A stretch of DNA of 64,000 bases from Planotetraspora phitsanulokensis. GTDB lineage: Bacteria; Actinomycetota; Actinomycetes; Streptosporangiales; Streptosporangiaceae. Of the stretch, positions 1 through 64,000 are shown in pieces (position 1 is the first letter of the stretch; every line of letters starts with the position of its first letter). The translations under genes were made by a program, and so were the position numbers. The stretch covers positions 124,001-188,000 of the forward strand of contig NZ_BOOP01000003.1 of the NCBI RefSeq assembly GCF_016863295.1, read 5' to 3'. The notes under the pieces were generated by a model. That model saw only the letters and a list, made by a program, of their open reading frames with translations. It did not search any database and was not told where the DNA came from.

Positions 1-334
1 GCAGCGCGGCGAGCCTGCTCGCCATGTCGTCGCTGTCCTCGCCGACCTTGCGCAGCGCGCGCAGCAACACCTCGGCCGGGCCGTCGTCTGGACCACGCGA
101 CTCGATGGCCTCGACCGCCGCCCGCACCCGCGCGTCGCTCTCCGGGAACAGCAACTCCTCCTTGCTGGCGAAGTAGCTGAAGAACGTGCGCGTGCCGATG
201 TCGGCCGCGGCGGCGATGTCGGCGATGGTCGTCTCGTCGTAGCCGTCTCGTTCGAACAGCTCGATCGCGGCCTCGACGAGGGTCTGACGGATGCGGGCCC
301 GCTTGCGTTCGCGAAGAGACACGGGCCACAGCAT
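1..334 (-). CDS. TetR-family transcriptional regulator (3' end outside window)
   Basis: The 111 visible residues are the N-terminal DNA-binding half of a TetR repressor. A helix-turn-helix lies at about residues 36-55 (TTIADIAAAADIGTRTFFSY), followed by the family-typical SKEELL. The ligand-binding half is cut off by the window edge. The gene starts at the ATG on the complement of 332-334 and is divergent from the FAD monooxygenase at 415. An operator-like palindrome lies between them, so it probably represses that monooxygenase and itself. The ligand cannot be inferred. Confidence 0.9.
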   Translation of the reverse strand, partial: MLWPVSLRERKRARIRQTLVEAAIELFERDGYDETTIADIAAAADIGTRTFFSYFASKEELLFPESDARVRAAVEAIESRGPDDGPAEVLLRALRKVGEDSDDMASRLAAL

Positions 335-369
335 ACGGCACTCGACGCAGATAGGCATCCGACGCATAT

Positions 370-408
370 CCGCACTCATTGCAAATCCGCACTGAGTGCG
401 GTTATGGT
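370..408 (+). promoter_or_regulatory. Promoter with overlapping TetR-type operator
   Basis: A perfect palindrome CCGCACT-G-AGTGCGG occupies 387-401, and a further direct half-site CCGCACT lies at 370-376. They are embedded in a plausible promoter: TTGCAA at 379-384 and TATGGT at 403-408 with an 18-base spacer. The -10 box ends six bases before the ATG at 415, so the monooxygenase message is probably leaderless. Repression by the divergent TetR protein is inference. Confidence 0.6.
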
Positions 409-414
409 GTCGGC

Positions 415-1545
415 ATGTCCCCTCGCAGCGTGCTCATCTCCGGCGGCGGCATCGCCGGCCCCACCCTCGCCTTCTGGCTGGCCCGCCACGGGTTCCGGCC
501 CACCGTCGTGGAGCGGTCTCAGGGCCTGCGCTCCAGCGGCAACCCCGTCGACGTGCGCGGCCCCGCCCTTCCCGTGGCCGAAGGAATGGGCATCATGTCC
601 CGCCTGCGCGACGTCGCCACCCAGGCGACCGCGATGCGCGTCGTCGACGCCTCCGGACGGCAGGTGGCCCGTGTGGCCATGCGCGCCTCCCGCAGCGCCG
701 CCGGCAATCGGGAGGTCGAACTTCCGCGCGGCGACCTGGCCGCCGCCCTCTACGAGAGCGCCCGCGACGACGCCGAGTTCCTGTTCGACGACACGATCGT
801 CTCGATGCGGCAGGACGAGCACGGGGTCGACGTCATCTTCGACCACGCCCCACCGCGCCGCTTCGACCTGGTCATCGGCGCCGACGGGCTCCACTCCACG
901 GTGCGGCGGCTGGCGTTCGGCCCGGAGGCCGGCTTCGTGCGGCACATGGGCGTCTACGTCGCGACCATGCCCCTCGACGGTGTCGTCGACCACCCGCACG
1001 ACGTGGTCCTGTTCAACACCCCCGGCAGGCTGGTCTCCGTCCACCCGTCACGAGGCCAGGCCCTCGCCGCCTTCATCTTCCGCGGCCCCGCGATCGCCGG
1101 CTTCGACCACCGCGACACCGAGCAGCACAGGCGAATCGTCACCGAGGCCTACGCGGACGCCGGCTGGCGGGTGCCGGAACTGCTCGGGCGGCTGCGGAAG
1201 ACCGAGGACCTGTACTTCGACTCGGTCAGCCAGGTGCGTCTGCCCACCTGGGCGCAGGGCCGCATCGCGCTGCTCGGCGACGCGGCGTCGTGCGTGTCGC
1301 TGTTCGGCGACGGCTCGAGCCTCGCCATGGCCGGCGCCCACACCCTCGCCGAGGCGCTCGCGCGGACGACAGACCACGCGGAGGCGTTCCGCCGCTACGA
1401 GACCGGGCACCGCACCCTCGTCGGACCGAAGCAGCGCAACATCGGACGAGCCGCAGGGCTGCTCATCCCGAGGACGCGACTGGGGATCGCCGCCCGCAAT
1501 CTCACCGCGCGGGTCTTGATGAACCGCCCCGGCTCTGACGGATGA
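415..1545 (+). CDS. FAD-dependent monooxygenase (PHBH/TetX-like)
   Basis: A flavoprotein hydroxylase of 376 residues. It shows the dinucleotide-binding GGGIAG at residues 10-15 followed by an acidic strand end (VVER), the middle DG motif (GADGLHS, about residue 160), and the GD motif that binds the FAD ribityl chain (LLGDAASC, about 287). Family members use NAD(P)H and O2 to hydroxylate aromatic or polyketide substrates, and some inactivate antibiotics. The substrate here is unknown. ATG 415 is chosen because an upstream TTG at 379 falls inside the promoter. Control by the divergent TetR regulator is likely. Confidence 0.85.
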   Translation: MSPRSVLISGGGIAGPTLAFWLARHGFRPTVVERSQGLRSSGNPVDVRGPALPVAEGMGIMSRLRDVATQATAMRVVDASGRQVARVAMRASRSAAGNREVELPRGDLAAALYESARDDAEFLFDDTIVSMRQDEHGVDVIFDHAPPRRFDLVIGADGLHSTVRRLAFGPEAGFVRHMGVYVATMPLDGVVDHPHDVVLFNTPGRLVSVHPSRGQALAAFIFRGPAIAGFDHRDTEQHRRIVTEAYADAGWRVPELLGRLRKTEDLYFDSVSQVRLPTWAQGRIALLGDAASCVSLFGDGSSLAMAGAHTLAEALARTTDHAEAFRRYETGHRTLVGPKQRNIGRAAGLLIPRTRLGIAARNLTARVLMNRPGSDG

Positions 1546-1684
1546 CACGCGCCGTCGGCCTCCGGATTCCGCCTCACTCCCGACCTGCGGAAGTCGGCGG
1601 CGTACGGCGTCGTCCGCTCGCGTCCCCCTCTCCGGCACCGCCGGTTTCCGCGGCGGAACGCCTGAATTTTCCGTCAAGAAGGCG

Positions 1685-1715
1685 TTGACCATCCAGTCGG
1701 ATGTAAGTAACTTCC
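1685..1715 (+). promoter_or_regulatory. Promoter and candidate MurR operator of the salvage operon
   Basis: TTGACC (1685-1690), 17 bases and TAACTT (1708-1713) form a good sigma-70 promoter 60 bases before the nagZ-like start. An imperfect 17-base dyad, 12 of 17 positions symmetric, covers the -10 box at 1699-1715. Its right part GTAAGTAACTTCC resembles GTCAGAAACTTGC just upstream of the RpiR/MurR gene (10 of 13 identical). This suggests, but does not prove, repression by that regulator. Confidence 0.5.
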
Positions 1716-1772
1716 AGGCAACGCGGTGACCTTGCATGACATTTACTCACATGCGAGTGGTTGGAGGACCAG

Positions 1773-3605
1773 ATGCGTTACCGGCGGTTACTGACTCTGG
1801 CGGCGGTGGCGGTTCTCGGAGTGGGGACGGCGCCGGCCGCACATGCTCACGGCGGGAAGGACCGCTGGATCCTCGACAAGATCGCGAACATGAGTCTCGA
1901 GGAGAAGGTCGGGCAGCTCTTCGTGGCGAACGTCTACGGAGAGAGCGGTGACGCGCCCGCCCCGGCCGACGTCGCCGCGAACCAGGCGATGTACGGCCCC
2001 GGCGTCAGGAACGGCGACGACCTCATCGCCAAGTACAAGCTCGGCGCGATCCTCTACTTCCGGTGGTCGAACAACCTCAACGACCCCGTCAAGACGGCGG
2101 GACTGTCCAACGACCTGCAGCGGGCGGCGGCGAGGCAGCCGGCGAAGATTCCGCTGCTGATCGCCACCGACCAGGAGCACGGCGCCGTCTACCGGCTGGA
2201 CGAGCCGTTCACCGCGTTCCCCGGGCAGATGGCGCTCGGAGCGACCCGCAGCGCAGGTGACGCGTTCACCACGGGGATGGTCACCGGCAAGGAACTGGCC
2301 GCACTCGGCATCAACCAGGACTACGCGCCGGTCGCCGACGTCAACATCAACCCGGGCAACCCGGTGATCGGCGTCCGCTCGTTCGGGGAGAGCACCTCGC
2401 TCGTGTCCGACCTGACGCGAGCCTCCGTCCGCGGTCTGCAGCAGGGCGGCGTCTCGTCGAGTCTGAAGCACTTCCCCGGTCACGGCGACACGATCACCGA
2501 CAGCCACAACGGCGTGCCGTGGATCTTCCACACGAAGCAGGAGTGGGAGCAGGTCGACGCGCCGCCGTTCCGGGCCGGCATCGCCGCGGGCGCCGACATG
2601 ATCATGACGGCGCACGTGGTCATGCCGTACCTGCAGAGCGACTGCGACGTGGTGACCCAGGAGGGCTGCGACCCCGCGACGCTCGATCCGGAGATCATGA
2701 CGGGGCTGCTGCGCGGCGAGCTCGGCTACGACGGCGTCGTGGTCACCGACTCGCTGTCCATGCAGGGCGTGCGCGACAAGTACGGCGACGACCGCGTCCC
2801 GGTGCTCGCGCTCAAGGCCGGGGTCGACATGCTGATGATCGTCGACGACCCGGCGAGCTCGCTCTCCCTCGACGTCGCCTACAACGCCGTGCTGAACGCC
2901 GTCCACTCGGGCGAGCTGACGGAAAAGCGCATCGACGAATCCGTCTACCGCGTCCTGCGCCTCAAGCAGCAGCGTGGGTTCTTCCGCGGTGACCAGCTGG
3001 TCAATGAACGCAAGGTGCTCGACCGCGTCGGCACTCCGGGGCACGAGGCGCTCGCCCGCGCGGTCGCCGGCCGCACCGTGACGCTCGTGCGGAACGACGC
3101 CCACGCGCTGCCGTTGAGGAGAACAGGTCAGCGGGTCCTGGTGACCGGCTACCGCAACGTCGCGCCGCCGTCCGTGAAGATCCCGCCGACCGAGCGGCTC
3201 GCCGAGGCGATCGGCGATCTCGGAGTCACCACCGAGTTGTTCGAGACGGGGACGGCCCCCACCCAGGCCACCGTCGACACGGCGGTGGCCAAGGCCGGCG
3301 CGAGCGACCTCGTCGTGGTCACCACCGTGAACTCCAACAACTCCGCCTCCCAGCGCAACCTGGTCAACGCGCTGCTCGCCACCGGCAAGCCCGTCGTCAT
3401 CGTCGCCGCCCGCAACCCGTACGACATCGTGGACTTCCCCGACGCCCCGACGTACCTCGCGACGTACTCGTGGGAGAAGCCGGCGATGGAGGCCACCGCA
3501 CGGGTGCTGTTCGGCATGACCCGCCCCACAGGCAAGCTGCCGGTGACGATCCCGGCCGCCGACGGCTCGGTCCTCTACCCCTACGGACACGGCCTGAGCT
3601 ACTGA
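1773..3605 (+). CDS. nagZ: Secreted GH3 beta-N-acetylhexosaminidase (NagZ type)
   Basis: A 610-residue protein with a Sec signal peptide (hydrophobic core about residues 6-20, likely cleavage after AHA). The GH3 NagZ signature KHFPGHGDT lies at about 232-240, followed by DSH, which gives the His/Asp acid-base loop. The nucleophile region VVTDSLSMQGV has its Asp near 325. The length and extra C-terminal domain resemble the two-domain secreted Firmicute enzymes rather than the short cytosolic NagZ. It should release GlcNAc from the non-reducing end of peptidoglycan fragments. ATG 1773 has a GGAGGA ribosome site; a TTG at 1761 lacks one. It is the first gene of the operon. Confidence 0.9.
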   Translation: MRYRRLLTLAAVAVLGVGTAPAAHAHGGKDRWILDKIANMSLEEKVGQLFVANVYGESGDAPAPADVAANQAMYGPGVRNGDDLIAKYKLGAILYFRWSNNLNDPVKTAGLSNDLQRAAARQPAKIPLLIATDQEHGAVYRLDEPFTAFPGQMALGATRSAGDAFTTGMVTGKELAALGINQDYAPVADVNINPGNPVIGVRSFGESTSLVSDLTRASVRGLQQGGVSSSLKHFPGHGDTITDSHNGVPWIFHTKQEWEQVDAPPFRAGIAAGADMIMTAHVVMPYLQSDCDVVTQEGCDPATLDPEIMTGLLRGELGYDGVVVTDSLSMQGVRDKYGDDRVPVLALKAGVDMLMIVDDPASSLSLDVAYNAVLNAVHSGELTEKRIDESVYRVLRLKQQRGFFRGDQLVNERKVLDRVGTPGHEALARAVAGRTVTLVRNDAHALPLRRTGQRVLVTGYRNVAPPSVKIPPTERLAEAIGDLGVTTELFETGTAPTQATVDTAVAKAGASDLVVVTTVNSNNSASQRNLVNALLATGKPVVIVAARNPYDIVDFPDAPTYLATYSWEKPAMEATARVLFGMTRPTGKLPVTIPAADGSVLYPYGHGLSY

Positions 3606-3633
3606 CCCTCCGGCAGAACGGAGCAACCCCCTC

Positions 3634-4917
3634 ATGGGCCAGCCCTTCACACGAAGGGCCCTGCTGTCCACCGCGGCCGTCGCCGTGGCCGGGACAGGCA
3701 TGGGCTTCCCCCGAAACGACGACCGTCCATCGCGCCGCGACTTCCAGACCGGCGTCCAGGTCCTGATGGCCGACGGCTACAGGCTCGTGCGTGGCCAGAA
3801 GGTCGGCATCGTGACCAACCCGACCGGCATCCTGCCTGACCTCACCCACGAGGTCGACGTGATGGCCGCCGACGACAGGATCGAACTCGTCGCGGTGTTC
3901 GGCCCCGAGCACGGGTTCCGCGGCGCGGCTCAGGCCGGCGGCTCCGAAGGCTTCTACGTGGACGAGCAGACCGGGCTGCCGGTCTACGACACGTACCTGA
4001 AGAGCGGCCAGGCGCTGGCCGACATCTTCACCAGGTCGGGCGTGGACACGATCATGTTCGACATCCAGGACGCCGGCGCCCGCTTCTACACCTACATCTG
4101 GACGATGTTCGACTCCATGCAGGCCGCGGCGCTGGCCGGCAAGCGGTTCGTCGTCCTCGACCGGCCCAACCCGATCACCGCCCGCAGGGCCTACGGGCCC
4201 GTCATGACGCCGCAGTTCTCCACGTTCATCGGCAGGGAGGCGATCTCCCAGGCGCACGGCATGACCGTCGGCGAGCTGGCGAAGCTGTTCAACGCCGAGT
4301 TCCTGGACCAGCCGGTGGACCTGACGGTCGTGGAGATGCGCGGCTGGAAACGGGACCTGGCGTACGAGGACACCGGCCTGCCCTGGGTCCTGCCGTCGCC
4401 GAACATGCCGACCGTGGACACCGCGTTCGTCTACTCGGGGACCGGCATGTTCGAGGGCACCAACCTGTCGGAGGGACGCGGCACGACCCGGCCCTTCGAG
4501 CTCATCGGCGCCCCGTACGTCGACCACCGGTGGGCGGACGCGCTCAACGCGCAGCGCCTGCCCGGCGCCGGGTTCCGCCTGGCCTACTTCACGCCCACGT
4601 TCTCCAAGCACGTGAACGTGTTGTGCGGCGGGGTGCAGCTGTACGTCACGGACCGGAAGGTGTTCGACCCGGTCAAGACGGCCATCGCGATGATCGTCAC
4701 AGCGAAGGGGCTCTACCCGGCCGGCTTCGCCTGGCGATTCGACACCTCCGACCCGGCCAGGCCGTACTGGATCGACAAGATGACCGGCTCGACCCGGGCC
4801 CGGACCGACATCGACGCCGGGAAGGGCCCCGACGAGGTCGAGGCCGGCTGGGCCGCCGAGCTCGCGGCGTTCGCCAAGACGCGCGAGAAGTACCTGATCT
4901 ACCGCGGGGGGCGCTGA
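3634..4917 (+). CDS. namZ: Exo-beta-N-acetylmuramidase (NamZ, DUF1343/GH171)
   Basis: A 427-residue protein of the former DUF1343 family, whose Bacillus member YbbC (NamZ) removes MurNAc from the non-reducing end of glycan chains. Family blocks are FGPEHGFRG (about 89-97), MFDIQDAGARFYTY (about 143-156) and EGRGTTRPFE. The N-terminus TRRALLST followed by a hydrophobic stretch looks like a twin-arginine signal, so export is likely. Alternating cleavage with the upstream hexosaminidase would take glycan strands down to monosaccharides. It lies 28 bases after nagZ and three bases before the next GTG, so it is co-transcribed. Confidence 0.88.
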   Translation: MGQPFTRRALLSTAAVAVAGTGMGFPRNDDRPSRRDFQTGVQVLMADGYRLVRGQKVGIVTNPTGILPDLTHEVDVMAADDRIELVAVFGPEHGFRGAAQAGGSEGFYVDEQTGLPVYDTYLKSGQALADIFTRSGVDTIMFDIQDAGARFYTYIWTMFDSMQAAALAGKRFVVLDRPNPITARRAYGPVMTPQFSTFIGREAISQAHGMTVGELAKLFNAEFLDQPVDLTVVEMRGWKRDLAYEDTGLPWVLPSPNMPTVDTAFVYSGTGMFEGTNLSEGRGTTRPFELIGAPYVDHRWADALNAQRLPGAGFRLAYFTPTFSKHVNVLCGGVQLYVTDRKVFDPVKTAIAMIVTAKGLYPAGFAWRFDTSDPARPYWIDKMTGSTRARTDIDAGKGPDEVEAGWAAELAAFAKTREKYLIYRGGR

Positions 4918-4919
4918 CC

Positions 4920-6668
4920 GTGCGTGCATCGCCGGCCCTCGTGGTCGCCGCGGCCCTCATCGTGGCCCTCACTGCCGTACTCACCGTGGCGAGTCCCCCC
5001 TCCGCGTCGGCGGCCGTCGGGGGCCCGCCGACCGTCACCATCGACGACGTGCGGTTCGCCGACAGGACGCTGCGGTACGGCGACGCCCGCATGGCGGGCC
5101 TGGTCCCCGAGTACGTGGACCGGATCGCGCCAGACGCCGCGGGGTTCATGCGGCCGTCGCCGACATGGCCGCTCTACTCGGGGGCGGTCGTGATCGCGGG
5201 CAGGAACGGCGTGATCGCGACCCACGAGGCGATGGGGAAGGCGGTGCGCTACGCCGACTCCACGCCCACCGAGCTGCCACCCGACCAGCAGATCCCGATG
5301 CGCAAGGACACGATCTTCGACCTGGCGTCGGTGTCCAAGCTCTTCACCTCGATCGTGGCCGCGCAGCAGATCGAGCAGGGACGGATCGGGCTCGACACCC
5401 CCGTGACCGCGTACATCCCGGAGTTCGCGGCCAAGGGCAAGGGCGGGATCACGGTCCGGCACCTGCTCACCCACACGTCGGGGCTGCCGGCGTGGATACC
5501 GCTGTACAACCAGCCGACGATCGAGGATCGGTACGCCGCGGTCTGGAACGTCGCGCCGGCGAACCCGCCGGACAGGGTCTACGTCTACTCCGACCTCAAC
5601 CTGATCACGCTCGGGGTCATCGTGGAGCGGGTGACCGGCAAGCCACTCGACGTCGTCGTCGCGGAGAACCTGACCGGGCCGCTCGGGATGCGCGACACCG
5701 GTTACAACCCGGACCCGGCGCTCAAACCGCGGATCGCCGCCACCGAGTACCAGACCACGACCGAGCCCGACCGCGGCATGGTCTGGGGCCAGGTGCACGA
5801 CGAGAACGCCTGGTCGCTCGGCGGGGTCGCCGGCCACGCCGGGGTCTTCTCCACGGCATACGACATGGCGATCCTGGCCCAGACGCTGCTCAACGGCGGC
5901 CACCACGGCCGAGCGCGCATCCTGTCGGAGGACTCGGTGCGGCTGCTGCTGACGAACTTCAACAGCGCCTTCCCCGGCAACGCGCACGGCCTCGGCTTCG
6001 AGCTCGACCAGATGTGGTACATGGACGGGCTCTCCTCGCCGGTCACCGGCGGGCACACCGGCTACACCGGGACGTCGCTGGTCATCGACCCGCTGTCGGG
6101 CTCGTTCATGATCCTGCTGACCAACCGGGTGCACCCCAGCCGAGACTGGGGCTCCAACAACCCCGCCCGCCGGGCGGTCGCCCGTGACCTGGCGCTGGCC
6201 GTTCCGGTACGGCCCGCCCAGGGCCGGGACGCGTGGTTCTCCGGAGTCGCGGACGCCCGGACGGCGACGCTCACGCTGCCGGTCGGCGCGCCGGAGGGCG
6301 CGCGGATGTCCTTCGCCCTCTGGTACGACACGGAGGCGGACTCCGACATCGGGTCACTCGAAGCCAGCGCCGACGGCGGGGCCACCTGGAGCCGCGTGCC
6401 GATGGAGCTGCGCGCCGGCCCGCACCGCTGGTCGTCGGACGGCACGTTCTCGGGTTTCGAGGGCCGCCAGTGGCTGCAGGCGACGGCCGACCTTCCGGCC
6501 GGGACCACCGGGCTGCGGTGGCGCTACGTGAACGACCCGCTCTACCAGGGCCGCGGCGTGTACGTGGACATGGTGCGGATCAGCGGGCCGGGGGTTCACT
6601 TCGAGGACCGGAACCCGCACGACGCGAACCTGTTCGTCCCCGACGGCTGGAGCCGCTCCATGTATTGA
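4920..6668 (+). CDS. Secreted serine beta-lactamase-like hydrolase (YbbE/AmiE-like) with C-terminal beta domain
   Basis: The chosen GTG at 4920 follows the namZ stop by two bases and gives 582 residues with a signal peptide. The N-terminal part is a class C beta-lactamase fold: SVSK (SxxK nucleophile motif), YSD at the YxN position and GHTGYTGT near the C-terminal active-site strand. The Bacillus ybb cluster has an equivalent gene (ybbE/amiE) assigned to removing stem peptide from MurNAc; the same role is inferred here. An extra C-terminal part of about 170 residues (LEASADGGATWSRV and following) looks like a beta-sandwich module, possibly for substrate binding. A resistance beta-lactamase is unlikely given the context. 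Confidence 0.8.
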   Translation: MRASPALVVAAALIVALTAVLTVASPPSASAAVGGPPTVTIDDVRFADRTLRYGDARMAGLVPEYVDRIAPDAAGFMRPSPTWPLYSGAVVIAGRNGVIATHEAMGKAVRYADSTPTELPPDQQIPMRKDTIFDLASVSKLFTSIVAAQQIEQGRIGLDTPVTAYIPEFAAKGKGGITVRHLLTHTSGLPAWIPLYNQPTIEDRYAAVWNVAPANPPDRVYVYSDLNLITLGVIVERVTGKPLDVVVAENLTGPLGMRDTGYNPDPALKPRIAATEYQTTTEPDRGMVWGQVHDENAWSLGGVAGHAGVFSTAYDMAILAQTLLNGGHHGRARILSEDSVRLLLTNFNSAFPGNAHGLGFELDQMWYMDGLSSPVTGGHTGYTGTSLVIDPLSGSFMILLTNRVHPSRDWGSNNPARRAVARDLALAVPVRPAQGRDAWFSGVADARTATLTLPVGAPEGARMSFALWYDTEADSDIGSLEASADGGATWSRVPMELRAGPHRWSSDGTFSGFEGRQWLQATADLPAGTTGLRWRYVNDPLYQGRGVYVDMVRISGPGVHFEDRNPHDANLFVPDGWSRSMY

Positions 6669-6690
6669 CGCCCGGCTCACAGCGAGATCC

Positions 6691-7662
6691 ATGCCCACCA
6701 CGCACTCCCCTAAGGCGGAAAGTTCCGTGACGGATGATGAGCTCGAGGCGGTCAAGGTGGCGGCCCCGACCGAACGCGCCAACCCGCGTACGCTCGACAT
6801 CGACCTCCGCTCGACCCTCGACATGCTGAAGCTCGTCAACGACGAGGACCGCCTCGTCGCCCCGGCGGTCCGGGCCGTCCTCCCCGAGCTGGCCAAGGCC
6901 GTCGACCTCGGGGTGGCCGCGCTGACGGCGGGCCGGTCGATCCACTACTTCGGCGCGGGCAGCTCCGGCCGCATCGCGGTGCTCGACGCGGCCGAACTCG
7001 TGCCGACGTACACGATCGACCCGGGGCAGGTCGTCGCGCACCACGCGGGCGGCATCGCCGCCTTCGAGCAGGCGATAGAGAACGTGGAGGACGACGAGGC
7101 GAAGGGCGCCGCCGAGGCGCTCGTCCTGCGCCCGGGCGACCTCGCGATCGGGCTGTCGGCCAGTGGGCGCACGCCGTACGTCGCGGGGGCGCTGCGCGCG
7201 GCGGGCGCGGCGGGAGCGGCGACCGTCCTGGTGTCGTCGAACCCGCCGGCCCCGCTCGGTGAACTGGTCGACGTCCACGTCGCGGTCGACACCGGCCCCG
7301 AGGTCATCGCGGGATCGACGCGGATGAAGGCGGGAACCGCGCAGAAGCTCGTGCTCAACACGTTCTCCACCGCAGTCATGATCCGGATCGGCCGGACGTA
7401 CTCGAACCTCATGACCGACGTGACCGCCACCAACGCGAAACTCCGCGGCCGCCTGGTCACGATCCTCGAAGAGGCCACCGGCCGCACCGAGGCGCAGTGC
7501 GCCGAAACGCTCACCGCGGCAGAGGGGGACCTGAAGGTCGCCCTGGTCTGCCTCCTCGCCGATGCCCCCGTGGGAGAGGCGCGAATCGCACTACAGGCCG
7601 CCGGCGGCAGGGTGCGCGCAGCGCTCGCCGACCTGGCTACGAGCCGAAAGGAAGTCTCATGA
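6691..7662 (+). CDS. murQ: N-acetylmuramic acid 6-phosphate etherase
   Basis: A 323-residue SIS-domain lyase. Diagnostic blocks are TERANPRT near the N-terminus, FGAGSSGRIAVLDAAEL and STRMKAGTAQKLVLNTFST. The enzyme cleaves the lactyl ether of MurNAc-6-phosphate to GlcNAc-6-phosphate and D-lactate in the cytoplasm. Two starts are possible: ATG 6691 with a weak ribosome site, or GTG 6727 preceded by AAGGCGG; both keep the whole domain. It overlaps the next gene by four bases (ATGA). Its substrate must be phosphorylated, yet neither a PTS nor a kinase gene is present in the cluster. Confidence 0.93.
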   Translation: MPTTHSPKAESSVTDDELEAVKVAAPTERANPRTLDIDLRSTLDMLKLVNDEDRLVAPAVRAVLPELAKAVDLGVAALTAGRSIHYFGAGSSGRIAVLDAAELVPTYTIDPGQVVAHHAGGIAAFEQAIENVEDDEAKGAAEALVLRPGDLAIGLSASGRTPYVAGALRAAGAAGAATVLVSSNPPAPLGELVDVHVAVDTGPEVIAGSTRMKAGTAQKLVLNTFSTAVMIRIGRTYSNLMTDVTATNAKLRGRLVTILEEATGRTEAQCAETLTAAEGDLKVALVCLLADAPVGEARIALQAAGGRVRAALADLATSRKEVS

Positions 7663-8948
7663 AGAGAAGGTGGATCGCGGGGGCGATCGGGGCGCTCACT
7701 CTGGCGCTCGCGGCGTGCGCGCCCGGAAGCGGGTCGTCCGGCGAGAGCGACGAGACCGCCGGCAAGGTCACGCTCAGTCTGTGGTCGTGGCGGGTGGAGG
7801 ACGTCAAGGCGTACGAGAAGATCCTCGCCAAGTTCGAGGAGTCGCACCCGAAGATCCACGTCGAGTTCAAGCCGTTCCAGGCCACCGAGTACAACAACAT
7901 CCTGGCCACGGGCCTGTCCGGCACCGCCGGTCCCGACGTCGCCCAGCTGCGTGCGTACGGCGGCCTCCAGCCGCTGGTCGAGGCGGGCCAGCTGGTGCCG
8001 CTGGACGGCAAGGTGGACGCGCTGTCCGGCTTCGACGCCAAGCTGCTCGAGGGCGCCAAGGGTCACACGGACGGCAAGATCTACGGCGTTCCGTTCGCCT
8101 ACCAGACGCTCCAGGTGCTCTACAACAAGAAGCTGTTCGCCGACAACGGCATCCAGCCCCCCGCCACCTGGGACGAGATGATCGCGGCGGCCAAGAAGCT
8201 GCAGGGGGCCGGGATCACCCCGTTCGCCGTCGCCGCCGGTCCCGACGCCACCTGGACACTGCCGATCGTCCACGAGATCTTCGGCAACGCCCGCTACGGC
8301 AGCACCGCGTTCCGGGACGCCGTGATCGGCGGCAAGAAGAAGTTCACCGACCCCGACTTCACGGCCTCCGTCAAGCTGATCAAGGACCTGGAGCCGTACT
8401 TCCCCAAGGACGTGGTGGCCGTCAAGATCCCCGACGTCCAGGCGCTGTTCGCCACGGGGAAGGCCGCGATGTACCCGACGGGAGCCTTCGACCTGGCGCC
8501 CGTGCTCAAGGCGAACCCGAGCCTGGAGGTCGGCCAGTTCCCGGTGCCGCCGCCACCCGGCTCCCCCGTGACCACGCCGGTCACGCCCGGCTGGGCCGAC
8601 GGCTCGTTCGGCGTCAACGCCAAGTCCACCCACCAGGCCGAGGCGCTCGAACTGGTCAAGTGGATGGCGACGCCGGAGTTCGGGCAGCTCTACGCGTCCG
8701 AGCTGAAGCAGTTGTCCGCGGTCCCCGGCGTCACCCCCTCGGACCCGCTGCTGGCCGAGATGGCCAAGAACTACGCCGACAACGGCGCCCCGTACACACT
8801 GCTCGTCGACTTCCGGTACGGCCAGCCGAACGGTGACGCGGTCTTCCGGGACGAGGTGCAGAAGATGCTCGCGGGCCAGACCGACCCCGAAGCGGTCTCC
8901 GAGAGCGTGCAGAAGGGCGTCGAGCAGTGGTTCAAGCCAGGGAACTGA
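7659..8948 (+). CDS. ABC transporter sugar-binding lipoprotein (CUT1 type)
   Basis: A 429-residue extracytoplasmic binding protein. The N-terminus has a lipoprotein signal ending in LAAC, with Cys about residue 20, followed by a Gly/Ser linker. The body matches family 1 sugar-binding proteins (KVTLSLWSW near the start, GVPFAYQTLQVLYNKKLF in the middle). AAAGGAAG lies just before the ATG, which overlaps the murQ stop. Its position implies that it captures amino sugars released by the secreted hydrolases, most likely MurNAc. Ligand assignment is by context only. Confidence 0.88.
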   Translation: MKRRWIAGAIGALTLALAACAPGSGSSGESDETAGKVTLSLWSWRVEDVKAYEKILAKFEESHPKIHVEFKPFQATEYNNILATGLSGTAGPDVAQLRAYGGLQPLVEAGQLVPLDGKVDALSGFDAKLLEGAKGHTDGKIYGVPFAYQTLQVLYNKKLFADNGIQPPATWDEMIAAAKKLQGAGITPFAVAAGPDATWTLPIVHEIFGNARYGSTAFRDAVIGGKKKFTDPDFTASVKLIKDLEPYFPKDVVAVKIPDVQALFATGKAAMYPTGAFDLAPVLKANPSLEVGQFPVPPPPGSPVTTPVTPGWADGSFGVNAKSTHQAEALELVKWMATPEFGQLYASELKQLSAVPGVTPSDPLLAEMAKNYADNGAPYTLLVDFRYGQPNGDAVFRDEVQKMLAGQTDPEAVSESVQKGVEQWFKPGN

Positions 8949-9895
8949 GCGCTCCTCGGCGTCGCGCGGCACGTACCGGCACCGGTCGCCGGTACGTGCC
9001 GCGGTGGCGGGTGCTGGCCGTCTTCCTGCTGCCGGCGTTCCTGCTCTACTCGGTGTTCATCATCTATCCGCTGGTCAGCGCGCTCGACTACAGCTTCTTC
9101 GAGTGGCGCGGGATCCGGCAGGCGGGGTTCGCCGGGCTCGACAACTACCGGGACCTGCTGAGCGTCTACCCGTACGACCAGCAGCTGTGGCGGGCGTTCG
9201 CGCACAACGGGCTGTTCTTCGCCGGGACCATGCTGGTCCAGAACACGGTCGGGCTGCTCTTCGCCGTCCTGCTGTTCCGGTACGGCCGCGGCAAACGGTT
9301 CCTGCAGGCCTCGTTCACCACGCCGTACCTGGTCGACCCGCTCGTCGTCGGCTACCTGTGGAGCCTGCTGCTCAACCCGACGTTCGGCCCGGTCAACGCG
9401 CTGCTCGAAGCGGTGGGCCTGGACTCGTGGGCGTTGCCGTGGCTGGGCGACACCCACACGGCGCTGCCGATCGTCATCCTGGTCAACGCGTGGCAGTGGG
9501 TGGGCTTCCCCATGCTGTTGTTCTCCGCCGCGCTCGCCAGCATCCCGGCCGAGTACCACGAGGCCGCGCGGGTCGACGGGGCCTCGGCCTGGCAGGCGTT
9601 CCGGCGGGTCACGCTGCCACTGCTCACTCCCGCGATCGGCGTGGTGAGCGTGCTGACGTTCATCGGCAACTTCAACGCCTTCGGGCTGGTCTACGCGATG
9701 GCCGGGTCGACCGGGTCCCCTGCCGGCTCGACCGACGTGCTCGGCCTGCTGTTCTACCGGGTCGCGTTCGTGGAGGGAGGCGTGGAGGCGATCGGGCGGT
9801 CCTCGGCGCTCGCCGTGCTGATGTTCGTGTTCATCTTCGGGGTGTCGCTGCTGGCCACCTCGTACTTCCGCCGCCGCGAACGGAGGCTGGTGTGA
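8927..9895 (+). CDS. ABC sugar transporter permease 1 (MalF-like)
   Basis: A 322-residue inner-membrane permease with about six transmembrane helices. The cytoplasmic EAA loop that docks the ATPase reads EYHEAARVDGASAWQAFRRV. GTG 8927 has GAAGGG nine bases upstream and overlaps the binding-protein gene by 22 bases, so translation is probably coupled. No ATPase gene is in the operon. Many actinomycete CUT1 transporters share a multitask ATPase (MsiK) encoded elsewhere, and that is the likely arrangement here. Confidence 0.88.
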   Translation: MVQARELSAPRRRAARTGTGRRYVPRWRVLAVFLLPAFLLYSVFIIYPLVSALDYSFFEWRGIRQAGFAGLDNYRDLLSVYPYDQQLWRAFAHNGLFFAGTMLVQNTVGLLFAVLLFRYGRGKRFLQASFTTPYLVDPLVVGYLWSLLLNPTFGPVNALLEAVGLDSWALPWLGDTHTALPIVILVNAWQWVGFPMLLFSAALASIPAEYHEAARVDGASAWQAFRRVTLPLLTPAIGVVSVLTFIGNFNAFGLVYAMAGSTGSPAGSTDVLGLLFYRVAFVEGGVEAIGRSSALAVLMFVFIFGVSLLATSYFRRRERRLV

Positions 9896-10722
9896 CGGCC
9901 GGGCGCCGGGCGCCGGGGCGGGTCGCCGTCCACGTGCTGCTGTGGGGGTACGCGGTCGTCGCGCTGCTGCCGCTGGTCGTCATGCTGCTCAACTCGCTGC
10001 GGCCGACGAGCGAGGTCTTCACCGCGCCGCTCGGGCTGCCGACGTCCCCCACGTTGCGCAGTTACGGCCAGGTGTGGACGGATGCGTCGTTCAGCACGTA
10101 CTTCCTGAACTCGCTGACCGTCACCTGCGGCGCGGTCCTGCTCGGCACGGCGGTCTCCGCGCTGGCGGCCTACCCGCTGGCCCGCTACGACTTCTTCGGC
10201 AACCGGGTGCTCGGCGCGTACTTCCTGGCCGGCCTGATGTTGCCGATCCGGCTGGGCCTGGTGCCGATCTTCTACCTCATGGACTCCATGGGCCTGATCG
10301 ACTCGCTGCTCGGTCTCACGCTGCTGTACGCCGCGTCCGGGGTGCCGTTCTGCATATTCGTTCTGTCGGCGTTCTACCGTTCCCTGCCGGGCGAGCTGGA
10401 CGAGGCGGCCCGGCTCGACGGGGCGGGCGAGTTCCGGATCTTCGGGCAGATCATGCTGCCGCTGGTGCGGCCGGCCCTGGCGTCGGTGATGCTGTTCCAG
10501 TTCGTACCGCTGTGGCATGAGTTCCTCTACCCGCTCGTGCTGCTGCGCTCCGACGAGAAGTTCACGATCCCGCGCGGGTTGTCGCAGTTCTTCGGCGAGT
10601 ACACGACCGACTGGTCGGCGCTGTTCGCCGGGCTGGTCCTCGCCACGGCGCCGCTGTTCGTGCTGTTCGTCCTGGCGACCAGGCAGATCATCGCCGGATT
10701 GACCGCCGGTATGAGCAAGTAG
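9892..10722 (+). CDS. ABC sugar transporter permease 2 (MalG-like)
   Basis: A 276-residue membrane protein, the partner of the preceding permease. The EAA loop is ELDEAARLDGAGEFRIFGQIM and a conserved C-terminal hydrophobic segment follows. GTG 9892 overlaps the upstream stop by four bases, with GGAGG five bases before it. Reading the same frame further upstream runs antisense-like through the neighbouring genes and has no membrane character, so the short start is preferred. Confidence 0.87.
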   Translation: MTAGRRAPGRVAVHVLLWGYAVVALLPLVVMLLNSLRPTSEVFTAPLGLPTSPTLRSYGQVWTDASFSTYFLNSLTVTCGAVLLGTAVSALAAYPLARYDFFGNRVLGAYFLAGLMLPIRLGLVPIFYLMDSMGLIDSLLGLTLLYAASGVPFCIFVLSAFYRSLPGELDEAARLDGAGEFRIFGQIMLPLVRPALASVMLFQFVPLWHEFLYPLVLLRSDEKFTIPRGLSQFFGEYTTDWSALFAGLVLATAPLFVLFVLATRQIIAGLTAGMSK

Positions 10723-10752
10723 TCAAGGACTGGCACGATTTACCCTGTACAC

Positions 10753-10765
10753 GTCAGAAACTTGC
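10753..10765 (+). promoter_or_regulatory. Candidate MurR binding motif before the murR-like gene
   Basis: GTCAGAAACTTGC lies just upstream of the ribosome site of the RpiR-family gene. It matches GTAAGTAACTTCC at 1703-1715, in the nagZ promoter, at 10 of 13 positions. This is the only link between the two sites, and either could be coincidental. Confidence 0.35.
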
Positions 10766-10776
10766 ACGGAGGCGAC

Positions 10777-11664
10777 GTGGACCCCGGTGGCGACAACTCG
10801 AGCGGCATCCTGGTGCGACTGCGCGGAGCGATCCCGTCTCTGCGGCCCGCCGAGCAACGGGTCGCGCACGCGGTGCTGGCCGACCCTCAGGGGGTCGCCG
10901 ACCGGCCGATCGGCGTGCTCGCCCGCGAATGCGGCACCTCGGAGACCACCGTGCTGCGGTTCTGCCGCGCCATCGGGCTGCGCGGCTACCCCGAGTTGCG
11001 GCTCACGCTCGCCCGCGAGGCGACGCGGGAGGCGTCGCGCGCCGGCGGGGGCCGGCCGCTCGACGGCGACATCAGCGTCGACGACCCGCTGGAGGAGATC
11101 GTCGCCAAGATCGGCTACAGCGACTCCCGAGCGGTGGCGGAGACCGCCGAGCACCTCGACGTCGCCGCCCTGGAACGCGCGGTCGACGCGATCGTCGAGG
11201 CCCGCCGGGTGGATCTCTACGGCGCGGGGGCGAGCGGGTTCGTCGCGGCCGACCTGCACCAGAAGCTGCACAGGATCGGCCTGATGGCGTTCGCCTGGCA
11301 GGACTTCCACAGCGCCCTCACCTCGGCCGCGCTGCTGCGCAAGGGCGACGTGGCGATCGGCATCTCGCACACCGGCACCACGGTCGACGTGCTGGAGGCG
11401 CTGCGGCTCGCCAACGACCACGGGGCGACCACGATCGCGATCACGAACTTCCACCCCTCACCGATCACCGAACTCGCCGACATCGTGCTGAAGACGGCGG
11501 CCCGCGAGACCCCGTTCCGCTCCGGCGCGATGGGCAGCAGGATCGCCCAGCTCACCGTCATCGACTGCCTCTTCGTCGGGGTCGCCGCCCGGCGGACGTA
11601 CGACGAGACCCTCACCGCTCTCGAGGAGACCTACCGCGCGATCAGCAGCCGCCGGCGCAGGTGA
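10777..11664 (+). CDS. RpiR-family transcriptional regulator (MurR-like)
   Basis: A 295-residue regulator. The N-terminal helix-turn-helix domain (LRPAEQRVAHAVLADP, then ARECGTSETTVLRFCRAIGL) is followed by a SIS domain (DLYGAGASGFVAADL and ISHTGTTVDVLEAL) that binds a phosphosugar. In Bacillus and E. coli, MurR of this family senses MurNAc-6-phosphate and controls MurNAc catabolism. Its place at the end of the salvage operon supports the same role. GTG 10777 is chosen because GGAGG ends four bases before it; an upstream TTG at 10762 overlaps that site. Confidence 0.85.
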   Translation: MDPGGDNSSGILVRLRGAIPSLRPAEQRVAHAVLADPQGVADRPIGVLARECGTSETTVLRFCRAIGLRGYPELRLTLAREATREASRAGGGRPLDGDISVDDPLEEIVAKIGYSDSRAVAETAEHLDVAALERAVDAIVEARRVDLYGAGASGFVAADLHQKLHRIGLMAFAWQDFHSALTSAALLRKGDVAIGISHTGTTVDVLEALRLANDHGATTIAITNFHPSPITELADIVLKTAARETPFRSGAMGSRIAQLTVIDCLFVGVAARRTYDETLTALEETYRAISSRRRR

Positions 11665-11708
11665 GCACGGCCGTGGCCGTCACGCACGGGTGAAGGCCGC
11701 GGGTTCCG

Positions 11709-11759
11709 GGGCCTGTACGGACTTCGGATCTCCAGACGGGTTGGCGGCTTCGGATCCAC
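11709..11759 (+). repeat. Copy 1 of a diverged 50-base interspersed repeat
   Basis: This segment begins GGGCCTGT and ends CGGATCCAC. It aligns with 13151-13200 over 51 columns with 40 identities and one gap, in the same orientation. Both copies are intergenic and flank the three-gene DUF2089 cluster. They could be ends of a decayed insertion element or a small interspersed repeat. Confidence 0.5.
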
Positions 11760-11793
11760 AAGCCGGCTCCGCGGAGGCGGAGGCCGAATGGAA

Positions 11794-11823
11794 GGAGGGG
11801 CCACTCGTCCGAGTGGCCCCTCC
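11794..11823. terminator. Strong hairpin terminator, convergent
   Basis: GGAGGGGCCACTCG at 11794-11807 pairs exactly with 11810-11823, giving a stem of at least 12 base pairs once a realistic loop is allowed. There is no T-run, as is usual in such GC-rich genomes. It lies between the murR-like gene (+) and the SHOCT-like gene (-). Confidence 0.75.
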
Positions 11824-11894
11824 GCTGCGCGCCGACGAGCGGCTAGGCTTCAGATTGGCAGTTCAACCGTGCTCTGCTGTGGCGGGCGCGGCCT

Positions 11895-11920
11895 CGAGAG
11901 GGTGTTCCAGCACCCTCTCG
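11895..11920. terminator. Second hairpin terminator in the same gap
   Basis: CGAGAGGGTG (11895-11904) pairs perfectly with CACCCTCTCG (11911-11920) around a six-base loop. It lies 25 bases past the stop of the minus-strand SHOCT-like gene and probably terminates that operon. Confidence 0.7.
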
Positions 11921-11944
11921 GGGGCCCGTCCAACCGGACGGTGC

Positions 11945-12367
11945 CTACTCGCAGAAGACACGCACTCTGGCCTCGGACTGGTCGACCTCCACGATCATCT
12001 CGTCGAGGTGCTCCACGAGCTCCTCGAGCTGTTCGGGCTTGAGCTGCGTCAGGTCGAACGGCACGCCCGACTTGTTCATTTCGGCGGTGGCCTTGGCCAG
12101 TGCCTGCGGCGGGATCAGGGCCGCCAGCCGTACGCCGGCCCGCAGCAGCTGCAGCGGCACCCGCACGTTGACCCGCGTCGGCTCGTCGTCCTCGATGGCG
12201 TCCACCACCACCCGCAGGTACTTCGCCTTGCCCTTCGGCCGGGTGTCGAGACTCGACGCCGGCGGCGTCTGGTCCCGTTCGAGCACGGCGATGAGCTGCT
12301 CCGCCTCCTCTGCGGTGATCTTGCCCTCGGCCAGCATGTCGAGGACGTCCTTGCGCTGTTCGTTCAT
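11945..12367 (-). CDS. SHOCT-like domain protein
   Basis: A 140-residue cytoplasmic protein. The first 30 residues (MNEQRKDVLDMLAEGKITAE and following) form the short helical SHOCT-like module found at the N-terminus of YvlB/LiaX-type envelope-stress proteins. The rest is an uncharacterised domain with a basic core and an acidic helical C-terminus. AGGAGAG lies just before the chosen ATG. It is the third gene of a minus-strand operon with the membrane protein and the DUF2089 regulator. Function is unknown; a membrane-stress role is suggested only by domain association. Confidence 0.75.
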   Translation of the reverse strand: MNEQRKDVLDMLAEGKITAEEAEQLIAVLERDQTPPASSLDTRPKGKAKYLRVVVDAIEDDEPTRVNVRVPLQLLRAGVRLAALIPPQALAKATAEMNKSGVPFDLTQLKPEQLEELVEHLDEMIVEVDQSEARVRVFCE

Positions 12368-12378
12368 CGGAATCTCTC

Positions 12379-12636
12379 CTATCGGATGGTTACGAGCACA
12401 GCCGTACGGCCCTGCTCGACGTCGACCCGGGTGCCGGGCGACGCGGTTACGATGCGCCAAGCGGCGCCGAATGCCCGCGCCACATTGACGCGGAACACGA
12501 GACAGGCCACGGCCGCCCCCAGTACGGCCAGGACCACGACCGGTGAGAACACGAGCACTACGGGGAGCACCGGGACCCAGATCCGGAGGGGACGACCGTC
12601 CGGGCGTTCGACCCGCACGGTCACCAACTGCGGCAT
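12379..12636 (-). CDS. Small membrane protein of the DUF2089 operon
   Basis: An 85-residue protein. A basic N-terminus (VRVERPDGRPLRIWVPV) is followed by one or two closely spaced hydrophobic helices (VLPVVLVFSPVVVLAVLGAA, about 23-48) and a short polar tail. Its ATG shares one base with the stop of the DUF2089 gene (TGATG), so translation is coupled. No family is recognised. It may anchor or sense for the two soluble partners. Confidence 0.75.
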   Translation of the reverse strand: MPQLVTVRVERPDGRPLRIWVPVLPVVLVFSPVVVLAVLGAAVACLVFRVNVARAFGAAWRIVTASPGTRVDVEQGRTAVLVTIR

Positions 12637-13013
12637 CACGTCCGGCCCTCCAGTTCGGACAATGCCTGCTGTGCGGTGATCTCGCCGCGGCGCAGCCGAT
12701 CGATGACGTCGGCCCGCGACGGCGCCGGATCGGTCTCGACGAAGTCGAGCATCTGCATGATCCGGTTCAGTCGCGATTTGATCGTCGGGTAGCTCACTCC
12801 GAAGATCCGCTCCATCTCCTTGATGGAACCGTGGCACCGCACGAACGCCGTGACGAAGACCTGATCCTCGACGTTGAGCTGAGCCAGTTGCGGCAACTCG
12901 AACTCGCCCTCGATCGCGACGCCGCTGCCCGCCAGGCGCACCCGCTCGACGACGAACGGCCGGCCCCGGGTCAGGTTCGTGAGTTCCTGCCAATCCATCG
13001 TCTGCTCTGTCAT
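12636..13013 (-). CDS. DUF2089-family DNA-binding regulator
   Basis: A 125-residue protein from ATG 13013. The DUF2089 core has a strand-rich N-terminus (FELPQLAQLNVEDQVFVTAF) and a predicted helix-turn-helix (EMERIFGVSYPTIKSRLNRI). A C-terminal SHOCT-like tail (RRGEITAQQALSELEG) resembles the N-terminus of the protein encoded third in this operon. The promoter places the transcription start at or next to the ATG, so the message is probably leaderless. An inverted repeat in the promoter suggests autoregulation. Confidence 0.82.
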   Translation of the reverse strand: MTEQTMDWQELTNLTRGRPFVVERVRLAGSGVAIEGEFELPQLAQLNVEDQVFVTAFVRCHGSIKEMERIFGVSYPTIKSRLNRIMQMLDFVETDPAPSRADVIDRLRRGEITAQQALSELEGRT

Positions 13014-13014
13014 A

Positions 13015-13049
13015 TTTAAAGTTATACCCGGCACGACTTTAACTTTCAA
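13015..13049 (-). promoter_or_regulatory. Leaderless promoter with inverted repeat, DUF2089 operon
   Basis: On the minus strand TTGAAA (13044-13049) and TATAAC (13021-13026) are separated by exactly 17 bases, close to consensus. Only seven bases separate the -10 box from the ATG. TTAAAGT at 13016-13022 and its exact complement ACTTTAA at 13036-13042 have centres 20 bases apart, two helical turns. This suits a dimer of the DUF2089 protein. Confidence 0.7.
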
Positions 13050-13471
13050 GAAGTTGATCTTAATTTTCTTAAACTCGCGCCCCCTCCGAGCTCGTCGCCG
13101 GCCCGCCGCCCCGCCCTGCGGCCTGTCACGACCCCGCCGCCGTCGATCCAGGGCCTGTGCGGACTCGAATCTTCACGCAGGTCAGAGGCTCCGGATCCAC
13201 GCGAAGGCACTAATTCAGTCGCCGACGGGGCGCCGTCTGCGGCAGCATGGCCGTGATGTCCCGAGCGTAGAAGCACCTCGATCACCAGCAGGGGAAGGTC
13301 CCCGGAGCCACCGGCCCGGCGTGACGACCGTCCCCTGCTGAGGCCGCATGCCGTCAGCAGCGCCTGGGCCTCTCCTACGCGCCGCTCCCCCATCTGGGAT
13401 GACGAGGATCCGCTGGCGGATCCGAATGTGATCGATGTGCAGGCGTCGAGTACGCCGAGAAATGGACTGAC
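13050..13471. other. Non-coding gap between the DUF2089 operon and the amidase
   Basis: About 420 bases without a supportable gene. The left end (13050-13075) is unusually AT-rich for this genome and adjoins the DUF2089 promoter. The middle carries the second copy of the interspersed repeat. No clear promoter for the amidase gene was found. Confidence 0.5.
13151..13200 (+). repeat. Copy 2 of the diverged 50-base repeat
   Basis: This is the partner of 11709-11759: 40 of 51 aligned columns identical, with the best conservation at the two ends (GGGCCTGT and CGGATCCAC). Strong conservation at the ends is what transposon termini often show, but no terminal inverted repeat pair or transposase was seen. 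Confidence 0.5.
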
Positions 13472-14890
13472 ATGGAACTCCACGAGTACGCGCGGTATGA
13501 CGCCGTCGGACTTCGTGACCTGATCGCAGCGGGCGAGGTCGGCGCCGAGGAGGTCGAGAGCGCCGCCCGGCACGCCCTGGCCATGGCCGACGCGGAGGTG
13601 AACGGCCTGGCCCTGCCGGTGTTCTCACCCGCGCTCGACCACGCCGGGGACGGGCCGTTCACCGGGGTGCCGTTCCTCATCAAGGACCACGGGCCGGTGG
13701 CTGAGGGGGTCCCGTTCTTCCTCGGCAGCCGGAGCCTGCCGGGCATCGTTGCCCAGCACGACAGCGACCTGATGGCACGCTTCCGCGCCGCCGGCCTGGT
13801 GACCCTGGGCCTGACCACCGTGCCGGAGATGGCGATCAGCTTCTCCACCGAATCGGTCAAATACGGGCCGACCCGCAACCCGTGGGATCCGGAGCGGGGC
13901 GTGGGCGGTTCGAGCGGCGGTGCCGCCGCCCTTGTCGCGGCGGGCGCCGTGCCCGTGGCGCATGGCAGCGACGGCGCGGGGTCCCTCCGGATCCCCGCCT
14001 CCTGCTGCGGGCTCGTCGGGCTGAAGCCGAGCCGGGGCCGCGTCACGTGCGGCCCCGACCTGGGGGAACCGATGCTCGGCATGGCGTACGAGTTCGCGCT
14101 GACGCGCACCGTCCGCGACACCGCCCACCTCCTGGACGCCGTCCAGGGGCCGGGTGTCGGCGACAAGTACACCGCGCCGCCGCCACGTGGCCGATATGCC
14201 GACGACGTGGGGGCCGACCCCGGCTTCCTGCGCGTGGCCGTGACGACCAAGGCCTGGTCGGGCGTAGTCGTGGACGGCGAGGTGGCCGCGGCGGCGGTCG
14301 AGGTCGGTCGCCTGCTGGAGGAGATGGGGCATCCCGTCACCGACGCGAGCCCGGTCCTCGACTGGGACGACGTCATGCGGGCCGCGGTGGCCGAATCGGT
14401 CGCGCTCGCGTCTCCGCTGCTCCTGGCTCCCCGGCGGCCGGACCCGGCCAGGATGGAAGCCGTCTCCAGGCGACTCCTTCAGGTCGCCGGCGACTACAGC
14501 GCGCTGGACATGATGGCCGCCTTCGGCGCGCAGAATCGGGTGACCCGGTCGGTGGGGGCGTTCTTCACCGAGTACGACCTGCTCGTCACCCCGGCCTTGG
14601 GCCGCCTCCCCGCACCCCATGGCACTCTGCGCTACGACGATCCCGGACACACCCTGACGAGCTGGCTGACGTCGCTCTTCGACTACGGCCCGTTCACCAT
14701 GGTGTTCAACGTCTCCGGGCAGCCCGCCATCAGCCTACCGCTGGGCATGAGCGCCGGTGGCCTGCCGATCGGGGTGCAGCTCATCGCCGGCTACGGCCGT
14801 GAGGATCTGCTGCTCCGGGTCGCCGCCCGGCTGGAACAGGCCATGCCCTGGAAGGACCGGATCCCCCGGTTCTTCGTCGGGCGGCGCTGA
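13472..14890 (+). CDS. Amidase-signature family hydrolase
   Basis: A 472-residue member of the amidase-signature superfamily. The catalytic Ser-cisSer-Lys set is visible: Lys in FLIKDHG (about residue 70), the Gly/Ser-rich GGSSGGAAALV (about 147-157) and GSDGAGSLRIPA, carrying the nucleophile near 172. Length and C-terminal region fit acyl-amide hydrolases of broad specificity. A GatA role is unlikely because no gatB or gatC lies nearby and the sequence is not tightly GatA-like. The substrate is unknown. It is convergent with the GntR gene downstream. Confidence 0.88.
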   Translation: MELHEYARYDAVGLRDLIAAGEVGAEEVESAARHALAMADAEVNGLALPVFSPALDHAGDGPFTGVPFLIKDHGPVAEGVPFFLGSRSLPGIVAQHDSDLMARFRAAGLVTLGLTTVPEMAISFSTESVKYGPTRNPWDPERGVGGSSGGAAALVAAGAVPVAHGSDGAGSLRIPASCCGLVGLKPSRGRVTCGPDLGEPMLGMAYEFALTRTVRDTAHLLDAVQGPGVGDKYTAPPPRGRYADDVGADPGFLRVAVTTKAWSGVVVDGEVAAAAVEVGRLLEEMGHPVTDASPVLDWDDVMRAAVAESVALASPLLLAPRRPDPARMEAVSRRLLQVAGDYSALDMMAAFGAQNRVTRSVGAFFTEYDLLVTPALGRLPAPHGTLRYDDPGHTLTSWLTSLFDYGPFTMVFNVSGQPAISLPLGMSAGGLPIGVQLIAGYGREDLLLRVAARLEQAMPWKDRIPRFFVGRR

Positions 14891-14900
14891 AAGGACGGCT

Positions 14901-14937
14901 CCGCAGGCCCGCTCGCCTCAGGGGGGCGAGCCTGCGG
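14901..14937. terminator. Bulged hairpin between convergent genes
   Basis: CCGCAG (14901-14906) and GCTCGCC (14911-14917) pair with CTGCGG (14932-14937) and GGCGAGC (14925-14931), leaving a four-base bulge. The right arm lies in the last codons of the GntR gene. A shared terminator is plausible. Confidence 0.5.
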
Positions 14938-15286
14938 GCCGAAGGGCCGCCTCGACGATGCCGAGTGCCTCGCGCTCGTCGAGGCCGACGCTGGCGACGA
15001 CGGCCGCGTATTCGGCGGCCGCCTGGACGGCCCGCTCACGGGCCCGCTCGCCGGCCGCCGACACGAACGACCCCGCCCTCCCCCGGGTCTCGATCAGCCC
15101 GGCCTCCTCCAGCTCCCGGTAGGCACGGCCCACCGTGTTGACGGCCAGGCCGAGGTCGGTCGCGAGCCGGCGGATGGTCGGCAGACGGGAGCCCACCGGC
15201 AGCGTGCGGTCCTGAATCCGCCGGGCGAGCTGGGCCCGCAACTGCTCGAACGGCGGCACCGGCGAGCCCGCGTCGATGACGATCAT
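14918..15286 (-). CDS. GntR-family regulator, YtrA subfamily
   Basis: A 122-residue protein with an N-terminal winged helix (PPFEQLRAQLARRI; RLPTIRRLATDLGLAVNTVGRAYRELE) and only a short helical tail. This small size is typical of the YtrA subfamily, which controls adjacent membrane-protein or ABC genes. Its ATG overlaps the stop of the upstream membrane-protein gene by four bases, so the two are co-translated. The long inverted repeat before that operon is its probable target. Confidence 0.85.
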   Translation of the reverse strand: MIVIDAGSPVPPFEQLRAQLARRIQDRTLPVGSRLPTIRRLATDLGLAVNTVGRAYRELEEAGLIETRGRAGSFVSAAGERARERAVQAAAEYAAVVASVGLDEREALGIVEAALRPAGSPP

Positions 15287-16110
15287 CGAACGCCCACCAC
15301 GCGCCGCGCCATGGCCGCGGCACACGGCGTCCTGACGTGGACGGCGATGTAGGCGCCCAGGCCCAGCAGCACGAAGCCGATGGAGGCGGCGTTCCACCAG
15401 CCGGGCGCGGTCCCTAACAGCAACACCACCGGCAGCGACCACAGCACGGCCGGCATGGTGCTCTCTCTCGCGTCCTCGATGCGCATGATGACGTCGGCCG
15501 TCAGCGAGACCTCGTCCTCGGCCACGACCGGCCGGGCCAGCAGGTCGCGCAACTGCAGGACCGAGCCGGCGGCGACCCCTGCCACGGCGACCAGCAGCAC
15601 GACGGCCCCGTGCCGCGCGGTGCCCTCGCCGACGGCGAGGGCACTCCCCGCCAGCGCGAACGCGCCGCCGAAGGTTCCTGCCGCCAAGAAGGCATACGGC
15701 CGTCCGAGCAGGGCCCGCCAGCCGAGTTGCGTCGGATGGGCCGCCCGCCGCGCCAGCGACTCCCCGGTCTGCCTGTCGACCCGCCGCACCCAGGCGTCGA
15801 CCATCATCCGGGCCAGCAACAACCCGACGATCAACACGCTCAGGACCAGCACCTTCGCCGGCGGATGCGACGCGTCCCCGCCGGACGCGGACGTGGCCAG
15901 CAGGTCGGAGGCCTGCACCAGCGCGGCCCCGAGGATCAGCACGGCCGGCAGGACACTGGCGAGGAGCCGTGCCCGGCGCCGCACCGCCAGTCGCGCGGTC
16001 AGCAACGGCGTCGGCGCACCGTCGCCGAGGCCGTGCCGTCGCAGCCAGGCTCCCGCGGCTTGAACGTCGAACTGCCGCCGCCCGGAGCGCGGCATGAAGC
16101 CGTTCATCAT
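15283..16110 (-). CDS. Polytopic membrane protein, partner of the YtrA-type regulator
   Basis: A 275-residue protein with about six hydrophobic segments (for example ASVLPAVLILGAALVQASDL, VLVLSVLIVGLLLARMMV and a C-terminal pair). A soluble basic N-terminus contains GAWLRRHGLGDGAPTPLLTARL. AAGGAGAAGGGC precedes tandem ATG codons at 16110 and 16107. No family is recognised. Some YtrA-controlled operons encode membrane proteins tied to envelope stress, which is the only functional hint. Confidence 0.75.
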   Translation of the reverse strand: MMNGFMPRSGRRQFDVQAAGAWLRRHGLGDGAPTPLLTARLAVRRRARLLASVLPAVLILGAALVQASDLLATSASGGDASHPPAKVLVLSVLIVGLLLARMMVDAWVRRVDRQTGESLARRAAHPTQLGWRALLGRPYAFLAAGTFGGAFALAGSALAVGEGTARHGAVVLLVAVAGVAAGSVLQLRDLLARPVVAEDEVSLTADVIMRIEDARESTMPAVLWSLPVVLLLGTAPGWWNAASIGFVLLGLGAYIAVHVRTPCAAAMARRVVGVR

Positions 16111-16123
16111 GCCCTTCTCCTTA

Positions 16124-16167
16124 TGTCGCAAGCTTTGTATCAACATATTGCGTCATCGCTTGCGACA
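16124..16167 (-). promoter_or_regulatory. Long inverted repeat, candidate YtrA-type operator
   Basis: TGTCGCAAGC (16124-16133) and its perfect complement GCTTGCGACA (16158-16167) flank a 24-base centre. On the minus strand a possible -35 TTGACT lies just outside the distal arm and CAATAT sits in the centre as a possible -10. The proximal arm lies immediately before the ribosome site of the membrane-protein gene. A widely spaced dyad upstream of a GntR operon suggests autoregulation. Confidence 0.6.
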
Positions 16168-16275
16168 AAGTCAACAGAGAGGGCGTTCGGCACGGGCGAG
16201 AGCGCCTCCACGACCCGCTGCCGGATCAGGAATGCACCAGGACACCCATGGCCGGGAACCCCGTTCCACGCGCGT

Positions 16276-17055
16276 TCACAGGCCGGTCGGGATCCCGGGC
16301 TCGAGCCAGTGGACGAGGGAACCCGCACGCGGATCGGCGGCCAGCGTGTCGCGCAGGTGGTCAGGCGCTTCGGAGAAGTGTGACCAGCCCTCGTAGTGGA
16401 CGGGGACCGCCACACGCGGTCGCGACAATGCGAGCAGTTCAACGGCGTCGCGGCCGTCCATGGAGTAGCGCAGGGGGCCGGTCTGCGGGAAGCGGACGCT
16501 GCCGAGGTGAAGGAGAAGGACGTCGACGTCCAGCGTGCGTGCCACCCGGCGGAGCGGCCGGTGCAAGACGGTGTCGCCCGTCATCCACACCGCGACGCCT
16601 GACCGGTCGCCGACGGCGAGGGCGAACCCGACCACGGCTCCGGCGACGGGACGGCTCAGGGGTGGCCCGTGCCGGCAGGGGGTGGCGGTGACGGTCAGCG
16701 GCGGCCTTCCCGGTGCGGTGAGGCGAGTCGTCTCCCCTGGCGCGAGGCCACGGGCGTTGGGCAGGGCCAGTCGCCGCGCCCCCGGCCTCGTCGTCACGAC
16801 CGCGGTCGCGCCGGGAAGCAGCGCCCGGCCGAGGTCGTCCAGGTTGTCGGCGTGGTGATCGTGGCTGAGCAGAACCACGTCGACGGTGCCCACGTCTTCA
16901 GCCGACAGAGCGGGGCCGCGCTGCTTGACGGACGCGGTGCCCCACCCGAATCCGTACCGCCATCCTGCCGGATCGAAGGTGGGGTCGGTGAGGATGCGCC
17001 AGCCGTCCAGTTCCATCAGGACGGTGGGCCCGCCCACGTGGGTGAGGGTCGTCAT
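16276..17055 (-). CDS. MBL-fold metal-dependent hydrolase (UlaG-like)
   Basis: A 259-residue protein of the metallo-beta-lactamase fold. The metal-binding loop reads LLSHDHHADNLDDL (about 71-84), and further ligand candidates lie in TPCRHG, MTGDT and PVHYEGW. This pattern fits the broad UlaG/ComEC-like group of phosphoesterases and lactonases; the substrate is unknown. ATG 17055 has GGAAGGTGG upstream; an in-frame ATG at 17076 is possible. The gene follows an alpha/beta hydrolase on the same strand. Confidence 0.82.
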   Translation of the reverse strand: MTTLTHVGGPTVLMELDGWRILTDPTFDPAGWRYGFGWGTASVKQRGPALSAEDVGTVDVVLLSHDHHADNLDDLGRALLPGATAVVTTRPGARRLALPNARGLAPGETTRLTAPGRPPLTVTATPCRHGPPLSRPVAGAVVGFALAVGDRSGVAVWMTGDTVLHRPLRRVARTLDVDVLLLHLGSVRFPQTGPLRYSMDGRDAVELLALSRPRVAVPVHYEGWSHFSEAPDHLRDTLAADPRAGSLVHWLEPGIPTGL

Positions 17056-17081
17056 GGGCGGGCCACCTTCCTGCATGCGGA

Positions 17082-17921
17082 TCACTGGTCCGCGTGGGTT
17101 CCACGGGGAGAGGACGTCGCGTGCTCCAGGGCCCAGGCCAGGCCGTAGTCGGCCACGGCCTCCCATCCGGGTGCGGCGCAGGTCCAGTGGTCGCGGCCCT
17201 CGAACTCGTGGTACTCCGTGAGCGCGGGAGACTTCTCGTAGTGCTTGGCGTTCGACTTGTTCACCGACGGCGGCATGATGTGGTCCTTCTCGCCGCCGAT
17301 GAACAACAGCGGAGCCCGGTCGGCGGAGTAGTCGACCCACGTGTCCTGGTGTCCGGGCTTGAAGTTCGCGAACAGCCCGTATTCCCACACCCAGTTGCCG
17401 GGCGCCGCGATGGCGTAGCGCTCCCACACCTTGCGCGACTCGTCCTCGGTGAGGGTGTTGGTGAAGGCGTAGTGGAACTCCTCGGGAGTGAAGCCGACGG
17501 CCTTGTGCCGGTTGGCCGGGTTCTTCAGCGCCGGGAACAGCGACTTCACCTGCGACAGCGGGTTGACCCGGACGCCCTCGGTGGGCGCGGAGTCGATGAC
17601 CACCCCCGCGGATCCCAGCCCGCGGGCCAGGAGCAACTGGGTGAGCGTCCCGCCGAAGGAGTGCCCCACGATGATCGGCGGGGTCGGGACGGCCTCGATG
17701 ACGGCGGCGAGGTGGTCGACGGTCTCGGGGACGGTCAGGTTGGCGATGACGTCCGGGTTCTCACGGAGCGCCTCGACTTCGATCTCGAAGCCCGGGTACG
17801 CCGGGGTGAGCACGGTGAAGCCCTTGGCCTCGTAGTGCGCGACCCAGTTCTCCCAGCTGCGGGGCGTCATCCATAGGCCGTGAACGAGCACCACGGTGTC
17901 GGGGCGGACATTGTCGTTCAT
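17082..17921 (-). CDS. Alpha/beta hydrolase
   Basis: A 279-residue cytoplasmic alpha/beta hydrolase without signal peptide. LVHGLWMTPRSWENW near residue 12 supplies the oxyanion region, GHSFGG at about 92-97 the nucleophile elbow, GGEKDHIMP the acid and GRDHWT the histidine. A good AAGGAG site precedes the ATG. It is transcribed with the chloroperoxidase-like gene upstream (20-base gap), so both may respond to the same LuxR-type regulator. The substrate is unknown. Confidence 0.85.
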   Translation of the reverse strand: MNDNVRPDTVVLVHGLWMTPRSWENWVAHYEAKGFTVLTPAYPGFEIEVEALRENPDVIANLTVPETVDHLAAVIEAVPTPPIIVGHSFGGTLTQLLLARGLGSAGVVIDSAPTEGVRVNPLSQVKSLFPALKNPANRHKAVGFTPEEFHYAFTNTLTEDESRKVWERYAIAAPGNWVWEYGLFANFKPGHQDTWVDYSADRAPLLFIGGEKDHIMPPSVNKSNAKHYEKSPALTEYHEFEGRDHWTCAAPGWEAVADYGLAWALEHATSSPRGTHADQ

Positions 17922-17940
17922 GGGGGGCTCCTTCGGGAGG

Positions 17941-18768
17941 TCAGGCGTCGATGAACTCGAGCAGGTCGGCGTGCAGGCGATCGCGGTCGGTGTCGGGGAG
18001 TGCGTGCCCGCTTCCCTCGTAGACCTTCAGGACGGCGCCGTCGATCATTTCGGCCGACCGCTTGCCCCCGACCTCGAACGGCACGATCTGGTCGTCGTCG
18101 CCGTGGACGACCAGGGTGGGGACGTCGATCTTCGCCAGGTCCGGCCGGAAGTCGGTGGCCGAGAAGGCCGCGATGCACTCGTACGCGCCTCGGTGCCCGC
18201 ATGCCATGCTCTGCAGCCAGAACGCGTCCCGGAAACCCTGGTCGACGTCCTGCCTGCGGTTGTGCCCGAAGAACGGGCCGTCGGCCAGGTTCCGGTAGAG
18301 CTGGGACCGGTTCGCGGCCTCGCCCGCGCGGATCCCGTCGAAGGTCTCGATCGGCAGCCCCTCGGGGTTGTCGTCGGTGCGCAACATCAGCGGCGGCACG
18401 GCGGACACGAGGACCACCTTGGAGACGCGGCTGCTGCCGTGGCGGCCGATGTAGTGGACGACCTCCCCGCCACCGGTCGAGTGCCCGACCAGGGTGAGGT
18501 CCCGCAGGTCGAGGTGTTCGATCAGGCAGGCCAGGTCGTCGGCGTAGGTGTCCATCTCGTTGCCGTGCCAGGTCTGCGACGAGCGGCCGTGGCCACGCCG
18601 GTCGTGGGCGATGGCGCGGTGCCCGTTCTTCGCGAGGAACAGGGCGGCCGCCTCCCACGCGTCGGAGTTGAGCGGCCAGCCATGGCTGAGGAGAACCGGG
18701 GATCCGTCGGTCCCCCAGTCCTTGTAGAAAATCTTGGCTCCGTCGTCGGCGGTGACGTGGGGCACCAT
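17941..18768 (-). CDS. Alpha/beta hydrolase of the non-heme haloperoxidase/esterase group
   Basis: A 275-residue protein closely fitting cofactor-free chloroperoxidases: [14 protein letters not shown] (oxyanion loop), [12 protein letters not shown], nucleophile elbow GHSTGGGE (Ser about residue 98), [11 protein letters not shown] (Asp) and EGSGHAL (His). Such enzymes act as esterases and can make peracids with acetate and peroxide. GAAGGAGG precedes the ATG. The palindromic box at 18821-18840, 53 bases upstream, matches one in the promoter region of the adjacent LuxR regulator. Confidence 0.88.
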
Positions 18769-18820
18769 GGCCTCCTTCAGCTCGATGGGATGGATCGAGC
18801 GTGCCGCCGGCGCCCGCCTT

Positions 18821-18840
18821 CGCGGACCACGTGATCCGCG
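18821..18840. promoter_or_regulatory. Near-perfect 20-base palindrome, candidate LAL-regulator box
   Basis: CGCGGACCACGTGATCCGCG reads the same on both strands except for one pair of positions. It sits between the regulator's stop codon and the minus-strand hydrolase at 18768, in position for that promoter. Bases 18823-18835 recur exactly, inverted, at 21641-21653. Bases 18821-18830 recur at 21609-21618. Confidence 0.65.
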
Positions 18841-18847
18841 TAGTCGC

Positions 18848-21586
18848 TCAGTCGTCGTCGGCTTTCAGTTTGTCCGCGAGCTGCCGCCGTGAGGAGATGC
18901 CCAGCTTCTGGAACACCTTGCGCAGGTGGTAGTCGACCGTGTTCACGCTGATGAAGAGGTTGGCCGCTATCTCCGGATTCGTGTGTCCGACCGCCGCCAG
19001 CCTGGCGATGGTCGACTCCTGGGTGGTGAGTTCGGGAGTGCCGGAGCCGCTGTGGGTCATCGGCGTCGTGCCGACGGCCTCGAGCTCGGCGCGGGTCCGC
19101 GGGACGAACATCTGAGCTCCACTGTGTTCGAAGTGCTGGACCGCCAGCTGAAGCTGTTCGCCGGCTTCACGGCGGCGCCTCATCCGCCGCAACCACTCGC
19201 CGTAGAGCAGATGGGCACGCGCGAGGTCGATCTCCGCGCCTGTCCGCCCAAGCACCTGGACCGCGGCCAGGAAATGGGATTCCGCCACTGCGTCGTCGCC
19301 GGCCAGGGCTCGAGTCCGTTCGGCGACCCCACGGCACCACAGGGACTCGTTCGCCGCGGCCCGCTCGACGAGCAGGTCGACGTACGGCTGTGCCTCGTGT
19401 GCGTGTCCGCTGCGGATCGCGGCCTCGACGAAGTCGGGGTACTGGTGGGGCGTCACATGCAGGAACGGCTCCCGGACCAGCGGCTTGAGGCGGTCGTAGG
19501 CGTCACGGTACTGGCCTTCGGCGAGGTCGCGAAGGCCGACGGCCGCGATCGCGGAGGCGCCGACACCGCCGAAGCCGACGGCGTTCGCACCGTCCGCGAC
19601 GGCGAGGACGACATGGCGCGGCGAACCGGTCCACGCCATCAGGGCGGCGTTGATCACGTTCTCCGCGTCGTAGCCCATCGCCCGCCGTACTTCGCGGACC
19701 TGTTCGATGGCCTCCTCGGCCCGCCGCACGGTCCCACCGGTCAGCTCGGACAATGAGATGACCCACATCAGCTGGTCGAGGATCTGAAGCGCCCCCGCGT
19801 CACGGGCCACCGCGGCGGCCCGGGCGAGCGCGGCCCGGCGCCCGGCGTCGTCCCACAGGAAGGTCCCCAGCGAGGCGATCGCCGGGCCCATGTGCATCAT
19901 CTCGTGGTCCGGCAACTTCACGATCGCATCGAACGCCGCCCTGACACGGGGAACCGCCTCCGTGTAGGGCTGCAGGACGAGTGACCCGAGGCCGGCCAGG
20001 ATGGTCGACTCCGGTCCGCCACCCAGCTTCGACGCGGCCTCGAAGCGCCTGCCCAACTCGTGCCGCGTGACACCCCGCATGAGCCGGTCGGCGTTCGTAC
20101 AGGACTCGAAGGCCTTGAGGAGCGCTCGTTGTTCACGCTCGGTGTCGAGTCCGTGGAACTCGTCCGCGGCACGGACGAGTTCGGCCGCCGCGATCGACAA
20201 CACGGCCGGATCCACGGTGAATATGCCGAGCGCGCAGCGAACGACGATCATGCGCCCGCGATCGACGCGATCGGCGGTGTCGGCGTCCACCCTCTCGAGC
20301 AGTTCGTGGGTTATCTGGGCGGCGCCCGCGACGAGCGCGGCCTCTGCGGCGCCGACCAGGCGCGAGTCCTTGACGCGGCCGGGCGGGGTCAGCTCCGCGG
20401 CACGGGTGAGGATGCTCGCCCGGGACGCGAAGCCGCCACGGCGCGCGGCGAGGTCTGCCGCGTGCTCCAGCCGGTCGGCCACGTGCGCGTCCGTTCCCAG
20501 CGTGGCCTTCGCGGAATGCCACGCCTCGAGTTCGACCATCCCGTGCCGGTCAGCGGCCCCGGCCAGGGCGCGGTGCGCGCGCCTGCGGTCCGCGCCGGAG
20601 GACGCGTTGTAGACGGCGGAACGCACCAGCGGATGCCGGAACCGGACCGTTTCCCGCAGCTCCACCAGCCCGGCGGTCTCGGCGTGGTCGACGACGTCTT
20701 CACGGAGACCCATCGCGCGTGCCGCCGTGGTGATGAAGTCGACGTTGCCCGTGGCGTCCGCGGCGGCCAGGAGAACCCACTGCTGGACCTGGGGGTCCGT
20801 CTGGCGCACCCGCCGTGCATAGTGCGCTTCGAGACGACGGCCCACCGGGATCGGGTCGTCGCCGAGGCCGAGACCGCCGAGTTCCTGCGCGGACAGCCCC
20901 TCGGCGAGATCGATGAGCGCAAGCGGGTTCCCTCCTGTGGCCCGCGCGATCGCGGCCGCCGAGGCGGGGTCGATCGGAGCGGTGAGCGACCTGCTGAGAA
21001 GGGCGGTGGCCGACTCCTGATCGAGCCCGCCGAGCGCCAGTTCGGGAACGCCACCCATGCGAGCGGCGAAGCCCTCTTCGTCCCTTGCGGCGAAGAGCAT
21101 AGCGACCGGCTCGACGGCGAGACGCCGGGCCACGAAGGCCATGACCTCCAGGCTCTCCTGGTCGAGCAGGTGCGCGTCGTCCACCGCACACAGGACGGGA
21201 GTCCCGGCGGCGGCCGCGGCGAGCAGTCCGAGCACCCCCAGTCCCACCAGGAAGCGATCGGGTGGCGGGCCCTCGGCGACGCCCGAAGCCACCTCGATCG
21301 CCTGCTGCTGGCGCTCGGGCAGGCCGGGCAGATGTCCGCTGAGCGGGATGGTCAGCCGCTGGATGCCCGCGAAGGGAAGCGTCGTCTCCGATTCGAAACC
21401 GTCGAGCCGGAGCAGCGACAATCCGGCCGCGCCGTCAGTGGACGCCTCCAGCAGCGCGGTCTTGCCGATCCCCGGTTCTCCGGTGATCAGCAGTGATCCA
21501 CCGCGGCCGTTGCGGGCATGGCCGAGCAGCAGGCCCAACCGCCGCCGCTCGTCGTCGCGACCGACGAGTCCCCCGATTTTGATCAC
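18848..21586 (-). CDS. Large LuxR-family (LAL) ATP-binding regulator
   Basis: A 912-residue STAND-type regulator. The N-terminus has Walker A ([11 protein letters not shown], about 34-44) and a Walker B-like strand ([19 protein letters not shown]); a long helical, TPR-like middle follows. The C-terminal LuxR helix-turn-helix is [13 protein letters not shown]...[23 protein letters not shown]. These proteins activate nearby operons when a ligand and ATP bind. GTG 21586 is preferred because upstream in-frame codons cover the divergent promoter region. Matching boxes lie before both flanking hydrolase genes, so they are the likely targets. Confidence 0.85.
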
Positions 21587-21608
21587 GCCGACGACGTTAA
21601 GCCACCCG

Positions 21609-21653
21609 CGCGGACCACACCAGGCCCGGAAACTACGGACATCACGTGGTCCG
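21609..21653. promoter_or_regulatory. Two candidate LAL boxes in a divergent promoter region
   Basis: CGCGGACCAC at 21609-21618 is identical to one half of the 18821-18840 palindrome. ATCACGTGGTCCG at 21641-21653 is the exact reverse complement of 18823-18835. They lie between the LAL gene (-) and the secreted hydrolase (+), suggesting control of both by the LAL protein. Confidence 0.6.
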
Positions 21654-21708
21654 GCGCACAGGTCCACCGGCCGACGATGTGCGGGTCCCTCCGACCCGAG
21701 GAGTCCCT

Positions 21709-22599
21709 ATGACATCCCGCAATTCCCAGGCCGGCGCACCCCTGCGCTCCCGTCCGCGACGCCGGTTGCTCGGGACGATCGCCGGCGCCGTGGCCACCGT
21801 CCTCGTGGGCGGGCTCGCTCTCACCGGGGCCACCGCCTCGGCGAACGCGTCCTCCGCCCCCCTCACCGCCGCCGCGCAGACGGACCGGACGTCGTCGCCG
21901 AAGCCGACGATCGTCCTGGTTCACGGTGCCTTCGCCGACTCCAGCGGCTGGAACGCGGTCGCCGGTCGGCTGCTCGCCGCCGGCTACAAGGTGGTCTCCT
22001 TCTCCAATCCGCTCCGCGGGCCGCAGGCGGACGGTGAGTACCTCCGTCAGTTCCTGACCGCCGTCGAAGGTCCGGTCGTGCTCGTCGGCCATTCCTACGG
22101 CGGCGCCGTGATCAGCAACGGCGCCACCGGAAACCCGAACGTCAAGGCACTGGTCTACGTGGCGGCCTACGCTCCTGACCAGGGCGAGAGCGTCGCCGCC
22201 GCGAACACGCTGGGCGGTGGCCACACCGACGTGACCGACCACCTCATCGTGCGGCCCTACCCGGGCGCCTCGCCCGGAGACGGGGACGCCTACATCGACC
22301 CCGCCTACTTCCACAACCTGTTCGCACAGGATCTGCCGCGGAGCACCGCCGGCGTCATGGCCGCGACCCAGCGGCCCGGCGCGCTGGCGGCGCTCGTCAC
22401 GCCGTCCGGTGCACCGGCGTGGAAGTCGGTGCCGAGCTGGTACCTCGTCGCCCGCCAGGACAGGATCATCCCGCCCCAGGCCGAGCGTGCGATGGCGAAG
22501 CGAGCCGGCGCCACGACCGTCGAGATCGACAGCTCACACGTCGCGATGATGAGCCACCCCGACGTGGTGACGAAGCTGATCCTGCGGGCCGCCCGCTAG
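21709..22599 (+). CDS. Secreted alpha/beta hydrolase
   Basis: A 296-residue protein with an arginine-rich N-terminus and a long hydrophobic signal (LLGTIAGAVATVLVGGLALT). The fold motifs are IVLVHGAFADSSGWN (oxyanion), GHSYGGAV (nucleophile elbow, about 146-151), RQDRIIPP (acid) and SSHVAMM (His). It resembles the salicylate-esterase/hydroxynitrile-lyase-like hydrolases of actinomycetes. GAGGAG precedes the ATG. It is divergent from the LAL regulator with shared boxes between, so inducible export of an esterase is a fair reading. Confidence 0.87.
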   Translation: MTSRNSQAGAPLRSRPRRRLLGTIAGAVATVLVGGLALTGATASANASSAPLTAAAQTDRTSSPKPTIVLVHGAFADSSGWNAVAGRLLAAGYKVVSFSNPLRGPQADGEYLRQFLTAVEGPVVLVGHSYGGAVISNGATGNPNVKALVYVAAYAPDQGESVAAANTLGGGHTDVTDHLIVRPYPGASPGDGDAYIDPAYFHNLFAQDLPRSTAGVMAATQRPGALAALVTPSGAPAWKSVPSWYLVARQDRIIPPQAERAMAKRAGATTVEIDSSHVAMMSHPDVVTKLILRAAR

Positions 22600-22619
22600 C
22601 CGTACCGATCTGACAGGGA

Positions 22620-22666
22620 GAAACGCGCCGGGAACGATGAGGCCCCGAGCGAACTCGGCGCGTTTC
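22620..22666. terminator. Inverted repeat between convergent genes
   Basis: GAAACGCGCCG (22620-22630) and its exact complement CGGCGCGTTTC (22656-22666) enclose 25 bases. They lie between the secreted hydrolase (+) and the second LuxR regulator (-), in the position of a bidirectional terminator. Confidence 0.65.
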
Positions 22667-22724
22667 AATCCACGCGCCTCGTCCACGTGTTCCGTCCACC
22701 CGTTCCGCGAGGTCGCGCTGCCGT

Positions 22725-25418
22725 TCAGGTCGGGAGCTTCGTGAGGAGGCGCGAGGTGTGGTCATGCTCGAAACGCGCGTCGATGCGGCTCCACCCCCGC
22801 AGCGACTCCCGCAGGGCGGCGTCGCCGTGCAGGCGGCCCCGCGCGCGGGCGAGACACGCGGCGGCCCAGTCGTTCTCGCCGGCCACCTCGGCCACGGCGG
22901 TCAGGAGGCGGTCCGCTTCGGACAGGCCGGACAACACGGCCAGCTCGGCCGCGACGGCGCGGGCGTAGGCGGAGGGCCATCCCGTGGGCGGGTCGGCGAA
23001 GGCCCGGGAGACCAGGGCGGCGGCGTCCTCGACGGCGCCCGTCTCCACGGCGACGCGGGCGTCCACGAAGGCGGCGAAGACCGTGGAGCCGGCGGCCGGG
23101 GCGCGCCCGCCCGTCCCCTGAGCCTGCTCGGCGCGGGCCCGCCAGAGCCGGTACGCGGCGTGGTCGCCGTGCAAGCCGTGGGCGAGCGCGACGGCCGAGG
23201 CGGCCGGTGAGAGCCACGCCGCGATCGGCATGCCGGAGCGCCGCCAGGCATCCCACATGGGCTGGGCGAGCTCCAGAGCCTCGTCGAAGCGCCCGAGCAG
23301 CACCAGCGGCGGGATCAGCTTGCCCGCGGACCGGTACGGGTGAGCGCCCAGCAGGTCGTCGTCGGCGATCTGCTCGGCTGTGGACAGTGCGGCGAGCAGG
23401 TCGCCGGCGGCGAACGCGCTGAGCCAGGCGTTGTGAAAGGCGTCGAGGATCTCCGCCGCGCACGCCGGCCGACGGCGGTCCATCACGCCGACCAGTGCCA
23501 GCCGTTCCCGGGCGATGCCGCACGCCTGACGGAACCGGCCCGCGCGGATCGCCAGTGTGCCGGGCGCGTCCAGGGCGGCGCTGATGAGGACGGCGTCACC
23601 GGTGACACGCGCCGACGCCACGGCGGCTTCGGCGAGTGACGGGTCGGGGGACGGGTGGGGCGAGCGGGTACACCAGGCTGTCGCGGCGGCCAGGTGGGCT
23701 GCCACCACGGGATCGTCCGAGTCGCCCATCGCGGCCGCCTGATCCAGCAGCTCGCGCAACCGAGACCCGGGGATCCGTTCGGGGAAGCCCGAGGTGAACC
23801 TGTGCGCCGTGACCACCGCGTGGGCGAGCGCGATCGCCCGGGCGTCGCGGTCACCCGCGGCCTCCGCGTGTGCGGCCGACTCCACGAGCAGGTCGAACGC
23901 TCCGCGGGCGAGCCCCACCGCATACACGACCTCGGCGGCGGTGCGCAGGTCAGCGGCGGCGGCCGAGGCGGTGGGGGCGCGGCGGGCCGCCTCCTTGAAG
24001 TGCTCCAGGGATTCGCTGGCCAGATGACGGGCGTAGGTGAGGTGGCCGAGCGCGCGGGCGAGCCGGTGCGGCAGCTCGCCGGGGCCCGGTGGGGCGTTCC
24101 GCAGCGCCGCGCGCAGGTCGTCGCACACGGCGTCGAAGCGGTCCCTCCACTGGCCGTCGCCTGGGTGCTCCGCCAACTCGTGCGCGGTCTCGGCCGCCCA
24201 GATCAGGTGCAGTTCCTGGACCTTGTCCAGGTCGCCGCTCGTCTCCAGCCGATCCAGGGCGTACGCGCGGACGGTCTCCAGCAGCCGCCAGGAACCCGCC
24301 TGGTCACTGCGGACGAGCAGGCTCTTGTCGACCAGCCTGCCGAGGAGGTCGGCGACGGCGCCCCGGGAGGCGAAGAGGGCGACGCGGCAGGCGGCGTCGA
24401 GGTCGAACGCGCCTGCGAAGACGGCCAGCCGGGGGAACAGGGCCCGTTCCTCGTCGCCGAGCAGGTCGTGGCTCCAGCCGATCACCGCGCTGAGGGAGCG
24501 GTGCCGCTCGTCCGGGTGGCGGCTGCCGGCCAGCAGCCGCAGTGTGTCGTCCAGCGCGGCCAGCACGCCGTCCGCACCCAGTGACGCGCAGCGGGCGGCG
24601 GCCAGCTCGATCGCGAGCGGCATGCCGTCCAGCCGGGCGCAGATCTCGGCGACGAGCGCCGGCTCGGCCGCGAAGCCGGGATCGACCGCGGCGGCGCGGT
24701 CCACGAACAGCGCCTCGGCGTCGGAGGCCAGCGGCAGCGGCGAGATGGGCACCACCTGCTCGCCCGGCACGCCGAGCCGTTCCCGGCTGGTGACCAGGAT
24801 CGTCGTGCCTGGGCACTCGCCCAGCACCCGGTCGGCGAGGCCGGCCACGGCGTCGAGCAGGTGCTCGCAGTTGTCGAGGATCAGCAGCCGCCGGTCCCGG
24901 CCGAGCGCGCAGGCCACGGACTCCTCCAACGACCTGCCCGGCGACTCGCTCACGCCGAGCGCCCTGGCCACCGCCCCGGCGACCTGTCCGTCCCGCACCG
25001 GGACGAGGTCCACGAACGCCCCGCCCAGTGGGAACTCCGGCGTGGCGGCCTCGGCGACGACCGCGGCCAGCCGGGTCTTGCCCACCCCGCCCGGCCCGGC
25101 CAGGGTGACGAGCCGGCCGGGCCGCAACAGGTCGAGTACGGCGTCGCGTTCGTGCGACCGCCCGGTGAAACCGGTACGCCAGGTGGGTGATCCGGCGATC
25201 GTGCCGAGGGGTGCGGGGACGGCGTCCCGCGCCCGCTCGGCGAGGGCGGCCAGCGCCCGCCGGTCGGCGACTCCGTACTTGCGCAGCAGCGAGGACACGT
25301 GGTTCTCGACGGTGCGGACGGAGATGTGCAGGCGTCTCGCGATCTGAGCGTTCGACAGGTGCTCGCCGAGGTGGGCCAGCACCTCCGCCTCGCGCCGCGA
25401 CACCGATTCCGGGCTCAT
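22725..25418 (-). CDS. LuxR-type regulator with N-terminal HTH and NB-ARC-like ATPase
   Basis: An 897-residue regulator with reversed order relative to its LAL neighbour. The LuxR/GerE helix-turn-helix is at the N-terminus (SRREAEVLAHL; NAQIARRLHISVRTVENHVSSLL, about 7-46). Next come Walker A GPGGVGKTRL (about 108-117), Walker B-like RRLLILDNCEHLL and the plant-R-protein-like GMPLAIELAAAR. A long TPR-like helical tail ends the protein. It is divergent from the questin-oxidase-like gene and is its likely regulator. ATG 25418 starts directly at the HTH domain. Confidence 0.85.
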   Translation of the reverse strand: MSPESVSRREAEVLAHLGEHLSNAQIARRLHISVRTVENHVSSLLRKYGVADRRALAALAERARDAVPAPLGTIAGSPTWRTGFTGRSHERDAVLDLLRPGRLVTLAGPGGVGKTRLAAVVAEAATPEFPLGGAFVDLVPVRDGQVAGAVARALGVSESPGRSLEESVACALGRDRRLLILDNCEHLLDAVAGLADRVLGECPGTTILVTSRERLGVPGEQVVPISPLPLASDAEALFVDRAAAVDPGFAAEPALVAEICARLDGMPLAIELAAARCASLGADGVLAALDDTLRLLAGSRHPDERHRSLSAVIGWSHDLLGDEERALFPRLAVFAGAFDLDAACRVALFASRGAVADLLGRLVDKSLLVRSDQAGSWRLLETVRAYALDRLETSGDLDKVQELHLIWAAETAHELAEHPGDGQWRDRFDAVCDDLRAALRNAPPGPGELPHRLARALGHLTYARHLASESLEHFKEAARRAPTASAAAADLRTAAEVVYAVGLARGAFDLLVESAAHAEAAGDRDARAIALAHAVVTAHRFTSGFPERIPGSRLRELLDQAAAMGDSDDPVVAAHLAAATAWCTRSPHPSPDPSLAEAAVASARVTGDAVLISAALDAPGTLAIRAGRFRQACGIARERLALVGVMDRRRPACAAEILDAFHNAWLSAFAAGDLLAALSTAEQIADDDLLGAHPYRSAGKLIPPLVLLGRFDEALELAQPMWDAWRRSGMPIAAWLSPAASAVALAHGLHGDHAAYRLWRARAEQAQGTGGRAPAAGSTVFAAFVDARVAVETGAVEDAAALVSRAFADPPTGWPSAYARAVAAELAVLSGLSEADRLLTAVAEVAGENDWAAACLARARGRLHGDAALRESLRGWSRIDARFEHDHTSRLLTKLPT

Positions 25419-25578
25419 TCAACATATCTGACCGCAGTTGTCGACATTTCGGAACCCGATTGAGCGTCCCCCCGCGTAGGTGGTCTCTGCGTGGCCGATA
25501 GGTGGCCGGCACGCATGCCCTCCTCGGGGGTGACCGCGCAGACTGGGTTCCGTCCGGCCACGTGGCGATGCGAATGGG

Positions 25579-26643
25579 GTGACGGCCGTGAGCGGCGGAG
25601 TGCTGAACGAGGCCTACGAACGGTTCCACCGCACCGGCCCCGAATGGGGGGAGGACCAGCTGACCAATCACGGTCCGATGGCCGTGGAGGTGCTGGTGCG
25701 CCGAGGGCGGGCCGACAGCGTGGAGGGCTGGGTGGGTGCCTATCTGGACCGGCTCGACGACATGCCCTCCCGCACCGCCGACATCACCGACGCGGACTGG
25801 GCGGAGGCGCTCGGCGACGGGCGGCGGATCGGCGACTGGACCGTGTACTTCAGCCGGGCGCTTCAGGAACGGCCGTGGCGCGAGGTGCTGGCCCTGTGGT
25901 GGGCGCGGCTGCTGCCGGGCATCGTGGCGGGCACCACGCACGGGGTCATCAGGGTCGGGCACGTGGTTCGCGCGCTGCTCGCCGGCGCCGAGAACCCCGC
26001 CACCATCGGCGAGCTCGCCCACGGGCTGGCGTTCTGGGCGGCCAGGTCGCGGCCCGTGCCGGCCGCCGGCCCACCGGCGGGACGGCTCAGCCCGCGGGCG
26101 GCGCTGGACGCCGTCCCCCGAATCCCCGACCAGCGGGGCAACGTGGCAGGCCGGTTCGGCCAACTGCCGCAGCTACCCGGCTGGGAGGCCGCGGTGGCCG
26201 GGCTGTCCCCCGCCGCCACACCGGACGAGGTGCCCACCCGGCTGGCGGACCTGGTGACGGCGGCCACGCTGGGCTATCTGGCGCACGGCCACGGACAGCC
26301 GGTCCTGCTGGTGCACACCGCCACCGCGCCCAACGCGGTGCTGCACACGCTGCCCGCCCTGCCGCGCGAGCTCTGGGCGCCGAGCCTGAACGCCATCTGG
26401 ACCACCACCGCGGCGATCCACTCCGCCTACGCCCCGCCCGAGAGCGCTCCGCGCTCGGCCCTGCCCACCCCGCCCTCAGGCTCGGGCGCCGTCGCCGAGG
26501 TGCTGGACCGTGCGGTCGCCCATGCCGACGAGCACGTCATCAAGTTCACCGACACCGCCGCCGAGGTCTACACCCGCACCGGCCACCCGGACGCACTGGC
26601 CGCCGCCCTCCGCGCCGCCGGTCTCATCCGGTCCCCGTCCTAG
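25579..26643 (+). CDS. Questin oxidase-like protein (DUF4243)
   Basis: A 354-residue protein matching the questin-oxidase family: NHGPMAVEVLVRRG near residue 30, HGVIRVGHVVRALL around 120, and a C-terminal DEHVIKFTDTAAEVY. In fungi the family opens anthraquinones oxidatively without a recognisable cofactor motif; bacterial members are largely uncharacterised. GTG 25579 or GTG 25588 could start it; neither has a strong ribosome site. A shifted frame over most of this stretch is also open, but only this frame shows family motifs. Confidence 0.75.
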   Translation: MTAVSGGVLNEAYERFHRTGPEWGEDQLTNHGPMAVEVLVRRGRADSVEGWVGAYLDRLDDMPSRTADITDADWAEALGDGRRIGDWTVYFSRALQERPWREVLALWWARLLPGIVAGTTHGVIRVGHVVRALLAGAENPATIGELAHGLAFWAARSRPVPAAGPPAGRLSPRAALDAVPRIPDQRGNVAGRFGQLPQLPGWEAAVAGLSPAATPDEVPTRLADLVTAATLGYLAHGHGQPVLLVHTATAPNAVLHTLPALPRELWAPSLNAIWTTTAAIHSAYAPPESAPRSALPTPPSGSGAVAEVLDRAVAHADEHVIKFTDTAAEVYTRTGHPDALAAALRAAGLIRSPS

Positions 26644-26780
26644 ACCGGCCCCGTCCCCGCGACCGCTGCCCGTCGGAGACATGCCGCGGCGCCGCACGCC
26701 GCAGCTGAGGATCCGGCGGCCGCGCACACCGTCCACTAGATCTTTACCGTGGGGAAGAACCCACCCGAAAAGGAGAACGT

Positions 26781-27395
26781 GTGAAGCTCACTGTCACGAC
26801 TTTCATGACCCTCGACGGCATCGCGCAGGGACCCGGTGGTCCGGAAGAGGACCGCAGCGGCGGGTTCGAGCACGGTGGCTGGCTCGTCCCCCATGTCGAT
26901 GAGGACTTCGGGCGCGCGATGAACGACTGGTTCGTCCCGGCCGACGCGTTCCTGCTCGGCCGCAAGACCTACGAGGTCTTCGCCGCGACCTGGGGCAAGG
27001 TCACCGACGAGGACAACATCGTCGCGAACAAGCTGAGCACGTGTCCCAAGTACGTCGCGTCCCGCACGCTCGAGAGCGCCGACTGGGCGGGCACCACGGT
27101 GCTGCGCGACGACGTCGCCGAGGCCGTCGCCAAGCTGAAGGCCGAGCCGGGGCGTGAGCTCCAGGTGCACGGCAGCCTGACCCTGATCCAGACCCTCATC
27201 AAGGCCGACCTCGTCGACGAGTTCCGCCTGCTGGTCTTCCCCGTCGTGCTCGGCACCGGCAAGCGGCTGTTCGGCGACATCGTCCCGACCGGTCTCAAGC
27301 TGATCGACTCCAAGGCCACCGGCACCGGGGTCATGCTGCAGACCTACCAGGCCACCGGCCGCCCGGCCTTCGCCACGGTCCCGCCGCTCGAGTAG
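26781..27395 (+). CDS. Dihydrofolate-reductase-fold protein (RibD C-terminal family)
   Basis: A 204-residue protein. VTTFMTLDGIAQ at the N-terminus, FLLGRKTYEVFAATW (about 57-71), ELQVHGSLTLIQTLI and FPVVLGTGKRLFGD are the conserved blocks of the RibD_C/DHFR-like family, which binds NADPH. Stand-alone copies are common in actinomycetes and mostly of unknown substrate. The GTG start has AAAAGGAGAAC upstream. A tandem repeat starts on its last base. Confidence 0.85.
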   Translation: MKLTVTTFMTLDGIAQGPGGPEEDRSGGFEHGGWLVPHVDEDFGRAMNDWFVPADAFLLGRKTYEVFAATWGKVTDEDNIVANKLSTCPKYVASRTLESADWAGTTVLRDDVAEAVAKLKAEPGRELQVHGSLTLIQTLIKADLVDEFRLLVFPVVLGTGKRLFGDIVPTGLKLIDSKATGTGVMLQTYQATGRPAFATVPPLE

Positions 27396-27491
27396 AGCCA
27401 CGCCGCGGGCCTGGGCCGGAGCCACCCATGTTGGCCTGGGGTGGAGCCACCCTGTGGGCTTTGGGCAGAGCCACCCCGCGGGCAGGGGCGC
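27395..27491 (+). repeat. Four-copy tandem repeat, 24-25 base unit
   Basis: Units begin GAGCCAC at 27395, 27419, 27444 and 27468. The rest of each unit is a variable G-rich sequence (for example CCGCGGGC then CTGGGC). The array begins at the stop codon of the reductase gene and lies upstream of the terminator. Such arrays often vary in copy number between strains. Confidence 0.7.
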
Positions 27492-27527
27492 GCCTGGCCC
27501 GGGCGGCGAATGACGACGAGAAACAGC

Positions 27528-27561
27528 GAAGCCGTGATCGCTCGTCCGCGATCACGGCTTC
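27528..27561. terminator. Perfect 14-bp hairpin terminator
   Basis: GAAGCCGTGATCGC (27528-27541) pairs exactly with GCGATCACGGCTTC (27548-27561) around TCGTCC. It lies between the convergent reductase (+) and YCII (-) genes and probably serves both. Confidence 0.85.
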
Positions 27562-27593
27562 CGCCTGCGGGCGTCAGGGCGACCCGTGGGTCC

Positions 27594-28142
27594 TCACCGC
27601 CGCCCGCCGAACTCCCAGTCGTGCACCTCGATGTCGGCGTACCGGTCCTGGGTCAAGACTGCGCGTGCCGCGGCCGGGTCCGGCGCCCGGACCAGCGCCG
27701 CCGTACCCAGCCAGGTGGCCCCGTCGTCGGACAGCAGCGGACCGTACGCGATCAGTTCGTCGCGGTCGGCCGGCACAGCGAGGTCCACGGCCTGCCCCGA
27801 ACCGAGGCCGAGCACCAGATACCGGTTGCCGCCGGTCCGGCCGCCGGGGAAGTCCCACATGGTGCGCCCCAGCAGGTTGCGCCACCGGCGCAGCATCACG
27901 TCCCGGTACACGCCGCCCTGGTAGTTGGGCTCGTCGAAGGCGAACGCACGGGCGGCGGCGGTGTCGGGCAGGTCGACGATGTGCACGCTGCCGGTGGCCA
28001 CGTCGTCGTCGGCGGTGAAGGTCGGACCGCGGGCGATCAGCTCCTTCTCGTATCGGTCCATGTACGACCAGTGCTCTTCCAGCAGCTCGTCGCGCAACGC
28101 CATCGAGCCGGGCCTGTCGCGGTGATAACAGAAGAACTCCAT
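27594..28142 (-). CDS. Protein with two YCII-like domains
   Basis: A 182-residue protein formed by two related ferredoxin-like halves. The first starts FFCYHRDRPGSMALRDELLEEHW and the second (GGNRYLVLGLGSGQ and following) ends DIEVHDWEFG. YCII domains carry a His/Asp pair and are thought to be small enzymes or binding proteins; no substrate is known. ATG 28142 begins directly at the domain; upstream in-frame sequence is arginine-rich and looks non-coding. Confidence 0.7.
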   Translation of the reverse strand: MEFFCYHRDRPGSMALRDELLEEHWSYMDRYEKELIARGPTFTADDDVATGSVHIVDLPDTAAARAFAFDEPNYQGGVYRDVMLRRWRNLLGRTMWDFPGGRTGGNRYLVLGLGSGQAVDLAVPADRDELIAYGPLLSDDGATWLGTAALVRAPDPAAARAVLTQDRYADIEVHDWEFGGRR

Positions 28143-28327
28143 GCCCCATTGTCGATCACGGAGTCCCGCTCTGACGCTCCTGCGGCCGCGGATCCATGCG
28201 GCCAGGCGGGCCAGGCGGGCCACAACCTATGGCATGAATCCGACCAGGCCTCAAATAGAGATCACCTACCATGCCGCATTCGGTAGCGTTCACATTCATA
28301 TTCGGACATCGGCGACAGGGGCGAGGA

Positions 28328-29146
28328 ATGGCGAGCAGATCCCGGTGGACGACCGACCACATGAAGAGGCCGGCGCGACCACCCAGGCGACGGCGCCGTT
28401 ACAGGGTCCGCTGGATACGCTCAACGGTCAGCTGGGGTATCGCATCCGCAGCGGCCCTTCTTTTCTTGGCTTCGGTGATGATCTCACCTCTGTTCCTGGA
28501 GAGCCTCGCCGAGTTCGACGTTTCGTGGCCCCTTCTCGCCAACGTCGGGCAGACATACGACGCCGTGGCCGCATTGGTGACCACTCTCGCGTTGCTCGGC
28601 GTCGTCGGATCACTGATCATGCAGGCGCGGGACGTCCATGTCGCCCGGTTGGAGGGACGCCGGGCGAGCCATCGGGAACTGGTGCGGATGGCTTTGGATG
28701 ATCCGGTCTACCGGCGAGCATGGGCGGTATCCATACCCGGCGCCGATCAATACGATCGGACTCGGCAGCACATGTACATCAATCTGGTCGTGTCATTCTG
28801 GGGCACCGGCTTAGAGCTCGGCACCATTTCCGAGGAGGAATTGCACTACGAGGCCATGACCTTGTTCGACGGAGAGGCCGGCCGCCGCTATTGGAAAGTC
28901 GCCAGAGATATTCGCATCAGAACAGCAGAAGGACCTCAACGTAGATTCGTGCGAATCATGGAGGCGGCGTACGTCGAGGCCCTGAGCGCCGGGCCGCCCG
29001 CCGTCCCCTCCGAGGATCCGGCGAGCGCGGCCACATCCCCGGTCTCACGTGACCGGGAACGGCTCACCAGAGTGGCGTTGGGGGCGGCCGGCGCTGTGAC
29101 CTTGGTCGCGCTCGGGGCCGTCGCAGGCCGTATGCGACGCAGATAG
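28328..29146 (+). CDS. DUF6082-like membrane-anchored protein
   Basis: A 272-residue protein. A basic N-terminus is followed by two hydrophobic segments (about 35-55 and 72-98). A conserved cytoplasmic helix block follows (RRASHRELVRMALDDPVYR; RQHMYINLVVSFWGTGLELG), and a terminal hydrophobic helix (VALGAAGAVTLVALGAVAG) ends the protein. This layout is seen in the DUF6082 family of actinomycetes, which has no known function. Third-codon positions are less GC-rich than in the neighbours, hinting at recent acquisition. GGGGCGAGGA precedes the chosen ATG; a second ATG lies at 28361. Confidence 0.6.
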   Translation: MASRSRWTTDHMKRPARPPRRRRRYRVRWIRSTVSWGIASAAALLFLASVMISPLFLESLAEFDVSWPLLANVGQTYDAVAALVTTLALLGVVGSLIMQARDVHVARLEGRRASHRELVRMALDDPVYRRAWAVSIPGADQYDRTRQHMYINLVVSFWGTGLELGTISEEELHYEAMTLFDGEAGRRYWKVARDIRIRTAEGPQRRFVRIMEAAYVEALSAGPPAVPSEDPASAATSPVSRDRERLTRVALGAAGAVTLVALGAVAGRMRRR

Positions 29147-29174
29147 CCCCCGACGACCGGAAGTGCCGAAGGGC

Positions 29175-29759
29175 TCAGCCTGCTGACGCCGGGGCCGTGG
29201 AGGACGCGGTCTGACGCTCTCTGGCGCCCGCGAACAGCGCGATGCCGACGCCGAGCAGCAGCAGGTTGGTCGCCAGATCGACGATATTCGTCAGCAGGTC
29301 GTGGCGGTCGCTCTGGGCGAAGGTGAGCAGGAAGCCTCCGACACCGTAGACGAGGGGCGCCCATCGGCGGCCGCCCGGCAGGTCGGCCCGGCGTGCGATG
29401 AGGATTCCCGCCACGAGCGCCACGAGCGCCGACCCGAGACCGCCTATCGGCAGGAGCAGGTTGTCCTGGCCGGTCGTGAGCATGATGATCCCGCCGATGC
29501 CCAGCAGCATCCAGCACACCGACCACAGAGCCAGCGTGATCCGGGACGGCAGGCCGGGACCGGCCTCCTTCAACAGGAAGAGCCCGGTGGTGAGCACGGC
29601 GACGGAAAAGCACGTGATGTCGCCGAGCGTGTTCCCGATGTACCAGGAGGCCGTCCTGTCCGCCGGGTCGCCGAGCATGAAGGGCCACCCGGCGAGGGAG
29701 AACAGGGCGCCGGCGATGCCGACGGCGCCGAAGACACGGGCGCGGGAGGAGTGGTGCAT
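29175..29759 (-). CDS. Integral membrane protein, unknown function
   Basis: A 194-residue protein with about six transmembrane helices and almost no soluble part (for example FGAVGIAGALFSLAGWPFML and WSVCWMLLGIGGIIML). AAAGGAT precedes the ATG. It is the second gene of a two-gene minus-strand unit and faces the two-component system from the other side of a divergent promoter region. No motif points to a substrate. Confidence 0.75.
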   Translation of the reverse strand: MHHSSRARVFGAVGIAGALFSLAGWPFMLGDPADRTASWYIGNTLGDITCFSVAVLTTGLFLLKEAGPGLPSRITLALWSVCWMLLGIGGIIMLTTGQDNLLLPIGGLGSALVALVAGILIARRADLPGGRRWAPLVYGVGGFLLTFAQSDRHDLLTNIVDLATNLLLLGVGIALFAGARERQTASSTAPASAG

Positions 29760-29817
29760 GTCGATCCTTTCTGCGGCGGCCGGGACAGGCCCACCTGTGG
29801 GGGTGATGAAACGGGGG

Positions 29818-30183
29818 TCAGGTGATGGGTTGGGCAGTGAGCAGCAGCGCGGCGACGACCACGGCGACACCGAGCCGCGCGGCGGAGATCACGACGTCGA
29901 GCGGGGGGACGGCAGGCAGCACGAACGCCGGCACGCCGGTAACCGCCGTCAGCGCCTGGGCGGACACGACCGTGTTGCGGGCCCAGACCGCCCCACGCCA
30001 CGCCGCTGGAATCGCCGCGAGAGTGAGGACGGCGAGTCCGAGCACCACCGCCGGTGTCACGGATCCCGACGGCAGCCGATGGACGGACACGGCGATGTCC
30101 GAGTCGGCGCACATCGCCGCGATGACCAGCCCCCAACGTGCGGGGGCCGGGATCGGCGCCTTGCCCTGGCCGGCGTCGCGCAT
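29818..30183 (-). CDS. Small membrane protein, unknown function
   Basis: A 121-residue protein with three to four hydrophobic segments (WGLVIAAMCADSDIAVSV, VVLGLAVLTLAAIPAAW, and a C-terminal LGVAVVVAALLLTAQ). GGAAGGACTC precedes the ATG. It is transcribed with the membrane protein 58 bases downstream and is divergent from the response regulator. The pair may be its target. Confidence 0.65.
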   Translation of the reverse strand: MRDAGQGKAPIPAPARWGLVIAAMCADSDIAVSVHRLPSGSVTPAVVLGLAVLTLAAIPAAWRGAVWARNTVVSAQALTAVTGVPAFVLPAVPPLDVVISAARLGVAVVVAALLLTAQPIT

Positions 30184-30371
30184 CGCATGAGTCCTTCCGG
30201 TGGTATGGGGACATCAGTCTGCGAAGACGGACGGCACGCGCGGATGAGTCGGGCTTCCCGAGGGGCGCCGGCGGAGCGGGAGGGATTCCCGGCGGAATCG
30301 GGACCGCCGCCCTACGACGACCGTGATCGTGTGCCTTACCCCGCCGCGCCGGTGATCGCCATACTGTGCGC

Positions 30372-31031
30372 ATGGACACGGATCGCGACGCTTCCGCCGC
30401 AATACGGGTGCTCCTCGCCGACGATCACCCGGCGTTGCGGCGGGGACTCGCGCTCCTGCTCGAGACCCTTCCGGGCATCGACGTCGTGGCACAGGCCGGG
30501 GACGGCGAGGCGACGCTGCGGGAGGTGGCGCTGCACCGCCCGGACGTGGTCGTCATGGACCTGCACATGCCCGTGATGGACGGCGTGGAGACGACCGCGC
30601 GGGTGGTGCGCGACCATCCGAGCACGGCGGTCCTGGTCCTGACGATGGTCAGCGAGGACACGATGGTGACCGAGGCGTTGCGGGCGGGCGCCCGCGGTTA
30701 CCTGCTGAAGACGGCCGAGTCCGACGAGATCGAGCGCGCGATCCGGGCGGTGGCCGCAGGTGACGCGATCTTCTCGCAGGCGGTCGCGGGGCGGCTCATC
30801 GACCGGCTGTCGACGCGGGAGCCGCCTCTCCCGCAGCTGTCCCCCCGGGAGCGTGAGGTGCTGGACGAGGTGGCCACGGGCGCGACCAACGGCGCCATAG
30901 CGCTGCGGTTGCACCTGTCGCACAAGACGGTCGCCAACCACGTATCGGCGATCTTGATGAAGCTCGGCGTCGCGACCCGCGGCCAGGCCATCGTGATCGC
31001 CAAGGACGCCGGGCTGGGCCGGCGTGGCTGA
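30372..31031 (+). CDS. NarL/FixJ-family response regulator
   Basis: A 219-residue regulator. The receiver domain has the acidic pair in LLADDHPALRRG, the phosphoacceptor in VVVMDLHMPVMDG (Asp about 62) and the conserved Lys in GYLLKTAE. The C-terminal LuxR helix-turn-helix is LSPREREVLDEVA...NGAIALRLHLSHKTVANHVSAIL. CATACT at 30359-30364 is seven bases before ATG 30372, so a leaderless start there is plausible; GTG 30366 is the alternative. It overlaps the kinase gene by eight bases. Confidence 0.9.
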   Translation: MDTDRDASAAIRVLLADDHPALRRGLALLLETLPGIDVVAQAGDGEATLREVALHRPDVVVMDLHMPVMDGVETTARVVRDHPSTAVLVLTMVSEDTMVTEALRAGARGYLLKTAESDEIERAIRAVAAGDAIFSQAVAGRLIDRLSTREPPLPQLSPREREVLDEVATGATNGAIALRLHLSHKTVANHVSAILMKLGVATRGQAIVIAKDAGLGRRG

Positions 31032-33099
31032 CACGCGCACCCGTGCCCGCGTCCTCGTGACGGGAGTCGCCGGTCTCGTCCTGACCGCCGTCGCGATCGT
31101 CTTCGCCCGGCTCGCCGGCGTCACCTGGCGGGACTGGGTGGACACCTACGCGATCACCAACATCGTCTTCGGCGTCGGATTCCTCCTGCCCGCCTCGATC
31201 ATCGGGTGGTACCGGCCGCGTCACCCCGTCGGCACCCTCTTCATGATCAGCGGTCTGGGGCACCTGGTCACCGCGGCCAGTGGCATGCTGCTGACGTACG
31301 GGCTCCAGCACGGCTGGCCGCTGCCGCTGGAGCGCACGCTGGTCACCTTCTACTTCGCGGGCTGGCAACTGGGGATCGGCTTCCTCGCCAACATCGCGTT
31401 GCTGCTCTTCCCTGACGGTCGGCTGCCGTCCCGCCGCTGGCTTCCCGTCCTGTGGCTGACGATCGCCGCCGGCCTGTACGAAACCGTGAGCAGCGTCCTG
31501 TCGACCGGCACGTTCTTCGGCCACCCCGGCGTGACGTCGATTCTCAACGTGGGCCTCGTCCAGCCCAACCTCGCCGACTCGGTCTTCGAGCTCCTGTTCA
31601 TCCCCCTGAACATCGCGTGGGTCACGGCGCTCGTCGTCCGGTACCGGCGCGGCGACGAGCGGACGAAGCGGCAGCTGCTGTGGCTCATCCTGGCGCTGAT
31701 CGCCATGATCGTGCTCAACACCCAGCGCTGGATCACCGGCGACGGGCCGATCCTCCTGCTGCTGTCGTTCGTGATGATCCCGCTGGCCGTGGGTGCCGCG
31801 ATCGTGCGCCACCAACTGTTCGACATCCGGCTGGTGTTGTCCCGCACGCTCCTGTACGGCCTGACCCTGACCGTGATCGTCGCCGTGTACGCCGGCCTCG
31901 TCGCCGCGTTCTCCCTGTTCGTTCCCCCCACCGCCGAACGGGGCGCCCAAACCGGCGCGGCGATCCTGGTGGCGATCGGATTCACGCCCGTACGGCTGCT
32001 GATGCGGCGCCTCACCGATCGCGCCTTCTACGGCGGCCGATCCGACCCCGCCCGCACCGCGCAGCAGATCGGGCAGACGCTGCATCACGAGGACGACCTC
32101 GGTGGTGTGCTCGACCGCACCCGCGCCGCCCTGCGCATCCCGTGGATCGAGTTGTCCACGGCGGACGGCGCCCTCCTCGCTCAGGCGGGCACATCGCAGG
32201 AGGGCACGACCGTCGAGGTCCCGCTTCGGTACCGCGGCGACCACGTCGGGACGGTCCGCGTCGAGTTGCGCCGCGGCGAACGGAGCCTGCACACCGCCGA
32301 CCGCGACACGCTCGGCCTGATAGGCACGCCTCTCGCAGTCGCGCTGCACGCCTTCCAGCTGACCGAGCAGGTGCGCCAGGCGCGCGTCGCCACCGTGGAG
32401 GCCGCCGGGGCGGAGCGCGTGCGCCTGCAGCGTGAGCTTCACGACGGCCTCGGACCTTCGCTGACCAGTGTGGCGTTCCGCGCCGACGCCGCGTCCAACC
32501 TGCTCCGGTCCGACGTCGAAGCCGCCGGGCGGCTGATCGGCGAAGTGCGCGCCGACCTGCGAGCGGTCATCGACGACGTACGGAACATCGTGTACGGCCT
32601 GCGCCCCATAGAACTCGATCGGCTCGGGCTCGACGGCGCCCTGCGCGAACACGTGGCGGCCATCCCCGCACAGACGGAGAAGGGCGTCGCGGTCGAGGTC
32701 ACGGCCCCCCGTCCCATACCCTCCCTGTCCGCGGCGGTCGAACTCGCGGCCTACCGGATAGCGAAGGAGGCCCTGACGAATGTGCTTCGCCACTCCGACG
32801 CCCGCAACTGCCGCATAACGCTGCGCGTCGACGATGACCTACACGTGGAGGTGAGCGATGACGGGAGCCGGCCCGCCACCTGGCGTCCCGGTGTCGGGCT
32901 CCAGTCGATCGCCGAACGCGCGGAGGAGCTTGGCGGCGCGGCCTCCGCGGGGCCGATCGAGGGCGGATGGCTCGTCACCGCTCTCATCCCGATCCACCCC
33001 AGGGCGGCCGAGCCGGCCGGCGACCAGGGACATACACACCGGTCCGATGTCAGTGAAGGCACCGCTGGCACGCCGTCCGACCTCGGGAGCGGCGTGTGA
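31024..33099 (+). CDS. Membrane histidine kinase, HisKA_3 type
   Basis: A 691-residue sensor kinase. The N-terminal half has about ten transmembrane helices, then a GAF-like region (about 330-450). The dimerisation/phosphoacceptor motif is RVRLQRELHDGLGPSL (His about 472), and a HATPase_c domain follows (KEALTNVLRHSDA, VSDDG, VGLQSIAERAEELGG). This architecture pairs with NarL regulators such as the one encoded just before it, with which it shares an eight-base overlap. The signal is unknown; many-helix sensors of this kind often monitor the membrane. Confidence 0.9.
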   Translation: MADTRTRARVLVTGVAGLVLTAVAIVFARLAGVTWRDWVDTYAITNIVFGVGFLLPASIIGWYRPRHPVGTLFMISGLGHLVTAASGMLLTYGLQHGWPLPLERTLVTFYFAGWQLGIGFLANIALLLFPDGRLPSRRWLPVLWLTIAAGLYETVSSVLSTGTFFGHPGVTSILNVGLVQPNLADSVFELLFIPLNIAWVTALVVRYRRGDERTKRQLLWLILALIAMIVLNTQRWITGDGPILLLLSFVMIPLAVGAAIVRHQLFDIRLVLSRTLLYGLTLTVIVAVYAGLVAAFSLFVPPTAERGAQTGAAILVAIGFTPVRLLMRRLTDRAFYGGRSDPARTAQQIGQTLHHEDDLGGVLDRTRAALRIPWIELSTADGALLAQAGTSQEGTTVEVPLRYRGDHVGTVRVELRRGERSLHTADRDTLGLIGTPLAVALHAFQLTEQVRQARVATVEAAGAERVRLQRELHDGLGPSLTSVAFRADAASNLLRSDVEAAGRLIGEVRADLRAVIDDVRNIVYGLRPIELDRLGLDGALREHVAAIPAQTEKGVAVEVTAPRPIPSLSAAVELAAYRIAKEALTNVLRHSDARNCRITLRVDDDLHVEVSDDGSRPATWRPGVGLQSIAERAEELGGAASAGPIEGGWLVTALIPIHPRAAEPAGDQGHTHRSDVSEGTAGTPSDLGSGV

Positions 33100-33172
33100 C
33101 GACCCGCGTGACCGCGGCGTTCTGAACGCCCGGCCGTACGGCGTCGAAGCCGGGCCGTACGACATCGCATGC

Positions 33173-33451
33173 TCACAGGTCGATCGGCGCGGCGAGCAGC
33201 CGTTCCAGCTCGCGGCCGGCCTCGTCGCACCCGGCGTCCCACAGCCGCTGCAGCTCACGCAGGTCGCCCGCTGTTGCCGCGCGTCGCGTGAGCAGGTGCC
33301 CGGCCCGCATGCAGCCCTCGTCCAGCAGGTCGCTCAGCTCTTCGAGGTCACCACGGGCGTCCGCGAGGTCGGCCAGGCGGTCCAGTGCCGTCTCGTTCCC
33401 CTCGTTGGCCAGCGCGCGGAGGGTGTCCCTGTCAGGGGTGATGTTCGCCAT
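33173..33451 (-). CDS. Small all-helical hypothetical protein under a MerR-type promoter
   Basis: A 92-residue acidic protein made of short helical repeats (DTLRALANEGNETALDRLADLADARGDLEELSDLLDEG and a second similar half), resembling Sel1/TPR-like solenoids. It is a widespread actinomycete hypothetical; no function is known. The ATG at 33451 follows a 21-base palindrome set between promoter elements, as in MerR-activated genes. The MerR regulator that should be encoded divergently is only a 34-codon remnant. Confidence 0.7.
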   Translation of the reverse strand: MANITPDRDTLRALANEGNETALDRLADLADARGDLEELSDLLDEGCMRAGHLLTRRAATAGDLRELQRLWDAGCDEAGRELERLLAAPIDL

Positions 33452-33465
33452 GGCCACATGCTGCA

Positions 33466-33489
33466 ACCCTGCCCTTGGGGCAGGGTCAA
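33466..33489 (-). promoter_or_regulatory. MerR-family operator/promoter
   Basis: A perfect dyad, ACCCTGCCC (33466-33474) and GGGCAGGGT (33478-33486) around TTG, begins inside the minus-strand -35 TTGACC (33484-33489) and runs on into TTGCAG. TTGACC, dyad, then GGTTGCA is the layout of actinomycete MerR-activated promoters. It faces the small helical-protein gene. Confidence 0.7.
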
Positions 33490-33510
33490 GCGGGCGAACA
33501 TGGAGACGTG

Positions 33511-33615
33511 ATGACCATCAGCCGACTCGCCAGGTACGCCGCGACGGTCAACGCCTCATCCCCGGCGTGGCGGCGGCTCGACGCCCTGATCCGGGCCGGG
33601 CTCCCGCGCACCTGA
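33511..33615 (+). pseudogene. Collapsed MerR-family regulator remnant
   Basis: A 34-codon open frame starts MTISRLARYAATV, the beginning of a MerR DNA-binding domain (usual continuation A-G-V-x-V-R-A-V-R-Y-Y). It then jumps to RRLDALIRAGLPRT, which resembles the later helix where MerR proteins have 'L-x-x-A-G-[VL]-P-L'. The recognition helix, wing and effector domain are missing. GGAGACGTG precedes the ATG. It lies immediately beside the MerR operator, in the divergent position expected of the cognate regulator. Remnant status is inferred from these two short matches. Confidence 0.55.
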
Positions 33616-33742
33616 CCGTTGACTGCGCAGGTCACGGCCGCACCGGATTCGACGCCCCGCCGTGCAAAATGCCCGCCGAGCCGCCGGGGGGACGAAGCCA
33701 CAGGTCACCGCGTCATCGCGAGACACCGTAAAGTGCCGTGGT

Positions 33743-33816
33743 GTTTGTGGCAGACCTTGCGAGAATCGGCGGCCGAACGGCGTGGCCGGAACACTTTTTG
33801 TCGGGTCTCCACAAAC
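33743..33816 (+). ncRNA. Candidate structured leader element
   Basis: GTTTGTGG (33743-33750) and AGACC (33752-33756) pair with CCACAAAC (33809-33816) and GGTCT (33804-33808), a 13-bp stem with one bulged C. It encloses about 47 bases that include smaller GGCC-rich pairings and a T-rich loop (ACTTTTTGTC). It is not one of the riboswitch classes I can recognise. It may be a cis-acting element of the carboxylase mRNA. Confidence 0.4.
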
Positions 33817-33884
33817 CAGCAGCTCAGCTATGCGCGATGCGGGACCTTGGTTTATCCCGGTGCGAGCGAGCAGGGTATCGAGAG

Positions 33885-33930
33885 GTGCAGACCGCGCTTC
33901 CGGGAAGGACCCGGACGTCGGCGTCTGCAC
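33885..33930 (+). promoter_or_regulatory. Leader hairpin upstream of the carboxylase start
   Basis: GTGCAGAC (33885-33892) pairs with GTCTGCAC (33923-33930). Inside, TCCGGG (33899-33904) pairs with CCCGGA (33910-33915) around AAGGA. The stem ends 11 bases before the ribosome site and 25 before GTG 33956. The exposed AAGGA loop could mimic a ribosome site, so translational control is possible. Confidence 0.45.
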
Positions 33931-33955
33931 TGCGGGCATTTGGGAGGCTCAACCG

Positions 33956-39463
<5,508 letters not shown>

Positions 39464-39530
39464 CCGCGAATTCATGATCCGCCGGGCTTGCCGATCTCGA
39501 GGCTCCGCACGCTGATCGGCATCCCGCGCC

Positions 39531-39575
39531 GCGGTCACACGCGGCGGCGGTCACACGCGCCGGCGGTCCTACGCC
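39531..39575. repeat. Short tandem repeat, 16-base period
   Basis: GCGGTCACACGCG occurs at 39531-39543 and 39547-39559. A diverged third unit, GCGGTCCTACGCC, lies at 39563-39575. The last unit forms the loop side of the downstream terminator hairpin. Confidence 0.6.
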
Positions 39576-39583
39576 GCCGGCGC
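39557..39583. terminator. Hairpin terminator after the carboxylase gene
   Basis: GCGCCGGCGG (39557-39566) pairs perfectly with CCGCCGGCGC (39574-39583) around TCCTACG. It is positioned between the convergent carboxylase (+) and LysR (-) genes. Confidence 0.7.
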
Positions 39584-39627
39584 GGCCGACGCGGGACGGG
39601 ACCCGCTGCCGGCCGGCCGAGACGGCT

Positions 39628-40518
39628 TCAGACGTCGATCTCGGTGGCCGGTAGCCCGCGTTCGTGCAGGTCCTCGACGAACCGCCGGGCGAGGCCGTCC
39701 GCCGGCGCCGCCATGATCGCGACCACGTCGCGCCGGACGGGCGGGTCCATGGGGCGGACCACGCCGTACGGGCAGGCGATCAGGGCGGAGGCCGGCACGA
39801 TGGTGACGCCCATCCCGGCTCCCGCGAGCTGCGCCGCCGTCCGCGGGCTGCGGGTGCGCAACACCGGAGTGAACGTCACCTGGTGCGTCGCGGCGAACTG
39901 ATCGATCCACACCGCCATCCCGTTGCCCCGGTCGTAGTGCACGAAAGGCTCGGTGGCGAGATCCGCGACGGCGACCGAGGGCCGGGCCGCGAAGGGGTGG
40001 TCCTCGGGCGCCACCACGACCATCTCCTCCTGGCCCAGCACCTCGACATGGGCGGAGGTGCCGGTGGGGCGCGGCCCGATCACGAGATCCGCCTCCCCCG
40101 CCATGAGGTGGTCCACCATGCGATCGGCGCTGGTGAACTCCATCAGGTCCAGCCGTACGCCGGGGCGCTCCGAACACCATCGGCGCAGCACCGGGACGAG
40201 CAGCCAGACCGTCATGGTCTCGGCGCAGGCGATTCTCAGCCGGCCCGCGATCCCGGCGCCGACCTCGTGCCCCACCCGTACGGCTCGCGCCGCCGCCTGG
40301 AGCGCGACGCGGGCCTCGGCGGCTGTGGCGTGGCCGGCGGCGGTGACCCGGACTCCGCGCGCCAGGCGTTCCACGACGGGAGTCCCCAGCTCTCGTTCCA
40401 GGGCAGCGATCTGGTGGGAGAGCGCGGGCTGGGACATGTACAGAGCGGCGGCGGCCTTGGTCACCGATCCGGTGTCCACCAGGGCCACGAGACACTCCAA
40501 GGCGCGAAGTGTGGCCAT
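39628..40518 (-). CDS. LysR-family transcriptional regulator
   Basis: A 296-residue LysR protein. The winged helix spans about residues 3-60 (LECLVALVDTGSVTKAAAALYMSQPALSHQIAALERELG), followed by the linker and a periplasmic-binding-like effector domain (LRIACAETMTVWLLVPVL; DLVIGPRP; VAAQ-like LAGAGMGVTIVPASAL). ATG 40518 is chosen over the upstream TTG. It is divergent from the MOSC-oxidoreductase gene, the usual layout of a LysR regulator and its target. The inducer is unknown. Confidence 0.9.
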   Translation of the reverse strand: MATLRALECLVALVDTGSVTKAAAALYMSQPALSHQIAALERELGTPVVERLARGVRVTAAGHATAAEARVALQAAARAVRVGHEVGAGIAGRLRIACAETMTVWLLVPVLRRWCSERPGVRLDLMEFTSADRMVDHLMAGEADLVIGPRPTGTSAHVEVLGQEEMVVVAPEDHPFAARPSVAVADLATEPFVHYDRGNGMAVWIDQFAATHQVTFTPVLRTRSPRTAAQLAGAGMGVTIVPASALIACPYGVVRPMDPPVRRDVVAIMAAPADGLARRFVEDLHERGLPATEIDV

Positions 40519-40661
40519 TCGCAAAAACTAACCTATACCCCTACAACTTTCATAATCCGACAGAAGCCAGGTCAAATGGCCAACGGCTAGTGTCGAAGTC
40601 AGGTGACGGAGGAAGGCCGCACCCGTTGCCGTGACCGGCCGTGCGCTCCGAAGGCGCTCCG

Positions 40662-42449
40662 ATGGCGAGGATCATGATGGCGAAGCTGTTGTCGGTGAAC
40701 GTCGGGATGCCGAAGGACGTGTCCTGGCAGGGCAGGACCGTGCACACCGGCGTCTGGAAGCACGCGGTCACCGGCCCGCGGATGGCCAGGCGGCTCAACA
40801 TCGACGGCGACGGCCAGGGCGACCTGCGAGGACACGGCGGCGAGCAGCGAGCCGTGCTCGTCTACCAGATCCAGTCCTACGCCTACTGGCAGGACCAGTT
40901 CGGCCGGTCCGACTTCCAGTACGGCCAGTTCGGGGAGAACTTCACCGTCGACGGACTGCCGGACGACGACGTGTGCATCGGCGACCGCTACCGCATCGGC
41001 GAGGCGGAGTTCGAGGTCACGCAGCCCCGGGTCACCTGCTACCGGGTCGGCATGCGGCTCGGCGAGCCTGAACTCCCCGCCCTTCTCGTCTCCCACCACC
41101 GCCCCGGCTTCTACCTCCGCGTCATCACCGAGGGCGAGGTGCAGGCGGGCGACGCCATCGTGAAGACCAGGACGGGCCCCGGAGCGCTCACCGTCGCAGA
41201 CGCCGACGCGCTGCTCTACCTTCCAGGCCAGGACCCGGACAAACTCCGCAGAGCGCTCGCGATTCCCGCCCTCAGCCCCGGGTGGCGGCAGTCCTTCCAG
41301 GACATGGCCTCCGGCCGTACGGCGGCGCCGCGCCCCGAAGGGTGGACCGGCTTCCGCCCGATGCGGGTGACCGCGATCGAGCACGAGACCCCGTCGGTGT
41401 TGTCCGTCCACCTCGAAGCCTGCGACGGAGGCGTGCTGGCGGTCGCGGAGGCCGGGCAGTACATCACGCTCCGGGTGGGCGGAGCGGGCGACCCGGCGCC
41501 GGTGCGCAGCTACTCCCTCTCCTCGGCGCCCGGCGCCCCCGCCTACCGGGTGAGCGTGAAGCGAGAGGAGCTCGGCCTGGTCAGCCGCTTCCTGCACGCC
41601 AACGTGCGGCCCGGCGCCGTGCTTGAGGCGGCCGCACCGCGAGGCGACTTCGTCCTCGCCCCCGGCACCGGGCCCGTGCTCCTCGTCTCGGCCGGCATCG
41701 GCGCGACACCGGTCACGGCGATGCTGCACCGGCTCGCCTCCGATCGCACCCCACGTCCCGTCTGGTGGATCCACGTCGCGCGCACACCCGCCGAGCACCC
41801 CTTCGCCCACGAGGCGCACACCCTGCTGGCCGCACTCCCCCATGCTCACGAGCACGTCTTCTACACGACGGACACGACGGACACCGCGCACACGACGGTC
41901 GCCGGAGGCGGTACGGGCCGCGCGGCGTCCGGGGGCACCGGCCCGGGCGCGTTGATCCACCACGGTCGGCCCACCCTGGACGGCATGGCGGCGCTCGGGC
42001 TGCCGACCGACGCCACCGCCTATCTGTGCGGCCCGACGTCCTTCATGACCGCGATGCGCGACATGCTCACCACGATCGGCCTGGCCGACGACCACATCCA
42101 CACCGAACTGTTCGGCGCGCTCGCCGCCGTCACCCCCGGCATCGCCTCCCGGCCCGCGGTGGCCCCGCATCGACCGCCGGGCGAACCCGGCACCGGGCCG
42201 CTGCTCACCTTCGCCCGCAGCGGCCTGTCGGTCCGCTGGTCCCCCGGGTACCGGTCCGTGCTCGACCTCGCGGACGCCTGCGACGTTCAGACCCGCTGGT
42301 CCTGCCGTACGGGCGTCTGCCACACCTGCGTCACGCCGCTCCTCTCCGGAGAGGTGGGCTACTCCCCCGATCCGCTGGAACCTCCCGCCGCCGGCGAGGT
42401 CCTGATCTGCTGCGCCCGGCCGCGGGACGACGTGGTGCTGGACCTTTGA
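40662..42449 (+). CDS. MOSC / flavodoxin-reductase / 2Fe-2S ferredoxin fusion
   Basis: A 595-residue fusion. The MOSC domain (about 1-190) has the YiiM-like GGEQRAVLVYQIQSYAYW, FGENFTVDGL and a conserved Cys in RVTCYRVGMRL that may hold molybdenum cofactor. The ferredoxin-reductase part (about 235-480) has RSYSLSSAP (FAD/FMN), VSAGIGATPVTAML (NAD-binding) and CGP. The C-terminal plant-type ferredoxin ligates 2Fe-2S through SCRTGVCHTC and a later Cys in LICCARP. Electrons would pass NAD(P)H, flavin, 2Fe-2S, then perhaps Mo. GAAGG precedes ATG 40662; ATG 40674/40677 are alternatives. A low-complexity TTDTTDTAHTT linker is inserted in the reductase part. Confidence 0.88.
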   Translation: MARIMMAKLLSVNVGMPKDVSWQGRTVHTGVWKHAVTGPRMARRLNIDGDGQGDLRGHGGEQRAVLVYQIQSYAYWQDQFGRSDFQYGQFGENFTVDGLPDDDVCIGDRYRIGEAEFEVTQPRVTCYRVGMRLGEPELPALLVSHHRPGFYLRVITEGEVQAGDAIVKTRTGPGALTVADADALLYLPGQDPDKLRRALAIPALSPGWRQSFQDMASGRTAAPRPEGWTGFRPMRVTAIEHETPSVLSVHLEACDGGVLAVAEAGQYITLRVGGAGDPAPVRSYSLSSAPGAPAYRVSVKREELGLVSRFLHANVRPGAVLEAAAPRGDFVLAPGTGPVLLVSAGIGATPVTAMLHRLASDRTPRPVWWIHVARTPAEHPFAHEAHTLLAALPHAHEHVFYTTDTTDTAHTTVAGGGTGRAASGGTGPGALIHHGRPTLDGMAALGLPTDATAYLCGPTSFMTAMRDMLTTIGLADDHIHTELFGALAAVTPGIASRPAVAPHRPPGEPGTGPLLTFARSGLSVRWSPGYRSVLDLADACDVQTRWSCRTGVCHTCVTPLLSGEVGYSPDPLEPPAAGEVLICCARPRDDVVLDL

Positions 42450-42512
42450 CGTCCGGAACGACGGCGCCCGCGATCCCCAGCGGCCACGGGTTCGGAGCGG
42501 CCCGGTGATTCA

Positions 42513-42941
42513 TCACGGGCGAAATCCTCGCTCCTGCAACACCCAGGTGTTTCCATCGGGATCGGCGAAATCCGCGAAGCTCGCGTAATCGCCTCGCTGC
42601 GGATCGACGCCGTCCTTCCACCCGCCCTGCCAATCATTCTTCGCGGCCTTGTGCCGCACCGCGCCGACCTCGACGCCGCGCCGTGACAGCTCGCGCCTGG
42701 CGGCTTCGACATCACCGACCACCAGGTACAACCCCCGCACAGACCCGGGCGCCGCATCGGTGAGACCCACACCGATCTGCACCGAGCAGGCGGATCCCGG
42801 CGGGGTCAACTGCACGACACGGAAATCGTCGTTCGGCCGGTAATCGACGTCGAGCGTGAATCCGGCCTGCTCGGTGTAGAACGCCAGGGATCGGTCGACG
42901 TCGCTCACCGGCAGGGTGACGACTTCAAGTTCATAGTCCAT
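42513..42941 (-). CDS. VOC-family (glyoxalase/bleomycin-resistance fold) protein
   Basis: A 142-residue protein with two beta-alpha-beta units. VTLPVSDVDRSLAFYTEQAGF opens the first and FADPDGNTWVLQERGF closes the second, which is the standard VOC ending with a metal-site Glu. Such proteins are metal-dependent dioxygenases, lyases or resistance proteins; the substrate cannot be inferred. ATG 42941 starts exactly at the domain. Upstream sequence in this frame is arginine/glutamate-rich and looks non-coding. Confidence 0.82.
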   Translation of the reverse strand: MDYELEVVTLPVSDVDRSLAFYTEQAGFTLDVDYRPNDDFRVVQLTPPGSACSVQIGVGLTDAAPGSVRGLYLVVGDVEAARRELSRRGVEVGAVRHKAAKNDWQGGWKDGVDPQRGDYASFADFADPDGNTWVLQERGFRP

Positions 42942-43068
42942 CCGCTCATCTTCTTGCCGCGTCGCGTTTCGCCGCCACCCGCGGCGGCTGACATCCGCAT
43001 TCTTCTTTTCGATGGTCACGCACGAAAATTCGATCCCTCTCGGTTCGGCCGCCCGGCCTCGGGATCCC

Positions 43069-43196
43069 GAGATATTCGGCCTTCTTTTCCTCACGGCAGA
43101 AAACTCGAATCTCTCACCGGCCCGCCTCACTCGAATCCGCTTTTAGGCTTCGATTTCGAGGAGAACGTCAGGGAGAACGTCACGTCCTCATCGCTT
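43069..43196 (+). repeat. Duplicated leader, copy A (before DUF427 gene)
   Basis: This segment aligns with 44098-44225 over its whole length, from GAGATAT to GTCCTCATC, at roughly three quarters identity by eye. In copy B the last part is the ribosome site and first codons of the SDR gene; here the corresponding ATG is ACG. It looks like a relic of a duplicated promoter/start region. A weaker third copy may lie at about 42999-43060. Confidence 0.6.
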
Positions 43197-43235
43197 TCGT
43201 GGACCGGTGGTCCGCACGGGGGAAGGAGCGCGGTA

Positions 43236-44099
43236 ATGGGGTTGTCGTGGCAGCAGGGGCCGCTGTCGACCAGGTCGGTCGGGCGGTTCCTCGTCGAACA
43301 GCCGCTTCCCGAGCGGCTGCTGTTCGCGGAGCCGTTACGCCGGCGTATGCGCGTGCGGTTCGCCGGTGAGTGGATCGCCGACAGCGAGGACGTGATCCTG
43401 CTGCACGAGCCGGGCCGCTACCCCGTGGCCTACTTCCCGCTCGCGGACGTGAAGGCCGGCGTGTTGCAGAAGACGGATCATGTCACGCGGCATCGCGACC
43501 TCGGCGCCACGGCCTGGTTCGCCGTCACGGCCCCGAGCCGGACGGTCGAGCGGGCGGCGTGGCAACACGTCGAGTTGCCCGGCCACGCCGCCGAACTGCG
43601 GGCCCGGGTGGCATTCGCGTGGCGCGGGATGGACGCCTTCTACGAAGAGGACGAGCGGATCGTCGGCCACGCCGCCGACCTGTACCACCGCAACGACATC
43701 CGGTCGACGTCGCGGCACCTCGTGGTCCGCGACGGTGAGCGCGTGGTCGCCGACACGCACCGGCCGGTGGTGCTCTACGAGTCGGGGTTCGCGCCTCGCT
43801 GGTACGTACCGCGGGAGGACGTCGACGAGACCGCGTTGACACCGGTCGAGGGGCAGACCTTCTGCCCGTACAAGGGGCTCGCCAGCTACTACGACATCGG
43901 TGGCCGCCTCCGTGCCGCCTGGTCCTACCTGGAGGCCTGGCCCGAGGTGGACCGGGTGCGTGGGCTGGTGTCCTTCGAACCGGACAGGATCGAGGTGAGC
44001 CTCGACGGGCGGCGACTCGAGCTCGAGCCCGGCCAGACGGTCGTCTCGCACGGCATCGACCGCGGCCTGGATCCTTCGGAGATCCTCCGGCGGTCCTGA
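43236..44099 (+). CDS. Protein with two DUF427 domains
   Basis: A 287-residue protein with tandem DUF427 units. The first covers the N-terminal half (VRFAGEWIADSEDVILLHEPGRYPVAYFPLADV). The second is more canonical: VVRDGERVVADTHRPVVLYE, PRWYVPREDVDETAL, FCPYKGLASYYDI and DRGLDPSEILR. The family is common in actinomycetes and of unknown biochemical function. GGAAGGAG precedes ATG 43236. Its stop codon overlaps the start of the duplicated leader of the SDR gene. Confidence 0.85.
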   Translation: MGLSWQQGPLSTRSVGRFLVEQPLPERLLFAEPLRRRMRVRFAGEWIADSEDVILLHEPGRYPVAYFPLADVKAGVLQKTDHVTRHRDLGATAWFAVTAPSRTVERAAWQHVELPGHAAELRARVAFAWRGMDAFYEEDERIVGHAADLYHRNDIRSTSRHLVVRDGERVVADTHRPVVLYESGFAPRWYVPREDVDETALTPVEGQTFCPYKGLASYYDIGGRLRAAWSYLEAWPEVDRVRGLVSFEPDRIEVSLDGRRLELEPGQTVVSHGIDRGLDPSEILRRS

Positions 44100-44225
44100 G
44101 ATATCCGCCCTTTTCATCCTCGCGGCGGAGAAAACGCCTCTCTCGCCGACCGGCCTGGCCCCGAATCCGCTTTCAGGATTCGCTTTCGAAGAAACGTCAA
44201 GGAGAAGGTCATGTCCTCATCCCTG
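44098..44225 (+). repeat. Duplicated leader, copy B (before and into SDR gene)
   Basis: This is the partner of 43069-43196. It contains AAGGAGAAGG at 44199-44208 and the ATG at 44211, so it is the functional copy. Blocks GAATCCGCTTT and GTCCTCATC are shared exactly. The arrangement suggests that the DUF427 gene was inserted between two copies of one leader, or that both genes arose with a duplicated control region. Confidence 0.6.
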
Positions 44226-44927
44226 CAGGGGCGCAGAGTCCTCGTCGTGGGCCGCGGGAGCGGAATCGCCCGTGCCGTCACCCTCGCCGTTCGCGCCGCG
44301 GGCGCGACGGTGGTCGTGGCCGGCAGGGACGCGGGGAAACTGGCCGGATCGTACGAGGATCCCGGCATCGAGGCCGAGGCCGTCGACCTGACCGACGAGG
44401 CGAGCGTCGAGGCGCTCGCCGAGCGGCTCGGCCAGGTCGACCACGTCGTGTCCACCGCGTCGGCGCGGGCCCGGGGGCAGGTCGCGGACCTCGACCACGA
44501 CACGATGTCGCTGTCGTTCAGCACCAAGGTGCTCGGCCCGATCCTGCTCGCGAAGCACCTGGCACCGCGCATGCCGCGAGACGGGTCGTTTGTGATCTTC
44601 TCCGGATCGTCGGCGCGCAAGCCCGCGATCGGCATGCTCGCCGTCGCCGCCACCAACGGCGCCGTGGACGTCGTCACCCGCTCGCTGGCGGTGGAACTCG
44701 CGCCGATCCGGGTCAACGCGATCTCTCCGGGCACGATCGACACCGGCGCCTACGACGCGCTCGGCGAGGAGCGGAAGGCCGCGCTGTTCGAACACCGCGG
44801 TCAGACGAACCCGGTGCGGCGCATCGGCACAGCCGACGACATCGCGGAGGCCGTGCTCTTCGCGCTGACCAACACCTTCCTGACCGGTGTTTCGCTCGCG
44901 GTCGACGGAGGCGAACCGCTCGTCTGA
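44211..44927 (+). CDS. Atypical short-chain dehydrogenase lacking the YxxxK motif
   Basis: A 238-residue Rossmann-fold protein. The cofactor loop GRGSGIA (about 14-20), FSGSSARKP (the usual catalytic Ser strand) and INAISPGTIDTGAYD place it in the SDR family. Where the catalytic Tyr-x-x-x-Lys should be, it reads AVAATNGAVDVVTRSLA, so Tyr is replaced by a small residue and Lys by Asn. It may therefore bind NAD(P) without normal reductase chemistry, or use other residues. AAGGAGAAGG precedes the ATG. It follows the DUF427 gene on the same strand. Confidence 0.83.
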   Translation: MSSSLQGRRVLVVGRGSGIARAVTLAVRAAGATVVVAGRDAGKLAGSYEDPGIEAEAVDLTDEASVEALAERLGQVDHVVSTASARARGQVADLDHDTMSLSFSTKVLGPILLAKHLAPRMPRDGSFVIFSGSSARKPAIGMLAVAATNGAVDVVTRSLAVELAPIRVNAISPGTIDTGAYDALGEERKAALFEHRGQTNPVRRIGTADDIAEAVLFALTNTFLTGVSLAVDGGEPLV

Positions 44928-44989
44928 AAACCGCTTCCGGGCGGCCCCCGGCCCCTGCCGTTCCGGGAGCCGTGCGGTATTGACCCCGG

Positions 44990-45034
44990 TTTCGTTTCTA
45001 ACGGAAAGCGTGCGCGTTTCCGTGAGAAACGAAA
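44990..45034. terminator. Long two-part hairpin terminator
   Basis: TTTCGTTTCT (44990-44999) pairs with AGAAACGAAA (45025-45034). Inside, ACGGAAA (45001-45007) pairs with TTTCCGT (45017-45023), with a single mismatch between the two stems. The 17-bp stem lies between the convergent SDR and Rrf2 genes. Confidence 0.85.
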
Positions 45035-45092
45035 AGGAAGGCCAACTCGCCTCGGCCGCGATCGCCGGGACCGGCGGGCGGGACGGCCGAGG

Positions 45093-45578
45093 CTAGGCGT
45101 CGCCGGTGCCGAGCCAGGCGGCGACGCCGTTCAGCGTGCCCTCGCCGCTGCTGATTTCCACCTGTTCGGCGAGGTCGGCGATGGTCACGGAGCTCAGCGA
45201 CGCCCGCCGTGCCGATTCGGCCGCGTCCATCGCGCGGGAGATCGGACACGGCGTGGTGCAGTATTCGGCCGGCGTCGCCACGGGGCCGCGCTGGCGGATC
45301 TCTGTGCAGACGAAGGCAGGCTCGGGCCCGTCGATGGCCTCGACGACGTCGAGCAGTGTGATCTCCGCCGGCGGGCGGCTCAGCATGTATCCGCCCGACT
45401 TTCCCTGCACTGAGAACACGAGGCCGGCTCGCGCGAGCGCCTGGAGTTGTTTGGCCAGGTAGGTGGGCGACACCTCGTGCAACTCCGCCAGCCGGGCCGC
45501 CGGCACCGGCTCCGCCACGGACGTGAGCACGACGCAGCAGTGCAGCGCCCACTCCACGCCCCCAGACATCTTCACCAT
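45093..45578 (-). CDS. Rrf2-family transcriptional regulator with three cysteines
   Basis: A 161-residue Rrf2 protein. The winged helix spans about residues 8-75 (ARLAELHEVSPTYLAKQLQALARAGLVFSVQGKSGGYML). After it come three cysteines in the region that holds the Fe-S cluster of IscR/NsrR (FVCTEI, then AEYCTTPCPIS). A redox- or nitric-oxide-sensitive cluster is possible. ATG 45578 or 45569 may start it. A perfect inverted repeat lies between it and the divergent NmrA-like gene, the expected operator. Confidence 0.88.
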   Translation of the reverse strand: MVKMSGGVEWALHCCVVLTSVAEPVPAARLAELHEVSPTYLAKQLQALARAGLVFSVQGKSGGYMLSRPPAEITLLDVVEAIDGPEPAFVCTEIRQRGPVATPAEYCTTPCPISRAMDAAESARRASLSSVTIADLAEQVEISSGEGTLNGVAAWLGTGDA

Positions 45579-45598
45579 GTCATGCTATCCGTGCCCCC

Positions 45599-45628
45599 AT
45601 ACTCGGACATGTTTTATCCGAGTATAGT
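45599..45628 (+). promoter_or_regulatory. Rrf2 operator overlapping a promoter
   Basis: ATACTCGGA (45599-45607) and TCCGAGTAT (45617-45625) are perfect inverted repeats nine bases apart. The right arm overlaps a good -10 box TATAGT at 45623-45628 for the plus-strand NmrA-like gene, so bound Rrf2 would block it. The same site is placed to control the rrf2 gene. Confidence 0.8.
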
Positions 45629-45667
45629 TACCGCACAGGAACTTGCTTCGAAGTTGAAAGGCTCACC

Positions 45668-46405
45668 ATGAAGATCGCAGTCATCGGCGGGACCGGCCTC
45701 ATCGGCTCGCAGGTCGTCAGGAACCTCACCGCGGCCGGGCACGAGGCCGTGCCGTACTCGCTGTCCACGGGCGTGGACGTCATCACCGGCGCCGGCGTCG
45801 ACGACGCGGTGGCGGGCGCGGACGTCGTCGTCAACCTCACCAACTCCCCGACGTTCGACGACGCCTCCACTGCCTTCTTCCAGATCTCGATGGACAACCT
45901 CCTCACCGCGAGCGCGAAGGCCGGCGTCGGGCACTTCGTCATCCTGTCCATCGTCGGCGTCGACCAGGTTCCCGACCTCGTCTACTACCGGGCGAAGATG
46001 CTGCAGGAGGACCTGCTGCGGGCGGGAACCGTCCCGTTCTCGATCGTCCGCGCCACCCAGTTCATGGAGTTCGTGGACGCGACCATGTCCTGGACCACCG
46101 AGGACGACGTCGTGCGCCTGCCGCAGACGCCGATTCAGCCGATCGCCGCCGCGGACGTCGCCGCCGCGGTCTCGGAGGTCGCCGCCGGCGCACCCCTGAA
46201 CGGCGTCCGCAACATCGCCGGACCCGACGTCCTCCCCCTCGACGAGCTCGGCAGGATCACCCTGAAGGCCAAGGGCGACAGCCGTGTCGTCGTCACCGAC
46301 GGCACCGCAGGCCTGTTCGCCGCGATCAAGGGCGACGTGATCATCGCCCCGGCGGACGCCGTCATCGCCCCCACCCACTACGCGGACTGGCTCGCGGCCG
46401 GCTGA
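45668..46405 (+). CDS. NmrA-like NAD(P)-binding protein, Rrf2-controlled
   Basis: A 245-residue atypical SDR. GGTGLIGSQVV (about 8-18) is the NAD(P) loop, VVNLTNSPTFDD marks the cofactor/substrate pocket and FSIVRATQFMEFV is typical of the NmrA/azoreductase-like group. The short-chain Tyr/Lys pair is only loosely kept (VYYRAKMLQE). GAAAGG precedes the ATG. A close paralogue is encoded at 51094-51843 (shared GGTGLIGS, STGV, NSPxF, FSIVxATQFxEFV). The two copies have different promoters. Confidence 0.87.
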   Translation: MKIAVIGGTGLIGSQVVRNLTAAGHEAVPYSLSTGVDVITGAGVDDAVAGADVVVNLTNSPTFDDASTAFFQISMDNLLTASAKAGVGHFVILSIVGVDQVPDLVYYRAKMLQEDLLRAGTVPFSIVRATQFMEFVDATMSWTTEDDVVRLPQTPIQPIAAADVAAAVSEVAAGAPLNGVRNIAGPDVLPLDELGRITLKAKGDSRVVVTDGTAGLFAAIKGDVIIAPADAVIAPTHYADWLAAG

Positions 46406-46923
46406 ACCATCCGGCTTCCGTCCATGCCCGGATGACCGTCAGCGGCGAGGCTGACGGTGGCGGCGATGCCCTGGCGGGTCATCTTCGTGTAGGGGCACAG
46501 CGCGCTCACCTGTGCGAGCAGCGGGGCGGCCGACTCGCGCTCGACTCCAGGCCAGATCACGACGAGGCCGGCCGTCAACCGGTACCCGCCGTCGTCCGGG
46601 TCGCGGCCGAAGGCGACGGCCGCCTCCACGACAATGGAGCCGGGGTCGAGGAGATGACGCCGCGCCACCAGGCTGAGGGCGCCGTGGAAGCAGGCCGCGT
46701 ATCCGGCGGCGAAGAGCTATTCGGGATTCGGGCCCGAGGTGTCGCCGCCCAGTTCTCCGGGCATCCGCAGGTCCACGTCGAGGGCGCCGTCGGCGGAGCG
46801 GGCTCTGCCGACGGCACGGCCATGGGCGGAGCTGCCGCCGCTGACCGCGACGTGAGTCATGTAGATCGGTTTGAACGCGATGCCGCTGTCCTCGTTATCC
46901 GAGGACGGTATCGAGTCGTTCAC
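46378..46923 (-). pseudogene. OsmC/Ohr-family hydroperoxide reductase, broken by an amber codon
   Basis: The full reading frame fits an organic hydroperoxide resistance protein: PIYMTHVAVSGG, DLRMPGELGG, NPE-stop-LFAAGYAACFHGAL, then LCPYTKMTRQGIAATVSL. Both catalytic cysteines (AACF and CPYT) are present. One TAG (complement of 46717-46719) replaces what is almost certainly a CAG Gln in NPEQLFAAGYAACF. Upstream and downstream parts are otherwise intact and in one frame. The 3' end runs 28 bases into the convergent NmrA-like gene. Either a pseudogene or a sequencing error; no selenocysteine/pyrrolysine context is expected at TAG here. Confidence 0.8.
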
Positions 46924-46978
46924 CGGCCGGCCCTTTCCATGTCGAGGCGACGAGGAGGCTGTGGCAGGGACGGGTCGG

Positions 46979-47701
46979 TCATCGGCGATGCCAGACATGC
47001 AACTTGTCGGGGTTCAGCACGATCCACACAGCGGTGACCTCGGCCCCGGCGACGCTCACGCTGACCACCGCCACCGCCTGGCCCGCCCGGCGCAGCACCA
47101 GCCCTGTACGGCCGTTGACCGACTCGACGGTCACCTGCGTGCCGGGCGGACCGACCAGCAGCTTCGCGACGAATCGCGCCGCCGCGTCCGCGCCGTGGGT
47201 CGGGCGCACCGAGGCGCGCAACTTGCCGCCGCCGTCGCTCACGACCAGTGCGTCGGCGGCCAGCACCGCCTTCAGCGCCGCCACGTCGCCTGCCCCGCAC
47301 GCCGCCGCGAACCGGCGCGCGACCCGATCGTGCCTGTCGAGCATCGCCTTCCGAGGCCCTGGCTGCCCGGAGGGCTGCGGCGCCGCGTCGGCACGGCGAG
47401 CCGGGCCGGTGGCGACGGGAGCAGGCGCCGAGCCTCGCTCCGGTGCGGTGCCGGAAGGCCGGAACACGTCAGGAGTGGAGAGCATTTCCAGGCAGATCCC
47501 CCCGGCGACCCTGGCCAGCCAGGCTCGCGGCACGGCGATGCCGGCCCGCTCCTCATCGTCGAGGGCGTACCACCGGCGATAGGTCTCCTGGACGATCCGG
47601 TCGGCCGTCGCGGCCGAGCCGAACATCCACAGGGCGATCTCGAGCAGGTGCTGCCGTTCGTCGAGCATCTCCGCCAGCGACCCGGCGCCCGTCTCGGTCA
47701 T
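46979..47701 (-). CDS. ECF41-like sigma factor lacking region 4
   Basis: A 240-residue protein. The N-terminus resembles sigma region 2 (HLLEIALWMFGSAATADRIVQETYRRWYAL). The C-terminus is the SnoaL-like domain of ECF41 sigma factors, with the hallmark DGGGK (about 157-161) and NPDKL near the end. The sigma region 4 helix-turn-helix and the WLPEP linker motif are absent; a Pro/Ala-rich linker joins the two parts. It may be a non-promoter-binding regulator or a decayed sigma factor. A promoter of the ECF41 type lies 150 bases upstream. Confidence 0.75.
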   Translation of the reverse strand: MTETGAGSLAEMLDERQHLLEIALWMFGSAATADRIVQETYRRWYALDDEERAGIAVPRAWLARVAGGICLEMLSTPDVFRPSGTAPERGSAPAPVATGPARRADAAPQPSGQPGPRKAMLDRHDRVARRFAAACGAGDVAALKAVLAADALVVSDGGGKLRASVRPTHGADAAARFVAKLLVGPPGTQVTVESVNGRTGLVLRRAGQAVAVVSVSVAGAEVTAVWIVLNPDKLHVWHRR

Positions 47702-47851
47702 GTCCTGCCGCCCTCTCCGGCCGATGGGACGGGAAGGCGCCCGGGGAGACCGGGAAGCCCTTCGGTTCTCCAGGCGGTGCTCAGGCCGGCAAGGCCGCCG
47801 GCTGACGAGGTCGTCCGCACGATGTCCTCTGTTCTCTTTCGGTGTCCCCAG

Positions 47852-47881
47852 CTAAGACCGGACAGGGCGTCCTGTTGTGAC
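47852..47881 (-). promoter_or_regulatory. ECF41-type promoter variant before the sigma-like gene
   Basis: On the minus strand CGTCACA (complement of 47875-47881), 16 bases, then GGTCTTA (complement of 47852-47858). It differs by one base in each box from the other three sites in this window. It faces the region-4-less sigma gene at 47701. Confidence 0.5.
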
Positions 47882-48292
47882 GGCCCCGGGATGCCCACGG
47901 CGGGCGGCCGTGCCGGGCGCTCGGATGGACGCGCCCACCGGTGATGCCGCACGGTGGGGCCGCGGCCAGACGTGTCGACGTACCCGGGCGCGTGATCGCT
48001 TCGCCTCGACCGACGTGAGCTCGGCCTCGCCCCAGAACCGGGGCGCGTACGCGGCGACGAACCTCGCCACGCGCGTGCCGCCCAGTAGGGGAAACCGTGC
48101 GGCTCCCCTGATTCCGCCTCCGTCGGAGGAGCTGACGACGTCCTCGGCGAACAGGGACTCAAGGGCCGCGACGTTCCCCGTCTGGGCGGCGGAGAGGAAG
48201 ACCTCCAGCAGCCGTCGATGTTCGGCCTTGTCGACGGGTCCGGGCAGCCAGGGCCCTATGTAGGCTTCGCGCCGCGCGCGGGCGGATTGGGC
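47882..48292 (-). pseudogene. ECF41 sigma factor remnant with internal deletion
   Basis: Reading the complement from 48289 gives QSARARREAYIGPWLPGPV, the linker that follows sigma region 2 in ECF41/SigJ proteins with the WLPEP motif. It then goes directly to DKAEHRRLLEVFLSAAQTGN, the start of the SnoaL-like domain, followed by SSSDGGGI and VARFVAAYAPRFW. Sigma region 4, normally between the two, is missing, and region 2 is lost upstream. The frame degenerates after VEAKRSRAR and runs on, without family similarity, to a stop at 47852. The remnant begins inside the 3' end of the ferritin-like gene in another frame. Confidence 0.65.
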
Positions 48293-50139
48293 GACGTTTC
48301 TCCCTTTCCAGGGATCGAGGGGGCCTTTTCACCGGGTGCCGCATGGACGGCGGGCGGGGAGCCTTGCCGGTCGGCCGCCGGCGCCTCCTCGCGGAAGCCG
48401 ATCTTCCGGTGGGTCCCGTCGCACAGCGGTTTGTTGCCGGACTGGCCGCAGCGGCACAGGGTCACCCTGTTGCGGGTCTCCAGCGGCCGGCCGTCCGACC
48501 GCAGGACCGGCACCCCGCCGGTGACCCACAGCGCACTGGCCAGCCCGTCCTCCTCCTCCAGGACCGAGACGGCCCGGGGGAGGTCGGGCTCGAGCGTGTC
48601 GCCGCCGCGTTCGAGGGCATAGCTGTACGACCCCGAGGGACAGTGGTCGATGCGGCCCATGACGTCGGAGCGCACGTCACTGTCGCCGGTGTCGGCGAGC
48701 ATCTCGGCGATCGGCCTCGTGCGTCCGATGCAGAAGGCGGCGTGGACGCACAGCTCCCCCACCCGCTGGGCGGAGATCCCCACACCGTCGTGCACGTGCT
48801 GCAGTTCCCTGTACGGCTGCTCGCCCGCGGTCTCCGTGCCGTCGAACCCGATCGCCGCGTGGGTCCCGTCGCAGAACGGCTTGGTGCCCGAGTGGCCGCA
48901 GCGGCACAGCGCGTAGATGTCCTCGGTCTCCAGAGGTTCGCCGGTCTTCCACGTCAGCGCGTTGTTCTCCGCCGAGACGATCTTGGTTTTGCGCCGGAGC
49001 GGGACACCTCCGAACACGATGTAGGGGCCGTTGCGGAGGACGACGATCCGCTGCTCGTCTCCGGCGCCCCACCGGCGCAGCTCGGGTTCGACGTACTCGA
49101 AGGTGGGGCCGGCCGTCGTGCCGTCTTCGTCGGGCATCCGCACCAGCGCCTGGGCCTGGGCCTTGAGCTGGAACATGGTGGCGACGGCGACCCGCAGCAG
49201 CTTCGGGCTGCCGTTGAACGCCTGCTCGAGCAGATGCAGGATGTCGCAGTAGGTGTGGTTGAACTCCTCCTGGGCCGTGCGGATCGCGCTGCCTGGGGCA
49301 TGGTCGGCCAGCCGCGGGTTGCGTCTCATCGGACGGACACCGGCGAGATCCACGGAGATCGCCTCGCCGGTGGGGCCGGACTGCGGGGTGTCGCCGCGCT
49401 GGTACCGCCGGCCGATTCTGAGTTCCTGGAACCGGTAGTAGTGCCCCACCTCGGCCCGATCGGGATGGAAGACGTCCTGGTCGCCGTCCCAGACTTCGCC
49501 GCGGGACGTGCCCTCGCCCTGCTCGACGATCTCCTCCAGCGCCGCCAGCGCCGAGGCCAGATCCGTGACCGCGACCAGCTTCCCGGCGGTGTGCCGGAAG
49601 CGGGCGGCGTTCACCTGGCGGGCCGGATCGCCGCTGAAGACCTTCTCCTCGCCGAGCCGGTCGCACAGGTGGCGTAATCCCTGTTCGATGGCGTCGTAGA
49701 ACTGCCCGATCGTCTCGTACTCGTCGCCCTCCGGCGCGGCGCCGGGCGGCGCCGGCCGTTCGATCCGGAGGAACATGTCGAGGGCCTCGGCGCCGAACGG
49801 AAGCAGCGACAGTTCCAGGGACCGGTCGCCGTGGGGCAGTGGCCGGGGATGCGGCGGCAACATCCGCCGCGGGTCCAGTCGCGGGGTGCCGCCGACGGCG
49901 TTGAGCAGGTTCGCCGCCAGCGTCAGGTGCAACATCTCTTCGGAGAAGACGCTGCTCACCACGTCGACGGCTTCGGGGTTTCGCTCCGGGTCGAGCGAGT
50001 ACAGCGCGCACAGGTAGGGCGGCAGGGTCGCGTGTTCCAGCTCGATCGCCCACTGCAGGTGCTCGCGCAGGCTGTCGATTGTGTCGATCCGCGCCGGTGG
50101 GCCGGGAGCGGGGGGCCTTTGCGGCTCTTCTTGTCTCAT
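48256..50139 (-). CDS. Ferritin-like / dual CDGSH iron-sulfur fusion protein
   Basis: A 627-residue protein. The N-terminal part (about 15-300) is a ferritin-like domain of the VioB/RebD-associated type, with ELEHATLPPYLCALYSL and FSEEMLHLTLAANLLNAVGG as helix-bundle metal ligands. Two CDGSH domains follow: CRCGHSGTKPFCDGTH (about 411-426) and CRCGQSGNKPLCDGTH (about 562-577), each binding 2Fe-2S with three Cys and one His. Between them, CVHAAFC and DHCPSGSYSY resemble a divergent mono-cluster ferredoxin (Fer4_19). The last 25 residues are low-complexity and read out of frame through the sigma remnant, so the native C-terminus was probably altered. Confidence 0.85.
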   Translation of the reverse strand: MRQEEPQRPPAPGPPARIDTIDSLREHLQWAIELEHATLPPYLCALYSLDPERNPEAVDVVSSVFSEEMLHLTLAANLLNAVGGTPRLDPRRMLPPHPRPLPHGDRSLELSLLPFGAEALDMFLRIERPAPPGAAPEGDEYETIGQFYDAIEQGLRHLCDRLGEEKVFSGDPARQVNAARFRHTAGKLVAVTDLASALAALEEIVEQGEGTSRGEVWDGDQDVFHPDRAEVGHYYRFQELRIGRRYQRGDTPQSGPTGEAISVDLAGVRPMRRNPRLADHAPGSAIRTAQEEFNHTYCDILHLLEQAFNGSPKLLRVAVATMFQLKAQAQALVRMPDEDGTTAGPTFEYVEPELRRWGAGDEQRIVVLRNGPYIVFGGVPLRRKTKIVSAENNALTWKTGEPLETEDIYALCRCGHSGTKPFCDGTHAAIGFDGTETAGEQPYRELQHVHDGVGISAQRVGELCVHAAFCIGRTRPIAEMLADTGDSDVRSDVMGRIDHCPSGSYSYALERGGDTLEPDLPRAVSVLEEEDGLASALWVTGGVPVLRSDGRPLETRNRVTLCRCGQSGNKPLCDGTHRKIGFREEAPAADRQGSPPAVHAAPGEKAPSIPGKGETSPNPPARGAKPT

Positions 50140-50215
50140 GAAACGTCTTGCCTCGGCTGTCTGAAGAGGAGGGATTCTCCGACGCCGGACGGGCGCCGGG
50201 CGGGTTCTTGGGCTC

Positions 50216-50446
50216 TCACGCGCGTGGCTCCTCTGGCCGGTGGTCGCCCTCCAGCGCCTCAACGGCCCCGAGCAGGCCCCGCAGGCCCATCTCCTCACGG
50301 TCGGCGTCCGCCGGATCGAACAGCCATTCCGTGACCGGCAGTTCGGCGGCCTCCTCAGAACGGCTCGTCTCGACCAGGGTCACTTCCTCCTCGACCTCGA
50401 TCTCGAGCTCGTACAGAAATCCGTTATCGCCGTTCGCGGCGTTCAT
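50216..50446 (-). CDS. Small acidic protein upstream of the ferritin-like gene
   Basis: A 76-residue, strongly acidic protein (LYELEIEVEEEVTLVE; WLFDPADADREEMGLRGLL). GGAGG four bases before the ATG makes translation convincing. It lies 76 bases before the ferritin-like gene on the same strand and after a cupin gene. No family is recognised and there is no cysteine. It may be a partner or chaperone of the iron protein. Confidence 0.65.
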   Translation of the reverse strand: MNAANGDNGFLYELEIEVEEEVTLVETSRSEEAAELPVTEWLFDPADADREEMGLRGLLGAVEALEGDHRPEEPRA

Positions 50447-50565
50447 CGTTCCTCCATCAAGGGCGTGGGCAGATGGCGGGCCGGCCTGCCGGCCCGCGTG
50501 AATCACCTGGTCGATCTGTTCGGGGAACCCGGGCGTGGTGCCGGGAGCGGCACGTCCGCCCGCGC

Positions 50566-51003
50566 TCAGGACGGGCGAGGAGCGCGGCGGTCCGTGCGCT
50601 GGGCCAGCTCCTCGTCGGCCACCAGGGTGAGCATCGGCTGGCCGGGTTCGCACATCATCGTGACGGTGAAACGGAGCGGGACGTCGTCACGGTTGTTGCC
50701 GTCCTGGTAGTGGATGACGTCACCGCCCGGCTCCCAGAACGCCTCCCCGGCGTGGACGACCCGTTCCGGATCGCCCTCCACCTCCAGCAGCATCTCGCCT
50801 TCCACCACGAAGCCGAACGCCGGTCCCGAGTGCCGGTGCGGCGGGGTGCCGGGGTCGCCGGGCGGGTACTCGACGACCACGGTCATGACGTGGACGCCCT
50901 CCGGGATGAACGGCGGTTCGGCCTCCTGCAGCACGGTGAGCGCGGTCTTCCACGCGTCCGATCTCGGCGTGCGCCCGCCGGTCGCGGGGTCGATGTCAGC
51001 CAT
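50566..51003 (-). CDS. Cupin-domain protein
   Basis: A 145-residue single cupin. PPHRHSGPAFGFVVEGEMLLEVEG carries the first motif (two His and the later Glu position), and GEAFWEPGGDVIHYQDGNNRDD the second with its His. It can probably bind a metal. AAAGGTGG precedes the ATG. It shares strand and spacing with the small acidic protein and the ferritin-like gene, so one operon is likely. Small cupins near ECF41 promoters are often linked to oxidative chemistry; the substrate is unknown. Confidence 0.83.
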   Translation of the reverse strand: MADIDPATGGRTPRSDAWKTALTVLQEAEPPFIPEGVHVMTVVVEYPPGDPGTPPHRHSGPAFGFVVEGEMLLEVEGDPERVVHAGEAFWEPGGDVIHYQDGNNRDDVPLRFTVTMMCEPGQPMLTLVADEELAQRTDRRAPRPS

Positions 51004-51047
51004 GGGAACCACCTTTCGTGGAGTGAGTGCGAAGGAGCCCGGGCGAG

Positions 51048-51104
51048 GGCCGCGTCACCATCCGGCCGCGTCGCTCTCCGGGCCGCGTTACTTTCAGGCC
51101 GCGT
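51048..51104. repeat. Four-copy short tandem repeat, 16-17 base period
   Basis: GGCCGCGT recurs at 51048, 51064, 51081 and 51097 with variable eight- to nine-base spacers (for example CACCATCC, CGCTCTCC). The last copy lies in the final codons of the NmrA-like gene; the others are in the gap before the cupin gene. Confidence 0.6.
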
Positions 51105-51843
51105 TCCGGGCCGCCCAGTCGCGGTATCGGATCTGGCCGAGGGTGGCGTCGTCGCCCGGCACCAGCGAGCGGTCATCCAGCTCGGCTCCGAAGTAGCGCG
51201 CGTGCGGGTCGGCGACGACCACACGCGGGTCGCCCAAGGCGGCCAGGGCGTCGCGGAAGAACTCGTCCATGCGGGACTGCTCGGGTCCGGCGATCTCGAT
51301 CCGGCCGTTCAGCGGTCGCCCCACCGAAACCCTGCCGACCGCCTGGGCGACCTCGTCACCCGCCATGGGCTGGAACCGCACGGGCGCGATCCGCACCTCG
51401 TTTCCGTCGGTGGCCGAGTCGGCGATGCTCCGGACGAACTCGAAGAACTGGGTGGCGTGGACGATCGAGAACGGAATGGACGACTTCTCGATCAGATTCT
51501 CCTGCGCGACCTTCGCACGGAAGTAGTCGCTCCCGGGCAGCCGCTCCGTTCCCACCACCGACAGCGCGACGTGGTGACTGACGCCGGCGGCCGCCTCGGC
51601 GGCGAGCAGGTTGCGCGTGGAGGTCTCGAAGAACTCCAGCACCGCGTCGCCCACGAAGACGGGGGAGTTCGACACGTCGATCACCACCGCCGCGCCCGCC
51701 AGCGCCTCGGCCAGCCCCTCCCCCGTGAGAGTGTTCACACCGGTGCTCGGCGCCGCCGCCAGCAGCTCGTGACCCTGCTCTCCCAGATTGGCCACCAGCT
51801 TCGACCCGATCAGACCGGTGCCGCCGACTACCACGATCTTCAT
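51094..51843 (-). CDS. NmrA-like NAD(P)-binding protein with ECF41-type promoter
   Basis: A 249-residue atypical SDR, paralogous to the product of 45668-46405: GGTGLIGSKLV (about 8-18), STGVNTLTGEGL, SNSPVFVGDAVLEFFE and FSIVHATQFFEFV. Such epimerase/reductase-like proteins form one of the three classes (carboxymuconolactone decarboxylase, oxidoreductase, epimerase) typically encoded beside ECF41 sigma factors. AAAGG precedes the ATG. A TGTCACA-N16-TGTCTTA promoter lies 49-78 bases upstream. Reading further upstream has no coding character. Confidence 0.87.
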   Translation of the reverse strand: MKIVVVGGTGLIGSKLVANLGEQGHELLAAAPSTGVNTLTGEGLAEALAGAAVVIDVSNSPVFVGDAVLEFFETSTRNLLAAEAAAGVSHHVALSVVGTERLPGSDYFRAKVAQENLIEKSSIPFSIVHATQFFEFVRSIADSATDGNEVRIAPVRFQPMAGDEVAQAVGRVSVGRPLNGRIEIAGPEQSRMDEFFRDALAALGDPRVVVADPHARYFGAELDDRSLVPGDDATLGQIRYRDWAARNAA

Positions 51844-51891
51844 GACAAACCTTTCTGTCGCCGGCGCGCCTGTCGCCAACCGGTCGTCAGG

Positions 51892-51921
51892 TAAGACAGG
51901 ACAGCCTCCGGGCTTGTGACA
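51892..51921 (-). promoter_or_regulatory. ECF41-type promoter of the NmrA-like gene
   Basis: On the minus strand TGTCACA (complement of 51915-51921), 16 bases, then TGTCTTA (complement of 51892-51898). The ECF41 group recognises TGTCACA at -35 with a CGTC-like -10; spacing and sequence fit. The gene starts at 51843. Confidence 0.75.
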
Positions 51922-52187
51922 GCCGTCGTGAACTTCTTTGCCGCTTCGCTGACGTCCGGGCCGGAAGACCATGCGATCTTCTGGCCGCCGGAGTGACATC
52001 CCGGTCAGCGGCGCGACCTGAGGCAGCCTCGTCGGCCGGGCGCCGGTCCCGCGAGGAGCGACCCGCCCCGTGAGGAATGTCACAAATCGTGCCGCTATGG
52101 GTTGTTTTCCCGGAATCGCTTTCGGCCATGCGGCCAAAGGGGGCGCCATGAGCTCGCCAGAAGAGGCCCATGGCTTCCCTCGAGGGA
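51922..52187. other. Gap between the ECF41-type promoter and the LtrA gene end
   Basis: About 266 bases without a supportable gene. TGTCACA occurs at 52078-52084 on the plus strand, but GTTG stands where the -10 TGTC should be, so it is not counted as a promoter. No terminator hairpin is obvious. Confidence 0.4.
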
Positions 52188-53441
52188 TCAGGGCTGAGGT
52201 TCGGCCTCGCGCGGACCCGGCTCCTCGACCGCTCTCCGGATCGTGGAGATCACGGGCCAGGATGACGCGCCCCCGCGCCGGCCCCGATCCGTGCCGGCCG
52301 CGATCGTGGCGGCGAGCAGGAGGACGCAGATGGCCGTGACCGCCGCCACGACGGCTGCCACACCGACCCGGGGCGCCGCGAGGGGCAGCAGCAGAATGAG
52401 GATGGAGCTGCCCAGAACCGCCGAGGGACGCATGGCGGGTTCCGCGACGACGAGCGCGTGGACCGCCCACAGCAGAACGAGGCAGACGCCGACGGGGATG
52501 GCGACGGCATAGCCGGACGCCATCGGTGACGCCCCCACCTGGTGCCCACTCTGCTCCACCGCCACTTCCAGCCCGGCGCCGAGGGCCGCCAGTGCCGCGA
52601 AGATGCCGTAGTGGCCGTATCCCCACAGGTAGGACCGGTGGCGGCGGTCGCTGAGCCCCTCTCCGGCCTCCACGAGGAAGTACAGCCACCAAAGAGAGAA
52701 CAACAGGACGAGGCCGGAGACGGCGACGACGATGAAGGGACTGCTGATGTCACCCGCTTCGAGCGCTCTGCCGACTCCCCTGCTCGCGGCCAGGACACTC
52801 TCACCGAGCAGGATGATCGTGAAAAGGCCGTAGCGCTCGGCGATGTGGTGCGGGTGCCAGGTGGTGGCCAGGGCCTTCTCCGCCCACCACGGCACCGCGA
52901 GTTCCGCGGCCGCGAGACAGACGAAGGACAGCGGTTCCAACCACGGGGGCAGGACGCCCGCGTCCGTGACGAGGAACCGGAGAATCCACCAGATCTGCAG
53001 GATGCCGATGCCTGCGGCGTAGCGCAGCGCGGTGCGACGGCGCACCGGATCTTCGAGGCCCGCCCGCACCCACTGGGCGACGAGCGCCAGCCTCATGACG
53101 AGATAGCCCAGCGTGACGACCTTGAAGTCGCCGGTACTGGCCGCCAGCGGCACCCCTGCCGCGAGCACCAGCACACCGGCCATCTGCACCATGGTCAGCA
53201 GCCGGTAGGCGACGTCGTCGGTGTCGTAGGACGAGGCGAACCAGGTGAAGTTCATCCACGCCCACCAGATCGCGAAGAACACCTGGAGGAACGGGACCAG
53301 CCCGGTGAGGCCGTGATCCTCGGCGATGTCGTGCGCGAGTTCGGCGGTGACGGCGGCGACCGCGACCACGAACGTGAGATCGAACAGGAGCTCCAGCTGA
53401 CTCGAAACGCGGTGCGGCTCGTCGATGGGACGAGCGCTCAT
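52188..53441 (-). CDS. Low-temperature-requirement A (LtrA) family membrane protein
   Basis: A 417-residue polytopic protein with about eleven helices. The opening RVSSQLELLFDLTFVVAVAAVTAELAHDI and the motifs FFAIWWAWMNFTWFASSYDTDDV, HHIAERYGLFTIILLGESVLA and GYGHYGIFAALAALGAG are typical of LtrA. The family is widespread; its role is unclear beyond a Listeria cold-growth phenotype. The ATG at 53441 starts just before the family block. An ECF41-type promoter lies 76-105 bases upstream, so it probably belongs to the same regulon. Confidence 0.88.
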   Translation of the reverse strand: MSARPIDEPHRVSSQLELLFDLTFVVAVAAVTAELAHDIAEDHGLTGLVPFLQVFFAIWWAWMNFTWFASSYDTDDVAYRLLTMVQMAGVLVLAAGVPLAASTGDFKVVTLGYLVMRLALVAQWVRAGLEDPVRRRTALRYAAGIGILQIWWILRFLVTDAGVLPPWLEPLSFVCLAAAELAVPWWAEKALATTWHPHHIAERYGLFTIILLGESVLAASRGVGRALEAGDISSPFIVVAVSGLVLLFSLWWLYFLVEAGEGLSDRRHRSYLWGYGHYGIFAALAALGAGLEVAVEQSGHQVGASPMASGYAVAIPVGVCLVLLWAVHALVVAEPAMRPSAVLGSSILILLLPLAAPRVGVAAVVAAVTAICVLLLAATIAAGTDRGRRGGASSWPVISTIRRAVEEPGPREAEPQP

Positions 53442-53516
53442 CCGGACTCGGATCCGGCCCGTCGTGCTGGCTGGTGGCAAGGTCTGTCTCCTGTCGTCTC
53501 GTGACTCCGTCCCGTC

Positions 53517-53546
53517 TGAGACAGCGCAGCCCCCCGATCTGTGACA
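53517..53546 (-). promoter_or_regulatory. ECF41-type promoter of the LtrA gene
   Basis: On the minus strand TGTCACA (complement of 53540-53546), 16 bases, then TGTCTCA (complement of 53517-53523). It has the same -35 and spacing as the sites at 51892 and 53590, and is back-to-back with the plus-strand site 44 bases away. Confidence 0.75.
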
Positions 53547-53589
53547 GCGCGGAGCCGCGAGACGCAAGAGAAGCATTTTTCCGGGGAGC

Positions 53590-53619
53590 TGTCACAGGCC
53601 GCGACGCTGTCCTGTCATA
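53590..53619 (+). promoter_or_regulatory. ECF41-type promoter of the histidine kinase pair
   Basis: TGTCACA (53590-53596), 16 bases (53597-53612), TGTCATA (53613-53619). It points toward the two histidine kinase genes. An ATG at 53632 lies close enough for a leaderless start, but the better ribosome site is before GTG 53839. Confidence 0.75.
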
Positions 53620-53838
53620 GCCGGTATCCGCATGACAGCGGACGTCCCCCGACCCGCACGAAGATCGTGGCAACCGGCGGACTGGCCTGATCGGGTCGAA
53701 ATGGTCGAGGAGGCCGGGGCAGCCCGGCTCCAAGGCGAGGGCGCACGAACATCGACGTCATTCGCGTGCGGCATCCGTCACGCGCGACCGTCAGGTGACA
53801 TCTCCCATGGAACGCATGCATCGGAAGGAGCATGTGCT

Positions 53839-54666
53839 GTGACGGCATTCCCTACGCCCCCATACGACTTCAAGGCTTCCCACCCCTCCTCCCAAGGCCG
53901 AGATACCCCGGCGATTCAGAACCCCGGTGACAGGACGTACGAGTTGAAACGCGAGCTGGAGGTGAAACAGCGGTTCGCCTCCGACGCCTCGCATGAGCTG
54001 CGCACGGCGGTCGCGGGGTTGCGGACGGAACTGGAGGAGGCACGCCTGCATCCCGATGAGACCGATCTCGGCGACCTGATCGGCCGGGCGCTGAGCGACG
54101 TCGCCCGGTTGGACGCGATCATCACCGACCTGCTCGTTCTCGCCGGGATGGAAGCCGGCCCTCCTCTGCGGCCACAGCGTGTCGACCTCGCCGAGATGGT
54201 CCGGGACGAGATCGCCCGCAGGACCGACCGCATTGACGTGCGACTTCGGCTGAACGCCGGGGTGACCGTCCAGGCCGTGCCGATCCGGATCAGCCGGCTG
54301 CTCACCAACCTGCTGGACAACGCCCAACGGCACGCCCGGCGTCTGGTCGAGGTCCAGGTGGGCACGGACGACGACCACGCCGTTCTGACGGTCACCGACG
54401 ACGGCGAGGGCGTCGCGGAAAGCGAACGGGAACGGATCTTCCAGCGCTTCACCCGGCTGACGGCCGCACGCCGCCTCGATCACACCGGCACCGGCCTGGG
54501 CCTGGCGATCGCCCGCGACATCGCCCATGCCCACATCGGCAGCCTGCACGCCGAGGAGTCGGAAACAGGCGGCGCACGCTTCGTCCTGCGGCTTCCGCTC
54601 GCGGGCGCGGCCGCTCCGGCCGTTCGAGGTACGGAGCGACCTCTGCACAGGGCGATGGATTCTTGA
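53839..54666 (+). CDS. Soluble histidine kinase without sensor domain
   Basis: A 275-residue kinase core. HisKA has FASDASHELRTAVAGL (His about residue 50; Ala replaces the usual Pro after HELRT). HATPase_c has LLTNLLDNAQRHA, VTDDGEGV, IFQRFTR and GTGLGLAIARDIAHAH. No transmembrane segment is visible, and only about 35 residues precede the HisKA domain. GGAAGGAG precedes GTG 53839. An in-frame ATG at 53632 would add 69 residues, but its codons lack the local GC bias. No response regulator is adjacent. An ECF41-type promoter drives it. Confidence 0.8.
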   Translation: MTAFPTPPYDFKASHPSSQGRDTPAIQNPGDRTYELKRELEVKQRFASDASHELRTAVAGLRTELEEARLHPDETDLGDLIGRALSDVARLDAIITDLLVLAGMEAGPPLRPQRVDLAEMVRDEIARRTDRIDVRLRLNAGVTVQAVPIRISRLLTNLLDNAQRHARRLVEVQVGTDDDHAVLTVTDDGEGVAESERERIFQRFTRLTAARRLDHTGTGLGLAIARDIAHAHIGSLHAEESETGGARFVLRLPLAGAAAPAVRGTERPLHRAMDS

Positions 54667-54689
54667 GCCCTGCCGAGGAAGAGAAGCCG

Positions 54690-55796
54690 ATGAGACCGGA
54701 CCTCGACTACGCCGCCCTGTTCGCGGCCGTGCCGGGCCCCTGCCTGGCCATGACGCCGGACATGACCGTCGTGGCCGTCAACCAGGCCTATCTCGACGCC
54801 TGCGGACGCCGGCGGGAAGAGTTGCTGGGGCGGCACGTGCTCGACTCCTGCGCCCCCGACCACACCGATCCCGTCAGGCGTCGCGCGCTGCGGAACCTCG
54901 AGGCGTCGTTGCGCCGGGCCCGGGCCACCGGCAGACCCGACGTGATGGCGCCGCACAAGTGCTACATGCCCGGCGGCTCGCAGCCGTCAGAGGAACGCCG
55001 CTGGAGCACGATCAACTCTCCTGTGCTCGGCCCGGACGGGGCGGTCGTGCTGTTCGTCCACCGCATGGAGGACGTGTCCGCTTCCTCCCGGAGGATTGTG
55101 CCGGGCTTGAGCCCGCCAGACGCCTCCGGCGCCGAGCAGCTGCTGGATCGGCAGCGCCAGTTCGCCGCGGACGCCTCGCACGAGCTGCGCACGCCGCTCG
55201 CCGCGCTGCGGCTGCGGGTGGAGGAGGCGCAGCTCCACCCGGGCGACGTCGACCTGCCCGATCTGCTCGGCCATCTGACCGACGACCTCCACCGGCTGGA
55301 GAGCCTCATCGACGACCTGCTCCTGCTGGCCGCGCTCGAGGCCGACCTCGGCGGAAGGCTGGAGGAGGTGAATCTCACGAGCCTGGTGGAGACCGTGGCG
55401 GCCCGGTGGGCCGAGAGCTGTGACATTCGTCTGGATCTCGAGCCCGCGGTGACGGTGGAGGCCGCCTCCTGGCAGATCACCCGGCTGCTCGTCAATCTGC
55501 TCGACAACGCCCGGCGTCACGCGACGCGCAGGCTGAGGGTGGACCTGCGCCGCGACGGCGATCATGCGGAACTGGCCGTGGCCGACGACGGGCACGGTGT
55601 CCGCCCGGCCGACCGCGACCGCATCTTCCAGCGGTTCACACGCCTGGACACCGCCCGCAGCCGCGACCGCGGAGGCACCGGGCTGGGCCTGGCCATCGCC
55701 CGCGACATCGCCTCGGCCCACTGCGGCACCCTGCACGTCGAGGACTCCGCCGACGGAGGCGCGTGCTTCGTACTGCGCCTGCCTCTCGTCTCCTGA
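54690..55796 (+). CDS. Soluble PAS-domain histidine kinase, paralogue of the preceding one
   Basis: A 368-residue kinase. An N-terminal PAS domain (YAALFAAVPGPCLAMTPDMTVVAVNQAYLDACGR through about residue 135) is followed by HisKA (FAADASHELRTPLAALRLRVEEAQLHPGDVDL, His about 163) and HATPase_c (LLVNLLDNARRHATRRLRV, VADDGHGV, GGTGLGLAIARDIASAH). The kinase core is close to that of the upstream gene, including EEA-LHP-[DE]-DL after the H-box, so the two are duplicates. GAGGAAGAG precedes ATG 54690; a TTG at 54663 overlaps the upstream stop. No membrane segment and no adjacent response regulator. Confidence 0.85.
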   Translation: MRPDLDYAALFAAVPGPCLAMTPDMTVVAVNQAYLDACGRRREELLGRHVLDSCAPDHTDPVRRRALRNLEASLRRARATGRPDVMAPHKCYMPGGSQPSEERRWSTINSPVLGPDGAVVLFVHRMEDVSASSRRIVPGLSPPDASGAEQLLDRQRQFAADASHELRTPLAALRLRVEEAQLHPGDVDLPDLLGHLTDDLHRLESLIDDLLLLAALEADLGGRLEEVNLTSLVETVAARWAESCDIRLDLEPAVTVEAASWQITRLLVNLLDNARRHATRRLRVDLRRDGDHAELAVADDGHGVRPADRDRIFQRFTRLDTARSRDRGGTGLGLAIARDIASAHCGTLHVEDSADGGACFVLRLPLVS

Positions 55797-55903
55797 TCCG
55801 CTGCTTCCGGCGTCGACGGTCAGCCGCCTGCCCGACCTCGGGGAAGACCGCCGACGTGGCAGACCCCGGCCGGTCACCGGCCGAGGCCCACCATGTGGAG
55901 GCG

Positions 55904-57319
55904 TCAGCGACGCCAGATCACGGCCGAGGTGGTGGCGCCGTCCAGGCGGACGTCGCCGTTCCAGGTCAGGAACGACTGCTGAGGACGGTAGTCCTGACCG
56001 AGGAAGAAGCCGCGCTTGATCCCGGTGACATGCAGAGCGGCGCCGGAGTCGGTGCCGACCACGACCCGGTGGACGCTCACCTCGGCGATGTCGTCCGCCG
56101 TCGTGCCGGCCGGCAGTTCGACTGTGGTGGCCGCCGGGTCGTCACGCTGGATGGACCAGGTCGGGTCCACGTGGTGCGACGTATAGACGGTGTCACCGTT
56201 GACCAGGCGCACACCGAGTGAGAGTCCCACCCAGGACGAACCCGTGTTGGCCGACTCGGTGGACTTCTTCACCACCGCGTACAGGTAATTGCGCTGGTCA
56301 CTCACGTCCGGCGTGACCGGTGTCGCGTCCGAGGGCGCCTCGATCTTGCCTTCGCGGAGCATCTCCTTGGCCATGATCTCGTAGGTCCAGGAGTTGGTGT
56401 CCATCAGGTTCTCGCGAGCCTGGTCCGCCGGACGCGTCTGCAGGGGCGACAGGAAGAACCGCATGGGGTCGTCGACCGTGTCGCACATGTTGTTGTTCGA
56501 CGTGCAGGTCTCCAGGAGGGCGTGGTCGCCCTCGTACCGGCCGGAGAAATGGAGCGTCTGGTGGTTGGCGGCCTGGTAGGTGTCACTGCCCGGAACCCGG
56601 CTGCCGTGCTCGTCCACCTCGACGTCGTAGATCCACTCGATGTCGGTCGTGCGACCCCAGCGGGCCATCAACGCGGGCGTGTTCGTTCCGCCGTCCTCGT
56701 TGCTCCAGACCACCGAGTAGGTCAGCCTCGTGTGGCCGGGAGTGGCGGCCGGCGCCGACTCATGCCACGCGATGAGAGGGGTGTCGGTGGTCGCGTTCTG
56801 GTACGGGCTCCCGAGAGCCGAGAGGTTGCGGCCGTAGACGACCGGCGCGTACCGCAGGACCAGATACTCCGGGCTCCCGGGGGCGTACGTCGTGACTCGC
56901 AGTGCGTCCAGCACGACCGACCTGCTCGCCACCGCAGAGCGCTCATCCGCGAAACGCAGGCGGAGCATGTGCACCCCTGCTGTCAGCCGCCCGAGTGCGA
57001 GTTGCCGGTGCAGCGTCTCCCCTCCGGAGACCACGAGATCGGTGGCGTACCGGTTGTCGACCGAAATGGACACGACGGCCGACTCTCTGCCCTTGACCGC
57101 CCAGTCCGTGCCCGGCGCGGCGGCGTTCAGGTCGATCACCGCCTCACCGGACTTCTTCACGACGACCGGCACGCGTACGTCCGGACGATCACGGTGGACC
57201 TGGATGTGCCGCGAGTGGGTGGTGTCGCCGTGCTTGGCCTGCGCCATGCCCGGCTCGGCCGTACCGGCCAGAGCCACCACGGCGGCGGCCGAGACGGTCA
57301 ACAGGTGGACGAGTCGCAT
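55904..57319 (-). CDS. Large secreted protein of unknown function
   Basis: A 471-residue protein with a Sec signal (LVHLLTVSAAAVVALAGTAEPGMAQA, cleavage probably after AQA). The mature part looks beta-rich. It starts with a jelly-roll-like region (IQVHRDRPDVRVPVVVKKSG...HRQLALGRLTAGVHMLRLRF). A region follows with WSNEDGGTNTPALMARWGRTTDIEWIYDVEV, one CTSNNNMC cysteine pair, and a terminal GFFLGQDYRPQQSFLTWNGDVRL. No catalytic signature is recognised. GGAGGAAAC precedes the ATG. It is divergent from the MarR gene, whose protein may control it. Confidence 0.8.
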   Translation of the reverse strand: MRLVHLLTVSAAAVVALAGTAEPGMAQAKHGDTTHSRHIQVHRDRPDVRVPVVVKKSGEAVIDLNAAAPGTDWAVKGRESAVVSISVDNRYATDLVVSGGETLHRQLALGRLTAGVHMLRLRFADERSAVASRSVVLDALRVTTYAPGSPEYLVLRYAPVVYGRNLSALGSPYQNATTDTPLIAWHESAPAATPGHTRLTYSVVWSNEDGGTNTPALMARWGRTTDIEWIYDVEVDEHGSRVPGSDTYQAANHQTLHFSGRYEGDHALLETCTSNNNMCDTVDDPMRFFLSPLQTRPADQARENLMDTNSWTYEIMAKEMLREGKIEAPSDATPVTPDVSDQRNYLYAVVKKSTESANTGSSWVGLSLGVRLVNGDTVYTSHHVDPTWSIQRDDPAATTVELPAGTTADDIAEVSVHRVVVGTDSGAALHVTGIKRGFFLGQDYRPQQSFLTWNGDVRLDGATTSAVIWRR

Positions 57320-57392
57320 CAGGTTTCCTCCTCTGCGGGATGGCACCGCGGACGGCGGAGAAGAACGATGAGCCGTACAACCGCACGCCCGC

Positions 57393-57440
57393 GATCAAAA
57401 CCGATCGGCCACCAGATCTAATGATCGAAACCGACCAGCC
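57393..57440. promoter_or_regulatory. Direct repeat in the MarR/secreted-protein divergent region
   Basis: GATCAAAACCGATCGGCC (57393-57410) and GATCGAAACCGACCAGCC (57423-57440) match at 15 of 18 positions, 30 bases apart (about three helical turns). They lie between two divergent genes, where a MarR operator would be expected. Confidence 0.4.
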
Positions 57441-57561
57441 GGCCAATGCCGGGAGAGCACTCGTTGAAGATCGGGACAAGCCGCCGATGCGGCGACGCGG
57501 CTGGTTGACGAGACTGAAGGCGTTCAGGTGCCCCCACTCGGTTTTCAGGTGATGCACGGTG

Positions 57562-58044
57562 ATGCGACGTGAGCCGGATCCGACGGACGAGTTGAAGCGC
57601 CTGGATCTGGCGCTGGAAGAGTTGCGGCATGCCACCTTCGGCCTCTTCGGCCCCGCGTTGCGGGCCCGGTTTCACGCACAGCTCGGCTGGGAGTGGTCCG
57701 CCGTCCACTACCGGCTGCTGCGTGTGATCGAGGCGACGGATCCGCTGCGGCCGACCATCGGCGAGTTGGGCGCGGCAGCCTTGATCGACAAGGCGCGGGC
57801 CAGCCGCCTGGTGAGCCAGTTGCAGACCGGCGGCCTCGTCCGTCGACGGATGGGCCGCCTGGACCATCGCCGCCGCGAGATCGAACTCACCGAGGAAGGC
57901 CGGGCCGTCCTGGCCGAGGCCCGTGCGGTACGGCTCGCCTACCTGCGCCGGGTCCTCGCCGGGTGGGAAGAGAGCGGGGCGGGCGAGCTGGCCGTCCTGC
58001 TCGAGCGATTCAACAGTGCGATCCGGGACGTACCGCCCATGTAG
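57562..58044 (+). CDS. MarR-family transcriptional regulator
   Basis: A 160-residue MarR protein. Helical N-terminus, then winged helix (YRLLRVIEATDPLRPTIGELGAAALIDKARASRLVSQLQTGGLVRRR), wing RLDHRRREIELTEEGRAVL and a C-terminal dimer helix. GTG 57559 directly before ATG 57562 is an alternative start. It lies between a divergent secreted-protein gene and the DUF2855 gene 119 bases downstream; either could be a target. The ligand is unknown. Confidence 0.87.
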   Translation: MRREPDPTDELKRLDLALEELRHATFGLFGPALRARFHAQLGWEWSAVHYRLLRVIEATDPLRPTIGELGAAALIDKARASRLVSQLQTGGLVRRRMGRLDHRRREIELTEEGRAVLAEARAVRLAYLRRVLAGWEESGAGELAVLLERFNSAIRDVPPM

Positions 58045-58163
58045 ATGTCGGGTGTCATTGACAGTTCGGGCGATCTTCGTGTCTCCACCATCCGTGACAC
58101 CGGCCGGGGTCGACAGCCGGCGACACCGTGGTCGTAAGCGCCGGCCGTCGTCTGGAGGCAGAG

Positions 58164-59270
58164 ATGAAGCGGGATCTGGAGGTCAGGCGAGGCGAACTCG
58201 CGCGAGTCCGCGTCGTCGAGGAGGCGGAGCCGGAAGTCGGACCTGGTCAGGCACTGCTGAGAGTCGACCGTTACGGCCTCACCTCCAACAACGTCACCTA
58301 CGCGATGCTCGGTGACACCCTGCGGTACTGGGACTTCTTTCCCGCGCAGAGCGGGTGGGGGCGCATCCCCGCCTGGGGATTCGCCGACGTCGTCACGACG
58401 AGGGTCGCCGGCCTGGCCGAGGGCGTGCGGGTGTTCGGCCTGCTGCCCATGTCCACCCATCTGCTCGTGACGGCCCAGCATGACAACGGCAGCGGCTTCG
58501 TCGACCGCAGCCCACATCGCGCAGCGCTCCCGGCCGCGTACAACCACTACCGGCACCTGGACGGCACCGATCGCAGCACGGCGATGGAGGAGCGACGGAT
58601 GCTCCTGTGGCCGCTGTTCTCCGCCTCGTTCCTCATCGACGATCTGCTCGGCGAGCACCGGTGTTTCGGCGCCGACGCGGTCGTGCTGTCCAGCGCGTCG
58701 AGCAAGACGGCGATCGGCGCCGCCTTCCTGCTGCGGAAGCGACCAGGGGTAACCGTCGTCGGCCTCACCTCGCCCGCCAACCTCGCCTTCGTGACGGGGC
58801 TCGGTGTCTACGACTCCGTGGTCGCCTATGACGCCCTCGCCGGTCTGCCCGACACGGACACGGCCTTGGTCGATCTCGCCGGCAATGCTCGCTTACAGCG
58901 GCAGGTGCACGACAGATACGCGGACCGGCTCAGGGCCCGCGTCATCGTCGGGGCCACGCATGGAGACCTCGGAAGGGAGCCCGGCGACGCCCTTCACGGG
59001 CCGACCCCGTTGTTCTTCTTCGCCGCCGACCAGATCCGCCGACGCGCCCGCGAATGGGGACTCGGCGACCTGGAGGACCGTATCGAGGTCGCGTGGCAGG
59101 GGTTCCGCGCGGCATCCGCGCCGTGGTTCCGGATCGATCGCCGCCCGGGTCCCGATGCCGCGGTGCAGACCTATCTCGACGTGCTCCAGGGGAGGGCCGA
59201 CCCCTCGATCGGTCACATCCTGTCGATGTGGGCGCCGGGTTTCCGCGCGACCCGTCCTCCCGGCTCCTGA
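58164..59270 (+). CDS. DUF2855 family protein (MDR-like)
   Basis: A 368-residue protein. The order of blocks (RVDRYGLTSNNVTYAMLGD, GWGRIPAWGFADVV, VRVFGLLPMSTHLLV, VVLSSASSKTAIGAAFLLR, VVGLTSPANLAFVTGLGVYDSVVAYD) fits DUF2855. This family resembles medium-chain dehydrogenase/quinone oxidoreductases, with an N-terminal GroES-like part and a Rossmann-like second half. No zinc ligands are evident. GGAGG five bases before ATG 58164 fixes the start. The substrate is unknown. Confidence 0.82.
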   Translation: MKRDLEVRRGELARVRVVEEAEPEVGPGQALLRVDRYGLTSNNVTYAMLGDTLRYWDFFPAQSGWGRIPAWGFADVVTTRVAGLAEGVRVFGLLPMSTHLLVTAQHDNGSGFVDRSPHRAALPAAYNHYRHLDGTDRSTAMEERRMLLWPLFSASFLIDDLLGEHRCFGADAVVLSSASSKTAIGAAFLLRKRPGVTVVGLTSPANLAFVTGLGVYDSVVAYDALAGLPDTDTALVDLAGNARLQRQVHDRYADRLRARVIVGATHGDLGREPGDALHGPTPLFFFAADQIRRRAREWGLGDLEDRIEVAWQGFRAASAPWFRIDRRPGPDAAVQTYLDVLQGRADPSIGHILSMWAPGFRATRPPGS

Positions 59271-59539
59271 GCAGGGCGACCGCCTCGTCTCCGGCCGGTA
59301 ACAAGATCTTCAACCGGCGTTTCCCGGCCCCTGCCGAGGCGGCCCGGCGCACCCGCGGCGTCGAACCTGGCCTCCGGCCTTTCGCCGGATGTAAGCGGCA
59401 CGTGTAGACGACACCGCCCGTTTCTTGTCAGTAGATCATGACATTTCGTCATTCGTTCTGTCTTGCGACTGTCCTTGTGGCTCATCCCCCTGGACCCGAG
59501 CACACCCCGCCCGGGCCTGGAGACAGAAGGAGACGACTC

Positions 59540-60415
59540 GTGCGTCGAGTCACAACCGCCGTCCTCGCCGTCCTCGCCACTCTTGCCATCACACTCACCC
59601 TGGGTGTCGGCCCGGCAGGCGCCACCGCGGACCGCCTCGTGGCGCCGGCGGTCGCGGCCGCCGGGATCCCGATCGGCCAGAACATGACCGGCAAGGCGAC
59701 CTACTACAACGACGCCGGATACGGAGCGTGCGGCTCCCAGATCGACGCGGCAAGGGAAAACCTGGTCGCCGTCTCCCGCCAGTGGTGGACCACCGCCAAC
59801 CCGAACAACGATCCCCTGTGCAGCGGCATTTCCGTGCAGGTGACCTACAACGGCAAGACGATCACCGTGCCCGTCAAGGATCAGTGCCCGTCCTGCGACG
59901 CGACGCACATCGACCTCAGCCAGGCGGCGTTCGCGCAGTTGGCGTCGACGGATCCCGCGACGACCCCCGGCGTGATCAATGTGTCGTGGAAGTTCGTGAG
60001 CTCCAACGGCGGCGGGACGACACCCGGCGGGGCGACCGGACAGATCACCGGCCTCGCCGGTAAGTGCATCGGCGCGGCCGGCGGCAACTCCGCCAACGGC
60101 ACGGCTGTCGACCTGTACGCGTGCGTCGGTTCGGCCACCCAGCAGTGGACCCTTCCGGGTGACGCGACGATCCGGACCGCGGGCAAGTGCATGGACGTCG
60201 CCGGGGCCGGCACCACGAACGGCGCCAAGGTTCAGTTGTACGACTGCAACGGCACGGCGGCGCAGCAGTGGGTCTACACCAGCGGCCGCGACCTGGTGAA
60301 TCCGAACTCGAACAAGTGCCTGGACCTGACGGGCAACTCCTCAGCGGACTTCACCAAGGCGCAGATCTGGACCTGCACCGGTGCCGCCAACCAGAAGTGG
60401 TCCATTCCGGCCTGA
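59540..60415 (+). CDS. Secreted expansin-like (DPBB) protein with ricin-B lectin domain
   Basis: A 291-residue exported protein. A signal peptide (VTTAVLAVLATLAITLTLGV) is followed by a double-psi beta-barrel (GKATYYNDAGYGACGSQID through VKDQCPSCDATHIDLSQAAFAQLA), the catalytic-like domain of expansins and RlpA, with the conserved Asp in HIDLS. A Gly/Thr linker leads to a CBM13 lectin of three repeats ending QQW, QQW and QKW. It probably loosens or binds plant or cell-wall polysaccharide outside the cell. AAGGAG eight bases before GTG 59540 sets the start; a strong terminator follows. Confidence 0.88.
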   Translation: MRRVTTAVLAVLATLAITLTLGVGPAGATADRLVAPAVAAAGIPIGQNMTGKATYYNDAGYGACGSQIDAARENLVAVSRQWWTTANPNNDPLCSGISVQVTYNGKTITVPVKDQCPSCDATHIDLSQAAFAQLASTDPATTPGVINVSWKFVSSNGGGTTPGGATGQITGLAGKCIGAAGGNSANGTAVDLYACVGSATQQWTLPGDATIRTAGKCMDVAGAGTTNGAKVQLYDCNGTAAQQWVYTSGRDLVNPNSNKCLDLTGNSSADFTKAQIWTCTGAANQKWSIPA

Positions 60416-60427
60416 CGGTCCCACCGG

Positions 60428-60459
60428 GGGGCCACCGCACAGCGTGGTGCGGTGGCCCC
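60428..60459 (+). terminator. Perfect 13-bp hairpin terminator
   Basis: GGGGCCACCGCAC (60428-60440) pairs exactly with GTGCGGTGGCCCC (60447-60459) around AGCGTG, 12 bases after the expansin-like stop codon. Confidence 0.85.
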
Positions 60460-60796
60460 GCCGACGTACCGGACTCGACCCAGCCGTGCAGGACCTGGTC
60501 CAGCTTGCCGCCGTACTCGTAACCTCCGAGCAGCCACTGCAGGCCGACCGTGGTCAGACCGGTCGCCTTCGTCGACGGGTTGCGCACGCCGGGGCGTCGT
60601 CGCACATGTGGATCTCCACGATCTCGGAAGCCGTCTCAAGGCCACGGAGTCGCTGAGATCCCGAGAATCTCACCTAGATCGCCTCTCGCGACGATCGTCA
60701 CGGTATCGACGGCTCTGCGAAGCGCACGGCGGATCATCCGGCAACGCCTGAGGAAGAGGGAGTGAACGGAATCACTCAGAGGCCCGTTCACCGCGC
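60460..60796. other. Gap between terminator and kynurenine operon
   Basis: About 340 bases without a convincing gene. A minus-strand frame here reads GLTTVGLQWLLGGYEYGGKL and looks somewhat protein-like, but it has no good start or recognised family and runs into the terminator. It could be the tail of a lost gene. Confidence 0.35.
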
Positions 60797-60834
60797 TTGC
60801 CATATCAGGACAAAATCCCGCATCATGCCTGATG
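60797..60834 (+). promoter_or_regulatory. Candidate promoter of the kynurenine operon
   Basis: TTGCCA (60797-60802), 18 bases, CATCAT (60821-60826). The -10 box is part of a small dyad CATCA-TGCC-TGATG (60821-60834) that could be an operator. The dioxygenase gene starts at 60940, leaving a leader of about 100 bases. Confidence 0.45.
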
Positions 60835-60939
60835 GGTTCTCGGCCGTCCCGCGATGGCCGGACCCGAGGGGACCGGGGCTCCAGTGCCGAGAGGAAGGGA
60901 GCGGACCGCTACCCGGTAACACGTCTCGAGGAGACCGCG

Positions 60940-61788
60940 ATGCCGCATCGCCCCCCGTCCCGAGAAGCCGGCGTCGGTTCGGAGTCCCCGAACCTCGACT
61001 TCACGGGCACGACTCCGTACGAGGACTATGTCCAGGCGGATGTCCTCACCCATCTGCAGCACCCCCTCTCCGACGACCCCGGCGAGATGGTCTTCCTGGT
61101 CACCACCCAGGTCATGGAGCTGTGGTTCACCGTGATCGTCCACGAGTGGGAGACCGCCTGCCGCGCGCTGCGCGAGGACCGGATGCCCGTCGCGATGGAC
61201 GCGCTCAAGCGCAGTGTGCGCGAACTGGAGGCGCTGAACGCCTCCTGGCGGCCGCTGTCACAGCTCACCCCCGGCCAGTTCAACGCGTACCGGGGCGCGC
61301 TCGGTGAAGGCTCCGGCTTCCAGTCCGCGATGTACCGGCGACTGGAGTTCCTGCTCGGCGAGAAGTCGTCGTCCATGCTGGTGCCGCACCGAGGGGCGCC
61401 GCGTGTCCACGCGGAGCTGGAGAAGGCGCTGCTCGAGCCGAGCCTGTACGACGAGGTGCTGCACCTCCTCGCGCGGCGCGGTCACGCCTTACCGCGAGCC
61501 GTGCTGAAAAGGGATCTGTCCCAGCGGTACGAGCCTTCGGCCGAGGTCGAGGCGGCATGGGCGGAGATCTACTCCGGCGACCGGGACGCCGACCTGGCAC
61601 GGCTCGGCGAGGCGCTGACGGACGTCGGCGAGCTGGTGTGGCGCTGGCGCAACGACCATCTCGTCGCGACCCGGCGCGCGATGGGCGCCAAGACCGGAAC
61701 CGGCGGTTCGGCCGGCGTGGCCTGGCTCGAGAAGAGAGCCGCGAAGAACGTGTTCCCCGAGTTGTGGACGGCACGCAGTCATGTCTGA
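60940..61788 (+). CDS. kynA: Tryptophan 2,3-dioxygenase
   Basis: A 282-residue heme dioxygenase that opens the indole ring of L-tryptophan to N-formylkynurenine in the cytoplasm. Family blocks are LTHLQHPLSDDPGEMVFLVTTQVMELWF (heme/substrate pocket His and Trp), ALNASWRPLSQLTPGQFNAYRGALGEGSGFQSAMYRRLEF and, near the end, RRAMGAKTGTGGSAGVAWLEK. Length is normal for bacterial TDO. GAGGAG before ATG 60940 sets the start. It overlaps the kynureninase gene by eight bases and is the first gene of a three-gene operon. Confidence 0.93.
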   Translation: MPHRPPSREAGVGSESPNLDFTGTTPYEDYVQADVLTHLQHPLSDDPGEMVFLVTTQVMELWFTVIVHEWETACRALREDRMPVAMDALKRSVRELEALNASWRPLSQLTPGQFNAYRGALGEGSGFQSAMYRRLEFLLGEKSSSMLVPHRGAPRVHAELEKALLEPSLYDEVLHLLARRGHALPRAVLKRDLSQRYEPSAEVEAAWAEIYSGDRDADLARLGEALTDVGELVWRWRNDHLVATRRAMGAKTGTGGSAGVAWLEKRAAKNVFPELWTARSHV

Positions 61789-62995
61789 TCACGTACATCT
61801 CATGAACCTCCCGGAGAAGGCCAGCAAACTCGACGAAGCGGACGCTCTGCGCGGCAAGCGCGCCGAGTTCGTCCTCGACGAGGACGACACCGTCTATCTG
61901 GACGGCAACTCGCTGGGCGCGCTGCCCGCCACCGTGCCCACCCGGATGGCCGACGTGGTGGCCAGGGAGTGGGGACGCCTGCGCATCAGGTCCTGGACAG
62001 AGTCCGGGTGGTGGACGGCGCCGGAACGGATCGGCGACCGCATCGCCCCGCTGGTCGGCGCGGCCTCCGGCCAGGTCGTGGTCGGCGACTCCACCAGCGT
62101 GAACATCTTCAAGGCCCTGGTGGGCGCGGTGCGGATGGCCGACGCGGAACGCGACGAGATCGTCGTCGACGCGACGACGTTCCCCACCGACGGCTACATC
62201 GCGGAGTCCGCCGCGCGGATGACGGGCCGCCGCCTGGTACCCGTCGACCCGGGCCAACTCCGGACGGCCCTCGGCCCTCGCACCGCCGCCGCACTCGTCA
62301 ACCACGTCGACTACCGCAGCGGGCGGCTGCATGATCTGCCCGGTCTGACGGCCGCCGCGCACGCCGCGGGCGCCCTGGTGGTGTGGGACCTGTGCCACAG
62401 CGCGGGCGCGCTGCCGGTGGGGCTCGACGCGCACGGCGTCGACCTCGCGGTCGGCTGCACCTACAAGTACCTCAACGGAGGTCCCGGCTCCCCCGCCTTC
62501 CTGTACGTGCGCCGGGACCTGCAGGCCGGCTTCGACTCGCCGCTCCCCGGGTGGAACTCCCACCGGGACCCCTTCGGCATGTCGCCGCGGTACGAGGCCG
62601 CGGACGGCGCGCTGCGCGCCCGGGTGGGCACCCCCGACATCCTCTCGATGCTCGCTCTGGAGGCGGCCCTCGAAGTGTGGGACGGGGTGCCGATCGAGGC
62701 CGTGCGGGACAAGAGCCTCGCCCTGACCGACTTCTTCCTGGAGTGCGTCGAGGCGTACCTGCCCGCGGGACGAGTCGAGTCGATCACCCCCGTCCCGCAC
62801 ACGGACCGGGGCAGCCAGGTCGCGCTGCGCTGCGCCGACGCGGGCGAGGTGATGGGCGCGCTGATCGCCCGCGGGGTCGTCGGCGACTTCCGGCATCCCG
62901 ACGTGCTGCGCTTCGGCTTCACGCCTCTGTACGTGTCGTTCGCGGACGCCGAGCGGGCGGCGCGGGTGCTGGCCGAGGTGATCTCGTCCCGTTGA
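61781..62995 (+). CDS. kynU: Kynureninase
   Basis: A 404-residue PLP enzyme (fold type I) that cleaves kynurenine to anthranilate and alanine. Visible features are VYLDGNSLGALP near the N-terminus, GDSTSVNIFKAL, the PLP-ring Asp in LVVWDLCHSAGALPV, and CTYKYLNGGPGSPAF with the Schiff-base Lys at about residue 229. The C-terminus (RHPDVLRFGFTPLYVSF) matches the family. ATG 61781 overlaps the end of kynA, so translation is coupled. Anthranilate made here can feed tryptophan resynthesis, quinazoline-type metabolites or catabolism. Confidence 0.93.
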   Translation: MSDHVHLMNLPEKASKLDEADALRGKRAEFVLDEDDTVYLDGNSLGALPATVPTRMADVVAREWGRLRIRSWTESGWWTAPERIGDRIAPLVGAASGQVVVGDSTSVNIFKALVGAVRMADAERDEIVVDATTFPTDGYIAESAARMTGRRLVPVDPGQLRTALGPRTAAALVNHVDYRSGRLHDLPGLTAAAHAAGALVVWDLCHSAGALPVGLDAHGVDLAVGCTYKYLNGGPGSPAFLYVRRDLQAGFDSPLPGWNSHRDPFGMSPRYEAADGALRARVGTPDILSMLALEAALEVWDGVPIEAVRDKSLALTDFFLECVEAYLPAGRVESITPVPHTDRGSQVALRCADAGEVMGALIARGVVGDFRHPDVLRFGFTPLYVSFADAERAARVLAEVISSR

Positions 62996-63051
62996 CTTTC
63001 GGCGCGACACGTCGTGGTCCACACCCCCGAAGCGAAGGAGGAATCGCGCGC

Positions 63052-63942
63052 ATGGCCGTAGCGGGAACGCCGGCGGTGTCCGAGGACGCCGCGGCGCAAG
63101 ACGCCGCCGAGCAGGAGTCGGCCTTCTCCCATCCCTTCGTCGAACCGGACGCCACCGCCTCCTACGGCGACCACCCCGATCAGGTCGTCGATTTCTACGC
63201 GCCCCGCGTGGACCTCGGCGGGGCGAAGGCTCCCCTCGTCGTCGTCCTGCACGGAGGCGCCTGGCGCGCCGCCTACGACAGGCGGCACATCGCGCCCCTC
63301 GCGGCCTTCCTCGCGGGACGGGCTTTCGCGGTCGCCTCGGTCGAGTACCGGCGGGGCGGCGCCGAACCGGGGGCGGCGGGACGCTGGCCGCAGACCTTGG
63401 ACGACGTGGCCGCGGCCATGGACGCGCTCCCCGGCCTCGTGGCGGACGCGCTCCCACAGGCGGACCCGCGCCGGCCGATCGTGGTCGGGCATTCGGCCGG
63501 CGGGCATCTCGCGCTGTGGGCGGCGGCCCGCCACAGGCTGCCGGACGGCTCGCCCTGGCGGCGTCCCGGACCGTCCTTAGGCGGGGTCGTCGCGCTCGCG
63601 CCGATCGCCGATTTCCTCAAGGCCGGCGAACTGTCCGTGTGCTCCGGAGCCGCGCTCCAGTTCCTCGGCGGGCCCGACCGGTTCGAGGAGCGGCGCCCGT
63701 CCGCGGATCCCGCGGCGCTGCTGCCCACCGGCGTCCCCAGCACCGTCGTCCAGGGTGACGCCGACATCGTCGTCCCGGCCGAGGTCGCCGAATCCTTCGT
63801 CCGCGCGGCAGCCGACGCGGGCGAGACGGTTCGCCTCACCCAGGTCGCCGAGGCCGGCCACTTCCCGTTGATCGATCCCGCGGCGGACGCCTGCGCCCTG
63901 GTCGCAGAGGAGATCACACGCCTGGTGGCGGTCGCAGGCTGA
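63052..63942 (+). CDS. Alpha/beta hydrolase, probable kynurenine formamidase
   Basis: A 296-residue hydrolase of the HGG esterase class: VVVLHGGAWRAAYDRR (oxyanion hole, about 66-71), GHSAGGHLALW (nucleophile Ser about 147), QGDADIVVP (acid) and AGHFPL (His). This resembles eukaryotic-type arylformamidases, and its place after kynA and kynU supplies the missing step, N-formylkynurenine to kynurenine. It is not related to the metal-dependent KynB. GAAGGAGG precedes the ATG at a somewhat long distance. The role rests on context plus family resemblance. Confidence 0.78.
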   Translation: MAVAGTPAVSEDAAAQDAAEQESAFSHPFVEPDATASYGDHPDQVVDFYAPRVDLGGAKAPLVVVLHGGAWRAAYDRRHIAPLAAFLAGRAFAVASVEYRRGGAEPGAAGRWPQTLDDVAAAMDALPGLVADALPQADPRRPIVVGHSAGGHLALWAAARHRLPDGSPWRRPGPSLGGVVALAPIADFLKAGELSVCSGAALQFLGGPDRFEERRPSADPAALLPTGVPSTVVQGDADIVVPAEVAESFVRAAADAGETVRLTQVAEAGHFPLIDPAADACALVAEEITRLVAVAG

Positions 63943-64000
63943 CCCCGCGACGCGGTCCCGGGTTGCCCGACGAACTGTCCTGCTTCGGTTGATGGTTGAC

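Follow-up and report, generated by a model that had tools for sequence, protein, structure and literature searches.

Three sequences of the form TGTCACA-N16-TGTC, clustered in the genome of the soil actinomycete Planotetraspora phitsanulokensis, are best read, with a probability of roughly 0.7, as promoters of one clade of ECF41 sigma factors that would drive several operons, the clade member linked to these operons having decayed and a second member, on contig C32, acting on them in trans. A regulon of several operons, which appears well supported by sequence comparison, departs from the picture of a single target gene drawn for ECF41 sigma factors in the available part of PMC3426412.

Promoter sites and genes of the cluster

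The window, i.e. the whole stretch of 64,000 nucleotides that was analysed, contains the three sites at the coordinates and on the strands given in a preliminary description, each with TGTCACA, exactly 16 bases of spacer and TGTC, after which comes TTA, TCA or ATA. A fourth, variant site was recovered with one mismatch in each box as described, at coordinates one base away from those first given (47853-47882, not 47852-47881). Likewise, Pfam matches and gene positions bear out that the sites point at genes for an NmrA-like protein, an LtrA protein, two soluble histidine kinases and a sigma-like protein. The features are as follows, in positions of the window.

46378..46980 (limits approximate), minus strand: Ohr-like peroxiredoxin gene with an in-frame stop at 46717-46719
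46979..47701, minus strand: P0001, ECF41-derived, with a region 2-like part and a SnoaL domain, no region 4
47853..47882, minus strand: variant promoter, CGTCACA-N16-GGTCTTA, in front of P0001, the sigma-like gene without region 4
47989..48298, minus strand: ECF41 sigma gene relic, with three deletions when compared with the intact gene of P. kaengkrachanensis
48256..50139 (putative start), minus strand: ferritin-like and CDGSH iron-sulfur protein (Pfam PF12902 and PF09360)
50216..50446, minus strand: small acidic protein of 76 aa, between the cupin and ferritin/CDGSH genes
50566..51003, minus strand: Cupin_2 protein (Pfam PF07883)
51094..51843, minus strand: NmrA-like NAD(P)-binding protein (Pfam PF13460/PF05368)
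51892..51921, minus strand: ECF41-type promoter 1, TGTCACA-N16-TGTCTTA, upstream of the NmrA, cupin, small protein and ferritin/CDGSH genes
52188..53441 (putative start), minus strand: LtrA family membrane protein (Pfam PF06772, hydropathy)
53517..53546, minus strand: ECF41-type promoter 2, TGTCACA-N16-TGTCTCA, upstream of LtrA
53590..53619, plus strand: ECF41-type promoter 3, TGTCACA-N16-TGTCATA, upstream of two histidine kinases and divergent from promoter 2
53839..54666 (putative start), plus strand: HK1 histidine kinase, HisKA and HATPase
54690..55796, plus strand: HK2 histidine kinase, PAS, HisKA and HATPase

RNA polymerase carrying an ECF41 of the clade would read these promoters. The NmrA, cupin, small protein and ferritin/CDGSH genes would form a first operon, and further units would be LtrA, the two soluble kinases, and P0001 followed by the Ohr-type peroxiredoxin gene. 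A role of the regulon against oxidative or electrophile stress is a guess from the nature of these products (Ohr, CDGSH, ferritin-like, cupin, oxidoreductase). The 76-aa acidic protein has no Pfam or NCBIfam match; homologues of it occur in 18 of 68 loci of the ECF41 clade. The Ohr-type gene is interrupted by a TAG, which may be a sequencing error; open copies exist in P. mira, P. silvatica and P. thailandica, the P. mira homologue being recognised as Ohr (TIGR03561). A second NmrA-like gene (NmrA2, 45668-46405, plus strand), with an Rrf2 regulator next to it, lacks the motif in the window, and its P. thailandica homologue (L070:7736) has a perfect one, which appears to be a case of promoter gain or loss within Planotetraspora.

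Throughout the 95 contigs of the genome (9,165,987 bases, 9.17 Mb), the strict pattern TGTCACA-N16-TGTC matched three times, in each case inside the same 1.7 kb of the window, and the reversed pattern matched nowhere. When the window was shuffled 100 times, a mean of 0.01 and a maximum of one match were obtained. A looser pattern (N15-17, BGTC) recovered the same three window sites at an expectation of 0.31, three matches being reached in one of 100 shuffles. Because base composition alone predicts about one strict match per genome (about 1.0 genome-wide, 0.0002 per 1.73 kb), the improbable part is the clustering and not the genome-wide count; the notion of unusually many sites in the genome was dropped on this ground, and the strength of the case lies in clustering and conservation. 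A motif arising by chance was rejected on the basis of shuffles, reversed patterns and control loci. The real sites outnumber matches of reversed patterns and those in shuffled sequence; the comparison with shuffled sequence, put forward in the preliminary description as a possible refutation, did not refute the proposal.

Conservation of a longer motif and its tie to one ECF41 clade

In addition to the two boxes, the window sites have GCTGNCC in common just before the -10 box, which yields the longer motif TGTCACA-N8-GGCTGYCC-[T/G]GTC-TTA containing all three. With up to 3 mismatches, this motif has exactly five sites in the genome and none in reversed form, namely the three window sites, the variant and a site on contig C32 (C32:60264-60293). 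The -35 box reads TGTCACA at all three window sites, CGTCACA at the variant and TGTCACG at the C32 site, and the spacer is 16 bases long in all five, in line with the 16 +/- 1 of ECF41 promoters. The -10 box is TGTC in three sites and GGTC in the variant, thus of the NGTY type, the first C of the consensus being missing in all four.

Among 100 relatives the strict pattern proved noisy, matching in 59 genomes and in reversed form in 17; the statistics were therefore based on the longer motif. With up to 3 mismatches, the five Planotetraspora genomes together have 26 sites as against two reversed ones, and in 200 genomes of the family, searched with 2 mismatches, 129 sites in 62 genomes compare with two sites of the reversed pattern. 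P. mira, P. thailandica, P. silvatica and P. kaengkrachanensis all have the motif upstream of the same gene families, and the variant promoter has a counterpart in each of them. The boxes of promoter 1 are identical to those of the P. kaengkrachanensis homologue at 14 of 14 positions. Over eight regions and two species pairs, identity amounts to 135/140 in promoter boxes, 144/160 in spacers and 1192/1517 in flanks (boxes versus flanks, p=7e-9).

The sites of other genomes also stand before genes of the cluster type. Such a gene starts within 450 nt for 25 of the 30 family sites examined together with their loci, the exceptions being L197, L199, L203, L205 and L208. Of the 88 distinct sites in the collected loci, 77 are at most 450 nt from a cluster-type gene, two are far from one and nine lack a known gene; duplicates and sites with less than 400 nt downstream were left out of this count, and there is a bias in the set, many loci having been chosen for these very genes. 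The targets are NmrA (31), histidine kinase (14), the region-4-less sigma relative (9), LtrA (7), cupin (5), ECF41 (5), NmrA2 (3), the small protein (2) and ferritin/CDGSH (1). Planotetraspora contributes eight of the 14 kinase sites, and four other genera the remaining six. The median distance between motif and gene is 50 nt for NmrA, 79 nt for the kinase, 78 nt for LtrA, 59 nt for cupin and 150 nt for the sigma relative; in ECF41 genes the motif reaches into the longest reading frame (median -9 nt). At L071, L072 and L083 the motif is present with no recognised target gene behind it. The strict-pattern matches at L078-L082 are accompanied neither by the longer motif (4 mismatches) nor by a cluster-type gene of more than 40% identity.

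The full-length ECF41 proteins encoded beside the motif form a single clade in a tree, separate from the other ECF41s of this genome (L227, which is short, and identical rows were left out). Across the 200 genomes, motif and clade occur together in 49, the motif alone in 13, the clade alone in 13 and neither in 125 (p=1.4e-22). The corresponding numbers by genus, counted by hand, are 16, 10, 3 and 39 (p=1.9e-6). Both p-values are too small because the genomes are related, and some absences of the clade may be false since the search scored 11 candidates per genome. In terms of clade loci (68 from 69 matches, two of which share one locus), 45 of 68 hold a total of 66 motif sites and no reversed one, 23 hold none within about 8 kb, or less at contig ends, and NmrA is found near 40. 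By comparison, the 13 control loci with the 15 other ECF41-type genes of this genome lack the longer motif and show one weak NmrA match. Clade co-occurrence, this contrast of 45/68 with 0/13 loci and the recurrence of the same targets elsewhere support the proposal, already made in the preliminary description, of an ECF41 regulon that spans several operons and includes histidine kinases. Its designation as a local regulon is too narrow, since the fifth site, with TGTCACG, precedes an operon of kinase and ECF41 on another contig.

The genome holds many ECF41-type sigma factors together, 12 genes scoring above the cut-off of the SigJ model and four at 219-254 bits; besides the C32 gene there are thus 15 further ECF41-type genes, 11 of them above that cut-off. 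In the vicinity of three of these (L084 C3:310888, L085 C3:553906, L096 C37:83237) lie TGTCACA-N16-CGTC sites, whose spacers have GCT at the corresponding position. The first base of the -10 box may separate sub-clades of ECF41.

Sigma factor, sigma relative and kinases

In P. kaengkrachanensis, an intact ECF41 gene of the clade lies directly behind the ferritin/CDGSH gene and would thus belong to the operon of promoter 1, so that the sigma factor would be made from one of its own promoters in a positive loop. The corresponding gene in the window is a relic, leaving the window with no working ECF41: two blocks and about 30 nt of the gene end are retained, and the deletions have removed region 4, the greater part of region 2 and some sequence close to the end of the SnoaL portion. 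The relic groups with intact Planotetraspora ECF41 genes in the tree. The blocks that it retains show 85-90% identity to the intact gene, a level also seen in the flanks, and the loss may therefore have happened so recently that conservation in this one genome is no proof that the promoters are still in use. In P. mira and P. silvatica, the cluster is also devoid of a clade ECF41 and has kept its promoters. In these two species and in P. phitsanulokensis alike, the sole clade member found, with 11 candidates scored per genome, stands in the arrangement motif, kinase, ECF41.

The one full-length clade member found among the 11 candidates scored in this genome is the gene on C32 (L099:8434-9405), whose putative operon consists, in order, of the motif with its TGTCACG -35 box, a histidine kinase and ECF41. 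Its product matches region 2 (PF04542) and region 4 (PF08281) above the Pfam cut-off and SnoaL_2 with 26.4 bits, just below the cut-off of 27, and was taken to have the region 2, region 4 and SnoaL architecture. Moreover, it matches the SigJ and SigX4 models, both above cut-off (NF007214, 280 versus 271; TIGR02957, 334 versus 323), and contains the region 2 sequence of the clade, TTRLAIN..SAR.RREAY, which is absent from eight other ECF41s of the genome that were compared. Carboxymuconolactone decarboxylase, oxidoreductase and epimerase genes are missing from its immediate vicinity, the neighbour being the histidine kinase. This does not exclude it from ECF41, as such a partner is usual and not universal; about 30% of ECF41 genes are without one according to the available part of PMC3426412. 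Being the only clade member found here and having the motif on its own operon, the C32 ECF41 is the best candidate for action in trans, and the window promoters, their linked ECF41 having decayed, are most likely controlled by it.

The target of the variant promoter had been announced as a sigma-like protein; the promoter does lie upstream of this gene, and the product, P0001, lacks region 4 and cannot be a usual sigma factor. Pfam recognises a SnoaL domain in it and, at 20.9 bits and hence below the cut-off of 24, a region 2-like part, with no match to region 4. In P0001 and six aligned relatives, a variable linker takes the place where region 4 would be (6-78 residues in a wider set). A function as sigma factor was rejected given the missing region 4 in P0001 and its close relatives. 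A dead pseudogene was rejected in view of purifying selection: over six pairs from four Planotetraspora genomes, dN/dS is 0.09-0.15 for the region 2-like part, 0.19-0.49 for the SnoaL domain and 0.48-0.99 for the linker. P0001 is conserved and under selection and is not expected to act as a sigma factor.

Relatives of P0001 scoring at least 193 bits were found in 26 of the 200 genomes of the family, each of which also has a member of the ECF41 clade (13 candidates scored per genome), and 19 of the 26 lie within 3 kb of a clade ECF41; the count takes one place per genome and leaves out a full-length ECF41 of 191 bits (G002, C5) and all weaker matches. Among 79 loci from a genome collection, 46 encode region 2 and SnoaL without region 4, 14 SnoaL only, 17 a full ECF41, and two are unclear; the motif is present within 5 kb in 32, 14, two and one of these, respectively. 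Motif-bearing loci include those of Nonomuraea, Streptosporangium, Actinomadura, Actinoallomurus, Herbidospora and Kribbella. Some of the SnoaL-only cases are frameshifts (e.g. P. kaengkrachanensis) or reflect a better-scoring neighbouring frame (L382, L388). Kribbella (L375, L376, L378, L381) has stand-alone SnoaL proteins of ~120 aa that are related to P0001, with the motif ~2 kb upstream.

A structure model of P0001 (mean pLDDT 69, informative on fold class only) has SigJ (5xe7, the best) and SigG1 as nearest folds by E-value, at a TM-score of just 0.35. P0001 keeps the motifs SDGGGK and NPDKL and has lost the linker motif GPWLPEP; NPDKL is reported to be linked to the linker motif YVGPWLPEP in ECF41 (PMC7730460, available part). 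As P0001 keeps these motifs and lacks a GPWLPEP of its own, the linker of a full-length ECF41 might be its docking site in trans.

HK1 and HK2 each have the HisKA and HATPase_c domains of two-component sensor kinases and, by hydropathy, no transmembrane-like stretch. A receiver domain was not detected in any of 18 proteins scanned across 42.5-59.3 kb, and no cognate response regulator is adjacent. A role of the kinases in feedback on the regulon is plausible because a kinase adjoins ECF41 on C32. Beyond this, we tentatively consider, at rather long odds, a new signalling unit: an ECF41 would be the common target of a soluble kinase and a region-4-less, ECF41-derived SnoaL protein, and its promoters would drive the genes of all three partners. 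Docked on the linker that the full-length ECF41 carries, the SnoaL protein could be its detachable anti- or co-sigma subunit, and the kinase would bring in a signal without a neighbouring response regulator. The evolutionary trace of such a unit would lead from the full ECF41 via the region 2-SnoaL protein to the stand-alone SnoaL protein of ~120 aa (Kribbella and others), all with the same motif.

Instead of being served by the clade member on C32, the window promoters could, after loss of the linked sigma factor, be read by one or several ECF41s from outside the clade. The 15 further ECF41-type genes offer candidates for such cross-recognition, and the GCT shared by the CGTC sites near three of them points in the same direction; however, C and not T/G is the first -10 base of those sites, the 13 loci of these genes are devoid of the longer motif, and the operon of the clade member on C32 itself bears the motif, altered at one -35 base, which renders this alternative unlikely. 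It is very improbable that the motif acts mainly as an operator of another regulator, for instance an unlinked response regulator of the kinases, with the tandem CTGTCCTGTC as half-sites. A strongly conserved spacer half is unusual for a sigma promoter, and GGCTGYCC is almost as conserved as the boxes; the partner of the kinases would be encoded elsewhere, given the lack of a receiver domain in the scanned cluster genes. On the other hand, the motif goes along with the ECF41 clade from genome to genome, and it agrees in -35 box and spacing of 16 bases with the ECF41 promoter established by experiment in PMC3426412 (available part).

Least probable of all is a vestigial system, in which the promoters of this strain would be relics like the broken ECF41 and Ohr genes. 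The coincidence of an ECF41 relic and an interrupted Ohr gene in one cluster is opposed by the open state of the other cluster genes listed above, purifying selection on P0001 among species, the higher conservation of promoter boxes than of flanks, and the persistence of an intact clade ECF41. Control of several operons by one ECF41 clade, exerted here most likely from C32, is the preferred reading.

Relation to known systems

In the available part of PMC3426412 (Wecke et al. 2012), ECF41 is portrayed as a wide-spread group, found in 10 phyla, whose promoter is defined as TGTCACA-N16-CGTC, with a TGTT -10 box in B. licheniformis. A single target was seen in two bacteria and members generally control one; a genome-wide search yielded no conserved regulon members besides the partner and sigma genes. 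The preliminary description had likewise named TGTCACA with a CGTC-like -10 box and, as a rule, one neighbouring target gene. Cupin genes lie beside four ECF41 genes in the same source, and Bacillus subtilis is listed there as having no ECF41. A regulon of the present kind was not found described in the ECF41 literature searched, which extends neither to the newest ECF classification nor to an Azospirillum ECF41 study, either of which could describe larger regulons.

SigJ and SigI of Mycobacterium tuberculosis, both ECF41, share the domain plan of the C32 gene, and SigJ regulates another gene, sigI; the available parts of PMC8999054, PMC7730460 and PMC4821874 describe no such gene cluster or motif spacer for them. 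The EcfG/PhyR/NepR system, as outlined in the available part of PMC8999054, also links a histidine kinase to an ECF sigma factor, and its protein resembling a sigma factor is a mere parallel to P0001: unlike there, no receiver domain occurs in the scanned cluster genes, and the sigma-like protein is derived from ECF41 and bears SnoaL.

Conserved across several genera of the family, the regulon offers a genetic system for tests of the signal, of SnoaL function and of the link to the kinases; the region-4-less sigma relative, which is under selection, is a candidate second protein, of which the current ECF41 model has none. The system shares with the ECF41 of PMC3426412 (available part) the TGTCACA -35 box, the 16-base spacer, a -10 box of the NGTC type, a partner gene of the NmrA/epimerase type, the C-terminal extension, the GPWLPEP linker and the lack of an anti-sigma gene. 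It differs from the ECF41 described there in its several operons, in targets that include histidine kinases, LtrA and ferritin/CDGSH, in T/G instead of C as the first -10 base, in the conserved spacer half and, for this genome, in the loss of the linked sigma gene.
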